Below are positions 1-57,275 of a DNA stretch of 57,275 bases, one piece after another. The DNA comes from an uncultured Spirochaetia bacterium. GTDB lineage: Bacteria; Spirochaetota; Spirochaetia; Sphaerochaetales; Sphaerochaetaceae. The notes under the pieces are model-generated. The model saw only the letters and a program-made list of their open reading frames with translations. It was not told where the DNA came from and did not search any database. How positions within the stretch are numbered: the first letter of the stretch is position 1; every line of letters starts with the position of its first letter. The stretch covers positions 1 through 57,275 of the forward strand of contig CAJOOY010000054.1 of assembly GCA_905236385.1 (NCBI GenBank). Direction: 5' to 3'. The translations under genes and the position numbers were made by a program.

Positions 1-4
1 CTAT

Positions 5-87
5 TGGGGTCAAAGGTCGGAGGCATAGGCCGTTACTACGACTGGGCAGTTACAAGCCCATTACCTTTAGGTGATGGGTAGTTGACT
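5..87 (+). mobile_element. Terminal repeat copy 1, probable end of an IS200/IS605-like element
   Basis: These 83 bases recur in inverted orientation at the right end of the window with one mismatch (position 28). The repeat holds an imperfect hairpin (minus strand CCCAT-C-ACC, loop TAAA, GGT-A-ATGGG). On the plus strand a short open frame enters from outside the window and stops at a TAG at 79-81, ending in SPLPLGDG; this could be the tail of an element protein such as TnpB. Subterminal hairpins next to the end of tnpB are typical of IS200/IS605 elements. The repeat and hairpin are seen; the family is inference. Confidence 0.6.
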
Positions 88-1159
88 TAAGAATAAAACT
101 CATTTTAACTGGATTATGGTCGGAATAAGAAAAACTCAGGTCTATGACTTCAGAACCAGTAACTTGTATATTGTCCGTCACAAGAAAGCCATCAACGGTG
201 ACCTGGTAGATTGAGGGGCTGTAGGGCTCGTTCACGTTTCTCACGCTCGGAACAGGGTTCTCTTCGTCAAAGGCGGCCACAAGAGAGATATTTGTGCCAT
301 CAAAGACGGACATGGGAATGGGCTGTGACCAAGAATAAGGCTCACTTTCCACCCCGAAAGGACTACTACCCAATCCAGTTAAGTCTTTGTTGAAGTCTCC
401 TCCGGCTATGACCCAGTTACCTTTCTCATACTCTTGTTGCATAAAAGAGATAACCATCTCAAGCTGATCAACGGCAATCTGGCCATCAGCTGTGAATGCA
501 GACATGTGCATGTTGATTAGGATCAGTTCCCTACCGCCAGAGACTGGGATACGACTTATGCTGAAGCACCTATCCAAATCAAGGATTACTCTCACGCCCT
601 TCTCAAGAGGAAACTGGCGCCTGAGGGCACTTGAAATGGGGAATTCACTGAGGGTCATGATTCCTGATCTTGATTTTCCATGAGGCTGGTAGAGCGGATA
701 GAACAAAAACGGAGAGTCGTAGTTCTGAGCAAAGACTGAATAATAGCTTGGAAAGGCTTCAGTTAGGTAGACTCTCTCATCAAAGTGGTAGGTTCTTGTG
801 GCGTCAAAATCCACCTCTTGGAGAATAGCAAAATCAACAGAGGCAGAAGAAAGGAAGGCCTTAATTTTCTGAAGATTGGTCTCAAGTCTCTCCTTGCTCC
901 AAGCCCAGGACTGTACTCCACCATCCATAAAGAATGTGTAGTCACTCTCATAAGCTCCATAGCCTATGTTCCAAGTAAGTATTTCGTATTCTTTTCCAGT
1001 TAAAAGGGCCTCTGAGGTGGTCTCAGAAGGAGAGCTTACTTCAAGAGATAGATTATCTTCTATTCTGTGGTATGAGAAAAAAACATAGGCTAAGTAGCAA
1101 ACAACGACTATTAAAAGAACAATAATAAGCTTTAAAAGGATTTTAAAAAGTTTCTTCAT
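50..1159 (-). CDS. Endonuclease/exonuclease/phosphatase-fold protein, C-terminus replaced by repeat
   Basis: A 369-residue protein with one N-terminal membrane helix (about residues 4-28) followed by an EEP (DNase I/sphingomyelinase-like) domain. The expected motifs are present in order: WNIGYG (about 63), LQEVD (about 113), NMHMSAF, AGGDFN and a C-terminal SDHNPV, so the phosphodiesterase/phosphatase fold looks complete; the substrate cannot be told. The last dozen or so residues (TTHHLKVMGL) are encoded by the terminal repeat, so the native tail was replaced by insertion just after the last conserved strand. No clear Shine-Dalgarno; a TAAAAT box lies 6 nt upstream of the ATG. It is divergent from the isochorismatase gene. 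Confidence 0.85.
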   Translation of the reverse strand: MKKLFKILLKLIIVLLIVVVCYLAYVFFSYHRIEDNLSLEVSSPSETTSEALLTGKEYEILTWNIGYGAYESDYTFFMDGGVQSWAWSKERLETNLQKIKAFLSSASVDFAILQEVDFDATRTYHFDERVYLTEAFPSYYSVFAQNYDSPFLFYPLYQPHGKSRSGIMTLSEFPISSALRRQFPLEKGVRVILDLDRCFSISRIPVSGGRELILINMHMSAFTADGQIAVDQLEMVISFMQQEYEKGNWVIAGGDFNKDLTGLGSSPFGVESEPYSWSQPIPMSVFDGTNISLVAAFDEENPVPSVRNVNEPYSPSIYQVTVDGFLVTDNIQVTGSEVIDLSFSYSDHNPVKMSFILKSTTHHLKVMGL

Positions 1160-1211
1160 GTTTTTATTTTAAAGGTTTTTTATAAGGTGGTACAGAGACA
1201 AAGCACGGTGG

Positions 1212-1217
1212 TATAAT
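1212..1217 (+). promoter_or_regulatory. Extended -10 box of the isochorismatase gene, leaderless arrangement
   Basis: TGGTATAAT is an extended -10 whose last base is 8 nt from the ATG at 1226. No ribosome-binding site fits in between, so the mRNA probably begins at or next to the start codon. No good -35 is visible. Confidence 0.5.
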
Positions 1218-1225
1218 ATCATTGT

Positions 1226-1774
1226 ATGAAGAGAATTCTAATAGTTGTAGATGTTCAAAAGGATTTTGTAGATGGCTCTCTGGGTTCAAAAGAAGCTTTG
1301 GCTATTCTCCCTTCTGTTATTAGAGAAATAGAAGAAAACAGAAAAAATGGAGACTATTTAATCTTTACCATGGACACGCACGCTGAAGATTATCTACAGA
1401 CTTTTGAAGGCAAGAATCTACCAGTTTCTCACTGCATAAAAAACACCGAAGGGTGGCTGCTGGATAAGAACATAAGAGAGATGGGAGATTATGTTTTTGA
1501 TACAAACTGCAGCATACTGGAAAAGCCGGGCTTTGGCTGCCCAGATCTTCCTAAAACTATTGAAGAGATAGTTAATAACTTTGATGAAGACTTTGAAGTA
1601 GTCCTTTGTGGTCTTTGTACAGATATCTGTGTAGCCGCAAACGCTGTTTTGCTTAGAGCCCTCTACCCTTCTATGACCATAAAAGTTCTAAGCCACGCTT
1701 GCGCTGGCTCCAGTGTAGATAAACATGAGGCAGCTTTGAAGGTTTTCAGTGCCTGCCAGATAGAAGTTATCTAG
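1226..1774 (+). CDS. Isochorismatase-family cysteine hydrolase (nicotinamidase-like)
   Basis: A 182-residue protein of usual length for the isochorismatase-like hydrolase family. Asp9 (VVDVQKDF), Lys100 (EKPGFG) and Cys135 (CTDICV) form the expected catalytic triad, and DTH near 50-52 resembles the metal site of nicotinamidases. A PncA-like amidase role in NAD salvage is plausible but not certain, because several amidases share this fold. It stands alone, divergent from the EEP gene and convergent with the long T-box operon. The start follows a -10 box closely and lacks a ribosome site. Confidence 0.85.
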   Translation: MKRILIVVDVQKDFVDGSLGSKEALAILPSVIREIEENRKNGDYLIFTMDTHAEDYLQTFEGKNLPVSHCIKNTEGWLLDKNIREMGDYVFDTNCSILEKPGFGCPDLPKTIEEIVNNFDEDFEVVLCGLCTDICVAANAVLLRALYPSMTIKVLSHACAGSSVDKHEAALKVFSACQIEVI

Positions 1775-1776
1775 TT

Positions 1777-2913
1777 TTAGAAAGTTAATGACCAGCCACC
1801 AAAGGCTTCAAACTCATCTTCCCAGAGAAGCCCAGCTTCTGCACTGAGAGTTACATGGAAGGCTTCAATAATCTTTATCCTTGAGCCCAAGCCAAATACA
1901 GGGTCTAGAGAGCTTTCAATCTCTGAGTCTTCTCTTGTCTCAAAGTAGTGTGCCCCTCCGTAGAGCCTAAGTTCAACAAAAGAGCAGATTTTATACCCAG
2001 CACCCGCAGAGTACCAGTTGTCTTCTTTTCTGATTAAGGGATTGTGGTCCATTTCACCTGTCTCATAAAGAACATTCACAAAGGCAGTCAGTTCATCCAA
2101 AACTGGGAACCGAACCTCATACATGGAGTATTTTCCATGGTGTGTCATGTAGTCTGTTCCTGTTACGGTAGTACCGTTTCCTTGCATCTTTTTAAATGGG
2201 TTTATCAGGATGGTTCCAAAGCCAAAGTGGTTAAGAAGGTTTGTTTTATAGGTAGTAATCAAGAAGCCGTAGTCTGAGTCCATCCTCAAATTCAGTTCGT
2301 TTTCTCCAAAGCTGTCATAGCCATATGTTAAATAGATAGCTGTAGTCTCTCCCGCTTCTAGCCTTGCTCCGCCTTCCACAGCCCAGTCAAAGCCTGTTTT
2401 GGCATAGAGATAAGGAGAGATGGTGTAATCAAGGTAGCCTTCAGCGGCAGCTCTTAAAAAGAATCTGTACTCATCAGACTCGTAGGGAAGAAAAACTTCT
2501 GTTATTTTTGACCACCTATGTAGATTATTCTGAAAGAATTCTCCACCAAAGTTTCCCTTAGCCTGTAGACCCAAGTAGGCCTTTAAATGATAGAAATCTT
2601 TAAATACAAAAGATTTATTAACTTCAACAGTTAGTAAATCATACCTATAATTCTCGCTCTTGAAAGTGTAGGCATCCAGGTCAAATAAGATATCAAAGTC
2701 TTTAAAGAAAAGGTCCAGATAAAGCGCGTAGGACTTAAAATCATCTTCGTTTCTGGAAAGCCCTCTGGTGAAACTATCATTCCCGACTCCACAGTCAAAT
2801 GAGAAATTACCATCAGAGGCAAAGACAACAACACAAGATAAAAGAAGAGCAACTATCAAAAGGATTGTTTTTTTCACAACTGTATTTATATACCAGTTTT
2901 TTTCACTCTTCAA
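1777..2913 (-). CDS. Outer-membrane beta-barrel protein, last gene of the T-box operon
   Basis: About 378 residues with an N-terminal signal peptide (KKTILLIVALLLSC...VFAS) and then a run of alternating aromatic beta-strands (YALYLDLFF, FRFFLRAA-like, TLSAEAGLLW) ending in WSLTF. A terminal Phe is the usual beta-barrel assembly signal of diderm outer-membrane proteins. No family was recognised. The longest frame starts with TTG at 2913, overlapping the MATE gene by 11 nt; a GTG at 2877 would place the signal peptide right at the N-terminus, and neither has a strong ribosome site. As the terminal gene of the operon it may supply the outer-membrane step. Confidence 0.7.
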   Translation of the reverse strand: MKSEKNWYINTVVKKTILLIVALLLSCVVVFASDGNFSFDCGVGNDSFTRGLSRNEDDFKSYALYLDLFFKDFDILFDLDAYTFKSENYRYDLLTVEVNKSFVFKDFYHLKAYLGLQAKGNFGGEFFQNNLHRWSKITEVFLPYESDEYRFFLRAAAEGYLDYTISPYLYAKTGFDWAVEGGARLEAGETTAIYLTYGYDSFGENELNLRMDSDYGFLITTYKTNLLNHFGFGTILINPFKKMQGNGTTVTGTDYMTHHGKYSMYEVRFPVLDELTAFVNVLYETGEMDHNPLIRKEDNWYSAGAGYKICSFVELRLYGGAHYFETREDSEIESSLDPVFGLGSRIKIIEAFHVTLSAEAGLLWEDEFEAFGGWSLTF

Positions 2914-4246
2914 GGTTATCTCTTGTTATGTTCTTTGCCCACTTGTTACTGAAAAAGTACTTGAAGACTGTTGGCATTTTGACAAACTCATCTGTGCAGA
3001 GAACTAGATACACTAGTTTTATGTCCAGCTTAAGAACAAAGGCTGCTATGAAGCCAGCTGGAACTGCCCAGCACCACATGGAGATGGTGTCTACCTTTAG
3101 GCCAAAGCGAGAGTTTCCTCCGGCTCTGAAAATTCCGGCAATCAGAGGGGTGTTAATTGAAGTTCCCATTATGTAGAAAGCGTTCACATGGAGCATGAAC
3201 AGTAGGTAGTCATGGGCTGTTTCTGTAAGGTTGGCTCCTGCACTAATTAAAGGAGTAAATAAGAAGATTAGTAGTCCACCAAAGGCGCCTGCAAGGGTGG
3301 CTAGAAGTAGGAGAATCCTGCTTTCATATATGGCCTGTTCTACCTTGCCGGCTCCGAGAAGCTGGCCGAGGATTATTCCTGTGGCCCCTGCTATACCGTA
3401 ACTGAAAACACAGCCGAGGTTTCTAACGACAGTGACTATGGCATTGGCCGCAACGGCATCACTGCTTCTGTGACCGAGGATTACGGAGAACATGGAAAAT
3501 GCCAGGCCCCAAATAAAGTCGTTAGCAATAGCGGGGAAGCACATGCCTTTAAAGTCCCTCTCAAGCACCCTGTCTGTCTGAAAAATATATTTAGGAATCA
3601 GTTTTATATCTGGGCTCCTGAGGGAGATGAAGATACAGATCAAAAGTTCAATTATTCTTGCTAGCGCTGTAGCAATAGCCACCCCGCCGGCGCCCATATT
3701 CAAGCCAAAGATGAAAAAAGCGTTCAGACCTACATTTAAGATAAGTGTTATAGTTTCAGTTATGGTGCAGATGGTAACTCGGCCGGCGCTCCTCACGGCA
3801 GCCAGGAAGGTGTAGGAAAGGCCCCATGCAATTATCCCCGGAGCAAAGAGTCTAAGGTACAGAGCACCCATTTTGATTAGCTCCGGATCCGGCGTGTAGA
3901 TCCTCATCAGCAGAGTCGGACAGATAAGGCACAGCAGAGCCGAGAGACCTGAGAAGAAAAGAGTGTATTTGTTAGCTATTCCCAAAGATCTGTTTATGGC
4001 CCCAATGTTTCCTTTCCCCCAGTACTGGGAGCCCATCATGGTCATGCCAGTGCCGGCTCCGAACAGGAACCAGAAGAAAAGAGATGTTATCTGAGTGGCT
4101 AGAGAGACAGCGGAGATAGAACTCTGCCCGACTTGGTTGAGCATAAGCACGTCTGCCATGTTCACTGCAGAATCCAAAACATTCTGAATTACAATGGGAA
4201 AAGTCAGAATTGCAACGCGCTTGTAAAAGCCTTTATCAACCTTCAT
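2903..4246 (-). CDS. MATE-family multidrug/metabolite efflux protein
   Basis: A 447-residue inner-membrane protein with about twelve hydrophobic segments. N-terminal FPIVIQNVLDSAVNMADVLML and the repeated motif in the second half (LLGAGKVEQA, GNSRFGLKVD) are typical of MATE (NorM/DinF-type) cation-coupled exporters. The gene overlaps the alpha/beta hydrolase gene upstream by 11 nt and the beta-barrel gene downstream, so it is translated as part of the T-box operon. The exported compound is unknown; the context suggests an amino-acid derivative or hydrolysis product. Confidence 0.9.
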   Translation of the reverse strand: MKVDKGFYKRVAILTFPIVIQNVLDSAVNMADVLMLNQVGQSSISAVSLATQITSLFFWFLFGAGTGMTMMGSQYWGKGNIGAINRSLGIANKYTLFFSGLSALLCLICPTLLMRIYTPDPELIKMGALYLRLFAPGIIAWGLSYTFLAAVRSAGRVTICTITETITLILNVGLNAFFIFGLNMGAGGVAIATALARIIELLICIFISLRSPDIKLIPKYIFQTDRVLERDFKGMCFPAIANDFIWGLAFSMFSVILGHRSSDAVAANAIVTVVRNLGCVFSYGIAGATGIILGQLLGAGKVEQAIYESRILLLLATLAGAFGGLLIFLFTPLISAGANLTETAHDYLLFMLHVNAFYIMGTSINTPLIAGIFRAGGNSRFGLKVDTISMWCWAVPAGFIAAFVLKLDIKLVYLVLCTDEFVKMPTVFKYFFSNKWAKNITRDNLEE

Positions 4247-5129
4247 TTAAAAATTCTACAGCTTCAGAAAAAGCCTTGTCCATTGAAGGAAGGTCTATAT
4301 CATACGGAATTCCATGCGTGCACTTCTCCAGGTACACAAGCTTTGCACTTTTAAGCTTTGAAGCCACTTCCTCACAGGTTTTCTTACTAATCAACGGATC
4401 CTTCCCTCCCGAGAGAATCAGGGCTTTTGCACTGATAGATGCAAGAGCCTCATAGGCTGCTTTGAATAGATTATCCGCCTGCAGCAGCTTTTTTGGCGTC
4501 AAAAAGGACCAATACTCAGCTCCCAGGGCCAAATCAGCTTCCACGCCCGCCTCATACTCAAAATGGTACGAATCATCGTGGTGCCACTCAATTTTTTTTC
4601 GTTTTAGGAAATGACTAACCATCTTCAGCTGCCTACGCTGCTTATCCGCCAAAATCTCTTTTCCAATGGCTGGTGCAAACAGAACAACCTTTCTTACTGG
4701 AGTTTTCTCGGCACAAAGAACGCAAATTGCGCACCCCATTGAGTGCCCCGCAAGGTACAAGTTTTCCACCCCGTACATATCTGAAACGGCCTTTGTATAG
4801 TAAAGGGCGGCTTGCAGCCAATGCCTTTCATCTGACCCATAAAAATCTTTCCACGTTGTTCCCATTCCTGGGCACCTAGGAACCCAGACATCAAAACCGG
4901 CCATATAAAGACGCTTAGCAAAAGAGGCCATCTCACCCGGATACCCCTGGTACCCATGAAAACAGACTACAGCCTTCCTGTTTTCCTTCTTCTCATGAAT
5001 CAACTTGAAAGCTCTGGCATTAGCCTTTATGTCCCCTTTGTCCTTGTAGAAAGCTTCAGGAAGAGCTATTCCTAAATCATAGTCAAACTTACCGTTAAAA
5101 GACGGTGTCAGAGAATTATTCTTTTCCAT
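4236..5129 (-). CDS. Alpha/beta hydrolase (lysophospholipase/esterase-like)
   Basis: A 297-residue cytoplasmic protein with the full serine-hydrolase set: oxyanion-hole segment CFHGYQG (about 56-62), nucleophile elbow GHSMG (Ser130), a late Asp in SGGKDPL and His in CTHGIPYD. The fold matches monoacylglycerol lipase/carboxylesterase-type enzymes; the substrate is unknown. The ATG lies inside the 3' end of the M20 gene (14-nt overlap), so the two are probably translationally coupled. This supports a joint pathway with the M20 hydrolase, for example sequential removal of acyl groups. Confidence 0.85.
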   Translation of the reverse strand: MEKNNSLTPSFNGKFDYDLGIALPEAFYKDKGDIKANARAFKLIHEKKENRKAVVCFHGYQGYPGEMASFAKRLYMAGFDVWVPRCPGMGTTWKDFYGSDERHWLQAALYYTKAVSDMYGVENLYLAGHSMGCAICVLCAEKTPVRKVVLFAPAIGKEILADKQRRQLKMVSHFLKRKKIEWHHDDSYHFEYEAGVEADLALGAEYWSFLTPKKLLQADNLFKAAYEALASISAKALILSGGKDPLISKKTCEEVASKLKSAKLVYLEKCTHGIPYDIDLPSMDKAFSEAVEFLNEG

Positions 5130-6582
5130 TTTGATCTCCGCTTGCTTTAATCACATTTTTGTAAAAATCCACTGCTCCAGGCAGACAGGAGACAGAAATG
5201 CATTCATCAATTCCATGCATACCCTTCATCTGCTTAGGTCCGTAGAGAACCGGAGCAAAACGCACACAGGTGTCACAGATTTCCTGATAGAAGCGAGCAT
5301 CTGTTCCACCGGTCATAACGTAAGGAACGCTAACTATTGTCGGGAAGGTCTGCTTGATAACACGCTCAACCAACTTGTAGGCTTCTCCGTTCATGTCCGG
5401 AGACGGCATAGCATCGTTAGCAAGAAGAATCTCAGTTTCTAGCCCATATTTCTTTGCCATTTCAGTAATTATCTTTAAGCTCTCTTCCTTTCCCTGATTC
5501 TTTCCGAACCTGATATTTGCCGTAACTGAAGCCTCTGCAGGAATTACATTAAAGGCATCTGAGCCGCTTTGCATGGTAAAACAGATACTTGTTCCAAGCA
5601 TGGCAGCCCCCTGAGCAGAAATAAGGGGCATGAGGCGCACAAGAAGCGGTCCGAAAAGCCACAAGTTTCCAAAGACAAGAGCAAGTGGAAAGGAAGAATA
5701 ATCAGCCACAGTTTTAAAGAAAAGCCTCACTTCAGGGATGAGTTTTCTTTCAAATGGAGACTTCTTTTCAACCGCGTTAACAAACTTTGCAAGCCTGGCT
5801 ATTGGAGAATTCTTAGTTGGAGCACTGGCGTGCCCACCTGTGCTTTTTGCAGTGAACCTCACTCCGCACATACCTTTCTCCACTATTCCCATAACAGCAA
5901 AGTCACCCTTAACTCCACCAAGAACATCTCTAATAATTCCTCCGCCCTCATCACACACCAGAAACGGCTTAATTCCCTGCCTTCTCAAGTGGTCCACAAG
6001 GGATGGACAACCAGGCCCTGCCCACTCTTCTGTGCAGGAGGAGGAAAGGTACACATCTTCTTTTGGCTTGTAGCCTTCCTTTAGCAGCTCTTCAACTGCC
6101 TGAAAGAAGGCCATAACCGTACACTTGGTATCCGCAGTTCCACGGCCCCAGACAAGAGAATCTTCAATATCTCCGGAAAACGGCTCGTGTTTCCACTTTC
6201 CTTCTGCAGGAACCACATCCTGGTGGCCCATGAGAACTATGGGTTTATCGCTCTTCTCTCCCTTCCACTTAAATAGAAGGTTTCCGTTAATCTCTGTCTT
6301 CTCCAGATTCTCATGAACCAGAGGGAAAAGCTCTCTAAGTAGAGCATGAAAATCATAGATTTTTTCAGGTTTATCCACTCCACTTCTTGAGACTGTGTTT
6401 ATCTTAACCATCTGAGAGAGTTTATTTGCGTACTCTTCTTCTCTCTCTTTATCCCCAAGAGGAACGTAAGAAGAAGTTCTCTTTCTGAAAACTTTGGCAT
6501 GAACAGTTCTTAAAACTGCTATCATCAGAAGAACAAGAAGGATAGAGATTAGCAGGCAGAGGGCCTGAAGAGCGTAGATCAT
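5116..6582 (-). CDS. Membrane-anchored M20 metallohydrolase (carboxypeptidase S / PM20D1-like)
   Basis: A 488-residue protein with an N-terminal membrane helix (about residues 5-27) and an M20 dizinc hydrolase domain. GHQDVVP (His120, Asp122), WGRGTADTK (Asp151) and CTEEWAGPG (Glu185/Glu186) give the metal ligands and catalytic base; GGHASAP marks the dimerisation domain; GGTDARF is the late metal-site motif. N-terminal anchor, length and order fit carboxypeptidase S-type members, which hydrolyse peptides or N-acyl amino acids. Its ATG overlaps the stop of the preceding membrane protein (ATGA). Position in a tryptophan-controlled operon suggests it releases aromatic amino acids; that is inference. 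Confidence 0.88.
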   Translation of the reverse strand: MIYALQALCLLISILLVLLMIAVLRTVHAKVFRKRTSSYVPLGDKEREEEYANKLSQMVKINTVSRSGVDKPEKIYDFHALLRELFPLVHENLEKTEINGNLLFKWKGEKSDKPIVLMGHQDVVPAEGKWKHEPFSGDIEDSLVWGRGTADTKCTVMAFFQAVEELLKEGYKPKEDVYLSSSCTEEWAGPGCPSLVDHLRRQGIKPFLVCDEGGGIIRDVLGGVKGDFAVMGIVEKGMCGVRFTAKSTGGHASAPTKNSPIARLAKFVNAVEKKSPFERKLIPEVRLFFKTVADYSSFPLALVFGNLWLFGPLLVRLMPLISAQGAAMLGTSICFTMQSGSDAFNVIPAEASVTANIRFGKNQGKEESLKIITEMAKKYGLETEILLANDAMPSPDMNGEAYKLVERVIKQTFPTIVSVPYVMTGGTDARFYQEICDTCVRFAPVLYGPKQMKGMHGIDECISVSCLPGAVDFYKNVIKASGDQNGKE

Positions 6583-7253
6583 TTTTGTTTCCTGTAGATT
6601 AGGTAAGATATTCCAATAGCCAGAGCGCCACTTGGAATAATCATCATACTAGTAGAGCCTGTGAGGGACGGAACAAGCATGAACAGAATAGACATGAGCA
6701 GCAGTGGAGCTATAGCTATCTTCATGTTTCCTCTAAAGTACTTGTAAGCCATGGCACCAAAGAGCGCAGGAACTACGTTTGAGAAAGCCGGCTGCAAAGC
6801 CGGACTCTGAAGAAAGCCCTTTAGTGGTTGCAGAAGAAGTACTCCCAGTGCCAGAACAACAATTGTTACCAAAGAAGAAGTAGCAATTGAAAGAGTTGAG
6901 ACTATCTCATTTTCTGGAGTTCCTGTCTTAACTCCTGCCATATCTCTAGCGTTAACTGCACAAGGAATCTTCATATTAATCAGGTTTCCTGTAATAAAAG
7001 CCAAGTAGCTTCCGCCAGCTCCAAGCATGGGAGTGTAGATAAGAAACTCTACAACTGAACTGATTGTCCAAATTAGACCCACCGATAGAAAGCCACGCCC
7101 TACTGCTCCAAGATCTGGAGAAGCTCCTAGAACTGCTCCAATTAAAAAAGGTGCACCGACTAGAAGCACAAGCACTATCACTGTAAAAACCCTACCCAAA
7201 AGATGGGTTCTGTTGTTATATTTTTCAAAGTATTCGTTTCTGTTTTCTTTCAT
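6579..7253 (-). CDS. Six-helix-class inner-membrane protein, partner of DUF5058 protein
   Basis: A 224-residue hydrophobic protein with five to six membrane segments and a charged N-terminus. Glycine-rich central segments (MLGAGGSYLAFITGN) and a cytoplasmic-looking loop (NARDMAGVKTGTPENE) resemble a transporter re-entrant region. I do not recognise a characterised family. The ATG at 7253 is preferred because GAGGAG stands 7 nt upstream; an upstream TTG at 7268 would overlap the DUF5058 stop. It sits between the DUF5058 gene and the M20 gene, so the two membrane proteins probably form one transporter or channel. Confidence 0.75.
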   Translation of the reverse strand: MKENRNEYFEKYNNRTHLLGRVFTVIVLVLLVGAPFLIGAVLGASPDLGAVGRGFLSVGLIWTISSVVEFLIYTPMLGAGGSYLAFITGNLINMKIPCAVNARDMAGVKTGTPENEIVSTLSIATSSLVTIVVLALGVLLLQPLKGFLQSPALQPAFSNVVPALFGAMAYKYFRGNMKIAIAPLLLMSILFMLVPSLTGSTSMMIIPSGALAIGISYLIYRKQK

Positions 7254-7264
7254 GCTCACGCTCC

Positions 7265-8026
7265 TCAAAGTAGGTTGATCAGGACGGCAGCGGTCATACC
7301 GACAAGCATACTTGCTGCAACAGAGAAGTTATCCACCCAGGCCTTTTTCTTCTTTTCTGAAAGATAAACAAAAATAGCCATAACTAGGCCGGAAACAAGA
7401 ACAACAATCAGTGGTAGAAAGTCTCCCTTGAAGGTAAAAAGACCCTCTGAAGAGACAAATGAGCCAATGTAGCTACCTATGTAGGCACTTACCAGGCCTA
7501 TGAACATGGCGCTCATGGCCATATCTCCAAAACCACTCTTTTTGTTAAGAGCGGTCTCTTCTGGGTTCTTAATGCCTATCTTTTTGAGATACCCTCGGTT
7601 GAAAAGAACCGAGAGCACCATGCCCCACATGATACAAATACTCATTAAAAGGGCAATTGTCGTGAAGGCAGAAACCGTCATAGACTCAGGGCTTAAACCA
7701 CCAATACCTGCGTGCTCAGCAGCTCCCTGGGCCACTTGGGCTTCATAATGCAGGGCCCCGATTACGGAGAGCCTGAGCCAAGGCCACGGAAGCCCTAGAC
7801 TTCCCGAGAGGGCAATTACGCCCAAAAGAATTCCCACCGCCGGAAGAACCGAGAACGTGGCACTGGAGGTCATAACTCTCTTTAAAACCTTCTCATCCAT
7901 ACCCATTTTCACACCGGCTCTGTAGGCGCGGACCATGAAAACCAGGCAGATTACAGCAACAAACGCAATTATTGCCCCGCAGATCAGATACAGGGGCAGA
8001 CTATTAAGGGTAGCTATAACAGACAT
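7265..8026 (-). CDS. DUF5058-family membrane protein
   Basis: A 253-residue protein with about six membrane helices. The N-terminal helix followed by VRAYRAGVKMGM, the segment GLPWPWLRLSVIGALHYE and the acidic AAEHAGIGG stretch match my recollection of the uncharacterised DUF5058 family. A strong ribosome site (GAGGAGGTT) precedes the ATG. It follows the ABC ATPase gene by 14 nt and precedes its membrane partner, in a tryptophan T-box operon. This suggests a secondary transporter acting beside the ABC importer, with unknown substrate. Confidence 0.75.
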   Translation of the reverse strand: MSVIATLNSLPLYLICGAIIAFVAVICLVFMVRAYRAGVKMGMDEKVLKRVMTSSATFSVLPAVGILLGVIALSGSLGLPWPWLRLSVIGALHYEAQVAQGAAEHAGIGGLSPESMTVSAFTTIALLMSICIMWGMVLSVLFNRGYLKKIGIKNPEETALNKKSGFGDMAMSAMFIGLVSAYIGSYIGSFVSSEGLFTFKGDFLPLIVVLVSGLVMAIFVYLSEKKKKAWVDNFSVAASMLVGMTAAVLINLL

Positions 8027-8040
8027 CTGAACCTCCTCTT

Positions 8041-8826
8041 TTATGATAGCAGAATTCTATCGGTATCCAGGGTTTTTCCGGACCTTTTCTTAAACAGAAC
8101 CAGCAGATCCGAAATCTTAAGTTTACTCTTTTCTTCGCCACTGGAGTCAAACACAACCTTCCCCTCGTCCATCATGAGAATACGGCTTCCCAGATCCAAC
8201 GCACTCTGCATGTTGTGCGTAATCATCAGGCAAGTAAGAGAGTGCTTGTTCACAATCCTCTCGGTTATCTGAAGCACCTTCTCTGCCGTAGCCGGGTCGA
8301 GGGCCGCAGTATGCTCGTCGAGAAGCAATAAATCTGGTGGATTGATGGTAGCCATCATTAAGGTCAATGCCTGTCTCTGTCCCCCAGAAAGCAGTCCCAC
8401 AGGTTTTGTCAGCTTATCCTCAAGTCCCATTTTAAGCTCGCTGAGAGTTTCTCTAAAGCGCTCTCTATCCTGCCTGTTGATTGTAGAAAACCACCCACCG
8501 CGGCCGGCGGCAAGGGTTAGATTCTCTTCTATGGTCATACCAGGAGCTGTGCCAAGCATGGGGTCCTGAAAGAGCCGTCCAATCCTTCTGGCCCTCTTGT
8601 ACTCACTTAACAGCGTTATATTTTTCCCATCCAGCTCTATAGTTCCACTGTCAGTGATAAAAGTTCCAGCTATGGCGTTAAACAGAGTAGATTTTCCAGC
8701 CCCGTTAGCACCGATAATGGTAACAAACTCAGAGTCCTTCACTGTAAGTGAAAAATCTTTGAAAACCTGTTTTTCATTAATAGTTCCCGGGTTGAAGGTC
8801 TTTGAAATATTTTTTATCTCAAGCAT
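8041..8826 (-). CDS. trpZ: ABC transporter ATPase of a TrpXYZ-type importer
   Basis: A 261-residue ATPase with Walker A GANGAGKST (about 38-46), Q-loop LFQDP, signature LSGGQRQAL, Walker B LLLLDEHTA and the switch His in ITHNM. The Glu-His pair after Walker B (DEHTAALDP) is seen in the COG1101 group that pairs with COG2984 binding proteins. The ATG overlaps the permease gene by 8 nt. Together with the two genes upstream it makes a complete importer, and the tryptophan-type T-box supports tryptophan as substrate. Confidence 0.85.
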   Translation of the reverse strand: MLEIKNISKTFNPGTINEKQVFKDFSLTVKDSEFVTIIGANGAGKSTLFNAIAGTFITDSGTIELDGKNITLLSEYKRARRIGRLFQDPMLGTAPGMTIEENLTLAAGRGGWFSTINRQDRERFRETLSELKMGLEDKLTKPVGLLSGGQRQALTLMMATINPPDLLLLDEHTAALDPATAEKVLQITERIVNKHSLTCLMITHNMQSALDLGSRILMMDEGKVVFDSSGEEKSKLKISDLLVLFKKRSGKTLDTDRILLS

Positions 8827-9751
8827 GAAGACCCCCTTTTCTATTAGCCAGGCGCCTCTTAATCATAGGTATCTGACTCTTTATGTACGGCGCAGAGATG
8901 GCAATAATGACGATCACTGAAGAAACAAGCTTTAGCATGAAAGCCGGCATGTTGAAGCGTAGAGCAAGCGTGTAGACTATTCTGAAGATAATAGCTCCCA
9001 CAGAAGCAAAAACAGCCCTAAGAGCTATTCTGCTTCCACTGTAGAAAGCGTTTCCTATTAAGAGAGATGCGAGGGCCACGGTAAGAACCCCACTCCCTAT
9101 ATCTATATTTACAGATTTCTGCGCCTGAGCCATGAGACACCCGGAGAGAGCTGTAAATGAATTAGAGATAATCAGTCCAACAGTTGTTGTCATGACAGGG
9201 TTTATAGAAGAAGAGCGCACCATGGCCGGGTTGTTTCCAGTAGCTCTAATAGCTAGACCCAACCTTGTCTTTAGAAAGAAATAGAGAAAAAGAATAACAA
9301 GGGCTACTGCAATAAAGGCAATTATTATCTTGTACTGAGATACAAAAGCAGTTGAAGAGAGAGAACTCTTTAGTTTTGTAAATACAGTCTCAGTCTTGTT
9401 CATGTTCAGTAGTGATGAGTTTCCCATAACCGCTATATTTACTGAGTAAAGCCCCGTGTTCACTATAATTCCAGCAAGCAGACTGTTTATTCCCATCCTG
9501 GTCTGAAGGACAGCGGTAATCAGGCCACTGAGCATACCTGCGCACATGGCGGCAACTATAGAAAGGTAAGGGTGCCCTGAGATGGCAACAACAGCACCAA
9601 CGGCTGCTCCGAAAGTAAAGCAGCCGTCAGTAGAAAGGTCACAGACATTTAACATGCTGTAACTTAGAAACAGGGCAAGAACAGTCAGGGAGCTTATCAG
9701 TCCCAGCTCCAGTGCTGTCTGCCCAAGTGTAAGAATTGAACCAAAATCCAT
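8819..9751 (-). CDS. trpY: ABC transporter permease of a TrpXYZ-type importer
   Basis: A 310-residue permease with eight to ten membrane helices of the branched-chain/ribose (COG4120) type. The segment LRATGNNPAMVRSSSINP is the cytoplasmic coupling loop seen in this class. Its ATG shares one base with the stop codon of the binding-protein gene (TAATG) and its end overlaps the ATPase gene. Order binding protein, permease, ATPase behind a Trp T-box is the classic layout of trpXYZ. Confidence 0.85.
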   Translation of the reverse strand: MDFGSILTLGQTALELGLISSLTVLALFLSYSMLNVCDLSTDGCFTFGAAVGAVVAISGHPYLSIVAAMCAGMLSGLITAVLQTRMGINSLLAGIIVNTGLYSVNIAVMGNSSLLNMNKTETVFTKLKSSLSSTAFVSQYKIIIAFIAVALVILFLYFFLKTRLGLAIRATGNNPAMVRSSSINPVMTTTVGLIISNSFTALSGCLMAQAQKSVNIDIGSGVLTVALASLLIGNAFYSGSRIALRAVFASVGAIIFRIVYTLALRFNMPAFMLKLVSSVIVIIAISAPYIKSQIPMIKRRLANRKGGLHA

Positions 9752-10797
9752 TATTTGAGATCTCCGAAGCTCTCAGCGGTAGTTATGCTCTGAACCTTTG
9801 TGCAGTAGGGCTCAAATAGGCTCTTCACCTGTTCAAAGCTGTAACCAAGAGCCGAGCAAGTTTCAGTATTTATAGTAGCTGTTCCATTATCAAATGTTCT
9901 TACTGCTACCTCTGCAGGATTCTTGGAGTTTGCCAAAATCTCATAGACCATCTCGCCTGTTACGGCACCAAGATTTGCATAGTCAACACCATAGCCGAGG
10001 AAGGCTCCGTTGAGAGCAAATGAATCTGCACCTGTGAACTGTGGTATGCCGGCCTCATTGAAAATCTCGTAGATTGAAAGCTGGGCATTCATGATGGTGT
10101 TGTCACTTGGAGTAAATACAGCCTCAACCTTATCAGTTACAAGAGCCCTGGCGGCAAGAACAACTTCATCCACATTTGTACCAGTCCTCTCAACAACTGT
10201 AATTCCTTTCTTGGCAAGAACTTCCTTAGCTTGAGCAATGGCTGTTGTTGAAGCGTCCTGACCCACATCATAGAGAAGTCCAACTTTTTTGATTGAAGGC
10301 TTAAGAGCAAAAATGAGGTTCAATACGGCCTCAGTGTCCAGATAGTCAGATGTACCAGTTATGTTTTTTCCCGGTTTTTCAAGGGAACTGACTATACCTG
10401 TGGCAAGAGGATCTGAGACAGCTGCAAATACAACAGGTATGCCGTTGTCTTCAGTTGCTGCCTGCATGGCCATGGCCACAGGAGTGGCAACTCCGACCAT
10501 TAAGTCAACTTTTTCAGCAATAAAGTTAGCTATTATCTGGTTCATGACGCTAGCGTCCGCGTTGCAGTTGTCTAACTTAACAACCAGCTTGTAGCCACCC
10601 TCTTCACAGAGCTCAGTTAACCTGGAAGTGAGGTTTTCAACTATCTGGTTAAGAGAAGCATCATCCACATAATTACAGATACCAACCTTAAATGTCTTTT
10701 CCGAAGAAGTCTCCTGGCTCTTACTGCAGCTTACAAATGCAAAGAGAGCAATCAGTGCAACAACAAGAACTAAGAATACCTTGTTAGTCTTTTTCAT
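9751..10797 (-). CDS. trpX: TrpX-like ABC substrate-binding lipoprotein
   Basis: A 348-residue COG2984-type binding protein. The N-terminus MKKTNKVFLVLVVALIALFA ends in a lipobox FVSC, so it is predicted to be membrane-anchored in the periplasm. Motifs GVATPVAMA, FAAVSDPLATG and GTSDYL line the ligand cleft in this family. The ATG at 10797 is chosen because GGGAGGAAAGAA stands directly before it; longer frames run back into the T-box leader. It is the first gene of the operon. The tryptophan assignment rests mainly on the leader, whose specifier codon is TGG. Confidence 0.88.
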   Translation of the reverse strand: MKKTNKVFLVLVVALIALFAFVSCSKSQETSSEKTFKVGICNYVDDASLNQIVENLTSRLTELCEEGGYKLVVKLDNCNADASVMNQIIANFIAEKVDLMVGVATPVAMAMQAATEDNGIPVVFAAVSDPLATGIVSSLEKPGKNITGTSDYLDTEAVLNLIFALKPSIKKVGLLYDVGQDASTTAIAQAKEVLAKKGITVVERTGTNVDEVVLAARALVTDKVEAVFTPSDNTIMNAQLSIYEIFNEAGIPQFTGADSFALNGAFLGYGVDYANLGAVTGEMVYEILANSKNPAEVAVRTFDNGTATINTETCSALGYSFEQVKSLFEPYCTKVQSITTAESFGDLK

Positions 10798-10799
10798 TT

Positions 10800-11097
10800 C
10801 TTTCCTCCCGGGGCAAAAAAATCCTGCCCCTGCATAACTTAAATCTGCTGGGACAGGATGAAATAACTTATCCTGCGGTGCCACCCGGCTTGACACAACG
10901 TGTCCTCTTAACGCACACCAACATGTGCCGGTTGTATAACGGTCAACCTTCTCCGTCTCCCATACTCAGTATCCTTTTCTGTTTGCCCTCAGAAGTCCAT
11001 TCAGAAGCCTTTATTCTGCTGCCATCTCACCATCAGCAACTCTCTCATTGAAAAGGGAAGCTTCCTACTACTCTTCCTCAACGGTTTAACTTATTTT
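10800..11097 (-). promoter_or_regulatory. Tryptophan-type T-box leader
   Basis: Reading the minus strand: a Stem I with the AGTA-type loop (GAAGAGTAGTAGGAAG), the AGAGAG...GGTGAGATGG apical region, and a specifier loop GAATGGACTTCTGAG whose TGG (10999-10997) is the Trp codon. The T-box core GGGTGGCACCGCAGG lies at 10886-10872, and its TGGC (10883-10880) would pair with a tRNA ending G73-CCA, as tRNA-Trp does. A terminator follows and overlaps the alternative antiterminator. Uncharged tRNA-Trp should therefore allow read-through into trpX. A TTGACA box occurs just upstream (about 11114-11119) but the -10 is unclear. Confidence 0.9.
10816..10859 (-). terminator. T-box attenuator terminator
   Basis: On the minus strand ATCCTGTCCC pairs with GGGGCAGGAT across a 19-nt loop, followed by a run of seven T. 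The 5' arm can instead pair with the GCAGGAT part of the T-box, forming the antiterminator. Confidence 0.88.
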
Positions 11098-11150
11098 CAA
11101 CCATTTATAGATTAATGTCAACTTTGTTTCTATACAAAGAAACAAAAAAC

Positions 11151-12281
11151 TTAGCTTTCTGAAAAATCCGTGTCCAGAACCATGTGAAGTTCGTACTCAG
11201 GGTACTCTTTGTGAATATCGTCATGAATATGGCGGTACAGCGCAGTTCTGTCATCTACAGAGAAATCAATCATTACATCAAATGTGATAGTTTTCTTCTG
11301 GATATCTGCGTAGAAGCCGTGAATCTGCATGACTCCGTCATGAGAAAGAGTTATCTTTCTTACATTTTTATAAATGGCATTTACTTCATCATCCTTGGTG
11401 TTCACAGAATAGATTCCTACAGCCGTAATAATCACACCATGCTTATCAAAAACTTTCTTTGATATATCTCTGGATAAAATGTCTATCTCATTTGCACTCA
11501 TGTCATCTCTCACTTCTACATGAACAGATGCCATGTATGAGTCCGGCCCGTAGTTGTTCAGAATCAGATCAAAGACTCCATGAACGCCTTCAATACCCTT
11601 AATTGTTTGCTTAATTCCAAGAGCCAACTCTTTGTCTGCCCTCTCTCCGAGTATCTGACTGAGGGTCTCGGAAATCATTTCAATACCGGCCTTGATGATA
11701 AAGATAGAGATGCCGGCAGCAACCCAAGCTTCAATGCTCAAATCAAAGAATATGTATACAAGGGCTGAAACAAGGGTGGCAGTTGAAAGAACTGCGTCCA
11801 TCAGTGCATCTTTTCCCGAGTCCTCAAGAGAGTCTGAATTAACCTCTTCTCCCTTCTTTCTTACGTAAAAACCCATAATAATCTTCACGGGAATGGCAAC
11901 TGAAATAATAACTATTGAAAGAACTGAGTAAGAAGGGGCTTCAGGGTTGATTATGTTCTTAACTGATTCTATGAGTGAATTTATACCTGCGTATGAGACA
12001 ATCACAGAAATGACCATGGCACTGAGGTACTCAATCCTGCCGTAGCCAAACGGGTGCTTTCTGTCTGGCTTTTTTCCTGCAAGCTTAGCTCCAACTATTG
12101 TTATAACGCTGGAAGCTGCATCACTTAAGTTATTAAGGGCGTCCATTGTAACGGCAATTGAGTTAGCCACAAGCCCAACAAAAGCCTTAAAAGAAGCGAG
12201 GAGTATATTTCCAAGTATGCCTATGATACTTGTCTTGACTATTATCTTCTCCCGATTAATCTCTTTGTTTTCCTTCATCAT
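11151..12281 (-). CDS. Cation diffusion facilitator (CDF) efflux transporter
   Basis: About 376 residues: six membrane helices followed by a cytoplasmic domain. The DALNNLSDAASS segment in helix 2 holds metal-site Asn/Asp residues, and KKPDRKHPFGYGRIEYLS is the conserved post-helix loop. The C-terminal region has the expected dimerisation fold and a short extra extension. It probably exports Zn, Mn or Fe. The ATG at 12281 is preferred over GTG 12287 because AGGGAG lies 6 nt before it; it overlaps the VTT-protein gene, so both form an operon. An 8-bp hairpin (11123-11146) lies after the stop. Confidence 0.85.
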   Translation of the reverse strand: MMKENKEINREKIIVKTSIIGILGNILLASFKAFVGLVANSIAVTMDALNNLSDAASSVITIVGAKLAGKKPDRKHPFGYGRIEYLSAMVISVIVSYAGINSLIESVKNIINPEAPSYSVLSIVIISVAIPVKIIMGFYVRKKGEEVNSDSLEDSGKDALMDAVLSTATLVSALVYIFFDLSIEAWVAAGISIFIIKAGIEMISETLSQILGERADKELALGIKQTIKGIEGVHGVFDLILNNYGPDSYMASVHVEVRDDMSANEIDILSRDISKKVFDKHGVIITAVGIYSVNTKDDEVNAIYKNVRKITLSHDGVMQIHGFYADIQKKTITFDVMIDFSVDDRTALYRHIHDDIHKEYPEYELHMVLDTDFSES

Positions 12282-12948
12282 CAACACTCCCTGAAGTTTT
12301 CTTTTTGGTATAGTACAACACCCAAAGCATGGATAGCCCTATAATCACAACCTCAATTACCGCAGTAATTATGGCCAACCTACCGTTACTGCTCAAAAAG
12401 CTGATGCCCATCATGGTGAACAGGATTATATTGTCAGTCATGCTGAGAACACTGACGCTCAGATACATGGGGTACTTTATCTTCTTGGCTCCTAGGTAAA
12501 GACTCACTACATCATAGGGAAGAATTTTTGCCAATCTAAGAATTAAGGTAAGCATGAACGGATGCTCACCTGCCAGAAGCGGGTTGTTCCTGATCTTTGG
12601 ATACTTCTCATTTATCTCAGCTATAGCGTTCTGTCCTCTTGTCCTACCGGCCATATATGGTATGCTGGCAGCCAGAGCTGTTCCCATAAAGTTAATAGCC
12701 AAGGCCCAACCCATGGGAAATATAAGAGCCGTTGTTGCATACAGGATTCCTGCGTAGACTACAACAGTCAGGCTTTTAACAGCAAAAAGAACAAGAATCC
12801 CAACTGCAGATAAAAAAGATGCTTCCGGAAAGATGGAAGCAATCTTTTCCGGCGTAATACTGCGTCTATTGATAAACAAAAATGTTGCAATTAAAGCCCA
12901 TATGGTAATAACTACAATTCTGTTAATCTTTTTTCTCTGACCGTTCAT
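12256..12948 (-). CDS. TVP38/TMEM64 (VTT/DedA-like) membrane protein
   Basis: A 230-residue protein with five to six membrane helices. The motif AGRTRGQNAIAEINEKYPKIRN, a loop between helices, and the FMLTLILRLAKILPYDVVS segment with conserved R and P residues are typical of the VTT domain, linked in other bacteria to lipid-carrier or phospholipid scrambling. A TAGAAT box ends 7 nt before the ATG and there is no ribosome site, so the mRNA may be leaderless. It is translationally coupled to the CDF gene. Confidence 0.82.
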   Translation of the reverse strand: MNGQRKKINRIVVITIWALIATFLFINRRSITPEKIASIFPEASFLSAVGILVLFAVKSLTVVVYAGILYATTALIFPMGWALAINFMGTALAASIPYMAGRTRGQNAIAEINEKYPKIRNNPLLAGEHPFMLTLILRLAKILPYDVVSLYLGAKKIKYPMYLSVSVLSMTDNIILFTMMGISFLSSNGRLAIITAVIEVVIIGLSMLWVLYYTKKKTSGSVDDEGKQRD

Positions 12949-12988
12949 ACGCCGGATTCTACAATTTATAGAATAAAAATAGTACCCC

Positions 12989-13462
12989 TTACAGCAAACT
13001 TGCTATTTTCTCTTCAATCTTAGCTGGAGTATCGGTTGGAGCAAACCTGTCTACAACCTTCCCATCCCTATCTACAAGGAACTTTGTAAAGTTCCACTTG
13101 ATTGCAGAACTCAGAAGTCCCCCCTTCTGGCTTTTCAGGTATGTGTATAAAGGAGCCTCATTTTTCCCGTTTACTTCAATCTTTGAGAACTGCTTAAAAG
13201 TGGTGTTGTACTTGAGTGTGCAGAAAGAGACTATCTCTTCATCTGTTCCAGGAGCCTGGTTTCCAAACTGGTTGCATGGGAAGTCTAGAATCTCAAAACC
13301 TTTTTCATTGTACTTATCATAAAGATTCTGTAGTCCTTCATACTGAGGAGTAAAACCACAACCGGTTGCAGTATTAACTATTAAAAGAACCTTTCCCTTG
13401 TAGGTGGAAAAATCAACTTCATTACCCTTTGCGTCTTTCATTTTAAAATCATAGATACTCAT
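12989..13462 (-). CDS. Glutathione peroxidase-family protein (Cys type)
   Basis: A 157-residue thioredoxin-fold peroxidase. NTATGCGFTPQYEGL carries the peroxidatic Cys where animal enzymes have selenocysteine; LDFPCNQFGNQAPG holds the Gln and a probable resolving Cys; WNFTKFLVDRDG carries the catalytic Trp/Asn. Most bacterial members use thioredoxin rather than glutathione. The gene stands alone with its own promoter and an 18-bp perfect palindrome in the leader, fitting peroxide-responsive control. Confidence 0.92.
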   Translation of the reverse strand: MSIYDFKMKDAKGNEVDFSTYKGKVLLIVNTATGCGFTPQYEGLQNLYDKYNEKGFEILDFPCNQFGNQAPGTDEEIVSFCTLKYNTTFKQFSKIEVNGKNEAPLYTYLKSQKGGLLSSAIKWNFTKFLVDRDGKVVDRFAPTDTPAKIEEKIASLL

Positions 13463-13474
13463 GTGTTCTCCCTT

Positions 13475-13492
13475 TCAATTGTGCACAATTGA
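13475..13492. promoter_or_regulatory. 18-bp perfect palindrome, MarR/OhrR-type operator candidate
   Basis: TCAATTGTGCACAATTGA is a perfect inverted repeat 12 nt upstream of the glutathione-peroxidase ATG and downstream of its -10 box. MarR/OhrR-type repressors bind AT-rich CAATTG-type dyads, so repression of the peroxidase gene is plausible. The regulator is not in the window. Confidence 0.55.
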
Positions 13493-13501
13493 TATATTAA
13501 A

Positions 13502-13530
13502 AAAATACAGCCGGCGCCACTTTCTGTCAA
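13502..13530 (-). promoter_or_regulatory. Promoter of the glutathione peroxidase gene, embedded in a terminator
   Basis: Minus strand TTGACA (13530-13525), 17-nt spacer, TATTTT (13507-13502). The -35 lies in the loop of the terminator of the upstream ABC operon and the -10 in its T-run, so one short segment both ends one transcript and starts the next. Confidence 0.6.
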
Positions 13531-13543
13531 GCTTTGCCGGCTG
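13502..13543 (-). terminator. Terminator of the amino-acid ABC operon
   Basis: CAGCCGGC (minus strand, 13543-13536) pairs with GCCGGCTG (13515-13508) and is followed by TATTTTTTT. Confidence 0.8.
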
Positions 13544-13556
13544 CTGTTATTAAAAA

Positions 13557-14333
13557 TTAGAGAACCTTTTTAAGAAAAGCCTTTAATCTTGGGTTTTGAG
13601 GGTTGGCGAATATGTCTTCAGGGCCACCCTGCTCAACTATCTTTCCAGCGTCCATGAAGATAACTCTCTTTCCAACTTCTCTGGCAAACCCCATCTCATG
13701 GGTAACAATTATCATGGTCATACCAGTCTGAGCCAGCTCCTTCATTACTTCCAACACTTCCCCGACCATCTCAGGGTCCAGTGCACTTGTTGGCTCGTCA
13801 AAGAGCATAACCGCTGGCTCCATCATAAGAGCTCTGACTATGGCAACTCTCTGCTTTTGTCCGCCAGAAAGCTGTGCTGGGTACGCATCTGCCCTGTCCC
13901 CAAGCCCTACACGGTTTAGCAATGTAAGTGCCTTCTGCTTTGCCTCTTCCTCATTCATTCCCTTAACCTTAACTGGGGCAAGGGTCATATTCTTAAGAAT
14001 GGTCATATGTGGGAAAAGATTGAAGTGCTGGAAAACCATACCCATCTTCTTCCTGTAGTCATCTATGTTGAGCTTCTTAACCTTTCCGTCCGCATCTGTG
14101 AACTTCTTCTTTGTTATATCCACACCTTCAAACACAATGCTTCCGCTTGTGGGCTGTTCAAGAAGATTCAAGCTTCTGAGGAAGGTTGACTTACCACTAC
14201 CGGATGGGCCGATTATAACAACAACGTCTCCCTGGTTAATATCTAGAGAAACACCGTCTAGGGCCTTAATCTCTTCTCCGTTGTAGTGTTTCTTAAGGTT
14301 TGTTACCTGTAGAATCTTAGTGTCTGTCTGCAC
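13557..14333 (-). CDS. Polar amino-acid ABC transporter ATPase (GlnQ/ArtP-like)
   Basis: About 258 residues with Walker [11 protein letters not shown]-loop [12 protein letters not shown], signature [11 protein letters not shown], Walker [14 protein letters not shown] and switch [17 protein letters not shown] and HEMGFA are hallmarks of the polar amino-acid (GlnQ/HisP/ArtP) subfamily. The start is taken as GTG 14333, with AAAGGAGG 7 nt upstream; it overlaps the permease gene by 17 nt. It has an insertion around [16 protein letters not shown] relative to standard members. Confidence 0.9.
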
Positions 14334-15015
14334 GTGCCATCCTCCTTTCAAAGTATGCAATTATCTTGCTTGTTGGGAAAGTAAGACAGAAATAAACGAG
14401 TGTGGCAATCACCAGAGGCTCTGCAATTCTGTAAGTAGCTCCCTTTGTGGCTGAAACTGCATACATAATATCCTGCACACCTATTGTGTAACAGATTGAA
14501 GATTCCTTGATGATGGTAACAAACTCATTGGCAATAGCCGGAAGAATGTTCTTCACTGCCTGTGGAAGAATAACACTCTTCATGGTCTGAAAACTACTCA
14601 TACCAAGAGATCTGGCAGCTTCTGTCTGACCAACATCTATGGACTGGATTCCTGCTCTGATTATCTCAGAAAGATAGGCTCCTGAATTCATGGCCAAGGC
14701 AACAACGCCTGGGAGGAAACGCTCAAATCTGATGAATCCGAAGAGTTTGAAACTTGGAAGTGAGACGTTACCAAAAAAGACGTAATAGACAATGAAGAGC
14801 TGCACCAACATTGGAGTAGCTCTGAAAACCTCAACATAGGCTGTAGCCAGATAATCAAACGGATGAAGCTTTGAAATTCTTAAAATAGCTAGAAACAGAG
14901 CAATTATAAAACCGAAGAAAACTGTCAGTACAGACAAAGAAACAGTACAAACGACCCCTTGCTTGAAGAGGTCGATGTACTGGAATGTTTTAGCAAAACC
15001 TGCGGATGATAGCAT
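14317..15015 (-). CDS. Polar amino-acid ABC transporter permease
   Basis: A 232-residue permease of the HisM/GlnP type with five or so helices. [17 protein letters not shown] and the [22 protein letters not shown] coupling loop (EAA motif) are diagnostic of the family. Its start abuts the stop of the binding-protein gene. A single permease gene implies a homodimer. Confidence 0.92.
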
Positions 15016-15890
15016 CAGTCAATAAGTCCTTCGTAAATTTCTCCAGAAGCCTGTTCGGAAGCTGTTGCAACAAAATCTGCCATAGAACCGTCAGCAAGTG
15101 CCTGATTAATGGCCCTGTTAACACCTTCAAGAAGTGCAAGGTTGCCTTTCTTGATTCCAACAACGTTTCCTTCTGAATCATAAGGAACATCTAGAGCAGC
15201 CTTAAGCTCTGGGTAGTTCTTAGCATAGGATTCTGCTACTGCCAGCTCAACATAAGCTCCGTCAAGCTTTCCGTTAAGAACTTCAGCAATAATATCTGTA
15301 ACCTTTGCAAGCTGAACAATATCTGCATTCGGTGAATTCTCTTCAGCCAGTCCTACCTGGATTGAACCGACCTGGGCACCAATCTTGTACTCTGCCTTGT
15401 TTGTGTCAGCAAGAGTTGTGAACTTTGAAGCATTCTTTGATAGGCAGATGAAAGCCTGAGTTCCTGCATAATAAATAGAAGAGAACTCCATGGCATCTGC
15501 ACGGTCTGGTGAAGGTGAAAGACCGGCAATACCTGCATCTACATTTCCCATTCCAACCTCAGCAATAACACCGTCAAAATCCATAGGAATAACGTCCAGC
15601 TCAAGATCAAGATAGTCTGCAATATACTGAGCAAGAGCCATATCAAAACCGGCAAGAGAAAGCTTTCCATCATCTCCTACTGCATAGAACTCATAAGGAG
15701 CATAGTCAGGAGAAGTGGCTACTGTGAACTTTCCTGAAACCTTTGTGCTGATAGCTTTCTTAAGTTCTGTAAGTGAATAAGATGAATAATCAACGGAAGC
15801 GGAAGCTTTTTCCTTTGAACCTCCGGCAAAAACACTGAAACATGAGAGAAGCATGATCAGAACCATAATGATAACTGTAGTCTTTTTCAT
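15015..15890 (-). CDS. Polar amino-acid ABC transporter substrate-binding protein
   Basis: A 291-residue periplasmic binding protein (SBP_bac_3). The signal region MKKTTVIIMVLIMLLSCFSVFA is followed by GGSKEK, a style common in spirochaetes; either the LLSC lipobox or cleavage after VFA is possible. Family motifs include YAPYEF, GFDMALAQYIADYL, GVIAEVGMGNVDAGIAGLSPSPDRA and KIGAQVGSIQ. ArgR-like boxes upstream suggest arginine or a related basic amino acid as ligand; this is inference. Confidence 0.9.
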   Translation of the reverse strand: MKKTTVIIMVLIMLLSCFSVFAGGSKEKASASVDYSSYSLTELKKAISTKVSGKFTVATSPDYAPYEFYAVGDDGKLSLAGFDMALAQYIADYLDLELDVIPMDFDGVIAEVGMGNVDAGIAGLSPSPDRADAMEFSSIYYAGTQAFICLSKNASKFTTLADTNKAEYKIGAQVGSIQVGLAEENSPNADIVQLAKVTDIIAEVLNGKLDGAYVELAVAESYAKNYPELKAALDVPYDSEGNVVGIKKGNLALLEGVNRAINQALADGSMADFVATASEQASGEIYEGLID

Positions 15891-15937
15891 TTTTATACCC
15901 TTTTTGTAATAAACGTTTTTGTTTTCGAATAAGTTTT

Positions 15938-16025
15938 AGTATTTTTATGCAAAAAGAGCAATACAATTTATGCATTTTTTAAAAAAAATTCCGTATTTTT
16001 TTCGAGAAAATCGTATTTTTATTCA
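15938..16025 (-). promoter_or_regulatory. Cluster of ArgR-like operator boxes upstream of the amino-acid ABC operon
   Basis: Three 14-bp minus-strand sequences resemble the ARG box (TGAATWWWWATTCA): TGAATAAAAATACG (16025-16012), TGCATAAATTGTAT (15974-15961) and TGCATAAAAATACT (15951-15938). They lie 48-135 nt upstream of the binding-protein ATG. The surrounding DNA is very AT-rich, which raises the chance of false matches. Confidence 0.4.
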
Positions 16026-16030
16026 AAAAG

Positions 16031-16669
16031 TCAGGCTATCGGAGCCCCTGCCAGGTCTTCTCTTCCTGCCAAAAGCCCCTCTATATGCTCATGAAGAGCC
16101 TCTGCATCATGTTTAAAAACAAAGCCGTGCATACCACAAACTCTGGCTGCTGCCACATTTGAAATCAGATCATCTATGAACAGTGACTCAGAGGGAAGTA
16201 TATTAAACTTTTTTATGGCGTGCTCGAAAATCTCATGCATGGGCTTAATCATCTTTACATCTGCAGAAACCACTAAATCAGAAAAACACTCAGAGCCGGG
16301 AATATGAGGAAAGTACTCAAAAAGCAGACAAGATGCATTTGAAATAAGGTATATATTCAGTCCCTTGTCTTTGTACTCTCTGATTAGCTCTGCCATACCC
16401 TGCACAGGGAATATATGCTCAGCCCAGTGGAAAAGAAGTTTGTGTACCGATGCGTGCAGGCGCTCAGGGACTCTGGTTTTTACAAGTTCTTCCATAGAAG
16501 TCTCATCCACGTAGCCCCAGTCCATAAGGGACCAGTCGGAAGTATCATACATGTTCTCCCGTATGAGGCGAATATCTTCAGGGTCGGTAAGCCCAGCTGT
16601 TTCCATTATCTGGTTGGGAATCCAGTCAATCAGGACTCCACCCATGTCAAAAATAAGGTTTCTAAGCAT
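16031..16669 (-). CDS. HAD-superfamily hydrolase (YihX-like)
   Basis: A 212-residue haloacid-dehalogenase-type phosphatase. Motif I FDMGGVLIDW has the nucleophile Asp with Gly in the second position as in YihX-like members; motif II ISNAS; motif III Lys in MIKPMHEIF; motif IV FIDDLISN. A sugar-phosphate substrate is possible but not shown. A TATTAT box with upstream TG ends 7 nt before the ATG, so the transcript may be leaderless. Confidence 0.88.
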   Translation of the reverse strand: MLRNLIFDMGGVLIDWIPNQIMETAGLTDPEDIRLIRENMYDTSDWSLMDWGYVDETSMEELVKTRVPERLHASVHKLLFHWAEHIFPVQGMAELIREYKDKGLNIYLISNASCLLFEYFPHIPGSECFSDLVVSADVKMIKPMHEIFEHAIKKFNILPSESLFIDDLISNVAAARVCGMHGFVFKHDAEALHEHIEGLLAGREDLAGAPIA

Positions 16670-16720
16670 ACTCAGGATAATACCAGCAGAAGAAGAAATA
16701 CTCCAGTAAAATCATATGAG

Positions 16721-16749
16721 TTGAAAAAAGAGAAATTACCATTCATAAT
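16721..16749 (+). promoter_or_regulatory. Sigma70-type promoter of the rubrerythrin gene
   Basis: TTGAAA, 17-nt spacer, CATAAT. The ATG at 16787 lies 37 nt past the -10 and is preceded by a ribosome site (AAGGAGATT). Confidence 0.65.
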
Positions 16750-16786
16750 TGATTCACCGGCATACCGCCGGCAAGGAGATTAGTCT

Positions 16787-17356
16787 ATGAAGAAATGGGT
16801 ATGTCCGGTTTGCGGATACGTTCACGAAGGCGAGAATCCTCCTGAGGCCTGTCCTCAGTGCAAGGTTCCGGGAAGCAAGTTTACAGAAATGAAAGGCGAG
16901 ATGACATGGGCAGCTGAACATGTTGTCGGAGTCGGAAAACAGTTTGGTGAAAATGTCCCTGAAGAAATAAGAACAAAGATTGTTGAAGAACTTAGATCAA
17001 ACTTCAACGGAGAGTGCTCTGAAGTTGGTATGTATCTCGCCATGGCGAGAGTTGCCCACAGAGAAGGCTATCCTGAAATTGGCCTCTACTGGGAAAAGGC
17101 AGCTTATGAAGAAGCTGAGCATGCTGCAAAGTTTGCAGAACTTCTCGGTGAAGTTATTACAGACAGCACCAAGAAGAACCTCCAGATGAGAGTTGATGCT
17201 GAAAACGGCGCCACAAGCGGAAAGTTTGAGCTAGCCAAGCTTGCCAAGCAGTACAACCTGGATGCAATCCATGACACAGTTCATGAGATGGCCAGAGATG
17301 AAGCTCGTCACGGAAAGGCATTTAAGGGCCTTCTTGAGAGATACTTCAAGAAATAA
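16787..17356 (+). CDS. Rubrerythrin with N-terminal rubredoxin-like domain (reverse rubrerythrin)
   Basis: A 189-residue protein. Cys pairs VCPVCGY (about 6 and 9) and CPQCK (about 22 and 25) form an FeS4 centre at the N-terminus, followed by a ferritin-like four-helix domain with EEAEH and DEARH diiron ligands. This domain order is the reverse of classical rubrerythrin. Such proteins reduce hydrogen peroxide in anaerobes, so with the peroxidase nearby the window suggests an anaerobe exposed to oxygen. Own promoter and strong terminator; monocistronic. Confidence 0.93.
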
Positions 17357-17373
17357 TTACTACCAAAAAGAGT

Positions 17374-17412
17374 GAGGCTGAAACCATTTAAGTTTCAGCC
17401 TCTCTTTTTTTG
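17374..17412 (+). terminator. Terminator of the rubrerythrin gene
   Basis: GAGGCTGAAAC and GTTTCAGCCTC form a perfect 11-bp stem with a 7-nt loop, followed by a T-run. The A-run on its other side could also serve the convergent DUF2188-like gene. Confidence 0.92.
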
Positions 17413-17424
17413 TAAAAGACTTAA

Positions 17425-17673
17425 TCAGTCGTCTGGGTTTTCCTTGGCGCTGGCAAGAGCTCTCATAGCGTTGTCGAACTTCTGGAACTTTCCGTTCTTC
17501 AGATGAATGACAACTCTTGTTTTCTGGTTTTCACTCATCTTCATGATGGCTTCAAGTCCTTCAACCTTTGTCTTATAGTACTTGATTACCTTGTCACTCC
17601 CTTCTCTCTTGATTCCCCAGCCCTTTCCTGCTGTCCAAGCCAGAATGTGAACATCTTTTACTTCGTTTTCCAT
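17425..17673 (-). CDS. Small DUF2188-like protein
   Basis: 82 residues. The pattern GKGWGIKREGSDKVIKYYKTKVEGLEA...RVVIHLKNGKFQ resembles DUF2188 (ligand unknown), whose members have a GW-K-EG start and an I-H-(x)-DG end. A ribosome site (GAAGGAGAG) precedes the ATG and the gene follows the cyclase fusion by 12 nt, so it is probably co-transcribed with it. Confidence 0.7.
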   Translation of the reverse strand: MENEVKDVHILAWTAGKGWGIKREGSDKVIKYYKTKVEGLEAIMKMSENQKTRVVIHLKNGKFQKFDNAMRALASAKENPDD

Positions 17674-17685
17674 ACTATCTCTCCT

Positions 17686-19551
17686 TCATTTTTTGTTTAG
17701 AAAGCTAATTGAATTATACCACTTTTCAAACCCTTGTGGGAAAGAAGTGAACCTTATCAGGCTCTTTGTGAACGGATCCAGTGGGCTCTTTGGTTTCAGG
17801 ACCTGGATTACCTTGCCGTACAGACGCTGACCGGAGATATCAAAGCGCATATCGTCAAAAGCCTTGAGCCTGGTGCGTGTAAGAATAATTGCCTCTGTGC
17901 GGCTGAGCCTGAGGACCTCTGCCGGGTAGACATCTGCACTAACAATCTTGTCACTTACTATCCTCATTCTTAGCTTCAGCGGATGCTGAGGCTTCCTAAG
18001 CTCTTCTCTTTCAGAAGTACCGAAGGTCTTGCCGTCCAGAGAGCGGACATCGTATATAGTAATAGGGGTCTTAAAGCCCTTAGGGAATATCTTTGTCTCC
18101 GAGGCCACTTCGACCTTACCTACAAGCTTCTCGTGGGTTGTTGGGGAGATGAAAATCTGATCTCCTACGGTGAAGCTCTCAATGCGCGAGCACATATTAA
18201 TTGCGTTTCCAATCACACCGTACTTTATGTGCCTCCTGCAACCTATGTTTCCTATAATCAGCTCGCCCGTGTTAATTCCTATTCCCATCCTAAGCGTCGG
18301 GTAGCCGTTCTCAAGGTTCCACTTGTTCACTTCTTCCATGGCCGCCTGCATGTCAATGGCTGCGCTGACGGCCTTATCCGCGTGGTCCGTAAGCTCTATG
18401 GGGGCCCCGAAGATGGCAAAAACCGAGTCTCCAACAAACTCAAGCACAGTGCCGTTGTTCTTCCTAACCGCCTCAACCATGGCGTCAAAATAGTGGGAGA
18501 GCATCTTCAATAGATCATCTGGCGCAAGAGACTCGGCAATGGCGGAAAAGCCCCTCAAGTCCGAAAGCAGGACCGTGAGCTCCATCTTCTTGCCCCCAAA
18601 ACGTGTCCCGCCCTTGGTGTCCACTATCTGGCGCGCTATCTCTTCAGACAGGTAGAGGCCAAATGTGTCAAAGAGCCTCTTGTTCCTCTTTTCCAGAATC
18701 TTGTTCTCTTCCTGGATACTGATGTAATCATCATCATCCTCTTCATCAAAAACCTTGACGCTGACACCCTCTTTCTCTTCCCCAAGCCCCATGAATGAGT
18801 TCTTCTCAAGGTACTCTATGGAGGCTTTGACGTTTTCCAGGTTTCCGCACTCAAGTGTCATGCATATGCTGTTTCTTCTCTTCTTAGGCAGGGCTCTGAA
18901 GTAGGTGTCCAAAACCTCCCAGTTGATTGTTCCAGTTCCCAGGCTCATGTGATCATCATAGTGGCCCATGTTATCCGAGAGGTGAATGTAGCCTATGTAA
19001 TCTTTAAGCTCTGAAAACCATGTTCTAAAGTTACTGGAGGAGCAGTTTGCGTGCCCCGTATCAAAACACACCCCTATTTTCGGATTGTCACAGATTTCCA
19101 TAAGGCTCTTCAGTGGACCGGGGTCAATATCCTGACAGTTCTCTATAAACAGATTCAAATCATATTTCTCAACTAGGCTATTGTAGAACTCCGCACACTG
19201 GCGTGCCCAGGCGCCCAAATAAGAACCTCTTAAAATAGAAAAACAGCTTGAGTGAAAGACTACATTTTTGGCTCCAAGACGCACAGCCTGTTCGCAGCTC
19301 TCTATACACCTCTTCTTTGAAAACTCAGCAAAGTCCTTATCTCCGCTGGCCGGGTTTATGTCTATAAAAGCCCCGTGAAGAGAGGTACACAGGTGTGTTG
19401 ATTTATACCAAGCCTCTGCTTCTTTAGACAGTTTTTTATCCGAAACGCAAGGAACTGCACTGAGTTCCAGAACCTCAAAAGACAGGCCTTTTTCCAGAGC
19501 AAAGGCTAGCCAATCCTCTCTATTTGTGTTTACTGGCTGAATCTGAATCAT
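17686..19551 (-). CDS. Sugar-isomerase-type TIM barrel fused to class III nucleotide cyclase and PilZ-like domain
   Basis: About 621 residues in three parts. Residues 1-255 are a xylose-isomerase/AP-endonuclease-2-like barrel with the metal ligands intact (HSSCF, FIENCQ, CFDTGHAN, HLSDNMGH, TLECG). Residues about 305-500 are a class III cyclase: metal Asp residues in LLSDLRGFS and EFVGDSVFAIFG, transition-state Asn/Arg in NMCSRIES. The base-specifying positions are Glu (EFVGD) and Gly (YGVIG), more like guanylyl than adenylyl cyclases. Residues about 510-610 look like a PilZ-type beta-barrel. The ATG at 19551 lies 6 nt from a TATAAT box. I know of no described protein with this fusion. Confidence 0.85.
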   Translation of the reverse strand: MIQIQPVNTNREDWLAFALEKGLSFEVLELSAVPCVSDKKLSKEAEAWYKSTHLCTSLHGAFIDINPASGDKDFAEFSKKRCIESCEQAVRLGAKNVVFHSSCFSILRGSYLGAWARQCAEFYNSLVEKYDLNLFIENCQDIDPGPLKSLMEICDNPKIGVCFDTGHANCSSSNFRTWFSELKDYIGYIHLSDNMGHYDDHMSLGTGTINWEVLDTYFRALPKKRRNSICMTLECGNLENVKASIEYLEKNSFMGLGEEKEGVSVKVFDEEDDDDYISIQEENKILEKRNKRLFDTFGLYLSEEIARQIVDTKGGTRFGGKKMELTVLLSDLRGFSAIAESLAPDDLLKMLSHYFDAMVEAVRKNNGTVLEFVGDSVFAIFGAPIELTDHADKAVSAAIDMQAAMEEVNKWNLENGYPTLRMGIGINTGELIIGNIGCRRHIKYGVIGNAINMCSRIESFTVGDQIFISPTTHEKLVGKVEVASETKIFPKGFKTPITIYDVRSLDGKTFGTSEREELRKPQHPLKLRMRIVSDKIVSADVYPAEVLRLSRTEAIILTRTRLKAFDDMRFDISGQRLYGKVIQVLKPKSPLDPFTKSLIRFTSFPQGFEKWYNSISFLNKK

Positions 19552-19557
19552 ATGGGA

Positions 19558-19587
19558 ATTATACACTTAATTGAAAAACTATCACAA
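19558..19587 (-). promoter_or_regulatory. Promoter of the barrel-cyclase gene, leaderless arrangement
   Basis: Minus strand TTGTGA (19587-19582), 18-nt spacer, TATAAT (19563-19558), then 6 nt (TCCCAT) to the ATG at 19551. Transcription should begin on or next to the start codon. Confidence 0.6.
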
Positions 19588-19628
19588 AAAATATATAGTG
19601 TCCGTGGAAGGGATTCATGTAAGGGAGA

Positions 19629-20216
19629 GTGGTGGCCTTGGTATATATTTTTAAGAAAATCTGGTTTCTGATTCTGCTTCTTGTTTTTTCAACCTATACC
19701 TATTTTGCCTCTCTTACCTCTTGGGTAATCTACCCTTTTCTCTTCAGATATTTCCGCTTTGCATGGTTTGTAGTAATCATTGGGATACTGGCCCACTTCA
19801 TCGGAGAAGCCATTCCGAGAAAATTCAACTTTGAGTCTTCATTCTTTGCTCCCCACAAATGGGAAAAGAACGGAAAAATCTACCAGGAAAAGTTTAAGAT
19901 TAAATCTTGGAAAGATGCCCTTATGGATATGAGCAAGGCTTCTGAGAAGGCCCAGTCAAAAGATGTTGGTCAGGATTTAAGCTCCCAGCACCTTTACACC
20001 CTGCTTCAGGAGACCTGCGTTGCTGAAACAGTACATATAATTCTTATGGTTGTGGGAATAAGTCTGCTTTTCATAATTGAATTTTCATACAACATCTTCT
20101 GGTTTCTGGCCTATGAGGTTTTCAACTCTCTGGACATAATCATCCAGAGGTTCAACAGACCACGCCTTGTAAGCATTTACAAAAGATCTCTTCGTATGGA
20201 GAAAGAGAAAGCATGA
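19629..20216 (+). CDS. Membrane acyltransferase-like protein (CrtO-type glycosyl acyltransferase family)
   Basis: Up to 195 residues with an N-terminal helix pair and one or two late helices. The motifs NGKIYQEKFKIKSWKDAL, LQETCVAETVHI and IIQRFNRPRLVSIY match the glycosyl-4,4'-diaponeurosporenoate acyltransferase family. No carotenoid genes are nearby, and the next gene is a diglyceride-type glycosyltransferase overlapping by 4 nt, so the pair more likely acts on a glycolipid. The start is uncertain: GTG 19629, GTG 19632 or TTG 19638, with GGGAG at 19623-19627. Confidence 0.7.
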   Translation: MVALVYIFKKIWFLILLLVFSTYTYFASLTSWVIYPFLFRYFRFAWFVVIIGILAHFIGEAIPRKFNFESSFFAPHKWEKNGKIYQEKFKIKSWKDALMDMSKASEKAQSKDVGQDLSSQHLYTLLQETCVAETVHIILMVVGISLLFIIEFSYNIFWFLAYEVFNSLDIIIQRFNRPRLVSIYKRSLRMEKEKA

Positions 20217-21304
20217 GAATTCTTTTTCTTACATGCAGCACAGGTGGAGGACACAACTCCGCTGCAAAAGCCCTAGCTGAAGAAGCTTCTGCAAGAGGCC
20301 ACAAATACATAATAAAAGACGCTCTAGATTTTCTTGGTCACCGAAGAAAAAGCATAATAAGCAAGGGCCATGTTTTTGCTTACAAGCACATGCCCAAACT
20401 CTACGGGCGTCTTTATGACAGAGTTGGTGAAGCTTCTACAAAACCCGTGTTTATTAGCATGCAACCCAGCATGTTTAGAATTAACAGGTATCTGAAAAAG
20501 CATAGTTTTGATGCTGTAGTCTGTGTCCATGTCTTTGCTGCCATGATGATGACCCATGCAAGGAGGCACTATAAACTAACACAAAAGCTCTACCTAGTGG
20601 CCACCGACTACTCATACACCCCGGGCTCTTGTTTAACTGTTCCAGACAGGTTCTTTGTCCCAATAGGCTTTACCAACAGCTTTGTAGCACACGGTATTTC
20701 TCAGGAGAAGATAGTTGAGACTGGCATACCTATTAAGCATGATTTCTTCATAAATACTACTCGTGAAGAGGCTAGGAAGAAGCTTGGTTTTGACAAAAAT
20801 GAAGTACTGATAGTCCTGAGCGCTGGTTCAATGGGCTGTGGAAACATGAGAAGTCTAGCCAAGATGCTTGCTTCAAAGCTTCAAAACTGCACTGTTGCGG
20901 TTCTCTGCGGTAGCAACAAACGCCTTTTCAGACAGCTTTCAGGCTACAACCGCATACACCCGATAGGTTTTACAAATGATGTTCCCTTGTACTTCAGAGC
21001 AGCCAATGTGATTGTCTCAAAGGCCGGAGGCCTCACAATCACGGAAGCCGCAATCTCCGGGACACCTCTGATAATAATGAACGCTGTTCAGGGCCTTGAA
21101 ACACACAATCTCAAATACTTTGAACATAACAGACTGGCCCGCAGTGCTGAGACACCCCAGCAGGTCTATCCTATGGTTTTACAGGCTCTTTCAGATACTG
21201 AATCTTCTCCGTTCACTGTCCTTAAAAAGAAGGCCACAAAGGAGCTCTTCCCGGATGAGGCATCCACAAAGATTCTGGATGTGGTGGAGAAAGAGGCCTT
21301 CTAA
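20213..21304 (+). CDS. MGDG synthase-like glycosyltransferase (processive diacylglycerol glycosyltransferase family)
   Basis: A 363-residue GT28-type enzyme. N-terminal LFLTCSTGGGHNSAAKALAE is the signature of MGDG synthase/UgtP-like enzymes, and the C-terminal nucleotide-sugar site KAGGLTITEAAISGTPLII is intact. It should transfer a hexose from a nucleotide sugar to diacylglycerol on the inner membrane. Spirochaete membranes are rich in monoglycosyl diglycerides, which fits. It overlaps the acyltransferase-like gene (ATGA). Confidence 0.9.
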   Translation: MRILFLTCSTGGGHNSAAKALAEEASARGHKYIIKDALDFLGHRRKSIISKGHVFAYKHMPKLYGRLYDRVGEASTKPVFISMQPSMFRINRYLKKHSFDAVVCVHVFAAMMMTHARRHYKLTQKLYLVATDYSYTPGSCLTVPDRFFVPIGFTNSFVAHGISQEKIVETGIPIKHDFFINTTREEARKKLGFDKNEVLIVLSAGSMGCGNMRSLAKMLASKLQNCTVAVLCGSNKRLFRQLSGYNRIHPIGFTNDVPLYFRAANVIVSKAGGLTITEAAISGTPLIIMNAVQGLETHNLKYFEHNRLARSAETPQQVYPMVLQALSDTESSPFTVLKKKATKELFPDEASTKILDVVEKEAF

Positions 21305-22305
21305 GCCCTTCTCTCTTCCAGAGCGGTCACCCCTGTTCTATACTTGTCTGACACCTCTTTTTTCAGAAGCAGAAGGCCGTGCATGTTTATACTGCCATCC
21401 GGGTTTCTTTCTGGAAGGACTGAGGTATCAAGACTTTCAAACCAGGACTCTTCCACGCACACCCCGTCATTATTCATACTGAGCTTTTTGGACGGTTCCC
21501 AGTAAAAATTGCTCTTACCCACTATATCAGCCAGGTTCTGGCTCTGGACTCCCAACAACTCAGGCTCGTCAAAGGTTTCCTTATCAGTCCTGAAGCTGAC
21601 CACTCCATCAGCCCTGTACTCAGTAACTGCGGAACCGTTTTCAGTATAGAAGCCTACATTGCACTCCTCATTGTTGAATGAGACACAGTTTTCAACCTTT
21701 ATGTCCGGGCAGCTGTTTGAATCTATTCCCTTTGCAAGGTTTTCAAATGAGATTGAGTTTATCAGTCTGTGTCCGCCCGGCAGATTTGAACCACCAAGCT
21801 TGAAACCGTTTCCATTGCCGGCCTGCATCTGGGGAGAGGGCTCAATTGAAAGAGTTCCGTTGTCATCACATGTAATGGCGGCGAGAGTGAATGAGGTAGG
21901 AGAACTTCCTTCCTTGACTCTCAGGTATCCGTTTCTGTAAGTGACGCAGTTTCTGACTGTCACGCTTCCAAGCTGTCCCATTGAAACTTTGGCAAACAGG
22001 TCCCAGCCATCATCCGCATTGTATGCAGAGACGCATTGGTCGAAGACATTTCCTTCTCCGAGGGTTATCTTTGCAGCAAACCCGTCCGCATCTGAGCGGA
22101 AAATGAGGTTGTAACTATGACCGCAGGCGCTGCCACCACTTGCAATCTGAAGCACTGGCTTTCTGCAGACAGCAGGCTGAGGTTTCCAGAGTTGAGCGTT
22201 CCATTCAGATGTCTTGTAGACTATGTTGGAGAAGACGGCATTGCATCCTCTTGCAACAGCAAGAGCGACATAGGCCTTTTCATTGTCCTGACAGAGCATG
22301 GGATC
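21301..22305 (-). pseudogene. Remnant of a PL9-type pectate lyase (5' lost, internal deletion)
   Basis: The frame from about 22305 down to the stop at 21301 encodes the C-terminal part of a right-handed beta-helix lyase: DADGFAAKITLGEGNVF and AYNADDGWDLFAK (calcium-binding Asp residues and catalytic-region Lys of PL9), then CVTYRNGY, NGNGFKLGG and GIDSNSCPDIKVENC. Upstream, a different accessory-type segment (MLCQDNEKAYV to SYNLIFRS) joins DADGF directly, so the middle of the catalytic domain appears to be missing. Beyond about 22305 the frame continues only as antisense of the GH3 fragment. No start or ribosome site belongs to it. Confidence 0.7.
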
Positions 22306-22656
22306 ATCAAGCTCATCATGACTTCCTACAATCTTCTCAACGGAACCCATACTTCCGAGCACAGAGGTCTGGTTGAGGACGTGCTGAGAAGCGAATTCGG
22401 CTTTGACGGCATAGTCATGACGGACTGGATAGTCGGTGGCATGGAGGCCTTCGGCAAGTACGGCTCCCCATCTTCCACCAAGATTGCCATGGCCGGTGGA
22501 AATGTCATGATGCCCGGAAGCGAACATGACTACACCACGCTGCTTCAGGATCTTGAGGGCGGTAAGATTTCCCGTGAACAGCTGGAGATAAACGCCAGCA
22601 AGATGTATACCTTGGCGAACAGTCTTGCAGTAAGCCATAAAACAAATAGAAGATGA
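22306..22656 (+). pseudogene. Remnant of a GH3 beta-glucosidase
   Basis: Plus-strand frame ending in TGA at 22656. It begins abruptly near IMTSYNLLNGTHTSEH and carries LRSEFGFDGIVMTDW, where the Asp is the GH3 nucleophile, then PGSEHDYTTLLQDL. Everything N-terminal is missing, including the sugar-binding residues of the first half of the barrel. It lies head-to-head with the pectate-lyase remnant, with the junction near 22300-22315. A normal terminator follows, so the 3' end is original. Confidence 0.75.
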
Positions 22657-22675
22657 AGACAGAAAAAAAATTAGA

Positions 22676-22707
22676 GATCGGCTCCCGGATTGAGCCGGTC
22701 TTTATTT
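22676..22707 (+). terminator. Terminator after the GH3 remnant
   Basis: GATCGGCTC pairs with GAGCCGGTC (9 bp with one T-G pair), 7-nt loop, followed by TTTATTT. Confidence 0.75.
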
Positions 22708-22853
22708 CCTGGCATGATTGGAAGTCTATAAATTAAAAACCCGCAAGCAGAACCAGTTGGCCGCTTTTCGGGAGTATTTCCTATGAGCTTTTCTTGTAAA
22801 GACTTATCCGCCTGCAAAACGATAGACATCTCTATTCAAGCGGACATAAAAAA
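22708..22853. other. Unassigned 146-bp interval beside the tRNA
   Basis: No supported gene. On the minus strand, directly after the tRNA and its T-run, TCCGCTT and AGGCGGA can pair around an inner ATAGA-GATG-TCTAT hairpin. This could be a 3' trailer structure or a small RNA; nothing decides it. Confidence 0.3.
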
Positions 22854-22925
22854 AGCAGCAGGCGAGATTCGAACTCGTGTAGGCCACCTTGGCAAGGTGG
22901 TGCGTAACCACTACGCTACTGCTGC
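22854..22925 (-). tRNA. tRNA-Gly (anticodon GCC)
   Basis: Minus strand 72 nt: acceptor GCAGCAG/CTGCTGC, D arm GCGTAGTGGTTACGC, anticodon stem CCACC/GGTGG with loop TTGCCAA (anticodon GCC), T loop TTCGAAT. No CCA is encoded. One T-stem pair is A-C, unusual but tolerable. A T-run follows directly. Confidence 0.95.
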
Positions 22926-22937
22926 ATGACGAAAAGA

Positions 22938-22966
22938 TTTATAGCATTTTTAAAAAACTTACGCAA
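22938..22966 (-). promoter_or_regulatory. Promoter of tRNA-Gly
   Basis: Minus strand TTGCGT (22966-22961), 17-nt spacer, TATAAA (22943-22938), 12 nt before the mature 5' end. Confidence 0.65.
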
Positions 22967-22990
22967 TAGCATTTTTGAATTTTGGAAATA

Positions 22991-23019
22991 TTGAGCATTG
23001 TTTTGCATTTCAATATAAT
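22991..23019 (+). promoter_or_regulatory. Promoter of apt
   Basis: TTGAGC, 17-nt spacer, consensus TATAAT; the apt ATG is at 23050 after GGAGGA. Confidence 0.7.
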
Positions 23020-23049
23020 GCTTCAGTCGTGTTAATCGGAGGATTTACC

Positions 23050-23574
23050 ATGAAAAAGGTTGAAGACTATATTATCAGTATTCCGGATTTTCCATCAAAG
23101 GGAATTATCTTCAGAGATGTTACGGGAATTCTTGAAGATGCTGACGGACTGAAGCTTGCTATTGACGAGCTTGTAAAACTTTTGAAAGGTGTTGAATTTG
23201 ACGTCCTTGCCGGAACCGAATCCAGAGGTTTTGTCATGGGCATGCCGATTGCATATCTCTTGCACAAGCCGTTTGTGCTTGTGAGAAAGGCTGGAAAGCT
23301 CCCAAGAGAAACTGTTTCTGAGACATACAATCTTGAGTATGGTACAGCAACAATTGAGATTAACAAGACTGCCATCAAACCGGGTCAGAAGGTTGTCCTG
23401 GTTGATGATCTGATTGCTACAGGCGGAACACTCAAGGCAGCCGCAGACCTGGTAGAGAAGCTTGGCGGAAAGGTTGAGAAGATAATCTGCCTTCTGGAGC
23501 TGGCTGGTCTGAACGGAAGAGATATCCTTAAGGGATATGATGTTTCTTCTGTTGTGAGCTACCCCGGTAAATAA
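23050..23574 (+). CDS. apt: Adenine phosphoribosyltransferase
   Basis: 174 residues, the usual length. IPDFPSKGIIFRDVT is the Apt N-terminal signature, ESRGFVMGMPIAYLL and VRKAGKLP carry substrate-site residues, and VVLVDDLIATGGTLKAA is the PRPP-binding loop. It makes AMP from adenine and PRPP in the cytoplasm. The ATG at 23050 is supported by GGAGGA and by the conserved N-terminus; the frame is open further upstream but runs through the promoter. Confidence 0.96.
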   Translation: MKKVEDYIISIPDFPSKGIIFRDVTGILEDADGLKLAIDELVKLLKGVEFDVLAGTESRGFVMGMPIAYLLHKPFVLVRKAGKLPRETVSETYNLEYGTATIEINKTAIKPGQKVVLVDDLIATGGTLKAAADLVEKLGGKVEKIICLLELAGLNGRDILKGYDVSSVVSYPGK

Positions 23575-23607
23575 ATTCCAGACAAATTTTTACAGACACA
23601 TTCTGTC

Positions 23608-23636
23608 TTGTCACTTTCTCTTTAATTATATATATT
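23608..23636 (+). promoter_or_regulatory. Promoter of the tig-clp operon
   Basis: TTGTCA, 17-nt spacer, TATATT; 60 nt upstream of the tig ATG. Confidence 0.55.
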
Positions 23637-23696
23637 TTACTGTCGGCGTCCCTGACGCTTATGTAACAGTTATTTGTCATATATTGCGAGGAAATT

Positions 23697-25025
23697 ATGG
23701 AAATCAAAAAACTTGAAAACTCCAGCGTAGAGCTCACACTTACTCTTGAATCAAAGAAGATTGAAGAAGAATACGCAAAGAGGATAAAAGACTATGCCAA
23801 GAAGCTCACACTTAATGGCTTCAGACCCGGAAAAGCTCCGGTTTCACTCATTGAAAGCAAGTATGGTCCGGAAATCAGAGAAGAAGTTACATTCAAGCTC
23901 ATGGAAGATAACCTTGAGGCTTCTTACAAGGATCTGGAACAGAAGCAGAGACCACTGCCCTACTGCACCCCGGTTCTCCAGAATGAAGAGTCTCTTCTTC
24001 CGTTCAAGCCGGATACAGATATTACATACAGCGTAGTGTATGACGTAGTTCCCGAGGTAAAGCTTCCGGCTTACACAGGTCTCACTGTTGAAGCTGAGAC
24101 AACTAAGATTACAGACAAGGAAGTTGATGAGGAAATTGAAAGACTCAGACAGCAGAACGCCATGGTTGTTGCCAAAAACGGTGCTGTTGAAAAGGGAGAC
24201 ATTGTTACAGTTAACTATGTTGAGCTTGATGCTGAAGGCAAAGAGGTTGAGTCTACCAAGAGAGACAACTTCACATTTACTGTAGGAACTTCTTACAATT
24301 TTTATAAGATAGACGAGGACATTGTCGGCCTGAACAAGGGCGACAAGAAGGTTATAGAGAAGACCTACTCAGACGATAGCGGAATGGGCAGCGATTATAT
24401 TGGCAAGACAATTAAGCTGGACGTGGAAGTTACAGAAGTCAAGAGAAAGGAAGTTCCGGAGCTTGATGATGATTTTGCACAGGATATCAAGGACGAGTAC
24501 AAGAGCCTGGATGACCTGAAGAAGGCCACAAAGAAGAATCTTGAGGACGCAGCAGCCAGTCAGAACGAGAACGCAAAGCTAGACGCACTTCTTAAAGAGA
24601 TTTCTAAGGGTACAGAAGTTCAGATTCCAAAGAGCATGGTTGACGCACAGCTTGATCAGGAATGGAGAAACTTTGTACAGCGCTTTGGCATGTCAGAGGC
24701 AGATGTGGAGAAGCTCATGAGTGCTAACGGAGCTGGAAAGGATCAGTTCCTGGAGACTAGAAGGGCAGACGTAACTGAGCAGCTTAAGCTCCAGCTGGTT
24801 CTCGAGCAGGTTAAAGAAGAGCAGAAGTTTGAAGTTTCTGAAGACGAGCTTAACGAGCAGCTGAAGAAGTACGGTCAGGAGATTACAAAAGATAATCCTA
24901 ACTATGATGCTTTCAAGATCTATGCTGAAGATGATGTAAAGTTTGAGAAAGCAAAGAATTACCTGATTGAGAACAACAAGTTCAAAGCTCCTGCAAGGAA
25001 AGAGAACAAGAAAGAGGATAAATGA
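23697..25025 (+). CDS. tig: Trigger factor
   Basis: A 442-residue ribosome-associated chaperone. The N-terminal ribosome-binding signature [17 protein letters not shown] (about 43-59) is intact; a peptidyl-prolyl isomerase domain (about 155-245, KGDIVTVNY to [17 protein letters not shown]) and a helical C-terminal arm follow. The N-terminal domain is slightly extended by [11 protein letters not shown]. It overlaps clpP by 4 nt; tig-clpP-clpX is a widely conserved order. Confidence 0.96.
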
Positions 25026-25627
25026 GCAAGACTACCGAATCCTATCTGGTACCTACAGTAATTGACAGCTCAGACAGAGGAGAGAGGGCCTACGACATTT
25101 ACAGCAGACTGTTGAAGGAAAGAATTATCTTCCTCGGCGGTGAGATAAATGATGAAACTGCTGACCTGGTTGTTGCCCAGCTTCTGTTTTTGGAAGCAGA
25201 AGACCCTACTAAGGACATAAACCTCTATATTAATTCCCCTGGTGGAAGCGTTACCGCCGGTCTCGCAATATATGACACTATGAAATACATAAGACCGGAA
25301 GTTTCCACCATCTGTATTGGTCAGGCAGCATCAATGGCTGCCCTGATCTTTGCTGGAGGAGCAAAGGGAAAGCGCGTAGTTCTCCCCTCTTCCAGAATTA
25401 TGATTCACCAGCCGTGGGGCGGTGTTCAGGGCCAGAGTTCAGACGTGGCCATTCATGCTAAGGAAATACTGAGGCTCAAGCGTCTTACAACCGAATATCT
25501 GGCACAGAGCTGTTCAAAGAAGGTAGAAGATGTGGCAAAGGACATGGAGAGAGACTTCTTCATGACAGCCCCTGAAGCCGTTGAATACGGACTAGCGGAT
25601 ACAGTCCTTGAGAAAAAGGATAAATAA
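25022..25627 (+). CDS. clpP: ATP-dependent Clp protease proteolytic subunit
   Basis: 201 residues. Catalytic Ser in [10 protein letters not shown], His in [10 protein letters not shown] and Asp in [12 protein letters not shown] are all present, and [16 protein letters not shown] forms the oxyanion region. The N-terminal stretch before [10 protein letters not shown] is short, as for a typical propeptide. It forms the degradation chamber that works with ClpX encoded next. Confidence 0.97.
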
Positions 25628-25629
25628 AG

Positions 25630-26856
25630 ATGGCATTTGGCAAAAACAACAAATACTGTTCCTTCTGCGGATCCTCGGACGCAAGACTGATTACAGGTCC
25701 AAACGGAGTTGCTATCTGCTCAGACTGCGTTGCCAGATGCAGAGAGATTCTGATAGCTGACAGCGATGAAGAGAGGGAGGAGGCGGCTTCAAAACTGCCT
25801 GAAGTTCTCCCTACTCCTCATGAACTTAAAGAGTACCTTGACCAGTATGTAATTGGACAGGATAAGGCAAAGGAAGTTCTTTCAGTTGCTGTTTACAACC
25901 ACTACAAGAGAGTCAAATATGAAAAGCAGCTTGCCCAGCAGAACGTTGAACTGGACAAGTCAAATATTCTGATTATGGGACCAACCGGTACAGGTAAGAC
26001 CCTTCTGGCAAGAACCCTTGCCAAACGTCTTGATGTACCTTTTGCCATTGCGGATGCAACAACAATCACTGAAGCCGGCTATGTTGGAGAAGATGTTGAA
26101 AATATACTCCTTAAGCTAATTCAGGCTGCAAATGACGATGTTGCCGCTGCCGAAAACGGGATTATCTTCTTGGATGAGGTGGATAAGATTGCCAAGAAAG
26201 GCGAAAACGTATCAATCACACGAGACGTTTCCGGAGAAGGAGTGCAGCAGTCACTTCTGAAGATTATAGAAGGAACAATTGCGAGCGTGCCACCTCAGGG
26301 TGGAAGAAAGCATCCGAACCAGGAAACCATAAAGATTAATACAAAGAATATTCTCTTTATCTGCGGTGGAGCCTTTGTGGGCCTTGATAAGATTATCAGT
26401 AAGCGCCTCGGGTCCTCAGCCATGGGCTTTGGCCAGGAGATCTTGGACAAGAAGAACCTGAGTCTTGAGAGCCTTTACAGAGAAATCCTGCCCGATGACC
26501 TGATTAAGTTTGGCCTTATCCCCGAGTTCATTGGTAGACTGCCCGTCCACGTAGGCCTTAACGACCTGAGAGAAGAGGACCTGCAGAGAATCCTCGTTGA
26601 GCCGAGAAACTCTATTATCAACCAGTACGTAGCCTCCCTTAAGTTGGACAATGTCGACCTCGTGTTTAAAGACGACGCCATTAAGGAGATAGCTCATATG
26701 GCCTACACTCAGAAAACAGGGGCCAGAGGTCTGAGAAGTATTGTTGAAGACCTTATGACAGACCTTATGTTCGATGTCCCTTCCATGAAGGAGATAAAGA
26801 GAATTGAGATAGACAAAGACACGGTTCGTAAAAAGAAGAAGCCGGATATTAGCTAA
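25630..26856 (+). CDS. clpX: ATP-dependent Clp protease ATP-binding subunit ClpX
   Basis: 408 residues. N-terminal zinc-binding domain with CSFCG and [11 protein letters not shown]+ Walker [12 protein letters not shown], Walker [14 protein letters not shown], pore loop AGYVGEDVE, and the IGF-equivalent loop at MGFG that docks to ClpP. It unfolds substrates for ClpP. It starts 2 nt after clpP. Confidence 0.97.
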
Positions 26857-26858
26857 AA

Positions 26859-27848
26859 ATGAAGAGTTTTCTACTGCCCCCACAGTCCGTCCTTAACTCC
26901 ATAAAAACCTGCAAGAGAGCAGTTGTCTGTGGTCACGAGGCACCGGATGGGGACTGCGCTAACTCAGTTATGGCTATGGGCCTCTTGCTTAAAGCTCTTG
27001 GAAAAGAAGTTTATCTGGTAAACGACGGACCGTTCTTCAGGCCTGAAATAGAATTCATTAAAGAAAAACTCACTGAAAATCTTCCAGAAGAGATTTTAAA
27101 CAAAGACACTCTGGGAGTTGTGGTAGACTGCTCTACTTTTGACAGGCTCGGGACTAAGTGGGAGTATTTTAAAAACTTTACAATTACTGTAGTTGACCAC
27201 CACTCAAGCGGAGTTGAGTTTGGAGATTTCAGGTATATAGTTCCAAAGAGCATATCTACAACCCTTCTTATCTACCAACTCTACAAAGCCTTAGATGTGC
27301 CTTTAACACAAGAGGTTGCCCAGTACATATTCAGAGGTTTTGCAACAGACAGTGGCTACTTTAAGTTCCTCCATGAAGATAGTGGAGAAACTCTTAGAAT
27401 AGTAGCAGATTTAGCCGACCACGGAGTTGTCCCGAATGATGAGTACCACTACATCTCCGGTGGCAAAAGCCTCTCACAGGTAAAGTTTCTTGGAGAGCTG
27501 ATAAACAGAGTTGAAAGCTTCTACGACGGAAAGGTTTTAATAAGCCACGAAGAGAAAGAAGATTTTGAAACCTACGGGGACAACGCCAGAGCTTCAGATG
27601 ACCTCTACGCTTCTCTTACCCTTGTTAAGGGCGTTCAAGCTGTCTTCTTCTTTAAGATCAGTAAACGCAAAGAGAACTCTATAGAAGTTGGAATTAGATC
27701 AAACCACAGCTGTAGCTTCAACGCAGGAAGCTTTGCTGCCCTCTTTGGTGGTGGCGGCCACGCAAAAGCTGCTGGTCTAACTCTTGAAGGCTCCTTTTTA
27801 GAAGTAAAAGAGACCATCCTCTCCCGCGTTAAAGAATTTCTTGATTGA
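26859..27848 (+). CDS. DHH-family phosphoesterase (NrnA-like oligoribonuclease/pAp phosphatase)
   Basis: A 329-residue two-domain protein: DHH domain with HEAPDGDCANS, VVDCST and VVDHHSSG as Mn ligands, and a DHHA1 domain ending in FGGGGHAKAAG. Length and order fit NrnA, which degrades short oligonucleotides and pAp. Motif I has Glu-Ala in place of the more common Asn-Pro context, but the Asp residues remain. It starts 2 nt after clpX and is probably in that operon. Confidence 0.9.
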   Translation: MKSFLLPPQSVLNSIKTCKRAVVCGHEAPDGDCANSVMAMGLLLKALGKEVYLVNDGPFFRPEIEFIKEKLTENLPEEILNKDTLGVVVDCSTFDRLGTKWEYFKNFTITVVDHHSSGVEFGDFRYIVPKSISTTLLIYQLYKALDVPLTQEVAQYIFRGFATDSGYFKFLHEDSGETLRIVADLADHGVVPNDEYHYISGGKSLSQVKFLGELINRVESFYDGKVLISHEEKEDFETYGDNARASDDLYASLTLVKGVQAVFFFKISKRKENSIEVGIRSNHSCSFNAGSFAALFGGGGHAKAAGLTLEGSFLEVKETILSRVKEFLD

Positions 27849-27853
27849 AACTG

Positions 27854-28615
27854 ATGAAAATAATAGATTCACACTTTCACGCACAGATACTCGTTGAAAA
27901 AGGCCTGGATGCCACTGAGGCCATGAGTGCTCTCTCTGGCGGTATAGATATAGGCTGCTCTGCTACTGATATAGAAGGGAGAGTAAAACTCACCTCCCCC
28001 TACCCTCACATACTCAGTGCTGCTGCCATGGGTCCTTGGGAGACTGAAAACAGAAGTCTTGAAGAAGTAGAGAAAGAGCTGGAGACTCTCTATTTAAATA
28101 TAGAAAAGTACAGCGTCAAGTTCGTGGGAGAAGCGGGACTGGATAACTACTGGAAATACGGCACACCGGAGATTCAGGAGTTCTTGTTCATAAGCCAGAT
28201 GAAGTATGCTGAGAAAACGGGAAGAAAGATAATTATTCACAACAGAGAAGCTGATAAAAGAACTGAAGAGATAATAAGAGAATACGGACCGTCTAAAGGT
28301 GGGATAATTCACTGCTTCAGTGGCAGTATGTCTGTTATGAAAACAGCGCTGGATAGGGGTTACTACATAAGCTACGCAGGAAACCTCACTTACAAAGCAA
28401 ACAGTGAGCTTAGAGATACTCTCAAAGCTGTGCCACTAGATAGGCTTCTTCTTGAAACAGACGCGCCCTACCTGGCTCCGGTTCCTATGAGAGGCAGAGC
28501 CAACACCCCGCTCTACATACCCTACACTTACGAATGTGCCTCTCAGGTGCTGAACTTGAGCGTGGAAGAGCTAAGCGAGAGAGTTTATTCAAACTTTGTT
28601 ACCTTGAGTGAGTAA
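27854..28615 (+). CDS. TatD-family metal-dependent hydrolase
   Basis: About 253 residues. DSHFH near the N-terminus, GEAGLDNYW, IHNREAD, HCFSGS and LLLETDAPYLAP give the complete metal-binding set of TatD-type DNases/hydrolases. The ATG at 27854 begins the conserved KIIDSHFH; a TTG at 27845 overlaps the previous stop and is an alternative. Last gene of the tig-clp run, convergent with nth (17-nt overlap of 3' ends). Confidence 0.92.
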   Translation: MKIIDSHFHAQILVEKGLDATEAMSALSGGIDIGCSATDIEGRVKLTSPYPHILSAAAMGPWETENRSLEEVEKELETLYLNIEKYSVKFVGEAGLDNYWKYGTPEIQEFLFISQMKYAEKTGRKIIIHNREADKRTEEIIREYGPSKGGIIHCFSGSMSVMKTALDRGYYISYAGNLTYKANSELRDTLKAVPLDRLLLETDAPYLAPVPMRGRANTPLYIPYTYECASQVLNLSVEELSERVYSNFVTLSE

Positions 28616-29267
28616 CTCCTGTCTTTGGACAGCGGGAGTTTTCTGGGCACTCAGAACACTTTGGAGAGACGCTTGTACAGATTTCCTGACCGTAAGAAAC
28701 TAAGAGCTCATTCAGAGGAATCCAAAACCTTCTGGGCATGACTGTCTGAAGGACCTTCTCTGACTCCTCAGGAGTTTTGGTTTTAATCCACCCAAGCCTA
28801 TTTGAAATCTGGTGAACATGGCAGTCCACACAGATGGCGTCTATTCCAAAACCAAGATTAAGTGTCAGATTGGCTGTCTTTATTCCAACTCCAGGAAGGG
28901 CCAGAAGTTTATCTAAATCAGAAGGAACCTTCCCACCGTATTCCTTTACAAGTATTTCACTTACTTCCAGTATTCTTTGAGCTTTTGTCTTATAGAAACC
29001 AGTTGGGAAAATTAGCTCTTCTATCTCAGCAGCTGAGAGTTTGAGCATTTCTTCTGGCGTGGAAGCAACAGAGAAAAGTCTCATAGAGGCTTCCAGAGTA
29101 ACACTGTCCTTTGTTCTCAGGCTGAGAAGAGTTGAGATTAGAACGCAGTAAGGCTCATTTTGAGTTATGGCTACATAGCTCACAGCAGGGAGGACTTTTC
29201 CCCTTTTATCCAGAGCTTCCTTGAAAGAAGAAAAAATGTGATCAAAATACTTCTCATCTAAGCCCAT
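28599..29267 (-). CDS. nth: Endonuclease III
   Basis: About 222 residues. Helix-hairpin-helix LPGVGIKTANLTL with the catalytic Lys, catalytic Asp in CVDCHVHQISNRLGW, and a C-terminal [4Fe-4S] motif CTSVSPKCSECPENSRC. It removes oxidised pyrimidines from DNA. The ATG at 29267 is preferred, with AAGGAG 9 nt upstream; it overlaps the 3' end of the preceding gene. Confidence 0.94.
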   Translation of the reverse strand: MGLDEKYFDHIFSSFKEALDKRGKVLPAVSYVAITQNEPYCVLISTLLSLRTKDSVTLEASMRLFSVASTPEEMLKLSAAEIEELIFPTGFYKTKAQRILEVSEILVKEYGGKVPSDLDKLLALPGVGIKTANLTLNLGFGIDAICVDCHVHQISNRLGWIKTKTPEESEKVLQTVMPRRFWIPLNELLVSYGQEICTSVSPKCSECPENSRCPKTGVTHSR

Positions 29268-29799
29268 AAACAAGAACTCCTTCTGTTCCGTGAATTTCTT
29301 CTTTTGAAAGGTTGATTATTGGAATAATACTCTCAGTCAGTAGTGGCCTGTAAATATTTTTACTATCAGTATTTGCGCTGTATCTGTAGTCCACCGTGCC
29401 TTCTGGTGGCTCTACTGTGTAGGATTTAAGAACCATATCAAAAACTGAATAGTCATCTTTTGCTCCTAGTCCTACCACAACACAGTCAAACTCTGAGCTT
29501 AGTTCTAAGCCTTCAGTCACAGCTGCTGCTGAAGAGACTGGAGAGAGGATTAATAGAAAACAACTACCCTCATAATTCTCATAAGAAGAGAAGAAACCTT
29601 CAAAGTCTATTATTGTGAGTTTTCTGCCTTTTAAAGCTAAAGATAGGCGTAGCTTATTCATCTCTTCTTTTGGTTCCAACAGGTCCCAACTAGCATCTGT
29701 TACAAAGATAACTTCTTTAAACGCAAAGAAATATACTAACACAGAGATAGAGAGCAGCAGTACTATTGAAAGGATTAGAATAAGCCTTTTTTGATTCAT
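29254..29799 (-). CDS. Unrecognised protein with one N-terminal membrane helix
   Basis: 181 residues. A membrane helix (about 6-26) is followed by a soluble alternating alpha/beta region (FVTDASWDLLEP, KLTIIDFEGFF, FDCVVVGLGAKD, IIPIINLS). The layout resembles the core of periplasmic binding or family-1 LacI-type folds reduced in size, but no motif is diagnostic. It overlaps nth and so shares its transcript. The promoter TTCACT-17-TAATAT ends 6 nt before the ATG and no ribosome site is visible. Confidence 0.65.
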   Translation of the reverse strand: MNQKRLILILSIVLLLSISVLVYFFAFKEVIFVTDASWDLLEPKEEMNKLRLSLALKGRKLTIIDFEGFFSSYENYEGSCFLLILSPVSSAAAVTEGLELSSEFDCVVVGLGAKDDYSVFDMVLKSYTVEPPEGTVDYRYSANTDSKNIYRPLLTESIIPIINLSKEEIHGTEGVLVYGLR

Positions 29800-29805
29800 G
29801 ATTAG

Positions 29806-29834
29806 ATATTAACAGATTAGATGAAAACAGTGAA
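29806..29834 (-). promoter_or_regulatory. Promoter of the 29799-29254 / nth operon, leaderless arrangement
   Basis: Minus strand TTCACT (29834-29829), 17-nt spacer, TAATAT (29811-29806), 6 nt to the ATG. Confidence 0.45.
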
Positions 29835-29857
29835 CCATGGCTGTCTGCAAGCTTTCA

Positions 29858-29886
29858 TTGACCTCTGAAAAAAAATGTGGTTTACT
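29858..29886 (+). promoter_or_regulatory. Promoter of fba
   Basis: TTGACC, 17-nt spacer, TTTACT; 23 nt before the chosen ATG at 29910. Confidence 0.5.
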
Positions 29887-29909
29887 ATTCCGGTAAGGAG
29901 TTTACAGAT

Positions 29910-30902
29910 ATGACATCGTATAAAGACCTTGGACTGGTCAACACAAGAGCCATGTTTGCAAAGGCCGTCAAGGGCGGTTACGCAATTCCTGCTTACAACT
30001 TCAATAATATGGAGCAGTTGCAGGCAATTATTATGGCATGTGTTGAAACCAAATCACCCGTTATTCTTCAGGTTTCAAGAGGTGCTAGAGATTATGCTAA
30101 CATCAATCTCCTGAGAAACATGGCAAGAGGAGCATGCGAATATGCCCACGAACTGGGTTATGATATTCCAATTGTTCTTCATCTTGACCACGGCAACAGC
30201 TTTGAAGTTTGTAAAGAATGCATTGACAATGGTTTTTCATCAGTCATGATTGATGGTTCTGCTCTTCCATATGAGGAAAACGTTGCAGTTACAAAGCGCG
30301 TTGTAGAGTATGCACACCAGTTTGATGTAACAGTTGAAGGAGAACTCGGAGTTCTCGCAGGCATTGAAGATGAAGTACAGGCTGCAGAAAGCCACTACAC
30401 AAAGCCTGAAGATGTAATTGATTTTGTCCAGAAGACAGGAGTTGATTCACTTGCTATTTCTATTGGAACAAGCCACGGTGCTAACAAGTTCACACCGGAA
30501 CAGTGCAAGAGAAATGCAGACGGAATCCTTATTCCACCTCCACTCAGATTTGACATTCTCGCAGAGATTGAAAAGAAGCTTCCTGGATTCCCGATTGTTC
30601 TTCACGGATCAAGCTCAGTACCGCAGGAGTTTGTTAAGATGATTAACGAGCACGGCGGAAAGCTCAAAGACAGCGTTGGTATTCCTGAGGATCAGCTCAG
30701 ACAGGCTGCAAAGAGTGCTGTTTGTAAGATTAACATTGACAGCGACGGAAGACTTGCCATGACTGGAACAATCCGCAGAGTTCTTGATGAGAAGCCGGGT
30801 GAATTTGACCCGAGAAAGTATCTTGGACCAGCAAGAGAGGCTCTTAAGGAAATGTACATGCACAAGAACAGAGATGTTCTCGGCAGTGCTGGCCAGGCCT
30901 GA
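29910..30902 (+). CDS. fba: Class II fructose-bisphosphate aldolase
   Basis: 330 residues. HLDHGNSFEVC has the zinc-binding and catalytic His/Asp, VEGELGVLAGIED the metal Glu, GTSHGANKF and LHGSSSVPQEF the later zinc His residues and phosphate site, and KINIDSD the substrate loop. It cleaves fructose-1,6-bisphosphate in glycolysis. The ATG at 29910 has AAGGAG 9 nt upstream and matches the family N-terminus; an upstream in-frame GTG or ATG would run over the promoter. Confidence 0.96.
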   Translation: MTSYKDLGLVNTRAMFAKAVKGGYAIPAYNFNNMEQLQAIIMACVETKSPVILQVSRGARDYANINLLRNMARGACEYAHELGYDIPIVLHLDHGNSFEVCKECIDNGFSSVMIDGSALPYEENVAVTKRVVEYAHQFDVTVEGELGVLAGIEDEVQAAESHYTKPEDVIDFVQKTGVDSLAISIGTSHGANKFTPEQCKRNADGILIPPPLRFDILAEIEKKLPGFPIVLHGSSSVPQEFVKMINEHGGKLKDSVGIPEDQLRQAAKSAVCKINIDSDGRLAMTGTIRRVLDEKPGEFDPRKYLGPAREALKEMYMHKNRDVLGSAGQA

Positions 30903-30927
30903 TAAAATTACGGATATTTATTTTAAA

Positions 30928-30964
30928 GAGCGGGAGTTGCAATACTTGCAATGCCCGCTTTTTT
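30928..30964 (+). terminator. Terminator of fba
   Basis: GCGGG and CCCGC close a stem that also pairs two TTGCAA copies, followed by a T-run. Confidence 0.85.
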
Positions 30965-30975
30965 AATGCTATATT
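30946..30975 (+). promoter_or_regulatory. Possible promoter of infC overlapping the fba terminator
   Basis: TTGCAA, 18-nt spacer, TATATT. The -35 is inside the fba terminator stem. The infC start is about 55 nt downstream. Confidence 0.4.
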
Positions 30976-31030
30976 CTACCTTGGCTGAAAAGAACATTTT
31001 CAAGTCTTTATTTTTACAGGGGTTTGGCAC

Positions 31031-31561
31031 TTGGCTGCAACAAAGGAATTAAGAATTAACAGGCAGATCCATGCAAAGGAAGTCTTTGTACTGGATGATG
31101 AAAACAATAAGAAGGGCGTTATGTCCTTCTTTGACGCTCTGGCTCTCGCTGAAGAGGCAGGTTTGGATCTGGTTGAAATATCTCCGACAGCAAACCCACC
31201 CGTTTGTAAGATTACAGACTACGGAAAGTATAGATACATGCAGGAAAAGCGCATGAAAGAAGCCAGGAAGAATCAGACCATAGTTAAGGTCAGAGAAATC
31301 CGCATGCAGCCCAAGATTGACACACATGATCTTGAGACCAAGACTAAGGCCATTGGAGAATTCATCTCCGGTGGAGATAAGTGCAAGGTTACTATCCGCT
31401 TCAGAGGAAGAGAGCTTGCCCACACTGAGCTTGGAAGAGACGTTCTTGAAAAGATTCTTGAAGCCTTGACTGAAAAGGGAATTTCGTTCAATCTTGACAG
31501 TCGTCCTATGATGGAAGGTAGGAACATGAGCATGATGCTCTCCCCTGCCAAAAAGAAGTAA
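31031..31561 (+). CDS. infC: Translation initiation factor IF-3
   Basis: 176 residues. N-terminal RINRQIHAKEVFVLDDENNK and the linker YRYMQEKRMKEARKNQ, then C-domain VKVREIRMQPKIDTHDLETK. The start is a TTG (31031); rare start codons are a known autoregulatory trait of infC, because IF-3 discriminates against them. First gene of the conserved infC-rpmI-rplT operon. Confidence 0.96.
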   Translation: MAATKELRINRQIHAKEVFVLDDENNKKGVMSFFDALALAEEAGLDLVEISPTANPPVCKITDYGKYRYMQEKRMKEARKNQTIVKVREIRMQPKIDTHDLETKTKAIGEFISGGDKCKVTIRFRGRELAHTELGRDVLEKILEALTEKGISFNLDSRPMMEGRNMSMMLSPAKKK

Positions 31562-31633
31562 ACATCTCCGTATGGAGTGTAAATAGCAACGTCCCGGGGT
31601 ATCTTGTTCCCGGTCGTGAAGTAGAGGTGAAAT

Positions 31634-31831
31634 ATGCCCAAGATGAAAACAAGACGCGCAGCTGCAAAGCGCTACCGCGTGACAGGAACCGGCAAGGTAA
31701 GATACAAGAAGCAGGGTCTCCGTCATATCCTCACAAAGAAGACTACAAAGCGTAAGAGAAATCTCCGCGCTACAGGTATTCTTCACGAATCGGAAGCAAA
31801 GAAAGTCAGAGTCATGCTTCCTTATGATTGA
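31634..31831 (+). CDS. rpmI: 50S ribosomal protein L35
   Basis: 65 residues, very basic. PKMKTRRAAAKRYRVTGTGKVR is close to the family consensus up to HILTKKTTKRKRNLR. A ribosome site (TAGAGGTGAAAT) precedes the ATG. The 72 nt between infC and rpmI have some dyad symmetry (TCCCGGGGTATCTTGTTCCCGG) and may be a site of control. Confidence 0.96.
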   Translation: MPKMKTRRAAAKRYRVTGTGKVRYKKQGLRHILTKKTTKRKRNLRATGILHESEAKKVRVMLPYD

Positions 31832-31846
31832 TGAGGAGGTAGACAT

Positions 31847-32206
31847 ATGCCAAGAGCAGTTGACGGAACAAAACACAAAGACAGACGCAAGAAGATTATG
31901 AAGCTTGCCAAGGGTTACTGGGGAAGAAGATCTACCAATAACCGTATTGCAAAAGACGCCGTAGCAAAGGCCGGACAGTATGCCTATCGTGGCAGAAAAG
32001 AGAAGAAGAGAGATTTCAGAAAACTCTGGATTGCCAGAATCTCTGCCGGTGTTAAGGCTGAAGGCTTGAACTATTCACAGTTCATGCACGCTCTCAAGCT
32101 TGCAAACATTGATCTGAACAGAAAAGTTCTTTCCAACATGGCAATTGAGGACAAGGAGTCTTTCAAGGCTCTCTGCGATCAGGCCAAGAAGACACTTGCC
32201 AAATAA
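31847..32206 (+). CDS. rplT: 50S ribosomal protein L20
   Basis: 119 residues. PRAVDGTKHKDRRKKIMKLAKGYWGRR, then AGQYAYRGRKEKKRDFRKLWI and SYSQF-like LNYSQFMHALK, all standard for L20, which helps assemble the 50S subunit. GAGGAGG precedes the ATG. Last gene of the operon. Confidence 0.97.
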   Translation: MPRAVDGTKHKDRRKKIMKLAKGYWGRRSTNNRIAKDAVAKAGQYAYRGRKEKKRDFRKLWIARISAGVKAEGLNYSQFMHALKLANIDLNRKVLSNMAIEDKESFKALCDQAKKTLAK

Positions 32207-32228
32207 GATCAGTATTTTTGTGTTACAG

Positions 32229-32263
32229 AACCCTGTTATGATTCCATAACGGGGTTTTTCTTT
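32229..32263 (+). terminator. Terminator of infC-rpmI-rplT
   Basis: AACCCTGTTATG and CATAACGGGGTT form a 12-bp stem with a 4-nt loop, followed by TTTCTTTTT. Confidence 0.9.
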
Positions 32264-32377
32264 TTCCAACACCTTTTAATAAAAATCGTCATTTTGAAGC
32301 TTCCATTTCCTAATTTTTCCTCCCAGTTGCAAAAAAATCGGTGCTAATCTCCGAAAAAAAACTAAGGAGGAAGAAGT

Positions 32378-33490
32378 ATGAAATCTTTTCTTACTGACAG
32401 TAGCTTATCGGACAGTATTATCAGATTTCAGGCGCTGTGTAAAAAACACAGAGCCGATAATGAATGCAGGGACTTGGAAAAGCACCTGACCAACGAAGTT
32501 CTGATAATTTCTTATTTCCTACCTCAGACCGAATTCGGGATGAAGGAAGAAGACGCCTCAGATTTCATTCTATATTTGAAGCCGTATGTGGAGGACATAC
32601 TTCTCAGCTTCCAAGGCGGAGATTTTTCCATCTACATAAGGAAAACACTCAAGAACAGACTCTCTTCTTTTTACAGAATGAAAACCAGAGAAAACAGAAA
32701 CCTGTCTATTGCTGAAATAGAAGGCGGCATAGACATGCTCTATGAGTCTGAACACAGGTATGGAACCGAGATTGAGTCCCGGGTTCTTTCTGATAACAAC
32801 AGCGCTCCGGTTATGCTACTCAGAGCAGTGTTTGCAAGAAGCAAAATTGCACGTAAGCGCTTTTTTATCTTTCTCTCCTCCCTGTGCCCATTTATCTCTG
32901 AGCCGGACTTGGCCCTGATCTGTAAAGACCTTTCCATAAACTTCAGAGAAGCAAGCGGAATAAGAAAGTATCTGATTGCCATTTCTGACGCAGACAAGAC
33001 CATGGCTGACATTAAAGAAACAGAGGAAAGAAGAAACAGTAACTTTGCCTTTGCCATTATCAACGAAATAAAGGCTGAGCTAAAGCAGAAGGAAGGGCTG
33101 AAAGAAGAAGCCCAGGAGTACATGGAAAAGGCCGAGAGAAGAAAAGAGCTAGTCAGGAAATCTCTTCTGGGAAACAGGAAGATGTCCCTGGGGCTTGGAC
33201 CAAAGCTACTCTCTTCTGTGTTCGATGAAACACAAGGCACTGTAGCTAACGATATTTGCCTAACCAAGCGCCTACTCTCCTGGTGCCTCTCCCCTTCTTC
33301 ATACTCACCGGAAATCATGCTTGATTTGAGAATCAACCAAAGCTTTGTGGCTCTAGCTAATAATCCCGAAAAGAAGACAAAGCTAACTACCTTCTCTCCA
33401 TACAAAGAGTTTGAATTATGCAAAGGGTACTACGCCTTTAAGGACAACAGATTCAAACTCCCTTCTGTGAAGAAAAGTAAAGAACTGTGA
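32378..33490 (+). CDS. Unrecognised protein with sigma-factor-like N-terminal pattern
   Basis: 370 residues, soluble, Lys/Glu/Ser-rich. The part near residues 85-110 (DFSIYIRKTLKNRLSSFYRMKTREN) resembles region 2 of sigma-70-like proteins, where an aromatic-rich helix follows a tyrosine repeat, and 160-200 has a helical segment (DLALICKDLSINFREASGIRKYL) that could be a helix-turn-helix. A coiled-coil-like stretch lies near 205-265. I cannot assign a family. Strong ribosome site AAGGAGGAAGAAG; no partner gene. A spirochaete-specific regulator is one possibility. Confidence 0.7.
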   Translation: MKSFLTDSSLSDSIIRFQALCKKHRADNECRDLEKHLTNEVLIISYFLPQTEFGMKEEDASDFILYLKPYVEDILLSFQGGDFSIYIRKTLKNRLSSFYRMKTRENRNLSIAEIEGGIDMLYESEHRYGTEIESRVLSDNNSAPVMLLRAVFARSKIARKRFFIFLSSLCPFISEPDLALICKDLSINFREASGIRKYLIAISDADKTMADIKETEERRNSNFAFAIINEIKAELKQKEGLKEEAQEYMEKAERRKELVRKSLLGNRKMSLGLGPKLLSSVFDETQGTVANDICLTKRLLSWCLSPSSYSPEIMLDLRINQSFVALANNPEKKTKLTTFSPYKEFELCKGYYAFKDNRFKLPSVKKSKEL

Positions 33491-33563
33491 AGAAATGTGT
33501 GATTCACTCCGTTTTTAAACACTATTGGGAATAAGATTACACATCTTCAAAAGGAGGAAAGCC

Positions 33564-35399
33564 ATGAATAAGCATATTTCCAAATTTTTCTTAATTATTA
33601 CAATTGTCTGTCTTGCGTTTACAGTTGGTTGCAGCTCTGAGGTCTCTTTAACAACAACCTCAACATCTACTTCAACCACCGGCACCGTGTATTCAGATAC
33701 AACCAGAAGCATTGAATCTGATGAAGACTCCTACTCAGAGCAAGACTGGGACCTGACAGTGTATGTCAATCTCTCAGACGGTACATGGAGCACAGACAAT
33801 TCAACATACAATACTTCCACAATTGAAAGTACATTAAAGATTTCTACTGCCTCCGATGGCCTAATCACTATCAACTGCAAAGAATATGAAGGAGATATTA
33901 ACTTCATCATCTCTGGCTCAGTTACAAATGGCTCCCTTCTGATTAAGAAAACAGCAGACTATGATGTAGGCCTGTACCTCAACGGTGTTTCTATCTCCAG
34001 CGGGAACTACCCGTGCATTGAGGTTAAGGGAGAGGTAAAGAATACATTTGTCTACCTGAATGGAACTAATACCCTTGTTGACGGCAGAAGCTATGGAACT
34101 GGCTACAGTGAGGAAGAAGGTACTGATTACTACACATCTACCTACTCAGGAACTCCAGATGAGGACGCTGAATTAACGAAGACTTGGGCACTGGGCTCCG
34201 ACTCAAAGGGAACATTGTACAGCAAGGGCTCACTGATTCTCAGTGGTAACGGAAGTCTCTCTATAACACAGAATTATAAGCATTGCATAGCTTCAAAGGA
34301 CTATGTAAGGATTATCAGCGGCACATACAAACTCTCTTCCACCAGCGGTAGGGACGGAATAAGAGCTGTTAACGGCTTTATCATGGATGGTGGGTCACTG
34401 ACCATAAATGTCAGCGGCAGCAACACCAACAATGAAAGCCGTGGAATAGTGGTTGAAGGCGAAGAAAGCACTGACACCCCGAGTGAAGGCTATATAATCA
34501 TTAACGGCGGAACCATAGAGATTACTTCTTACAGCAAGGCTATTACTGCAAAGTGGGATATAGAGGATGATGCAACTACTACAGACACTTCCGATGATCC
34601 GAACCCTTACGTGCTCATTACTGGCGGCACAATTACCATAACTACCACAGGAAATGTTGTAGAGGAAACATCTGCCACATACAGCATAGTAGATGCAAAC
34701 GGAGTTACTACTCAGGAGGCCAAGAAGTGCTCACCTGAAGGTATTGAAGGTAAGAGAGCTGTTTACATTCAGGGTGGAACTATCTACATCAATTCCACAG
34801 ATGACAGCATAAATGCCAGCTACGATGGGGAAGCAGAGATAGTGTTCTCAGGCGGCTATGTTCATGCAAAAGCTACCCAGCAGGACTGCATAGACTCAAA
34901 CGGAGACATAACTATCTCAGGTGGCGTTGTATACGCAATCTCAACAAGTAATGATGGTGGAGCTTTTGACTGTGACGGAACTCTTTCCATCACAGGAGGT
35001 ACAGTACTTGGCCTCTACAGTGGCAATGGCCCAGTATCTACTCCTTCATCCTCTGCCTGCACACAGGGAGCTCTGGTAATCAGCGCTTCTAACTTGGGAA
35101 CTTCAGGAACATTTGCTATCAAAGATTCTTCATCAAACGTTGTCTTTGCTGCAGATATCTCTTCAAGTTACTCAAACTACACAGCTATCATTTCTGCTTC
35201 AGGATTGAAGAAAGGCAGTACATACACACTGTACAGCGGAACTACAGCAACAGGTGGAACAGCCTACAACGGTCTGTACTACTCTCTTCCGACAGTAAGT
35301 GGAGGGACAAACAAGGGATCAATTACACTCTCTTCCTATGTCTACTCTTCAACTAGTGGCACAAGTAGCAGACCTGGAAATGTACCAGGTTTCCACTAA
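33564..35399 (+). CDS. Secreted beta-helix carbohydrate-binding lipoprotein (DUF4353/Cthe_2159-like)
   Basis: About 611 residues. Signal peptide with lipobox FTVGC (Cys about 23), a Thr/Ser linker, then repeated turns of the GG(T/S)-(I/L/V) type: SGTYKLSSTSGRDGIRAVNG, INGGTIEITSYSKAI, ITGGTITITTTGN, IQGGTIYINSTDDSINA, ISGGVVYAIS, ITGGTVLGLY. These match the DUF4353 family, one member of which binds pectin-type acidic sugars. ATG chosen after AAAGGAGGAAAGCC. Context elsewhere in the window (GH105, pectate-lyase remnant) supports a role in holding pectin at the cell surface. Confidence 0.82.
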   Translation: MNKHISKFFLIITIVCLAFTVGCSSEVSLTTTSTSTSTTGTVYSDTTRSIESDEDSYSEQDWDLTVYVNLSDGTWSTDNSTYNTSTIESTLKISTASDGLITINCKEYEGDINFIISGSVTNGSLLIKKTADYDVGLYLNGVSISSGNYPCIEVKGEVKNTFVYLNGTNTLVDGRSYGTGYSEEEGTDYYTSTYSGTPDEDAELTKTWALGSDSKGTLYSKGSLILSGNGSLSITQNYKHCIASKDYVRIISGTYKLSSTSGRDGIRAVNGFIMDGGSLTINVSGSNTNNESRGIVVEGEESTDTPSEGYIIINGGTIEITSYSKAITAKWDIEDDATTTDTSDDPNPYVLITGGTITITTTGNVVEETSATYSIVDANGVTTQEAKKCSPEGIEGKRAVYIQGGTIYINSTDDSINASYDGEAEIVFSGGYVHAKATQQDCIDSNGDITISGGVVYAISTSNDGGAFDCDGTLSITGGTVLGLYSGNGPVSTPSSSACTQGALVISASNLGTSGTFAIKDSSSNVVFAADISSSYSNYTAIISASGLKKGSTYTLYSGTTATGGTAYNGLYYSLPTVSGGTNKGSITLSSYVYSSTSGTSSRPGNVPGFH

Positions 35400-35411
35400 A
35401 CTAAACTTCCT

Positions 35412-35460
35412 GCAGAGGTCGTATTTTCGTATAATGAATTTACGGCCTCTGCCTTTTTAT
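35412..35460 (+). terminator. Terminator after the beta-helix lipoprotein gene, with -10 box in its loop
   Basis: GCAGAGGTCGTA pairs with TACGGCCTCTGC, followed by TTTTTATT. The loop contains TATAAT (35430-35435), a possible -10 for the gene starting at 35462. Confidence 0.75.
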
Positions 35461-35461
35461 T

Positions 35462-35878
35462 ATGAAGTTGAAGAAGTTTTTTATCTTTCTGCTCTCAATA
35501 ACGTGGGAACTACCGCAGAGCATTTCTGCTCTGTTTTTCATGCTTCTACACAGGACAGAGTTTCTGGATAAAAAAGAAAGAAGAAGGTATGTTCACCACA
35601 ACAGCTTCTACACCTGTTTCTCATGCGGAGAGTTCATCTTCTTCAGAGATATTTATATGCGTTTTAATAGCTGGGAAAACACGCAGAAACATGAACTGGG
35701 CCACAGCATACAGAGTAGGATTCTTGGACCTTTGTTCATACCTTTGATTGCTTTTCCATCAACTACGTGGAACCTACTTTCCAGGATGAACAACAGGCTA
35801 GGCAGATGGATGGCTAAAAACTACTACAACACCCCATGGGAAGCCTGGGCAGACAGGCTTGGAAATGTTCAGCGCTGA
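35462..35878 (+). CDS. Small membrane-associated zincin-like protein (HELGH motif)
   Basis: 138 residues. Two hydrophobic stretches flank a conserved core: KHELGHSIQSRILGPLFIPLI, a zinc-metalloprotease-type HExxH helix, and a later WEAWADRLG whose Glu/Asp could complete a zinc site. It resembles a widespread uncharacterised bacterial family with the HExGH-Q pattern. Proteolytic activity is not shown. No strong ribosome site is visible; the ATG follows the T-run of the terminator directly. Confidence 0.65.
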   Translation: MKLKKFFIFLLSITWELPQSISALFFMLLHRTEFLDKKERRRYVHHNSFYTCFSCGEFIFFRDIYMRFNSWENTQKHELGHSIQSRILGPLFIPLIAFPSTTWNLLSRMNNRLGRWMAKNYYNTPWEAWADRLGNVQR

Positions 35879-36510
35879 GGCTCTGTATTTAAAAGCCAAG
35901 CCATTCCCTTAGCTACCCTCAAATCAGCATCAGTAAAATGGTTCCCTCTATTTAATTCAAAATAGCAGTTCTTCCCTTCTTTAAGTAGCTTCTCATACTG
36001 CTTTTTCATGCACTGCCCAACCGTAGCCATAACAGGGTCCTTACTCTTCTCTTCCTTGTCTCCAAGACTTAAGTACACTTTTGAAGCCTTAACAGGATTC
36101 TTCTCTACAAAACTCAACCAAGATGGAAACCACACTGAAGGAGAGGCAGCACAGACACCGGAGAAGACAGGGCTTTGGGTTGAAGCCCAGAGAGTAAAGA
36201 GGCCGGCTAGTGAGTAACCACAGATGTATATAGTCTTACCTTCAAAAATATAGGGCTCTAAAACACCGATTATCTCAGAGAGAGTCTTCTCTGCTCCACT
36301 TCCAAATGCTTGTTTGCCAAACACTGGCGGGGCCTCCCACGGAGAGAGATCTTCAAACCATGAATTAACTCCATACACAAGCACTCCAAAGTCTCTTCTT
36401 TCAGTGAGAGAGCAAAGAGATGAGTACACATTTTCGGCGCTACCAAGCTCTTCTTTATCACATACATAAACAAAGAGAGTTTGATCAGTAGTGTCTCCGT
36501 AAACCTTCAT
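35869..36510 (-). CDS. Alpha/beta hydrolase, esterase-D-like
   Basis: 213 residues. Nucleophile elbow GYSLAGLF, a mid-sequence Asp in SLGDKEEKSKDP and a late His in NRGNHFTDADLR give the triad expected of putative-esterase (Esterase_D-type) proteins. It starts 9 nt after the ABC-2 permease gene and is likely co-transcribed with it. Short for its family; lacks a signal peptide, so cytoplasmic. Confidence 0.78.
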   Translation of the reverse strand: MKVYGDTTDQTLFVYVCDKEELGSAENVYSSLCSLTERRDFGVLVYGVNSWFEDLSPWEAPPVFGKQAFGSGAEKTLSEIIGVLEPYIFEGKTIYICGYSLAGLFTLWASTQSPVFSGVCAASPSVWFPSWLSFVEKNPVKASKVYLSLGDKEEKSKDPVMATVGQCMKKQYEKLLKEGKNCYFELNRGNHFTDADLRVAKGMAWLLNTEPQR

Positions 36511-36519
36511 GGATACACC

Positions 36520-38112
36520 TTACAGAGTGCAGAAAAGCTCTTTTCCCTTTCTCTTCATCCATGAGAAAAGAAGAATGAAAAGAACACAGAGCACAAAGCC
36601 ATAAATACCAGTGAGCAGGTACCCATTGATTCTACCCATGAAAACAATTGAAGGAACTAGGATCAAAGCAGCAAGAACCATGGCCTCTCCCAGAGAGAAG
36701 AGGACAGACATGCTCTGCTTTATGGCAACAGCCTCATTGATATAAGAGGTGTCTCCATGCTTCAAGTCGTTGAAAAGCCCTAGGAAGGCAACAACAAGAA
36801 TATAAAGTGCCATAACTGCAAGAGAAATGATAGCTTGCACAATGGAAAGCGGGAAAGTCACACTGACACTTATCTGCAAAAGCAGGAAAGGAACAAAGGT
36901 ATAGATAAAATGAAACCTTATCTTTGAGTTCAGAATCTCTTCAGTTCTCACAGGGAGGCTGCGTAAAATCCATATACTATTTCCTTCTGTAGAAACTGAA
37001 GGAGCAGTTATGTCGTTCATTGAAGCCATGGCACACAGAGCCCCGCTTATAATGGACACGGGAACTGTAAAACCAGAAAGAACAGCCCTGATTTTTCCTG
37101 AGAAGATAAGAAGGGCCACAGCGCCTATAAGAGCCATAATGCTTCCCAACATGCAGTTCATAACATAAATAGCGTTTGAGAAGACCTTTCTCCTCTCTCT
37201 TTCAAAGAGAGCCTTCTTAATGCTATTTGAGCGAATCATCTCTGCCTTGAATTTAACTTTCTTCTGTTTCTCAGTTATTCCCAAAATACGTACAAGAGAT
37301 CTTCCAACCAAAACTGTAACTGCGCAGATAAAGACTAGACTGATAACCAGGAAAAAAATTAGAGAGCTTACACTTCCGGCAAAGGCCCTTCCTGCAAGAC
37401 CCAGAGGATTTACAGAACCCTTCAAGACAGACAGGAAGGATGTTGGAACACTGCCTTCCAACAGCCCTGAGGCGGCTGAACCGGAAATGGTTCCGAAGCC
37501 AAAGGATATGAACATGACTCCAATCGCAGTGATAATCATGATTCCTGCCTGTTTATGACGCATCCGTGCGGTTACAAGACCAATCAGATATCCAAACAGT
37601 GTCGATATGGAGAGAACTACTGCGGGAAGCAAAAAAAGACAAAGGCCGAAGGTCACCGCGCTGATGAAAGTTACCGGAGCATTCTTTGCATATATTACAA
37701 AGGCAGGAATCAGACCCAGGGCTGTGAATACAAATGTGAACAAGTAAATGGAGCACAGACGAGAGAGAAGAATCTCATACGGCCTGATTGGGAGTGAAAG
37801 CATGACGGAATTGTCCTTGGACATGAACAATGACGAATAGATGATTATTACCGAAAGGAAAAGACTGAGCACGGAAGATATGATGATTGCAAACGCAAAG
37901 TATGCATCAGAATAACCGTGAGAGAGCCATGAGGCAGCTATGGAACCTAAGAAACCCGAGTACATCCTTATCAGGTTGAAAAGAATTAGAACATAGAGTA
38001 CACCGAACATAATCAGCCCGGACGGTTTTCTTCTTTTTCCGGTTTTCTGCTCCCAAAAGAACGAGCGGAAGGCCTCAAGCAGTTCCTTTCTTACAAGAGC
38101 TCTGAATCTCAT
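36520..38112 (-). CDS. ABC-2-type exporter permease
   Basis: About 530 residues, roughly twelve membrane helices in two halves with a cytoplasmic middle (KKVKFKAEMIRSNSIKKALFERERRK). Matches the putative ABC exporter group with long permeases next to a CcmA-like ATPase. Start set at ATG 38112, with GAGGAGG upstream; a longer frame runs into the ATPase gene. Substrate unknown. Confidence 0.8.
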   Translation of the reverse strand: MRFRALVRKELLEAFRSFFWEQKTGKRRKPSGLIMFGVLYVLILFNLIRMYSGFLGSIAASWLSHGYSDAYFAFAIIISSVLSLFLSVIIIYSSLFMSKDNSVMLSLPIRPYEILLSRLCSIYLFTFVFTALGLIPAFVIYAKNAPVTFISAVTFGLCLFLLPAVVLSISTLFGYLIGLVTARMRHKQAGIMIITAIGVMFISFGFGTISGSAASGLLEGSVPTSFLSVLKGSVNPLGLAGRAFAGSVSSLIFFLVISLVFICAVTVLVGRSLVRILGITEKQKKVKFKAEMIRSNSIKKALFERERRKVFSNAIYVMNCMLGSIMALIGAVALLIFSGKIRAVLSGFTVPVSIISGALCAMASMNDITAPSVSTEGNSIWILRSLPVRTEEILNSKIRFHFIYTFVPFLLLQISVSVTFPLSIVQAIISLAVMALYILVVAFLGLFNDLKHGDTSYINEAVAIKQSMSVLFSLGEAMVLAALILVPSIVFMGRINGYLLTGIYGFVLCVLFILLFSWMKRKGKELFCTL

Positions 38113-38113
38113 A

Positions 38114-38830
38114 TCAGTCCTCCTCTTTTTCTTCAAGCTCCAGGAACACCTGCTCAAGAGACTCGTCTCCCTTAACCTCTTCCATGGTGCCGCTCTTGAC
38201 GAGTTTCCCTTCCTTGATGATTGCTATCTTGTCACAGAGCTTTTCAGCAACCTCAAGAACATGGGTTGAGAAGAAGATACTTCCTCCGTTCTGGCAATGT
38301 TCTCTCATAATCTGCTTCAGGAGAAATGCCGCTTTAGGATCCAGACCTACAAACGGCTCATCCATTATAATCAGTTTTGGTTCATGAATAAGAGCGGCAA
38401 TTACTGCAAGCTTCTGCCTCATTCCGTGAGAATAGGAGCGCACGCTGTTCGCCAGATCTTCTGTCAACTCAAAGATTTCAGCATATTTTTTTATCTTCTC
38501 TTCCCTCTTGTCGAGAGGAACCTCAAAAATGTCTGAGATGAAGTTAAGATACTGTACACCTGACATAAACTCATATACATCCGGATTATCCGGTATATAT
38601 GCTATGCGTTTTTTGCTCTCCAGGCTGTTCTCAGCCACATTTATGCCGTCTATGGTTATTTTTCCGCTGTCAAAATTCAGAATGCCCACACAAGCCTTGA
38701 TGGTAGTGGTCTTGCCTGCACCGTTATGACCTATGAATCCATAGATTTCTCCCTTTCCAATGTGCAATGACAGATTATCTACTGCCTTCTTCTCTCCATA
38801 GGTTTTTGTAAGATTCTCAATAATAAGCAT
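38114..38830 (-). CDS. ABC-2-type exporter ATPase
   Basis: About 238 residues with Walker A GHNGAGKTT, signature YSHGMRQKLAVIA, Walker B LIIMDEPFVGLDP and FFSTHVLEVAE. The SHGM signature is typical of drug/antibiotic-type ABC-2 exporters. ATG 38830 has GGAGGTAAGC directly before it. One base separates it from the permease gene. Confidence 0.9.
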   Translation of the reverse strand: MLIIENLTKTYGEKKAVDNLSLHIGKGEIYGFIGHNGAGKTTTIKACVGILNFDSGKITIDGINVAENSLESKKRIAYIPDNPDVYEFMSGVQYLNFISDIFEVPLDKREEKIKKYAEIFELTEDLANSVRSYSHGMRQKLAVIAALIHEPKLIIMDEPFVGLDPKAAFLLKQIMREHCQNGGSIFFSTHVLEVAEKLCDKIAIIKEGKLVKSGTMEEVKGDESLEQVFLELEEKEED

Positions 38831-38892
38831 GCTTACCTCCATCTTTATTTTTCATTCTAACAATACTGATCAGCCCTTAAATAATAAAACAT

Positions 38893-38922
38893 AATAAAAG
38901 CCTTGCCAAACAGGACAAGGCC
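38893..38922 (-). terminator. Terminator of the SDR gene
   Basis: Minus strand GGCCTTG and CAAGGC form a stem with a 10-nt loop followed by TTTTATTATG. Confidence 0.7.
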
Positions 38923-38943
38923 GGATAATAAAATCAGAAAACC

Positions 38944-39732
38944 TCAGCTTGTTGCAGAGACCTTTGAGTCTACATGCATTCCCATACCTGCTGTGTGGGC
39001 TGAAACCTCTGAAGAGAGGTAAAGAACTGCGTTTGCAACTTCTTCCGGCTTTGCATAACGCTTGTCCATGGCATACGTGCCAGCAAGCATAGCCATAGCC
39101 TCTTCGTGAGTCATGGTGTCACCGAAGAAGTCTTTTTCAATTCTGAGCATCATAGGAGTATCTACAGGACCTGGGCAAACATAGTTTACAGGAATTCCTA
39201 CAGGACCAAGCTCAAGAGCAACACACTTTGTAAGACCAGCTACTGCATACTTTGAAGAAACATATGCACTGTTTCCAGCTGTTGGCTCATAAGCTGCTGC
39301 AGAAGCAACTACAACAACTGCACCCTTCTTCTTTTCAATGAGGGTTGGAGCTGCATACTTCATGGTAAGCATAACAGCAAAGACGTTCAGCATGTATGTC
39401 TGCTCGAAGAGATCCAGTGTCATATCCTGAACAGGATGTGCCTTTCCTTCATAACCTGCGTTTGGAACAACAATATCAAATGTTCCGAAATGAGCCTTTG
39501 CATTGTCTATGAAGCCCTTAATCTCCTCTTCTTTTCTGAGGTCAGCTACAAAACCTGCAACCTTTCCCTTGTACTCTGAAAGTTCAGCGAGAAGCTTATC
39601 AACTTTTTCCTGGCTTGTTGATGAGAAAGCAACCTTTGCACCTTCTGCGAGGAAGCCCTTAACAATTGCGCTACCAATTCCACCTGTACCGCCGGTAACA
39701 AGTGCTACTTTGTCTTTGAGTTTAAGATCCAT
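38944..39732 (-). CDS. Short-chain dehydrogenase/reductase
   Basis: 262 residues. TGGTGGIGSA (about 14-23) binds NAD(P), NAGY follows strand 4, and the catalytic Ser and Tyr-x-x-x-Lys are in SAAAYEPTAGNSAYVSSK. The C-terminal GMGMHVD is the usual cofactor-domain end. Close to FabG/3-hydroxyacyl or 3-hydroxybutyrate-type SDRs; substrate unknown. Monocistronic with own promoter and terminator. Confidence 0.9.
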   Translation of the reverse strand: MDLKLKDKVALVTGGTGGIGSAIVKGFLAEGAKVAFSSTSQEKVDKLLAELSEYKGKVAGFVADLRKEEEIKGFIDNAKAHFGTFDIVVPNAGYEGKAHPVQDMTLDLFEQTYMLNVFAVMLTMKYAAPTLIEKKKGAVVVVASAAAYEPTAGNSAYVSSKYAVAGLTKCVALELGPVGIPVNYVCPGPVDTPMMLRIEKDFFGDTMTHEEAMAMLAGTYAMDKRYAKPEEVANAVLYLSSEVSAHTAGMGMHVDSKVSATS

Positions 39733-39814
39733 TTTTTACCTCTCTAACTGACCTACTCACACGATTAAAATCGTTGGTTTTCCCGTGCTTGATTCATAAT
39801 TATTGCCAATAAAT

Positions 39815-39843
39815 AATTTATTATCGATATATCACTTTGTCAA
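39815..39843 (-). promoter_or_regulatory. Promoter of the SDR gene
   Basis: Minus strand consensus TTGACA (39843-39838), 17-nt spacer, TAAATT (39820-39815). Confidence 0.6.
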
Positions 39844-39867
39844 CAAAAAAAGAAATAAACCAAAACC

Positions 39868-40779
39868 TTAAAACAGCTCGTATGCAAAACGTGGATAAGC
39901 GTCTTCCTCTACATGAATTATCCCACGCCTAACAAAGCCACAGCGCTCAAGTAGTTTCTGCATAATAGAGTTGTCAGGGTGGGTATCTATCCTTAAACTT
40001 TCACATCTGCTATAGGCCCACTCGAGACAGAACCTGCCAACGCTTCTGAAACCGGAATCGGTGGCTATTCTATGAACCACCCCATAGCTACTTGGTCCTT
40101 TCCACTCTCCGCCTTCTATCTTCCTGTATGTTGGCTCTATATCTGTTCCGAAGTCAAAATAGAAAGTTCCCACTATCTCTCCTCTATACAAACTGACATA
40201 GCTCTTCTCTCTTCTTATATCTTCTCTGATATGGCTCTCAGGTGGCCAGTTAGTTGGTCCCCACTGGTTTGGGTTTCCATGCTCAGCCATAAAAACTCTG
40301 GCCTCTTTGTAAAGCTCCATGATTCTTGGAAGATCCCCCTCTAAAGAGTGCCTAATACTAAAGCTATCAATTACAGTTATTCCAGCCTCTTTCAAAAGAG
40401 AAGCAAAGACGCCAGATCCTTTAATCCTCAGGCCAGAAAAACTTCCGTCATAGATTTGATTAACACCACAGGAAGGACTGAGGCTACTGAGAACAACAAA
40501 GTCTGGCTTACTCTCAAGAACTCTATGAAAGCACTTTTCAGCCCCTTCCTTAAAAGGCCCTGTTACATCTACTCCGTCTTTAGTTACAACTCGGCCACTG
40601 ACTATCTCAGCAGGGGTTCTTGGGCAAGGAAGACCTCCTTCTATTTCAGGGCAGAGAGGAACAACTGTGCAGCCTTCAGTTAACTGCAGAACGCTTTCAT
40701 TTTTATTGTTCTTTCCGTCGTACCTGCAGTTGAAACCAAGAAGACAGGCACTGACAGCCACCACTCTTTTATTTTTCAT
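39868..40779 (-). CDS. TudS-like (DUF523) domain fused to a GNAT acetyltransferase
   Basis: About 303 residues. Residues 1-140 are DUF523: SACLLGFNCRYDG, PLCPEIEGGLPCPR and SSLSPSCGVNQIYDG supply the three Cys that hold a [4Fe-4S] cluster in thiouracil desulfidase TudS. Residues about 145-303 form a GNAT domain (MELYKEARVFM, VGTFYFDFG, VHRIATDSGFRSVG as acetyl-CoA loop region, NSIMQKLLERCGFVRRGI). ATG 40779 follows AGGGAAGC. It overlaps the flavin-binding gene upstream, so it ends a four-gene operon. Confidence 0.85.
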   Translation of the reverse strand: MKNKRVVAVSACLLGFNCRYDGKNNKNESVLQLTEGCTVVPLCPEIEGGLPCPRTPAEIVSGRVVTKDGVDVTGPFKEGAEKCFHRVLESKPDFVVLSSLSPSCGVNQIYDGSFSGLRIKGSGVFASLLKEAGITVIDSFSIRHSLEGDLPRIMELYKEARVFMAEHGNPNQWGPTNWPPESHIREDIRREKSYVSLYRGEIVGTFYFDFGTDIEPTYRKIEGGEWKGPSSYGVVHRIATDSGFRSVGRFCLEWAYSRCESLRIDTHPDNSIMQKLLERCGFVRRGIIHVEEDAYPRFAYELF

Positions 40780-41248
40780 GGACAAGCTTCCCTGTCATGT
40801 GTTCTATGCTTATACAAACCATGTTTACTCTTGCATAGGCTCTATTCATCTCGTCTTCAAGCTCAGGTTTTGTCGGAATGTATTTCTCTCCGAATCTCCT
40901 GCAGATGTTATATTTTTCTTCCCCTTCCTCCATGATAGAAGCTCTACCAAACACAACCACGCTTGTGACATAGTATGACCAATCTTCTTTTTGATAACCG
41001 CTGTCGTGGACGGTAAAACACACCTTATCATATCTTTTAATGGCATCCAGCTTATGGCCTTCCCTTGAGCAGTGAAAGAATATCCGGTTACTCTCTCTGT
41101 CATACAAAAAGTTAATCGGGACCGCATACGGATACCCCTCATCCCCCAAAACAGCCAGAACACCGCGTTTTTCCTCACAAAGGATGCGTTTACACTCCTC
41201 TTCTGAAACCTGTTGCCTGTTTCTTCTCATTTCACGGAACATATTCAT
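40769..41248 (-). CDS. Pyridoxamine 5'-phosphate oxidase-fold protein, NimA-like
   Basis: 159 residues. CKRILCEEKRGVLAVLGDEGYPYAVPINF, FHCSREGHKLDAIKRYDKVCFTVHD and the late MVCISIEHMTGK match the 5-nitroimidazole reductase (NimA)-like flavin-binding family. Its function is likely a flavin or F420-type reductase. The ATG overlaps the stop of the oxidoreductase gene (ATGA). Confidence 0.88.
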   Translation of the reverse strand: MNMFREMRRNRQQVSEEECKRILCEEKRGVLAVLGDEGYPYAVPINFLYDRESNRIFFHCSREGHKLDAIKRYDKVCFTVHDSGYQKEDWSYYVTSVVVFGRASIMEEGEEKYNICRRFGEKYIPTKPELEDEMNRAYARVNMVCISIEHMTGKLVHEK

Positions 41249-42216
41249 TTCTCCATAGGATACTTAAGTCCCCAGTCTTTTCTTATTCCATCCATAATCC
41301 TCAAGACATTCACAGTCTCATCAAGAGGCATGGACCACGACTCTGTCCTTCCCTCTCTTATGGCGTTCACACACTCTCTGAATTCATATTCGTAACCGCT
41401 TATCTGAGGAGGAACGACTGTTTTACTAACAAGTTCATGCTCAGAATCATAGACAGATATAGATTCAGGATTGTTTATGTTTTCAACTATGACATAGCCT
41501 TTTGTCCCATAAAATACCCCCTGCCTATCTGAAATGCAGTACATACCGCTTGAGATATTTGCCAGTCTTCCGTCAGCATAATGAATGGTTATGAAGTTAT
41601 TTGCATCCACTCCCAGATCTGTCTTTTGAACAGAACTGTCAATCTTCACTATATCTGAGCCAAAGTTCATCAAAGCAAAGTTAATCCCATAAATTCCAAC
41701 ATCCAGAAGTGCCCCTCCTGCAAGAGAAGGCTCACGCAGCCTCTCCTTGTCTGCTACACTGTAGAAGAGATTTGCACTAAGAGCCTTCACTTCTCCTATA
41801 ACACCACTGTTGAATATGTTCAGAATCATCTGTCTGGAAGGCATGTATCTGGTCCAGATGGCCTCAGCTACAAAGATTCCATGTTTTCTTGAATATTCTC
41901 TTACTATCTCAGCCTGCTCTGCGTTTACAGTAAAAGATTTTTCACAGATAACTGGCTTTCCATGACGAAGACAGAGCATCATATGCTCATAGTGGTGGGA
42001 ATGGGGAGACGTTATGTATACAAGCTCAACAAGCGGATCTTCAACCATCTGCTCATAGCTTCCATAGGCTTTCTCAAAACCCAGTTCAGAACGGAATGCT
42101 TCTGCCTTCTCCAGTGTTCTTGAAGCCACGGCGTAGCATTCTATTTCTTCCATTGCTTTAAGCGTAAGACAGACTTTCCGGGCAATTCTTCCGGTTCCAA
42201 GTACTCCAATTCTCAT
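41245..42216 (-). CDS. Gfo/Idh/MocA-family oxidoreductase
   Basis: 323 residues. N-terminal Rossmann GVLGTGRIARK, YITSPHSHHYEH, the Glu-Lys pair in GKPVICEKSFTVNA, and the C-terminal substrate domain with LLDVGIYGINFALM. These are NAD(P)-dependent sugar dehydrogenases or isomerases. It shares 4 nt with each neighbour. Beside a CE15-like esterase it may act on a uronic acid or methyl-sugar product; this is inference. Confidence 0.92.
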   Translation of the reverse strand: MRIGVLGTGRIARKVCLTLKAMEEIECYAVASRTLEKAEAFRSELGFEKAYGSYEQMVEDPLVELVYITSPHSHHYEHMMLCLRHGKPVICEKSFTVNAEQAEIVREYSRKHGIFVAEAIWTRYMPSRQMILNIFNSGVIGEVKALSANLFYSVADKERLREPSLAGGALLDVGIYGINFALMNFGSDIVKIDSSVQKTDLGVDANNFITIHYADGRLANISSGMYCISDRQGVFYGTKGYVIVENINNPESISVYDSEHELVSKTVVPPQISGYEYEFRECVNAIREGRTESWSMPLDETVNVLRIMDGIRKDWGLKYPMEK

Positions 42217-43316
42217 ACCGTACCCCCTTTTCTGTTTTTCAAGAATTCAATTACACAGCTCCAGTCAAAAGAATTACAATCATGATCTCCCTCTCTGACA
42301 TGGTAGCCAAGAATATCTCCACTCAGCACCTTTCCCAGAGGAGGGAATACTGATGTACCAAGTCCCTTGTAACCCAATTTCTCATGAAAAGCGCTTACAA
42401 GTGCACAGCCTTCAAATTCCTTCTCAGGGTCCGACCAGGTATCTTCAATGGCACTGCTGACATAGAGAGGTCTTGGAGCTATCAGGGCCAGCAGCATGTG
42501 CTGGTCAAATGGAAGAGTTTCTTCTTTACCTGAGTACTTTTTGAAACCATCACATGACCAGTATGGATAGCGCTCCGTAATATCCTTTATCCGCTCACCG
42601 CCCTTTCCTCTGAATATGGCAGCACCACAACAGCCGGGATTACATGCGTAAACAGATGTGAATATCTGATACTGGGCTCCAGCCCACAATGCCGTCTTCG
42701 CGCCACGGGAGAAGCCACTTACATTTATCTCCCTTGACGTGAAACCCAAAGAGGAAAGAAGGGAGGCCACCTTCTGTGCTCCCCATGCCCAGGCACCTAT
42801 GGTGCACCAGTCTCCGGGAGGATACATGTAAAGAATGTCATGTGTGGTGTACACAGGAGAGTCTGCACTCAGTTCATCAACAAAACAGTCAACTGCGACA
42901 AATCCTTCTTCAGCCAGACGGAAGGCAGGAAAAACGCCTCCTTTGTCGTAGTCCTTAAAACTGAAGACAGTATTTGAGTAGACTTTTGGATTATGGGAGA
43001 AAGGGTTTATGTAAAGAACAACAGGCTTGTCTTTCCGGTCAGTCTTACAGGTTACTGTAAATTTCAGACCGCAGTAAGAAGAGCCTTTGGTGAAACAAAG
43101 GCCGTAGAGGTACCTCTCCATACCATTTTCAAACTTAAGATGTTCAAGGCAGACACAGGACTCACTGTCAAAACTGATGTCCGGTGTAGTACCGAACATT
43201 TCATGCCTGAAAAGAGAACGAATTTCTTCCCGTCTTTCATTCCAGTTCTCAAGATCTTTGTCATCTCTGATAATCTGTGGCATGCTCATAATCCAATCAT
43301 ACATCACTGCATGCAT
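42213..43316 (-). CDS. CE15-like glucuronoyl esterase / acetyl xylan esterase-type hydrolase
   Basis: About 367 residues, no signal peptide. GFSRGAKTALWAGAQ holds the nucleophile Ser in the form typical of CE15 (G-x-SRxGK), followed by CNPGCCGAA, the acidic stretch AIEDTWSDPEKE and the late His in YHVREGDHDC. CE15 enzymes cleave ester links between lignin and glucuronoxylan. Being cytoplasmic it probably handles imported oligosaccharides. ATG 43316 is preferred (GGAAG 9 nt upstream) but several downstream ATGs exist. First gene of the operon running to the TudS-GNAT gene. Confidence 0.8.
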   Translation of the reverse strand: MHAVMYDWIMSMPQIIRDDKDLENWNERREEIRSLFRHEMFGTTPDISFDSESCVCLEHLKFENGMERYLYGLCFTKGSSYCGLKFTVTCKTDRKDKPVVLYINPFSHNPKVYSNTVFSFKDYDKGGVFPAFRLAEEGFVAVDCFVDELSADSPVYTTHDILYMYPPGDWCTIGAWAWGAQKVASLLSSLGFTSREINVSGFSRGAKTALWAGAQYQIFTSVYACNPGCCGAAIFRGKGGERIKDITERYPYWSCDGFKKYSGKEETLPFDQHMLLALIAPRPLYVSSAIEDTWSDPEKEFEGCALVSAFHEKLGYKGLGTSVFPPLGKVLSGDILGYHVREGDHDCNSFDWSCVIEFLKNRKGGTV

Positions 43317-43371
43317 AAATACCAACTTCCATGTCTTGCATTTGGGAAAAGAGAAGATAAAATGATTGATT

Positions 43372-43765
43372 ATGGTAAGAGAAATAATACACAGCGAGAA
43401 GTTGCACTGAGGAAGACATGTTCCTGTATGACGACCTTATGGACACGTTGAAAGAACACAGCAATGAGTGTGTGGGCATAGCAGCAAATATGATTGGTGT
43501 ACAGAAAAAAGCAATCATCTTCAAAGAGGAAGACGGCTCTTATACTGTCATGTTCAACCCACAGATAATCAGCTCATCAGAAGAAACCTATACTGCCCAG
43601 GAAGGGTGTCTTTCTCTTAAGGGCCAAAGAAAAACAAGACGTTATAAAAGCATAGAAGTTTTGTTCCTAAATAAAAAATTCTGCCAGAGAATAAGAACCC
43701 TTGAGGGCTTTACCGCCCAGATTGTCCAGCATGAGATAGACCACACTCAAGGCATACTTATCTGA
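43372..43765 (+). pseudogene. Peptide deformylase-like gene with N-terminal deletion/frameshift
   Basis: The body ECVGIAANMIG, EGCLSLKGQ and QHEIDHTQGILI carries the deformylase metal ligands (Cys and two His) and catalytic Glu. The expected N-terminus MVREIIHSEKL starts at ATG 43372 in another frame and hits TGA at 43408-43410; the second frame resumes with TEEDMFLYDDL around 43406. About ten codons and the frame are lost between them. An internal ATG at 43418 could still give a 115-residue protein. It is a small, second-type deformylase; whether the product works is unknown. Confidence 0.7.
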
Positions 43766-44004
43766 ATCTTTTTCGGATTGTTCTCTTCATAAAGAATAGT
43801 CACAGCGCCTCCTTCCTGAGGGATCTGAGAAGACACACCATACCATTTTCTTTTAGTATATTCCTTACCGTCAACGCTGTATCTGACTTTCACAATGTGT
43901 GGAAAACGGGCTCCATCCACCGGGCTTGTTCTCAAAGCTTTAGTATTCACCTTGAATCAAATCTGAGTTCTGACAGATATGACTGTTCCTGTTGTTTTCA
44001 GCAT
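43747..44004 (-). pseudogene. DUF3592-like small protein gene interrupted by in-frame TGA
   Basis: From ATG 44004 (after GGAGGGAAGA) the frame reads MLKTTGTVISVRTQI, then TGA (43959-43957), then FKVNTKALRTSPVDGARFPHIV and YSVDGKEYTKRKWYGV to a stop at 43747. In relatives I recall, a Trp stands about where the TGA is, so a TGG-to-TGA change is likely. A GTG at 43950 could restart a 67-residue product but has no ribosome site. It follows hipA by 13 nt. TGA is a normal stop elsewhere in the window, so reassignment is not the answer. Confidence 0.6.
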
Positions 44005-44017
44005 TCTTCCCTCCTAT

Positions 44018-45304
44018 TTACCCTATAGGCTTGATTATACTGTAAATTTCCTGAGCTCTCATCTCATCAAGACCTGCTCTTATAGAAAAGTCTTTCCATC
44101 CTGAGAGAGCAGATTTCACATCTGATATGGCATTTCTGATTTCCCTTGATGACAGGTTACCCTTCCTTGCACATTCCTCAAAATCCGAATCAGAAATCCG
44201 GGACCTCTTCCCGTTCACTGTCATCTGATGTCCTGACGTCCACAGCCCATTTGGATTATAGGCAAAACAGACATCGTATGCAGGAGAGAGAGTCCACTGT
44301 CCACGTCTGTCCATGAGGAAGGATATGTTCTTGGTATGGTCATCACAATTATATGCCAGAACATTGAAAACCATGCGCCTGAACAACTCCACACAGTCCT
44401 TATGGTGCACCCCAATCCTATTTAGAACTGAAAAAGCCTGTTCATAACTGTATTTGCCGGCCTGGTTGAAATCCATGTGGGCCATGGCACACAGACTCTG
44501 CATGTGGATTTTTTCTCCATCATCCTTTCTGTCAAAGCGCTTAGTCATGAAATGGGAATTCTTTCCGTCCTCAAGAAGCCTGCTCTCCATCATGTTTATC
44601 CCGGATGCCTTTGCCATCAGATAGTAGGCATATTCTATTCTGCCGAAATCCGCCCCATCCTCTTCTTCCCTATCTCTGTTTCCGGAGACTCCACTGAATT
44701 TTATTATCCAATGCTCAAAACCACTTCCTGCATCTATCTGACCGGAGCGGACCTCATTTGTTTTCGGATTCCATGCAATTACTGCCTTGGCTCTTGCTCC
44801 TCCTGCAGAGGTTCCTACACTGATAATTCTGGAGAGCCCGCTTTGAACCAGTTGTGTCTGCAGATTACTTCGCCTTCTGAGAATAATTGAAGCAAGTTCC
44901 ACCAGTTCAGAAACATTAAGAGCCTCATCAACACTGCCGGAGGATATGACAGGATAGTACTCCAGAGCACCCATTCCTCTTTTTCCTGTGTAACACAGTC
45001 TCTCAACTGCATTGAAACTTCCCGGAAGCCTTCCATGCTCTGAGAGCCAGACATCTATAAGTGTGTTTCCAAACTTATCCGGAAGAGAATCCGAGAGCAT
45101 GGCCGGAAGTCCATGGTATGTTTCGTATGAGAGGTTTGGGAATCTGTAGACCGAATTACTAAGAGGCATGGCAATAGGAGAAAGCTCTATACCACTTCTT
45201 AAAAAGGAAGGGTTATATTCAAACGAGGCAATTCTATCATCCTCATCAAGGGAGACAGCACCTATTGTGGTTCCCCATAGACGAACTTCGGCATTAGTCT
45301 TCAT
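44018..45304 (-). CDS. hipA: HipA-type serine/threonine kinase toxin
   Basis: 428 residues. N-terminal HipA_N domain (VRLWGTTIGAVSLDEDD, LSPIAMPLS), then the kinase: SVGTSAGGARAKAV as the P-loop-like segment with the phosphorylatable Ser, HWIIKFSG, DFGRIEYAYYLM, catalytic NVLAYNCDDHTKNISFLM and LSPAYDVCFAY. HipA-type toxins phosphorylate aminoacyl-tRNA synthetases. All kinase motifs look intact. It overlaps hipB by 11 nt. Confidence 0.93.
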   Translation of the reverse strand: MKTNAEVRLWGTTIGAVSLDEDDRIASFEYNPSFLRSGIELSPIAMPLSNSVYRFPNLSYETYHGLPAMLSDSLPDKFGNTLIDVWLSEHGRLPGSFNAVERLCYTGKRGMGALEYYPVISSGSVDEALNVSELVELASIILRRRSNLQTQLVQSGLSRIISVGTSAGGARAKAVIAWNPKTNEVRSGQIDAGSGFEHWIIKFSGVSGNRDREEEDGADFGRIEYAYYLMAKASGINMMESRLLEDGKNSHFMTKRFDRKDDGEKIHMQSLCAMAHMDFNQAGKYSYEQAFSVLNRIGVHHKDCVELFRRMVFNVLAYNCDDHTKNISFLMDRRGQWTLSPAYDVCFAYNPNGLWTSGHQMTVNGKRSRISDSDFEECARKGNLSSREIRNAISDVKSALSGWKDFSIRAGLDEMRAQEIYSIIKPIG

Positions 45305-45656
45305 TCATATCTCCCCATTTCCAACCCTGAGTAAAGGACTCTTCCACTTTTTTTCTGTTTCTGAATCTCTGACGGATTTTTTCATTCTTTGATTGAATAA
45401 GCTGCATAGGACTTAGTTCTGCTTCTGGAAGAAGGACGTCCAAAGAGTCAACACAATCCAACTCTCTAAGGATTCTGAGAAAGCTTCCCATCTGAATACT
45501 CTCTCCCTTTTCAGCATTTGAAACCGTACCTTTTGATACTCCCGCTTTTTCAGCAAGCTCTGCCTGAGTACACTCTTTTCTGATTCTACAGGCTTTTATT
45601 CTTAAACCTATCTCTTTGAGAATCTCTGTATCCAAAAGACTTCCATCTATTTTCAT
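45294..45656 (-). CDS. hipB: HipB-like XRE-family antitoxin/repressor
   Basis: 120 residues. An HTH_3 domain near residues 12-70 (IRKECTQAELAEKAGVSKGTVSNAEKGESIQMGSFL) and a C-terminal tail rich in Lys/Arg. It should neutralise HipA and repress the operon. The ATG lies 6 nt past a TATATT box without ribosome site. Confidence 0.88.
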   Translation of the reverse strand: MKIDGSLLDTEILKEIGLRIKACRIRKECTQAELAEKAGVSKGTVSNAEKGESIQMGSFLRILRELDCVDSLDVLLPEAELSPMQLIQSKNEKIRQRFRNRKKVEESFTQGWKWGDMNED

Positions 45657-45662
45657 ATTTCA

Positions 45663-45704
45663 AATATAGAATAAGTTTTTGATAATAACAAGCTGAAACA
45701 AGCT
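45663..45704 (-). promoter_or_regulatory. hipBA promoter with direct-repeat operator, leaderless arrangement
   Basis: Minus strand TTGTTA (45691-45686), 17-nt spacer, TATATT (45668-45663), then 6 nt to the ATG. Two direct copies of plus-strand AACAAGCT (45687-45694 and 45697-45704), 10 bp apart, overlap and flank the -35, fitting repressor binding on one helix face. Confidence 0.55.
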
Positions 45705-45759
45705 TAATTATTATTATTTTGATATTTATATCCCAACCAAACTCTTAGATTCTATAGAC

Positions 45760-45788
45760 AAAAAAGAGCCGCGGTTTCCCACGGCTCT
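45760..45788 (-). terminator. Terminator of the opp locus
   Basis: Minus strand AGAGCCGTGG, GAAA loop, CCGCGGCTCT, then six T. Confidence 0.88.
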
Positions 45789-45809
45789 GACTCAATTAAC
45801 AGATAAGGC

Positions 45810-46711
45810 TTAGCGACCAAACTGGCAGTCGTTGTTACCAGAGTTTGTTGTCCACATCTCAAGCATGTTGATTGGGTCATTGAAGTCTGCAATCCAACCT
45901 TCACGAGCAAAGTCGAAGTTACCCTGCTTTCTCTCATCAAGGAAGACGTTCCAGTCTCTTTCCTCAATAGAAAGGTTAATTCCGATAGCTGCGAGGTCCT
46001 GCTGGATAGATTCAGCAATTGCAATATGACCGGAGCTTGTATTTGTAAGATATGTGACAGAAATAGGTGTTGAAGAAGAGAGCTTACCGTTCTCAAACTT
46101 GTAACCTGCTGCCTCTAGAAGAGAAATAGCCTTGGCAACTGTTCCCTTCGGATCATTGTTGATTGCATACGGATCGTAGTAACCCTGTGAAACAGCTTCT
46201 GACTTGAAGATGCCACCGTTACCGTCAGCCATTCCGAGTGGGATAAATGCGTTTGCAGCAATCTGGCCTGTCTGGCCAATATTCTCAACAATGTAGTCAC
46301 GGTCAATCAGGATTGAGAAAGCTTCTCTCATGCAGGCAGCCTGAGCAGCAGTCTTGCCTTCAAAGAGTGAGCTCTTTGCATTAAATGCAACATAGTATGT
46401 TCCGAGTTCGTCAACAACATGGAACTCTGGGTTGTTGGAAGAGATGAGCTCTGCAACAGCGTCTGTAGGAACTGTATCTGCAAAATCAATGCTTCCTGAG
46501 TTGTAAGCTGCGAAGATAGCGTTGTCGTCAGCTGAAAGCATGAACTCAAGCTTTTCAAGAATGTTGTACTCTCACTCATTACATCCTGCTGTCTCTTCTC
46601 TTCATCTGTTGCCTTCTCAAACATGTATGAACTGAACTTAGAGAGATTCAACTGAGCGCTTAGAAGGTTTTTCTTTGGCATTTTATCTTTCTCCATTTTT
46701 CTTCCTCCCAA
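45810..46711 (-). pseudogene. Fusion remnant: oppC 5' end joined to the middle of oppA
   Basis: From ATG 46699-46694 region (MEKDKMPKKNLL) the frame encodes the N-terminus of an OppC permease (MFEKATDEEKRQQDVMSESTTF). Near 46552-46562 it joins, out of frame, to an oligopeptide-binding protein (OppA): ILEKLEFMLSADDNAIFAAYNSG through WIADFNDPINMLEMWTT. OppA then stops early at NDCQFGR, about a hundred residues short, right before the terminator. The junction TTCTTGAAA could belong to both genes. The rest of oppC, any oppD/oppF and the start of oppA are missing. Confidence 0.75.
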
Positions 46712-47622
46712 TCACTCGTACTTAATTCTCGGGTCAACAAGCTTGTACAAAATGTCACAGATCATGGTTGCAATAACCATAAGTGTGGCCAAGAAGATAG
46801 TTGTTGCCATAATAAGTGTGTAATCACGGTTATTGATCGCACTAACAAACTTTGTTCCAATTCCGCCAACAGTAAAAACTGTCTCAACTACCATTGATCC
46901 TGTGATTATGTAGGCTATCTGTGGTCCTGCATAAGTAATTACGGGTATAAGTGAGTTCTTCAAAGCATGCTTGAAGATAATCTTCCATTTTGGAACACCC
47001 TTGGATTTGGCTGTTCTGACATAGTCCTGACTAAGAGCATCCAGCATGCTGGTCTTTGAAAGACGGGTTGTGTAAGCCATTGGGTATGCAGCAAGAGCCA
47101 TAACCGGTAGCAGGTAGTGTGTCTCTGTTGCACTCCAAACAGGAACCCAACCAAGCTTAATTGAGAATATTAGAAGTAGCAGTGTAGCTAAAACAAAACT
47201 CGGAACAGCAGTAAAGAGTGTTGAGAAAACACAATCACTCTATCAGGCCACTTGTTTCTCATAAGAGCTGCAGTACTGCCTAGGATAATTCCTATTGAAA
47301 GAGCAAAAGCCATGGCTGTAAGACCAAGTCTTGCGGAGATAGGGAAAGACTCCTTAATTATCTCAGTTATCTCTCTTCCATTCTTCAAAGAAACACCAAA
47401 GTCTCCATGAAGCAGGTTCTTCATGTAGTTAAAGAACTGAGTCCACAACGGCTTATCAAGACCATACCTTGCATTAAGTGCATCTATAGTTGCCTGAGAA
47501 AGAGCCTTCTCTCTGTTGAAAGGACCACCTGGAACAGCGTGCATGACAAAGAAAGTAATCATGCAGATAATCAGGATGGTAACAAGAGCGAGTAGAACTC
47601 TTTTGATTATGTATTTATACAA
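46712..47622 (-). pseudogene. oppB permease with single-base frameshift
   Basis: The first frame (TTG 47622, after AAAGGGGTG) encodes the OppB N-terminus YKYIIKRVLLALVTILI through MRNKWPDRVIVF; the second frame continues with STLFTAVPSFVLATLLL and ends MICDILYKLVDPRIKYE. Restoring one T in a four-T run near 47226 (plus-strand GAAAAC) joins both halves. Homopolymer location allows either a real mutation or a sequencing error. The neighbouring oppC-oppA fusion suggests the locus is truly decayed. Confidence 0.75.
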
Positions 47623-47689
47623 AACTACACCCCTTTGCTTTCTTTTAAAACAAATAAAATTTAAAGTTTTCAAAAAAGATTTATGCAAT

Positions 47690-47853
47690 AGATTGCATAT
47701 TCTCCAGCAACCTTTTTACAAAAAAATTAACAAATAAAAACATAAAAAATCGTTTTTAGTCTAATCGACTGCTCTTCTTTACCTATAAAAAAATTGGAGA
47801 ATTAGAATTTTCAGTATTATCATTGAATTAACAAACACATAAGGAGCATGATT
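47690..47853. other. Divergent AT-rich region between opp and the GH105 gene
   Basis: No gene. AT-rich with possible promoter elements on both strands; AGTC-TAATC-GACT around 47756-47768 is a short inverted repeat that might bind a sugar-responsive regulator. Nothing is conclusive. Confidence 0.3.
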
Positions 47854-48981
47854 ATGACCTCACTGGAATACGGAATTGCTGCGTGTGAGACAATGATGCG
47901 CAAGTTCAAGGCTCAAGACCTTCCACCCGCAAATCACTTTCACTACCATCAGGGAGTTTTTCTTTCAGGAATGGAGAAAATCTACCAAATCTGCAAAGAC
48001 GAGCGTTACTTCAACTACATAAAGGACTGGGTTGATTCCTTGATAGATGAAGAAGGAAACGTAAAAGAACACATAGGAAGTAAAGATGTTCTCAGACTCG
48101 GCGCCAGTGAGAACTTCCTTGACTACGGCTTTGCCCAGCTGGATGACATTCAGCCTGGAGTCCTCCTCTACCCTCTTTTTGACAAGACAAAAGATCCAAA
48201 GTACGAGAAAGCCATCCACAAACTGGTTCCGTTTGTCCTCAACTTCCCACGTAACCGTGTCGGAGGCCTGTGGCACAAGCTCCGCTATCCAAGTCAGATG
48301 TGGCTTGACGGGCTGTACATGGGCGGTCCTATCTGCGCCGAGTACGGTAAGCGCTATAACAGGAAAGAATACACAGAGCTGACAATCGATCAGGCTCTTC
48401 TCATGAGAAAACACACAGAAGACAAGAAGACTGGTCTTTGGTTCCATGCCTGGGACGCAAGCGGCCGTGCAGCCTGGGCAGATCCAAAAACTGGTCTTTC
48501 ACCTGAATTCTGGGGCAGATCTATTGGTTGGGTCCCGGTAGCTGTTCTTCAGGACCTGGAATTCATAGACAAAGATAATCCTCGCAGAAAAGATCTTGAG
48601 AAGCTTGTTAGAGACCTTCTTGTAGCCCTTGTTCCTTACCAGGGTGAAGACGGCAGATGGTACCAGGTAACAGATAAGGTTTCCGACCCGAAGAACTGGG
48701 TTGAGAACTCCTGCACCTGCCTGTACGTAGCCGCCATAAGCATGGCTGTCCGAATGGGAATTCTTGAAGAGAAATACCTGCCAGTGGCAAAGAAAGGCTA
48801 TGATGGCCTGATGGCTTCTATCACCTTTGAGGGAGAAGACATCCAGATTGGCAATGTCTGTGTCGGTACTGGTGTTGGCAACCTAGAGCACTATTATGCC
48901 AGAGCCACTTCAACCAATGACCTTCACGGAGTTGGCTCCTTCCTCATCATGTGTGCCGAGTGTGCCAAGCGCAACTGGTAA
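47854..48981 (+). CDS. GH105 unsaturated rhamnogalacturonyl/glucuronyl hydrolase (YteR-like)
   Basis: About 375 residues, no signal peptide. (alpha/alpha)6-barrel motifs are present: HYHQGVFLSGMEKIY, MWLDGLYMGGP with the catalytic-region Asp, FHAWDASGRAAWADPKTGLSPEFWGRSIGWV, and NCVCVGTGVG-like GNVCVGTGVGN at the end. It removes unsaturated uronic acid residues from oligosaccharides made by pectate or rhamnogalacturonan lyases. ATG 47854 gives a 7-nt distance from AAGGAG; ATG 47848 is too close. Confidence 0.9.
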   Translation: MTSLEYGIAACETMMRKFKAQDLPPANHFHYHQGVFLSGMEKIYQICKDERYFNYIKDWVDSLIDEEGNVKEHIGSKDVLRLGASENFLDYGFAQLDDIQPGVLLYPLFDKTKDPKYEKAIHKLVPFVLNFPRNRVGGLWHKLRYPSQMWLDGLYMGGPICAEYGKRYNRKEYTELTIDQALLMRKHTEDKKTGLWFHAWDASGRAAWADPKTGLSPEFWGRSIGWVPVAVLQDLEFIDKDNPRRKDLEKLVRDLLVALVPYQGEDGRWYQVTDKVSDPKNWVENSCTCLYVAAISMAVRMGILEEKYLPVAKKGYDGLMASITFEGEDIQIGNVCVGTGVGNLEHYYARATSTNDLHGVGSFLIMCAECAKRNW

Positions 48982-49023
48982 CACCCAAACCAACAAAAGA
49001 AATTAAAATAAATCAATACAAAC

Positions 49024-49062
49024 AAAAAAGCTTGCTCCACAAAACCACGGAGCAAGCTTTTT
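49024..49062. terminator. Bidirectional terminator between GH105 and surface lipoprotein genes
   Basis: AAAAAAGCTTGCTCC and GGAGCAAGCTTTTTT form a near-perfect stem with a 10-nt loop; A- and T-runs on both sides allow use from either direction. Confidence 0.93.
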
Positions 49063-49080
49063 AATTAGTAGTCAGGACAA

Positions 49081-52000
49081 TTATTCTGAAACTTCATCAT
49101 ACGGATTATTCCAGAGCTTAGAGAAAGGTTGATATACAGTCTTACCTGTTGCTCCGGTAGAATCTGTGTTAATGTAACCACCTGTATTGCTACAATGGAA
49201 ATAATATCCATCACTTGTTTTGAGCACACTTACATTATTTGCTTGTGCAATTGCATTTATAGCGGATAATCCTGTAATTTCCATTTCTGCCTTCGTCATA
49301 CCAGTATATGATGATTCATCCCCGACTCGTAAAACAATGTACTTACTCTGCTGACCTACAACACGATCTTCATAGACAAAGAAACTAAATGACGAATCTC
49401 CTATAACATAATAAAATCTACGATTTTGTTTCACTGTAGATTCTACTGACTGTGTACTAATTGCTGCAGCATTTTGAGTATTACTATAGATAGGAGCGTA
49501 GGCAACTATCATATCACCCACAGTCCCAGATGTCTCCAAATCTCTGACACAAGGATAAAGAGTCAATGTCCCCATATCATCAGTAACTTCCATGGAATCA
49601 TTATATCTTGTCCCAACTCCGTTTGTATCAGTAAACCAGCCCACAAAAGCATAAGATGTATCTGTAAGAGTTACAGTAGCTAGTCCACCTTGACTTGCAA
49701 ATGTTTTGTCAGATTCATAAGCCTTTGTACCAAGGTATTCATATGTATCAGATCCAATTTTAATAGCGCTTATATAACTACTTGTATTGCTAAATGTAAT
49801 TGTTGCACCTTTTGTCTTCCAAACTGCATACAAATTTGTTCCATCATCATTTGCTGTAAACGTTGTTACTGTAGCTTCAGCATCAAATTCTTTTGTTCTA
49901 TCTGTAGCATTACTTGTTGACCATCCGTCAATCTTTTGAGTATCTGTTTCAAAATCATCCCCCAAGTCTGATGCAGATGGAATAGTTATTGAAGAATACT
50001 CATCAAAAGCCTTGCTAACTGACACATTTGTTCCGTCTTCAAGACCAACTGTGTTAAATACAATCTCAAACTTAGGAGAATAAATAAATGCACCTGAGGA
50101 TTCAGTTTCATAGACATTCTCGCTGTATTTATACACAGAAGTTTCATCTTCTGTTGTTATAGTCAGCTTATATACGCGTTGAGCAGTAGAATCATTCAAG
50201 TCTTTGCTACTTGTTATTGTGTTACCATAGGTAACAAACATTCTGCACTCTGATTCTCCTATTGTAATACCATCATCAAAAGTGAAACTCTTAGCTGAAG
50301 TAGCTATCCATCCACCATAAAGTGTGCTTCCACCAAGATGACCATAACTAAAGTTAAGAGTAGCTTTAGCACCACCAACAAGACCAGTAAATGTGAAAGA
50401 TTCAGGCAGTTCAACGAACGCGAAGTTTGAACTACTATCAGCACAAGGCTCACTGAAAATAGTTACATCTCCAGTTTCTGTAACTAATTTAAGAAGATCA
50501 TTGATTGTATTGAATCCGTTATCCGTGCTTCTTCCTTTAACAATAAAATTTCCTCCATTCAGATTATTATCTCCTGAAGCACCAGAATAAACAAAGTTTT
50601 CGAAATATCCACCGTTGATAGTTAAATCGCCTTCTCCAGTGTGAGTAAGATTGTAGAAATAGGCTGCATTGATTTCACTATCAGTATTGCCACTGACAAC
50701 TGCAGTTCCCACTTCCAGAGTAGTTCCAGCAGAGGTAGCTGAAACTGAAAGTTCATAAGCATAAAGATTCCCAATATAACTGAAACTCGGTCCGGAAGCA
50801 TTCATCGGGTTTTCAATAGAAACAGAGCTTGCAGGAGTATATTCATCTCCTGTTTTCCCATTTGCAACAGCATTAGCTATAATATGGGAATTCTTAATGT
50901 TTATTTTATCTGCGTAAACATTTCCGCTGATATCTACAGTCAGATTTCCTTCCTTTCCTTTTATATCAACCTTGTCTGTAGCTGTGACAGCTCCTGTTTT
51001 AAACGGATCTGTGATTGTAGAATTTGAATTATCAATTGTCACATCACCATCTTCACCACTTGCTGTTATTGCTCCCGCTGTTCCGGAAGCATTTGTCATG
51101 CTGATATCTCCACCTGTTGATGTGACAGACGGAGCTGTTTCAGTTCCTGAGTCGAACTCTACATATGTAAGATCAATAACTTCTGTTACAGAGACATTTC
51201 CTCCTATGACTACATGTTTGTCTGCATTTCCTGTGGCATCAAGAGATACTGCACTTATGGTGCCCGCTGTCAGAAGCTCTCCCGTGGAAGAAACTTCTGA
51301 ATTGGCGATTGTTATCTCTCCAACAGTGGCAGTTATATCCGAAACTGCTCCCGTTGTCTTTGTCAAACTTATGTTTCCACCGGTTGAATTAAGAGTTGAT
51401 GCAACAAGTGTTGTAGAAACAAGACGTGAGTCTGTGAGAGAAATATTTCCTGAAGCCGTAACGTTACCCTGGAAGTAACTTAGATCACTACCGGTAACAG
51501 TTGCAACCGTAACATCTCCTTCGATCTTTCCGGCTGAAACAGTCAAATCTCCACTAAGGGTTACATCTCCAATTATGTAGGAACTTGTGACAGAGAGATC
51601 AGATTCGCTTCCTTCTGCTGCTGTGATATCTCCTACAAATCTACCTATCCCTTTGATTGTCAGATCAGCACCATTTGTAAGCTCTATGCTGTATTTTGAA
51701 GCAACATAATCATCACCAAAAACAATTATAATTGATTTATCAAGAACAACAGCCATGAATTCTTTTCCTGAATCATTATCTTCGCCAATCAGCTTGATCT
51801 CAGTATCATCTGACTCAAGAGAATCAACAGCCTCCTTCAGGCTTCCGTAGAAGTATGTATGCTCGCCCCTTGAGATAATCCAGAAACCCTTGTCAACGTT
51901 CTCAATCGTTCCGGTCGTGTCAACTATGGTTCCATAAGGGCTTGTGCCGTAGCTGGTCTCACCTTCTGTTACATCATTCACTGTGACGTATGAGACGCCT

Positions 52001-52572
52001 TCTCCTTCGACAACAAGACCTGCAGGTCCATACATCCTGACATCTTCAAGATAGTTTGCTGCAAAAAGCTTTGCTCCATCTGAAACACTGACTGGTCCGT
52101 TGACTGTTACACCTGCATGCAGAATTGCCTTGGAATCCGTTCCCTCAGCGCTTAAGACAGAAAGACTCTTGTCTGTACTGGTAAGCGACAGAGTTCCGTT
52201 TGTAACGGAAAGGTCTGCTCCTTCAAGAACTTTGACTGCACTGTCCTTGACATCAAAGAACTTAAACTCATGTCCACCGAGATTCAGGATTACAGAGACA
52301 CCGGACGGTATTACTACCGGTCTGCTTGCTGCATCCCCTATCAGTTTTATGGTCCCTTCTTCTACCGACTCCTTTATTGCCTTGATGGCATCTGAGAGAC
52401 TGTCGTAGTACTTTCCGTTGTACTCAAAGGCGCCATTTGTCTCAAGAATCTCTGTGTATGCATAGTCTTTATTCTCTGTTGTTATTACACCACTGTCACA
52501 GGAGACAAGGGTGCAGAACAAAAGCATGGTTGCAATAATAGCTATTATGATTGTTTTGATTTTGTTATTCAT
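49081..52572 (-). CDS. Large surface lipoprotein with beta-helix repeats and InlB-type repeat
   Basis: 1163 residues. Signal peptide with lipobox LVSC (Cys25). Two similar N-terminal modules (YYDSLSDAIKAIKE...GTIKLIGD and YFYGSLKEAVDSLES...EIKLIGED) are followed by a long Ser/Thr/Gly-rich beta-helix region (about 300-690: GDVTLSGDLTVS, GGNISLTKTTG, GGDISMTNASG, GDLTINGGYFENF). A Listeria-Bacteroides (InlB B-type) repeat with GWSTSNATDRTKEF...ANDDGTNLYAVWK lies near 890-960. The product is probably exposed at the cell surface as an adhesin. It follows the outer-membrane barrel gene by 18 nt and shares its promoter with a 10-G tract. Confidence 0.85.
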   Translation of the reverse strand: MNNKIKTIIIAIIATMLLFCTLVSCDSGVITTENKDYAYTEILETNGAFEYNGKYYDSLSDAIKAIKESVEEGTIKLIGDAASRPVVIPSGVSVILNLGGHEFKFFDVKDSAVKVLEGADLSVTNGTLSLTSTDKSLSVLSAEGTDSKAILHAGVTVNGPVSVSDGAKLFAANYLEDVRMYGPAGLVVEGEGVSYVTVNDVTEGETSYGTSPYGTIVDTTGTIENVDKGFWIISRGEHTYFYGSLKEAVDSLESDDTEIKLIGEDNDSGKEFMAVVLDKSIIIVFGDDYVASKYSIELTNGADLTIKGIGRFVGDITAAEGSESDLSVTSSYIIGDVTLSGDLTVSAGKIEGDVTVATVTGSDLSYFQGNVTASGNISLTDSRLVSTTLVASTLNSTGGNISLTKTTGAVSDITATVGEITIANSEVSSTGELLTAGTISAVSLDATGNADKHVVIGGNVSVTEVIDLTYVEFDSGTETAPSVTSTGGDISMTNASGTAGAITASGEDGDVTIDNSNSTITDPFKTGAVTATDKVDIKGKEGNLTVDISGNVYADKINIKNSHIIANAVANGKTGDEYTPASSVSIENPMNASGPSFSYIGNLYAYELSVSATSAGTTLEVGTAVVSGNTDSEINAAYFYNLTHTGEGDLTINGGYFENFVYSGASGDNNLNGGNFIVKGRSTDNGFNTINDLLKLVTETGDVTIFSEPCADSSSNFAFVELPESFTFTGLVGGAKATLNFSYGHLGGSTLYGGWIATSAKSFTFDDGITIGESECRMFVTYGNTITSSKDLNDSTAQRVYKLTITTEDETSVYKYSENVYETESSGAFIYSPKFEIVFNTVGLEDGTNVSVSKAFDEYSSITIPSASDLGDDFETDTQKIDGWSTSNATDRTKEFDAEATVTTFTANDDGTNLYAVWKTKGATITFSNTSSYISAIKIGSDTYEYLGTKAYESDKTFASQGGLATVTLTDTSYAFVGWFTDTNGVGTRYNDSMEVTDDMGTLTLYPCVRDLETSGTVGDMIVAYAPIYSNTQNAAAISTQSVESTVKQNRRFYYVIGDSSFSFFVYEDRVVGQQSKYIVLRVGDESSYTGMTKAEMEITGLSAINAIAQANNVSVLKTSDGYYFHCSNTGGYINTDSTGATGKTVYQPFSKLWNNPYDEVSE

Positions 52573-52590
52573 ACTTCCTTATTCTCCTTC

Positions 52591-53139
52591 TTAGAAATTC
52601 ATCTGTGCGCCGAGTGTAGGATTCAGATTAATAATTGAAGCCTTGTAGTTAGAATTCTTAGAAGCAGCTGTGCTTCTTGTGAAATCCAAACCACCGACAA
52701 TTGAGAATTTATCTGAAAGCTTGTAGCTAACATTCAGGTCGGCTCCGAGTACAAAGTTTATATTGGAAGAAAGCCTGGATACATCAAACTCTCCGCCTAC
52801 TCCTGCATTCACACTCATTCTCATCTTCTCTGAAAGTTCAAAACCTGCTCCTACCTTTGCAAGCACCTGCAGGTTTCCAAGATGAGCTGTTATGTGTTCC
52901 TTGTTGTATTTGTAGTTCCTGTATGAGACATCTGCTCCCACCTGGAACACTCCGAATGAATGTGTGTATCCTGCCTTGAATCCAAAACCATAGTTTGACC
53001 TGTGTTTTGTGTTGATGGTTGTGGATACGAACTGCATTCCATATGGTGTACCTGTTAAACTTATGCTGTTGTCTGAAGCTGCAAGAAAAGATACAGCTAC
53101 AAGAGCAAGCAACAGTACACTGAGTACCTTTTTCTTCAT
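52591..53139 (-). CDS. Small outer-membrane beta-barrel protein
   Basis: 182 residues. Signal peptide KKKVLSVLLLALVAVSFLAA, then about eight amphipathic strands (YGFGFKAGYTHSFG, FQVGADVSYRNY, MRMSVNAGVGGEFD, NFVLGADLNVSYK) ending in GAQMNF with the terminal Phe. The size fits an OmpA/OmpX-like eight-stranded barrel. Ribosome site GGGAGG. Co-transcribed with the lipoprotein; the pair may be a surface complex. Confidence 0.85.
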   Translation of the reverse strand: MKKKVLSVLLLALVAVSFLAASDNSISLTGTPYGMQFVSTTINTKHRSNYGFGFKAGYTHSFGVFQVGADVSYRNYKYNKEHITAHLGNLQVLAKVGAGFELSEKMRMSVNAGVGGEFDVSRLSSNINFVLGADLNVSYKLSDKFSIVGGLDFTRSTAASKNSNYKASIINLNPTLGAQMNF

Positions 53140-53226
53140 CAGAAGAGCCTCCCAATTAGTGAAAAAACTTATTCGGAACAGCTGGCAAGCAGGTTTTTAG
53201 ACCTTTTTAAAACTATTCCGAAATGA

Positions 53227-53257
53227 AGTATACCCCCCCCCCGTATTGACAAGTCAA
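53227..53257 (-). promoter_or_regulatory. Promoter with 10-G tract in the spacer (phase-variable candidate)
   Basis: Minus strand: -10 TATACT (53232-53227) directly preceded by ten G (53242-53233). Possible -35 boxes are TTGACT (53257-53252, 19-nt spacer) and TTGTCA (53252-53247, 14-nt spacer). Loss of two G would give the ideal 17-nt spacer to TTGACT; gain of three would give it to TTGTCA. A 7-bp inverted repeat TATTGAC-AA-GTCAATA (53244-53259) overlaps both -35 boxes. The leader to the ATG at 53139 is about 80 nt. Confidence 0.7.
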
Positions 53258-53393
53258 TAATCATTTATCGAGAAAGACTTAATGCACAAAAACCTCTAAA
53301 TGCAACAAGAAATCAAAGCTTTTCTGGTTCAGAGACTTGTAGATCTGTGATTAATTTTGATATCATTTTGATATCATTAACAGGAGGTCTGTA

Positions 53394-54407
53394 ATGGAAA
53401 ACAACAGAACTTATAAAGAGAGGGTTATAAAGCCTTTTAACGGAATAGCTGCCCTTATTCTTATTATTCTTCTTTTAATAGCGTCAATAATGATGTTTAT
53501 TTTCGGTGCAGTCCGTATTGCCCTTGAGTCCTTTTCTCTAGGCATAATTCTCATGATTTCAGGAATTCTGCTCATGACAGCCAGTTCCATCAGCTTTGCC
53601 GGTCTCAGGATAGTCAAACCGAATGAGGCCCTTGTCCTTTCCCTCTTCGGAAAATACCATGGCACAATTTATGATGCAGGTTTTTTCTTTGTTAACCCTT
53701 TTTCAACTGCCATCTATCCCCATTCCAGGAACGAAGAAGCAAAACCGGCTTCTATTGAGACCATCAAGGGAAATGTGCAAGTAAGTCTACCTAAGATTTC
53801 AAAGAAGGTCTCAACCAAACTTACAACCCTTGCAAACGGAGCCCAGAAGGTCAATGACAAGCTGGGAAATCCAGTTGAGGTAAGTGCAATTGTAGTTTGG
53901 AAAGTTGTAAACGCGACAAAAGCTGTGATTAATGTGGATAACTACACTGAATTCATTTCAAACCAGACAGATTCCACAATCAGAAACGTTGCCCGCCTTT
54001 ATCCTTATGATCTGATGAGTGATGATGATCCGAATGATGAAGCGGATGAAACAACTCTGCGCGGTTCCGCAATCAAGGTTGCACAGCAGATGAAGGAAGA
54101 GCTTGCAACAAGAGTGGAAGATGCTGGAATCGAGATTGTTGAAGTCAGACTGAATCAGATAGCATACGCAACAGAAATTGCCGCAGCAATGCTCCAGAAA
54201 CAGCAGGCTGTTGCAATCATTGCCGCAAGAAAGAAAATAGTTGAAGGAGCAGTCTCAATGGTTGAGATGGCTCTCGACAAACTCAAAGAAGACGGTGTTG
54301 TTGATCTTGATGAGGAGCGCAAGGCCCAGATGGTTTCAAACCTGCTTGTCGTACTTTGTGGAAACAAAGAAGCAAATCCTGTGCTGAATACAGGTTCAAT
54401 CTACTGA
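53394..54407 (+). CDS. SPFH/band-7 domain protein
   Basis: 337 residues. Two N-terminal membrane helices (about 17-65) followed by a band-7/stomatin domain: GLRIVKPNEALVLSLFGKYHGTIYDAGFFFVNPF, VSAIVVWKVVNATKAVINVDNYTEFI, and a helical tail rich in Ala/Gln (QKQQAVAIIAARKKIVEGAV). Such proteins form membrane scaffolds. ATG after CAGGAGGTCTGTA. The next gene, 1 nt downstream, encodes a ribbon-helix-helix protein; this pairing occurs in other bacteria. Confidence 0.9.
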   Translation: MENNRTYKERVIKPFNGIAALILIILLLIASIMMFIFGAVRIALESFSLGIILMISGILLMTASSISFAGLRIVKPNEALVLSLFGKYHGTIYDAGFFFVNPFSTAIYPHSRNEEAKPASIETIKGNVQVSLPKISKKVSTKLTTLANGAQKVNDKLGNPVEVSAIVVWKVVNATKAVINVDNYTEFISNQTDSTIRNVARLYPYDLMSDDDPNDEADETTLRGSAIKVAQQMKEELATRVEDAGIEIVEVRLNQIAYATEIAAAMLQKQQAVAIIAARKKIVEGAVSMVEMALDKLKEDGVVDLDEERKAQMVSNLLVVLCGNKEANPVLNTGSIY

Positions 54408-54408
54408 T

Positions 54409-54588
54409 ATGACGGAAACAAAAACGGAAAAGGTTTCAAAAAAGCAGATTCCTCTACGTCTTTCCGCGTCCCTTGTAACAGAACTGACCCGTTGGGCTGA
54501 GGATGATTTCCGCAGCCTGAACGGGCAGATTGAATATATTCTGACTCAGGCTGTGAGAACCAGAAGAAAGCGTAACAAGGCCGACTGA
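54409..54588 (+). CDS. Arc-like ribbon-helix-helix DNA-binding protein
   Basis: 59 residues. KKQIPLRLSASLVTELTRWA forms the beta-strand and first helix, and FRSLNGQIEYILTQAVR the second helix with the conserved Asn-Gly-Gln-Ile-Glu of Arc/MetJ-type proteins. A basic tail (RTRRKRNK) follows. It begins 1 nt after the SPFH stop and is likely co-translated. It may repress the SPFH operon; other function is unknown. Confidence 0.85.
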   Translation: MTETKTEKVSKKQIPLRLSASLVTELTRWAEDDFRSLNGQIEYILTQAVRTRRKRNKAD

Positions 54589-54591
54589 TTT

Positions 54592-54801
54592 CTACTCAAA
54601 ATAAAAAATATCTTCAAAGCGCTTTTCTAGTGCTATGCACAAAATCAGCGCCAGTTTAGCCGTTGGGTTGAACTGGCCTGTCTCTATTGAGCTGATAGTA
54701 TTTCTTGAAACTCCGACCATCTCTGCAAGCTCACCCTGAGATAGACCCTTCTCTGCCCTGATTGCTTTCAGATGGTTTTTCAAAACTAATGCACTGTCCA
54801 T
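54592..54801 (-). CDS. Small XRE-family regulator
   Basis: 69 residues, little more than an HTH_3 domain: LKAIRAEKGLSQGELAEMVGVSRNTISSIETGQFNPTAKLAL followed by a short C-terminal FEDIFYFE, typical of the compact Cro/C1-type (YozG-like) regulators. It starts 10 nt after the DUF6442-like gene. Autoregulation through the dyad at 55201-55221 is plausible. Confidence 0.9.
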   Translation of the reverse strand: MDSALVLKNHLKAIRAEKGLSQGELAEMVGVSRNTISSIETGQFNPTAKLALILCIALEKRFEDIFYFE

Positions 54802-54811
54802 CTTCTTCCTC

Positions 54812-55135
54812 TTAAGCTTTGATTAAACCAATAATCCAAGCAATCAAAAAGCACACTGCAGCAATTCCATAACAAATAGTAACAAACAGCTCATGTTTCT
54901 TCTTAAGCTTTGTGTACTTCATTAGGAAAAACGTAAACAGTCCACACATCAGAGAGAAAAAGATTCCAAAGTTTGTTTTCTCGAGTACAAGAGCTTCAAC
55001 AACGGCCACAATGCTGGCAGCAATCAAAGAAACCAGCCAACAAGATAGGAATCCCTTTTTAATGAACTCCTCTTCTACCATATCTTTTCCTTTATTCTCA
55101 TCTCTACTCTTTTCAAGAATCTCTTCTTTTGTCAT
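54812..55135 (-). CDS. Small membrane protein (DUF6442-like)
   Basis: About 107 residues. N-terminal MTKEEILEKSRDENKGKD followed by three membrane helices and the conserved KYTKLKKKHEL between helices two and three. The family is uncharacterised, usually next to a small XRE regulator as here. Start at ATG 55135, with CAGGAGAAG upstream; the frame is open to 55219 but the promoter lies there. Confidence 0.78.
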   Translation of the reverse strand: MTKEEILEKSRDENKGKDMVEEEFIKKGFLSCWLVSLIAASIVAVVEALVLEKTNFGIFFSLMCGLFTFFLMKYTKLKKKHELFVTICYGIAAVCFLIAWIIGLIKA

Positions 55136-55190
55136 TTTTAGCTTCTCCTGTGGTTTTGGATTTAAGTTGCCAAGTTTTCTTTGCATGTTA

Positions 55191-55219
55191 AATATAGTGG
55201 CGCCAAGTTTACTTGTCAA
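55191..55219 (-). promoter_or_regulatory. Promoter and dyad of the DUF6442-XRE operon
   Basis: Minus strand consensus TTGACA (55219-55214), 17-nt spacer, TATATT (55196-55191). Overlapping dyads CTTG-A-CAAG and CAAG-TAAA-CTTG at the -35 and in the spacer, flanked by GCGCC and GGCGC, look like an operator. Confidence 0.7.
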
Positions 55220-55264
55220 GGCGCTTCAGGAAGTTTTCTCATTCATCTATTTGTGTAGTTAGCA

Positions 55265-56671
55265 TCATCTCTTGTCTGCTGGAACACTCAGTCCCGCAAC
55301 ATTGACCTGATCAACTATCAGCTTCTTTACTTCGTTGGGTATGAATCCCAGGGCATACAACGGATATGTAGCATAGCCTTCACCACCACCTACATTGGCG
55401 TCTGCAATCTTTATTGCAGGATGAAATCCGTATTTTCCGGGATTTGCCAAAACATACTTCATGCTGGTCGCTTTTCTGTTTGAAGCTTTGCATTCAACAA
55501 TGATTACCTTGCTATCCTTCTCCATCAGGAAATCAAGCTCCGGTGAGCCACTCGGTGCATGGAAGTAATACAGATTAATTCCTTCAGTGGCAAAGGCCGA
55601 TGCAGCCATGTTCTCAGCAATGGCTCCCTTGTATGCACCGAGATTACCCGAAAGAATTGAAGAAGGGACATCATCCGACATCTGGGATATCAGAAGTCCT
55701 GTATCAGCAGAGTAGACCTTGAATTCAGTTGATATTTTCTGCCCATCAAGAGGACAGACAAGTTCTCTGGTATTATAGGCTTTTACGACAAGGCCCACGT
55801 CTTCAAGATACTGCAGTCCATCGGCTTTTTCCGGCGAGTGTCCTTTCACATCCACAAGGCTGTACTGGAACTTCTTGTACTCTTTAGACAGCTGTGCCGG
55901 AAGCGAAGAGAGACAGGCTTCAGCCCTGAGCTTCAGAGTCTCATTAAGCTTGACGTTTCCTTTCTCATCAATATATCTTCCAAAATCATCCTTGATGGAC
56001 TGGATTATTCCTTTCTGAACATGACGAACAGCATTCAGGTCATGCGTGGCAAAAAATACGTTGCAGGCCTCAGGCATCCCTCCGACAATCAGATACTGCA
56101 GATACAGTTGTCGAAATGCCTCATGGACGCTCGACTCTACCATCTTCCCTGATTCCAATGAATCACGAACATAATCAAGAACACTTTTGTCCACTCCAAC
56201 ATTCTTCAGGAATTCCTTGAAAGAAAGAGGATACATGGTTATTTGCTCCTCATATCCCGCAGGCACGCCACGAGAATAGGGTGTCCTGAACCCTTTCACA
56301 CCGAGAAAACTTCCGGTCGCAATGACATCAAACCGTCCGTCCAAGTCCCAGTACTTGAGGGAACTCCTTGCATCTGGACAATCCTGGATTTCATCTAGAA
56401 TAAGAAGCGTGCTTCCGGCGACAAACCGTGCCTCAGGCACGGATGCAGTTATGGAGATTACCATTTGATTGACATCAAAGTTGCCCGAAAACGCCTTGTG
56501 GATTGTCTTGTTTGATCTGAGATCAAGATAAACAACATTCGGATAGAATGCTTTTCCGAACTCTTTGACTATGAAGGTCTTTCCCACCTGTCTCAAACCT
56601 TTTATTATTAGAGGATGATGGGGGCGCTCCTTCCATTCTTTCAAGTCATTCCAAATGGCCCTATTAAGCAT
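55265..56671 (-). CDS. AAA+ ATPase with DUF4143 domain
   Basis: About 468 residues. N-terminal AAA_14 domain: KGLRQVGKTFIVKEF (Walker A), LLILDEIQDCPDARSSLKYW (Walker B), ATGSFLGVKGF (sensor 1), SRGVPAGYEEQITMYPLSFKEFL. C-terminal DUF4143 nuclease-like domain: YSADTGLL, ELDFLMEKDSKVIIVECKAS. These are numerous in gut bacteria; function is unknown, with defence or mobility proposed. The ATG at 56671 follows GGAGG by 9 nt. Three spaced repeats lie directly upstream. Confidence 0.9.
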   Translation of the reverse strand: MLNRAIWNDLKEWKERPHHPLIIKGLRQVGKTFIVKEFGKAFYPNVVYLDLRSNKTIHKAFSGNFDVNQMVISITASVPEARFVAGSTLLILDEIQDCPDARSSLKYWDLDGRFDVIATGSFLGVKGFRTPYSRGVPAGYEEQITMYPLSFKEFLKNVGVDKSVLDYVRDSLESGKMVESSVHEAFRQLYLQYLIVGGMPEACNVFFATHDLNAVRHVQKGIIQSIKDDFGRYIDEKGNVKLNETLKLRAEACLSSLPAQLSKEYKKFQYSLVDVKGHSPEKADGLQYLEDVGLVVKAYNTRELVCPLDGQKISTEFKVYSADTGLLISQMSDDVPSSILSGNLGAYKGAIAENMAASAFATEGINLYYFHAPSGSPELDFLMEKDSKVIIVECKASNRKATSMKYVLANPGKYGFHPAIKIADANVGGGEGYATYPLYALGFIPNEVKKLIVDQVNVAGLSVPADKR

Positions 56672-56705
56672 AACATTTGCCTCCAAAAAGAATTATAAAT
56701 TATAA

Positions 56706-56800
56706 TTGTCATTTTTCAAAGGTAAAAACAGCATTTTTTTGTCATTTTTAAAAGGCAAATTCATTATAATTTTGTCATTTTCAAAAGGAAAGACAGCAAA
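56706..56800. repeat. Three direct repeats with 33-bp period upstream of the DUF4143 ATPase
   Basis: TTGTCATTTT(T/C)(C/A)AAAGG recurs at 56706, 56739 and 56772, exactly 33 bp apart (about three helical turns). TATAAT-like sequence lies in units 1 and 3 between copies. This suggests cooperative binding sites for a regulator or a recognition array for the ATPase. Confidence 0.65.
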
Positions 56801-56974
56801 GTTGTACTTGAAAACTTCTTTTTTGAAATTAATATTAAGGGCCCGAAATTGTTATCCGGTAGCTTGTGCTGGAGCCTTTCTTTGGTCAGTACATACCGTT
56901 CTTCCCTCATGGTCTCTCCCTGATACTGTCAACAAAACTGTAAACAGTGAGATCGAGCAAGTTTGGATTAAGAC

Positions 56975-57192
56975 AATATAAAAGTCTCTCTTGGATGGAT
57001 ACAAAAGACAGTGGTCTTATTCCAGCATTAGAGAGCTTTTGGAATGGATGGGCAACAGCGAGAAAAGAAAAAGATGTCATTCTAATTGTGTGTGCTTCTG
57101 CAACTTATTGGATTATGGGAAATATTATCCATGCAAAAGGTGGACTTCATAACAGACTCACTGGAAAAGTGCATTTACGTCCATTTAGTCTT
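56975..57192 (+). pseudogene. Fragment of a PF01637-type ATPase gene cut by the terminal repeat
   Basis: The plus frame from about 56975 reads SWMDTKDSGLIPALESFWNGW, VILIVCASATYWIMGNIIH and GGLHNRLTGKVHLRPFSL, the post-Walker-B and sensor region of archaeal-type AAA ATPases (PF01637). N-terminal Walker A/B and the C-terminal DUF234 part are absent. Coding similarity breaks where the repeat begins at 57193, giving a false tail QLPIT. The CASATYW segment has Ala where Gly is usual. Confidence 0.75.
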
Positions 57193-57275
57193 AGTCAACT
57201 ACCCATCACCTAAAGGTAATGGGCTTGTAACTGCCCAGTCGTAGTAACGGCTTATGCCTCCGACCTTTGACCCCA
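57193..57275 (-). mobile_element. Terminal repeat copy 2, probable end of an IS200/IS605-like element
   Basis: Inverted copy of the left-end repeat, identical at 82 of 83 positions (mismatch at 57252). It has the same hairpin (57201-57223) and the same minus-strand frame ending SPLPLGDG. It interrupts an ATPase gene. Both copies face out of the window, so the element bodies are outside it. Confidence 0.6.

Follow-up and report, generated by a model that had tools for sequence, protein, structure and literature searches.

A single gene in the 57,275-nucleotide stretch of Sphaerochaetaceae DNA analysed here (the window) encodes an N-terminal (β/α)8 barrel, a class III nucleotide cyclase and a C-terminal domain on one chain, as the sequence-only reading had first noted. 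With slightly better than even confidence, we read the product as a cytosolic metabolite-sensing guanylyl cyclase, whose tail would act as an internal regulator and whose cGMP would be read by a separate cyclic-nucleotide-binding (cNMP) protein. The fusion appears to be a rare spirochaete protein presenting a new sensor combination for a cyclase. Bacterial cGMP is a little-studied messenger with few worked examples, and these small spirochaete genomes hold a candidate complete cGMP circuit that combines a metal-barrel input with a receptor candidate whose cassette tracks the cyclase.

Organization of the fusion gene

The gene occupies positions 17686–19551 of the minus strand and encodes 621 residues from an ATG at 19551. 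The open frame extends over 17686–19566 on the same strand without internal stops and would give 626 residues if the GTG at 19566 were the start; residue numbers used here refer to this GTG frame, in which the ATG is residue 6 (numbering from the ATG is lower by 5). The ATG is the likelier start, because a promoter-like TTGTGA-18-TATAAT match (19558–19587, minus strand) ends 6 nt ahead of it and overlaps the GTG, and because TATAAT lies 6–8 nt upstream of the same ATG in the window's genome and in two genomes of its genus (G001 and G002). In G002 TATAAT is kept while the remaining upstream DNA differs. The position of this element suggests a leaderless mRNA in the three genomes, and an AGGAG-like site takes its place in G131, where the fusion gene lies within an operon. 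The terminator-like hairpin at 17374–17402 (minus strand), 3' of the fusion gene, could also be used by the convergent rubrerythrin gene.

All domains are encoded on the minus strand. The barrel (18781–19551) matches AP_endonuc_2 (PF01261) over residues 48–255 with 82.4 bits against a cut-off of 31.1, and the Cya2-like cyclase (18043–18582) matches Guanylate_cyc (PF00211) over residues 329–505 with 87.8 bits against 21.9. Between them lies a linker (18583–18780) with a predicted helix at residues 283–305 and the transducer-element motif FGLYLSEEIAR at about residues 302–312. No Pfam match covers residues 512–626, which belong to the C-terminal domain (17689–18042). A structure model of the entire protein was of poor quality (pLDDT 62); the structural comparisons below use its barrel part and a separate model of the C-terminal domain.

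A divergent pair at 19629–21304, comprising a CrtO-like acyltransferase (PF18927) and a diglucosyl-diacylglycerol-synthase-like glycosyltransferase, adjoins the cyclase gene here and in G002 (contig L035) and not in G001. An operon of the fusion gene with these glycolipid genes was rejected on account of the divergent orientation and the missing adjacency in G001. Further along the window, positions 22117–22656 hold a glycoside hydrolase family 3 remnant covering only positions 210–315 of the PF00933 profile, antisense to the start of a β-helix lyase-like ORF (21301–22638); this is likely a decayed family 3 gene. Other features are a HipA-like toxin kinase with Couple_hipA and HipA_C domains (44018–45304), an ORF of 1163 residues with no Pfam match (49081–52572) and an AAA_14/DUF4143 ATPase (55265–56686).

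Occurrence of the fusion

Three other Sphaerochaetaceae genomes also encode the fusion as one ORF, namely G001 (77% identity), G002 (60%) and G131 (44%, another genus), and two of these three are also found on public contigs (L034 and L035, from Spirochaetales UBA1265 and Sphaerochaetaceae RUI458). An assembly or frame error is therefore ruled out. A class III cyclase was detected in only 4 of 139 Sphaerochaetaceae genomes, spanning two genera, each time as a barrel fusion and never split; a search for separate barrel and cyclase genes in close relatives thus left the original claim of a fusion standing. In the barrel tree the four fused barrels cluster together (support 100/97, several other rows being long and unsure), which fits a single fusion event. 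No additional fusion appeared among the matches listed for a sample of genomes, 394 from the class and 392 from the phylum, with at most three candidates scored per genome, and no plasmid-borne record covered 80% of the fusion protein. A literature search reaching mostly papers outside subscription journals found none describing a barrel-cyclase fusion.

The cyclase and its predicted product

The cyclase is closest to the guanylyl cyclase Cya2, as judged by alignment to PDB 2w01. The metal-binding aspartates D336 and D380 and the transition-state residues N457 and R461 are invariant in the four homologs, which bears out the earlier claim of a catalytically complete cyclase. The base-specifying pair E376/G450 is likewise invariant and coincides with the Cya2 pair, so that the guanylyl type proposed for these residues from the sequence also holds. 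Among 33 spirochaete cyclases compared, Glu/Gly occurs in the four fusions and in the GAF-like L123, and Lys/Thr or Lys/Ser in the other 28. All three fusions from the window's genus have an FGxY transducer element ahead of the cyclase (FGHF in G002), and G131 has ERYLS there; the corresponding FGRY motif is named in work on Cya2 (PMC5995499).

The sequence-only reading had left the product as cGMP or cAMP. The first is favoured by the E376/G450 pair, and the cyclase most likely makes cGMP from GTP. That the product is instead cAMP despite this pair, within the same sensor layout, we consider unlikely, even though cAMP is the usual product of bacterial class III cyclases and the RSA of the cNMP cassette described below is shared with the cAMP-binding CRP. 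In Cya2 the glutamate selects GTP, and the single change E488K yields an adenylyl cyclase (PMC5995499); the adenylyl pair, moreover, belongs to the other spirochaete cyclases and not to the fusions.

The C-terminal domain and the cyclase-tail module

Modelled alone from the four sequences, the tail forms a six-stranded barrel with a helix (pLDDT 85). PilZ chains top both fold searches with this model, with a VIA Z of 10.9 over 106 residues (rmsd 3.5) and the leading Foldseek rows, and on this model the domain is a PilZ fold, although the tail has no match to Pfam PilZ (PF07238). It had been proposed as a PilZ-like nucleotide sensor; the fold stands, and sensing of c-di-GMP appears unlikely. 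The (D/N)xSxxG c-di-GMP motif is absent from all four homologs, and RxxxR is found in the tail of L003 only, its second arginine being invariant. Neither GGDEF nor Pfam PilZ matches were detected in the window's genome, G001 or G002, whereas G131 has nine GGDEF matches. A c-di-GMP-sensing role was thus rejected for the window's genus, given the missing DxSxxG and the three of four genomes with no detectable GGDEF. The tail also diverges fast, being shortened in G131 and only 21% identical to it.

In six genomes of another Spirochaetota family, a Glu/Gly cyclase followed by a homologous tail (hhalign probability 95.7%, E 1e-8) stands behind a dCache sensor; the tail profile of these dCache proteins matched nothing in the PDB. 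The cyclase and tail therefore constitute a module, and since this module follows a dCache sensor elsewhere, the barrel holds the sensor position, in support of the sensory role first suggested for it.

The barrel and its metal site

Residues H64, H105, E142, D169, H172, H195, D204, H206 and E239 occupy the nine positions of the endonuclease IV three-zinc site, which we take to be H69, H109, E145, D179, H182, H216, D229, H231 and E261 in the numbering of the E. coli enzyme. The nine match endonuclease IV in order and local motif in the alignments, with E239, which falls outside the stretch aligned to solved chains, placed through the family alignment. All nine are invariant in the four homologs, against 94 invariant positions among the 255 of the barrel (chance about 1e-4). 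The sequence-only reading had described a sugar-isomerase barrel retaining all its metal ligands. The ligands are indeed complete, more being present than a sugar isomerase needs, and the barrel is of the AP_endonuc_2 type. The isomerase label is too narrow for this endonuclease IV/CbiR site, and given that site a sugar or inositol-like ligand is not specially indicated.

The best NCBIfam matches of the barrel are CbiR and deoxyribonuclease IV models, both well under their cut-offs: 48.8 bits against 105 for the CbiR equivalog NF041277 and 29.7 bits against 129.65 for endonuclease IV TIGR00587. Membership in either family was rejected on these scores. The nearest solved structures are MJ1311 (3wqo; VIA Z 20.8 over 238 residues, rmsd 3.4) and TTHB071 (3ayt/3ayv), and the nearest by sequence is M. 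tuberculosis endonuclease IV. The full ligand set is not general to the superfamily, since in the same alignment L015, a different AP_endonuc_2 barrel from this family, retains just E142, D169, H172, H195 and E239. Nor is the site peculiar to the fusion, because all nine ligands also occur in standalone barrels that have no cyclase gene next to them; two of these barrels adjoin a gene that we take, from its translation, to encode phenylalanyl-tRNA synthetase beta.

Because the barrel carries a full set of catalytic metal ligands, an enzyme suits it as well as a sensor. The fusion might then be bifunctional in the manner of GGDEF-EAL proteins, with the cyclase making cGMP and an active metal phosphoesterase removing cGMP or a linked phosphodiester. 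The invariance of the nine ligand positions, the profile matches to deoxyribonuclease IV and to CbiR (a phosphodiesterase) and a barrel conservation nearly that of the cyclase (75, 66 and 47% identity to G001, G002 and G131, against 88, 70 and 50%) all agree with such an arrangement. It is nevertheless improbable in our view: we know of no endonuclease IV-fold enzyme that cleaves 3',5'-cyclic nucleotides, the nine ligands are also found in standalone proteins with no cyclase alongside, and in the other family a pure sensor replaces the barrel before the same cyclase module. We hold it very unlikely that the barrel is a multi-metal phosphodiesterase degrading the cyclic nucleotide of the attached cyclase, or a linked second signal; if so, this would be the first one-chain maker and breaker of a cyclic mononucleotide on the endonuclease IV fold.

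No more probable than the bifunctional enzyme is a barrel that dispenses with an organic ligand and acts as a metal sensor, in which loading of the site with zinc, iron or manganese would set cyclase activity. The full ligand set has been kept even though the barrel elsewhere has diverged to 47% identity, as a metal sensor would have it, but no link of the fusion gene to metal regulation was found, and the cation-efflux gene at 11151–12287 lies about 5 kb away, outside any operon with the fusion gene.

A candidate cGMP receptor

Each genome carrying the fusion also encodes a cNMP-binding protein of about 150 residues, in which PF00027 is the only Pfam domain in those scanned. Its gene lies apart from the cyclase gene in three carriers, and in G131 the genes for GDPD (glycerophosphodiesterase), the cNMP protein and the cyclase follow one another on the same strand with gaps of 8–9 bp. 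In the assembly of G001 an in-frame TAG interrupts the cNMP gene (L120, 1147–1710) downstream of the cassette. The canonical phosphate cassette FGExGL..RSA is present in the cNMP proteins of all four carriers and of one non-carrier, G029, in whose genome (88% complete) no cyclase was detected. By comparison, the cassette is changed to VGExEL..RIA or close to it in 10 of 11 homologs from genomes lacking the cyclase. Cassette type and cyclase presence are associated (Fisher p 0.004, inflated by shared descent), and in the cNMP tree the two cassette sets are separated with support 100/100, the carrier label needing only two changes. The association is thus partly explained by shared descent. The proteins with the VGExEL..RIA cassette from cyclase-lacking relatives (L157–L166) have possibly lost cyclic-nucleotide binding. 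On these sequence features the protein of about 150 residues is a candidate receptor for cGMP.

A Pycsar-like defence system, in which the cyclase would supply cCMP or cUMP to a cNMP-binding effector, is highly improbable: the PADLOC Pycsar cyclase models do match the fusion cyclase (87 bits) and the PADLOC model of a Pycsar TIR effector aligns with the binding domain of the cNMP protein, but these matches lie in the cyclase and cNMP domains that the two systems have in common, the cNMP protein carries PF00027 alone with neither a TIR nor a membrane effector domain, and the base residues of the cyclase are of the guanylyl type.

Proposed mechanism

A guanylyl cyclase that senses a metabolite or a metal and signals to a cNMP receptor accounts for these observations with the fewest assumptions. 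In the preferred, metabolite-sensing form, the multi-metal site would bind a small ligand (probably a metabolite that is phosphorylated or a phosphodiester), and the barrel would change in response. The helical linker and the cyclase transducer element would relay this change to the class III cyclase, which would act as a homodimer and convert GTP to cGMP. In this scheme the substrate, the barrel ligand, its coupling to the cyclase, the role of the tail and the receptor assignment are inferences from sequence. The PilZ-fold tail would set cyclase activity as an internal regulator rather than as a c-di-GMP sensor, and the cGMP produced would be read by the single-domain cNMP protein.

Comparison with known systems

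The fusion resembles Synechocystis Cya2 (PDB 2w01; PMC5995499) in its cyclase, which is about 41% identical with the same Glu/Gly pair and an FGxY transducer element, and in the 118–119 or so residues that follow the cyclase in both proteins. Unlike the fusion, with its predicted cytosolic barrel, Cya2 is anchored in the membrane and carries an extracellular CHASE2 sensor. The 118-residue C-terminal extension of Cya2 raises its activity, and as of 2018 its structure had yet to be characterized (PMC5995499); the PilZ fold modelled for the tail provides a testable idea for it. The dCache-cyclase proteins (L188–L193) share the Glu/Gly cyclase (44–48% identity) and the homologous C-terminal domain, and carry a membrane-bound dCache sensor where the fusion has the barrel.

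For the barrel itself, the cobamide phosphodiesterase CbiR and endonuclease IV (Nfo) are alike in fold and metal-site residues, but they are standalone enzymes, and no cobamide genes and no DNA-repair context were seen in the part of the neighbouring ORFs that was scanned. MJ1311 and TTHB071 agree with it in ligand positions over the stretch that aligns and are standalone proteins with function unassigned, whereas the fusion barrel is joined to a cyclase. The closest pathway is the XC_0250/XC_0249 cGMP pathway of Xanthomonas campestris (PMC3770947), which likewise pairs a class III guanylyl cyclase with a cNMP-binding receptor. There, however, the cyclase is fused to TPR repeats, with no barrel, and the receptor to GGDEF, whereas in the window's genome no GGDEF was detected and the candidate receptor is a single-domain protein.

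What the first reader, a model, noticed from the sequence alone, without database searches (positions are those of the whole stretch)
53227..53259. Ten-G tract inside the promoter spacer of a surface-protein operon: a likely phase-variation switch
Minus strand TATACT is directly abutted by ten G, the only such homopolymer of G/C I see in the window. Spacer length to the two possible -35 boxes is 19 (TTGACT) and 14 (TTGTCA), both off the optimum; slippage by -2 or +3 would bring one to 17. The genes controlled are an outer-membrane barrel and a 1163-residue lipoprotein, classic targets for antigenic switching. Poly-G tracts in promoters of surface proteins are established in Treponema pallidum and Neisseria. 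An inverted repeat overlapping the -35 boxes adds possible repressor control.
Basis: partly seen in the sequence, partly recalled or inferred. Interest (0 to 1): 0.8.

Follow-up and report, generated by a model that had tools for sequence, protein, structure and literature searches.

The report
Poly-G promoter switch for surface proteins
A run of ten Gs wedged inside the promoter of an outer-membrane-barrel and surface-lipoprotein operon of an uncultured spirochaete is very probably a slippery on/off switch, and the same promoter design sits in front of dozens of surface-lipoprotein genes across its relatives, most of them uncultured.

Summary
It lies upstream of a predicted 8-stranded outer-membrane barrel and a 1163-aa lipoprotein. 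No read or same-species assembly was available, so slippage at this locus is not shown. Comparative evidence is strong. The full pattern TTGAC-N-G7+-TAnnnT occurs 293 times in 139 genomes of the family, against 1 for the reversed pattern and 2 for the same pattern with C. Most matches examined lead directly into lipoprotein genes. In an unbiased census of three genomes, 23 of 47 G9+ tracts sit in such a promoter before a lipoprotein. Copies with identical 5' flanks in one genome carry different G numbers (8/9/11 etc.; 12-15 in a one-contig genome of another family). A 1.1-Mb genome of the size of Treponema pallidum has the same geometry (TCGACA-N9-G9-TAGAAT) before a related barrel, matching the published TP0126 switch. 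I conclude: a transcriptional phase-variation promoter of the TP0126/porA kind, a low-copy representative of a much larger, apparently undescribed repertoire. The proposed repressor palindrome is unsupported: it occurs nowhere else in the genus. The closest relative of the operon lacks the tract.

The parts
53233..53242 (-). G10 tract (C10 on + strand), directly 5' of the -10 hexamer; proposed slippage site
   Evidence: the only G/C run of 10 in the genome
53227..53232 (-). -10 hexamer TATACT
   Evidence: TAnnnT abutting the G tract recurs in 293 family matches
53252..53257 (-). -35 hexamer TTGACT, 19 nt from the -10 (N9 + G10)
   Evidence: TTGAC register conserved in relatives
53244..53259 (.). 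perfect palindrome TATTGACNNGTCAATA overlapping the -35; not found elsewhere in the genus
53140..53220 (-). predicted 5' UTR (inferred start near 53220), beginning with a hairpin CGGAAUAGUU...AGCUGUUCCG; Shine-Dalgarno GGGAGG at 53148-53153
   Evidence: z = -2.3
52591..53139 (-). 182-aa outer-membrane beta-barrel protein with signal peptide
   Evidence: PF13505; AF2 pLDDT 81.5; Foldseek: NspA, OmpA, Ail, OmpX, OmpW
49081..52572 (-). 1163-aa lipoprotein (signal peptide, lipobox LVSC), second gene of the operon, 18 bp downstream
   Evidence: operon conserved in G001

Best explanation
The G10 tract is the length-variable part of a sigma-70-type promoter (TTGACT-N9-Gn-TATACT) for a barrel + lipoprotein operon. 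During replication the tract gains or loses Gs by slipped-strand mispairing. This changes the -35/-10 spacing and so raises or lowers transcription in a heritable, reversible way, making the population a mix of high and low expressers. If the 17-nt optimum published for TP0126 and porA holds here, the assembled state (G10, 19 nt) is low or off and G8 (17 nt) is on. Shown here: the anatomy, its recurrence before lipoprotein and barrel genes, different tract lengths between copies with identical 5' flanks, and the same geometry at a TP0126-like locus. Inferred: slippage at this locus, promoter activity, and which length is on.
For: Architecture TTGAC-N{8,17}-G7+-TAnnnT: 293 matches in 139 family genomes against 1 reversed control; 284 against 5 in a phylum sample. 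Unbiased census of all 47 G9+ tracts in three genomes: 23 have -35, abutting -10 and a downstream lipoprotein; 23 of 26 tracts with TTGAC precede lipoproteins against 3 of 21 without. Identical 5' flanks with different G numbers inside one genome: 11 of 14 groups in the family, and G12/13/14/15 in a one-contig genome of another family (G478). Outside the family, tract length and remaining spacer compensate (r = -0.61; spacer variance below permutation, fraction 0.006). A T. pallidum-sized genome has TCGACA-N9-G9-TAGAAT before a 223-aa OMP_b-brl barrel; published TP0126 expression peaks when poly-G length makes the spacer 17 (PMC7864442). porA has poly-G between -35 and -10 and switches 11G/10G/9G (PMC3639595). 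Other beta-barrel paralogues in the genus also have long G/C runs upstream (L006 G10-TATTCC; L015 C9).
Against: No reads or second assembly of this species: length variation at this locus is not shown. The consensus scan finds no 16-18 nt promoter here, as expected of an off state but also of no promoter. The orthologous operon in G001 lacks the tract, so the switch is not conserved with the genes. The family's modal spacer is 19, not 17. G is used and almost never C (293 against 2), which pure spacing does not explain. G8 runs are not in excess genome-wide by the dinucleotide-shuffle yardstick.
Confidence: 0.85

Rival explanations
1. A fixed promoter with a G-rich spacer: the G run is kept because Gs just upstream of the -10 help RNA polymerase (an extended -10-like contact or DNA shape), and length changes are incidental.
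For: Strong strand bias: G version 293, C version 2. The tract always abuts the -10 in the pattern, and the modal spacer of 19 is widely shared.
Against: Copies with identical 5' flanks differ almost only in G number; a mere contact would not need 8-15 Gs. Published reporter data show length dependence at T. pallidum poly-G promoters.
Confidence: 0.1
2. Chance or assembly artefact: a random G run, or a misassembled homopolymer, near promoter-like hexamers.
For: The window genome is fragmented (92 contigs); G001, the nearest relative, lacks the tract.
Against: About 0.014 G10 runs expected in the genome by run-length extrapolation. The architecture recurs 293 against 1 and in one-contig genomes such as G478 and G454.
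Confidence: 0.03
3. Regulation by a repressor or activator at the palindrome 53244-53259, with the G tract a passive spacer.
For: A perfect 7+2+7 palindrome overlaps the -35.
Against: Absent elsewhere in four genus genomes even with one mismatch; not present in the other poly-G promoters. In the window, 19 of 100 shuffles give such a site at two mismatches.
Confidence: 0.02

Closest known systems
TP0126 (OmpW-like barrel) poly-G promoter of Treponema pallidum
   Same: Poly-G in the -35/-10 spacer of a small OMP barrel gene. A T. pallidum-sized genome shows -35, 9 nt, G9 abutting TAGAAT; both proteins match Pfam OMP_b-brl (the second below the curated cut-off). Published: expression is best at a 17-nt spacer.
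   Different: Barrels related only weakly (27% over 99 residues, E = 0.004). The window promoter drives an operon with a giant lipoprotein, in a different family without flagellar rod genes. Length dependence not measured here.
porA poly-G promoter of Neisseria meningitidis
   Same: Poly-G between -35 and -10 of an outer-membrane protein; 11G/10G/9G variants change expression (PMC3639595).
   Different: Unrelated bacterium and gene, a single locus; here the design recurs before many genes in relatives.
Vlp lipoproteins of Mycoplasma hyorhinis
   Same: In the related genus g11: a repertoire of lipoprotein genes each with its own promoter holding a homopolymer, near-identical promoter and signal peptide, unrelated mature parts. 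Vlp: poly-A tract in each promoter (PMC10502178).
   Different: Poly-G instead of poly-A; loci scattered over contigs; found in a diderm spirochaete family. The window operon itself is low-copy and not a cassette.

Membership tests
Transcriptional phase-variable promoter with a homopolymer spacer (TP0126/porA type) | Homopolymer located between -35 and -10 hexamers | tested here: met
Transcriptional phase-variable promoter with a homopolymer spacer (TP0126/porA type) | Controls a surface-exposed or outer-membrane protein | tested here: met
   barrel and lipoprotein by Pfam, structure model, lipobox; localisation itself not measured
Transcriptional phase-variable promoter with a homopolymer spacer (TP0126/porA type) | Tract length varies between cells or strains at the same locus | not testable with these tools
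   One assembly per species, no reads. Indirect: copies with identical 5' flanks in relatives differ in G number
Transcriptional phase-variable promoter with a homopolymer spacer (TP0126/porA type) | Expression depends on spacer length, best near 17 nt | not testable with these tools
   Needs a reporter; compensation between tract and remaining spacer outside the family is consistent
TP0126 orthologue | Orthologous OmpW-like barrel | tested here: not met
   Only 27% identity over 99 aa; the A2 profile finds no match in G194. Works like it, is not its orthologue
Vlp-like promoter-leader cassette family | Several lipoprotein genes sharing near-identical promoter and leader but different mature proteins | tested here: not met
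   Met in related genus g11; not met for the window operon, whose full promoter pattern occurs once in its genome

The most novel reading that the evidence does not exclude
The window promoter is one member of a lineage-wide stochastic surface-expression system in spirochaetes of the Sphaerochaetaceae/Treponemataceae group. Many lipoprotein genes (up to 14 per genome by a strict pattern) each carry a TTGACA-N-G(8-15)-TAnnnT slippage promoter. In some genomes it is a copied promoter-leader cassette fused to unrelated lipoproteins, giving uncultured, presumably commensal spirochaetes a combinatorial surface coat, with a G-specific contact to RNA polymerase as a possible added feature.
Probability: 0.6. 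Interest if true: 0.8.

Novelty: new member of a known kind. Interest (0 to 1): 0.62.

Why it matters
Poly-G promoter switches are known from pathogens (T. pallidum, Neisseria). A 2025 review discusses an apparent restriction of multi-locus phase variation to pathogens, possibly a database bias (PMC11868660). Finding the same switch hundreds of times in a largely uncultured spirochaete family, most of it before lipoproteins, suggests that large stochastic surface repertoires are ordinary in these lineages and not special to the syphilis agent. It also gives a directly testable set: each promoter predicts, from its G number, a spacer length and an expression state that can be read in existing metagenomes and metatranscriptomes.

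Tried and rejected
Repressor palindrome: no second site in the genus. The -35 alternative TTGTCA at 14 nt: relatives keep TTGAC. Direct strain comparison at the locus: genome contigs returned only the UBA1265 relative, whose orthologue has no tract; aligned, it reads TTGACC...GTAAACTTCAGGAATAG with the tract missing, and a TTGACC-N17-TAGACT promoter can be read there instead, untested. The first MAFFT alignment misplaced this region. Pfam and NCBIfam give no family for the 1163-aa lipoprotein; a structure job for it had not finished when last polled. Literature searches for phase variation in Sphaerochaeta-like spirochaetes found no such report in the held library; one paper counts homopolymers in treponemes, and its passages on the tracts do not place them in promoters (PMC8049484).

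Full report
OBSERVATION. On the minus strand: TTGACT (53257-53252), nine bases TGTCAATAC, ten Gs (53242-53233), TATACT (53232-53227). The ten-base G/C run is unique in the 1.40-Mb genome, and the window has no other run above six. Extrapolating the run-length tail gives about 0.014 such runs in the genome. Dinucleotide shuffles are more generous: G8 mean 0.69 matches in the window, 4 of 100 shuffles at least as many as observed. I therefore put weight on position and recurrence, not on the run alone.

GENES. The 182-aa product has a signal peptide, matches Pfam OMP_b-brl just above cut-off, and is modelled as a barrel (pLDDT 81.5) whose nearest solved folds are NspA, OmpA, Ail, OmpX and OmpW. 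The next gene, 18 bp on, encodes a 1163-aa lipoprotein without a known family. The pair is kept in G001 (84% identical barrel, 58% identical lipoprotein). The divergent neighbour is a Band-7 protein.

ORGANISM. The nearest named record is Spirochaetales bacterium UBA1265. None of the 19 genomes of the family tested has the flagellar rod domain PF00460, while 8 of 12 other genomes of the class do. With the known lack of motility of the Sphaerochaetaceae (general knowledge), I infer that family. This is inference, not a classification.

RECURRENCE. The G7+TATANT pattern gives 33 matches in 139 family genomes against 5 for the reversed pattern. The full pattern TTGAC-N{8,17}-G7+-TAnnnT gives 293 against 1 (my sum of the table): 254 in genus g11, 27 in g2, 9 in one g21 genome, 2 in the window's own genus and 1 in g17. 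Several of these genomes are single contigs, so fragmented assembly cannot be the cause.

WHAT THE PROMOTERS DRIVE. Of 30 fetched loci, 24 had a readable ORF close downstream: 21 encode lipoproteins, 2 other exported proteins, 1 a membrane protein (my reading). To avoid the bias of a promoter pattern, I took every G9+ tract in three g11 genomes (47 tracts). Twenty-three have TTGAC upstream, TAnnnT abutting and a lipoprotein ORF after a ribosome-binding site; of tracts with TTGAC 23 of 26 precede lipoproteins, without it 3 of 21.

LENGTH INSTABILITY. Inside single genomes, promoters with identical sequence from TTGAC to the tract differ in G number in 11 of 14 groups: e.g. TTGACAAATCGATACC with G8 and G9, TTGACAAATTGATACC with G8 and G11 (G043), TTGACAAAATAATAC with G9 and G12 (G041). 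In a one-contig genome of f3 (G478), seven copies of TTGACTTTTGA carry G12 to G15. This is evolutionary evidence of slippage, not a measurement of switching. Inside the family this was not significant (9%).

CASSETTES. In G043 at least six lipoprotein genes share promoter, leader and a 95-100% identical signal peptide (MKKSILIGVLAALMLFAFTAC) while the mature proteins share almost nothing. This resembles the Vlp system of Mycoplasma hyorhinis, with a homopolymer in each promoter (PMC10502178). The window operon is not part of such a set.

POSITIVE CONTROL. A 1.1-Mb f3 genome (T. pallidum size; unnamed, identity inferred) has TCGACA-N9-G9-TAGAAT before a 223-aa OMP_b-brl protein, fitting the published description of TP0126, where expression is best at a 17-nt spacer (PMC7864442). 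The window has the same N9 + Gn geometry. The two barrels are not orthologues.

OWN GENUS. Eleven G8+ tracts occur in four genomes. Besides the window: G10-TATACT with TTGACT at 16 nt before an acyltransferase-like ORF; G10 and C9 upstream of other barrel paralogues; four tracts at or just before start codons; two inside ORFs; one upstream of another signal-peptide ORF. G001 has none, and its orthologous promoter lacks the tract.

OPEN POINTS. G is used and almost never C (293 against 2), although spacing alone would allow either. The family's modal spacer is 19 nt with a TAGNCT-like -10, so 17 nt may not be its optimum. The listing from which spacers were measured was cut by the tool, so those counts are samples (142 and 46).

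VERDICT. The most likely mechanism is slippage-driven change of promoter spacing giving heritable high/low expression of the operon (0.85). Membership in the TP0126/porA kind is met on anatomy; length variation and expression dependence at this locus remain to be tested. The individual feature is a new member of a known kind; the repertoire in its relatives is the more interesting discovery.

Noticed in passing
L182, L184, L185, L186, L187, L190 (genome G043, genus g11): Promoter-leader cassette: near-identical poly-G promoter, 5' UTR and 22-aa lipoprotein signal peptide before at least six lipoproteins with unrelated mature parts; several copies lie at contig ends.
   Followed up: yes
139 family genomes, patterns: Extreme strand bias: poly-G promoters 293, equivalent poly-C promoters 2. 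Not explained by spacer length alone.
   Followed up: partly
L015/L021 (G000:C15:13146-13154): C9 about 30 nt upstream of the start codon of a barrel paralogue in the same genome, apparently inside or next to a -35-like TTGCCC; possibly a second switch.
   Followed up: partly
L039 (G000:C67), L019 (G002:C39), L031 (G002:C83), L028 (G002:C75): G8-G10 runs directly before or a few bases from start codons, two of them of secreted-protein ORFs; possible translational switches acting on the ribosome-binding site.
   Followed up: no
L020 (G003:C10:9421-9429) and L027 (G000:C31:19695-19702): G9 and G8 runs inside ORFs, the first in the N-terminus of an epimerase-like protein; possible frameshift switches.
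   Followed up: no
window 53140-53220, minus strand: The predicted transcript would begin with a 10-bp hairpin (CGGAAUAGUU/AGCUGUUCCG), possibly stabilising the mRNA.
   Followed up: partly
L193 (G001:C22) 5600-5850: The orthologous operon lies in a different gene neighbourhood and lacks the G tract; TTGACC-N17-TAGACT can be read upstream, perhaps a locked-on promoter.
   Followed up: partly
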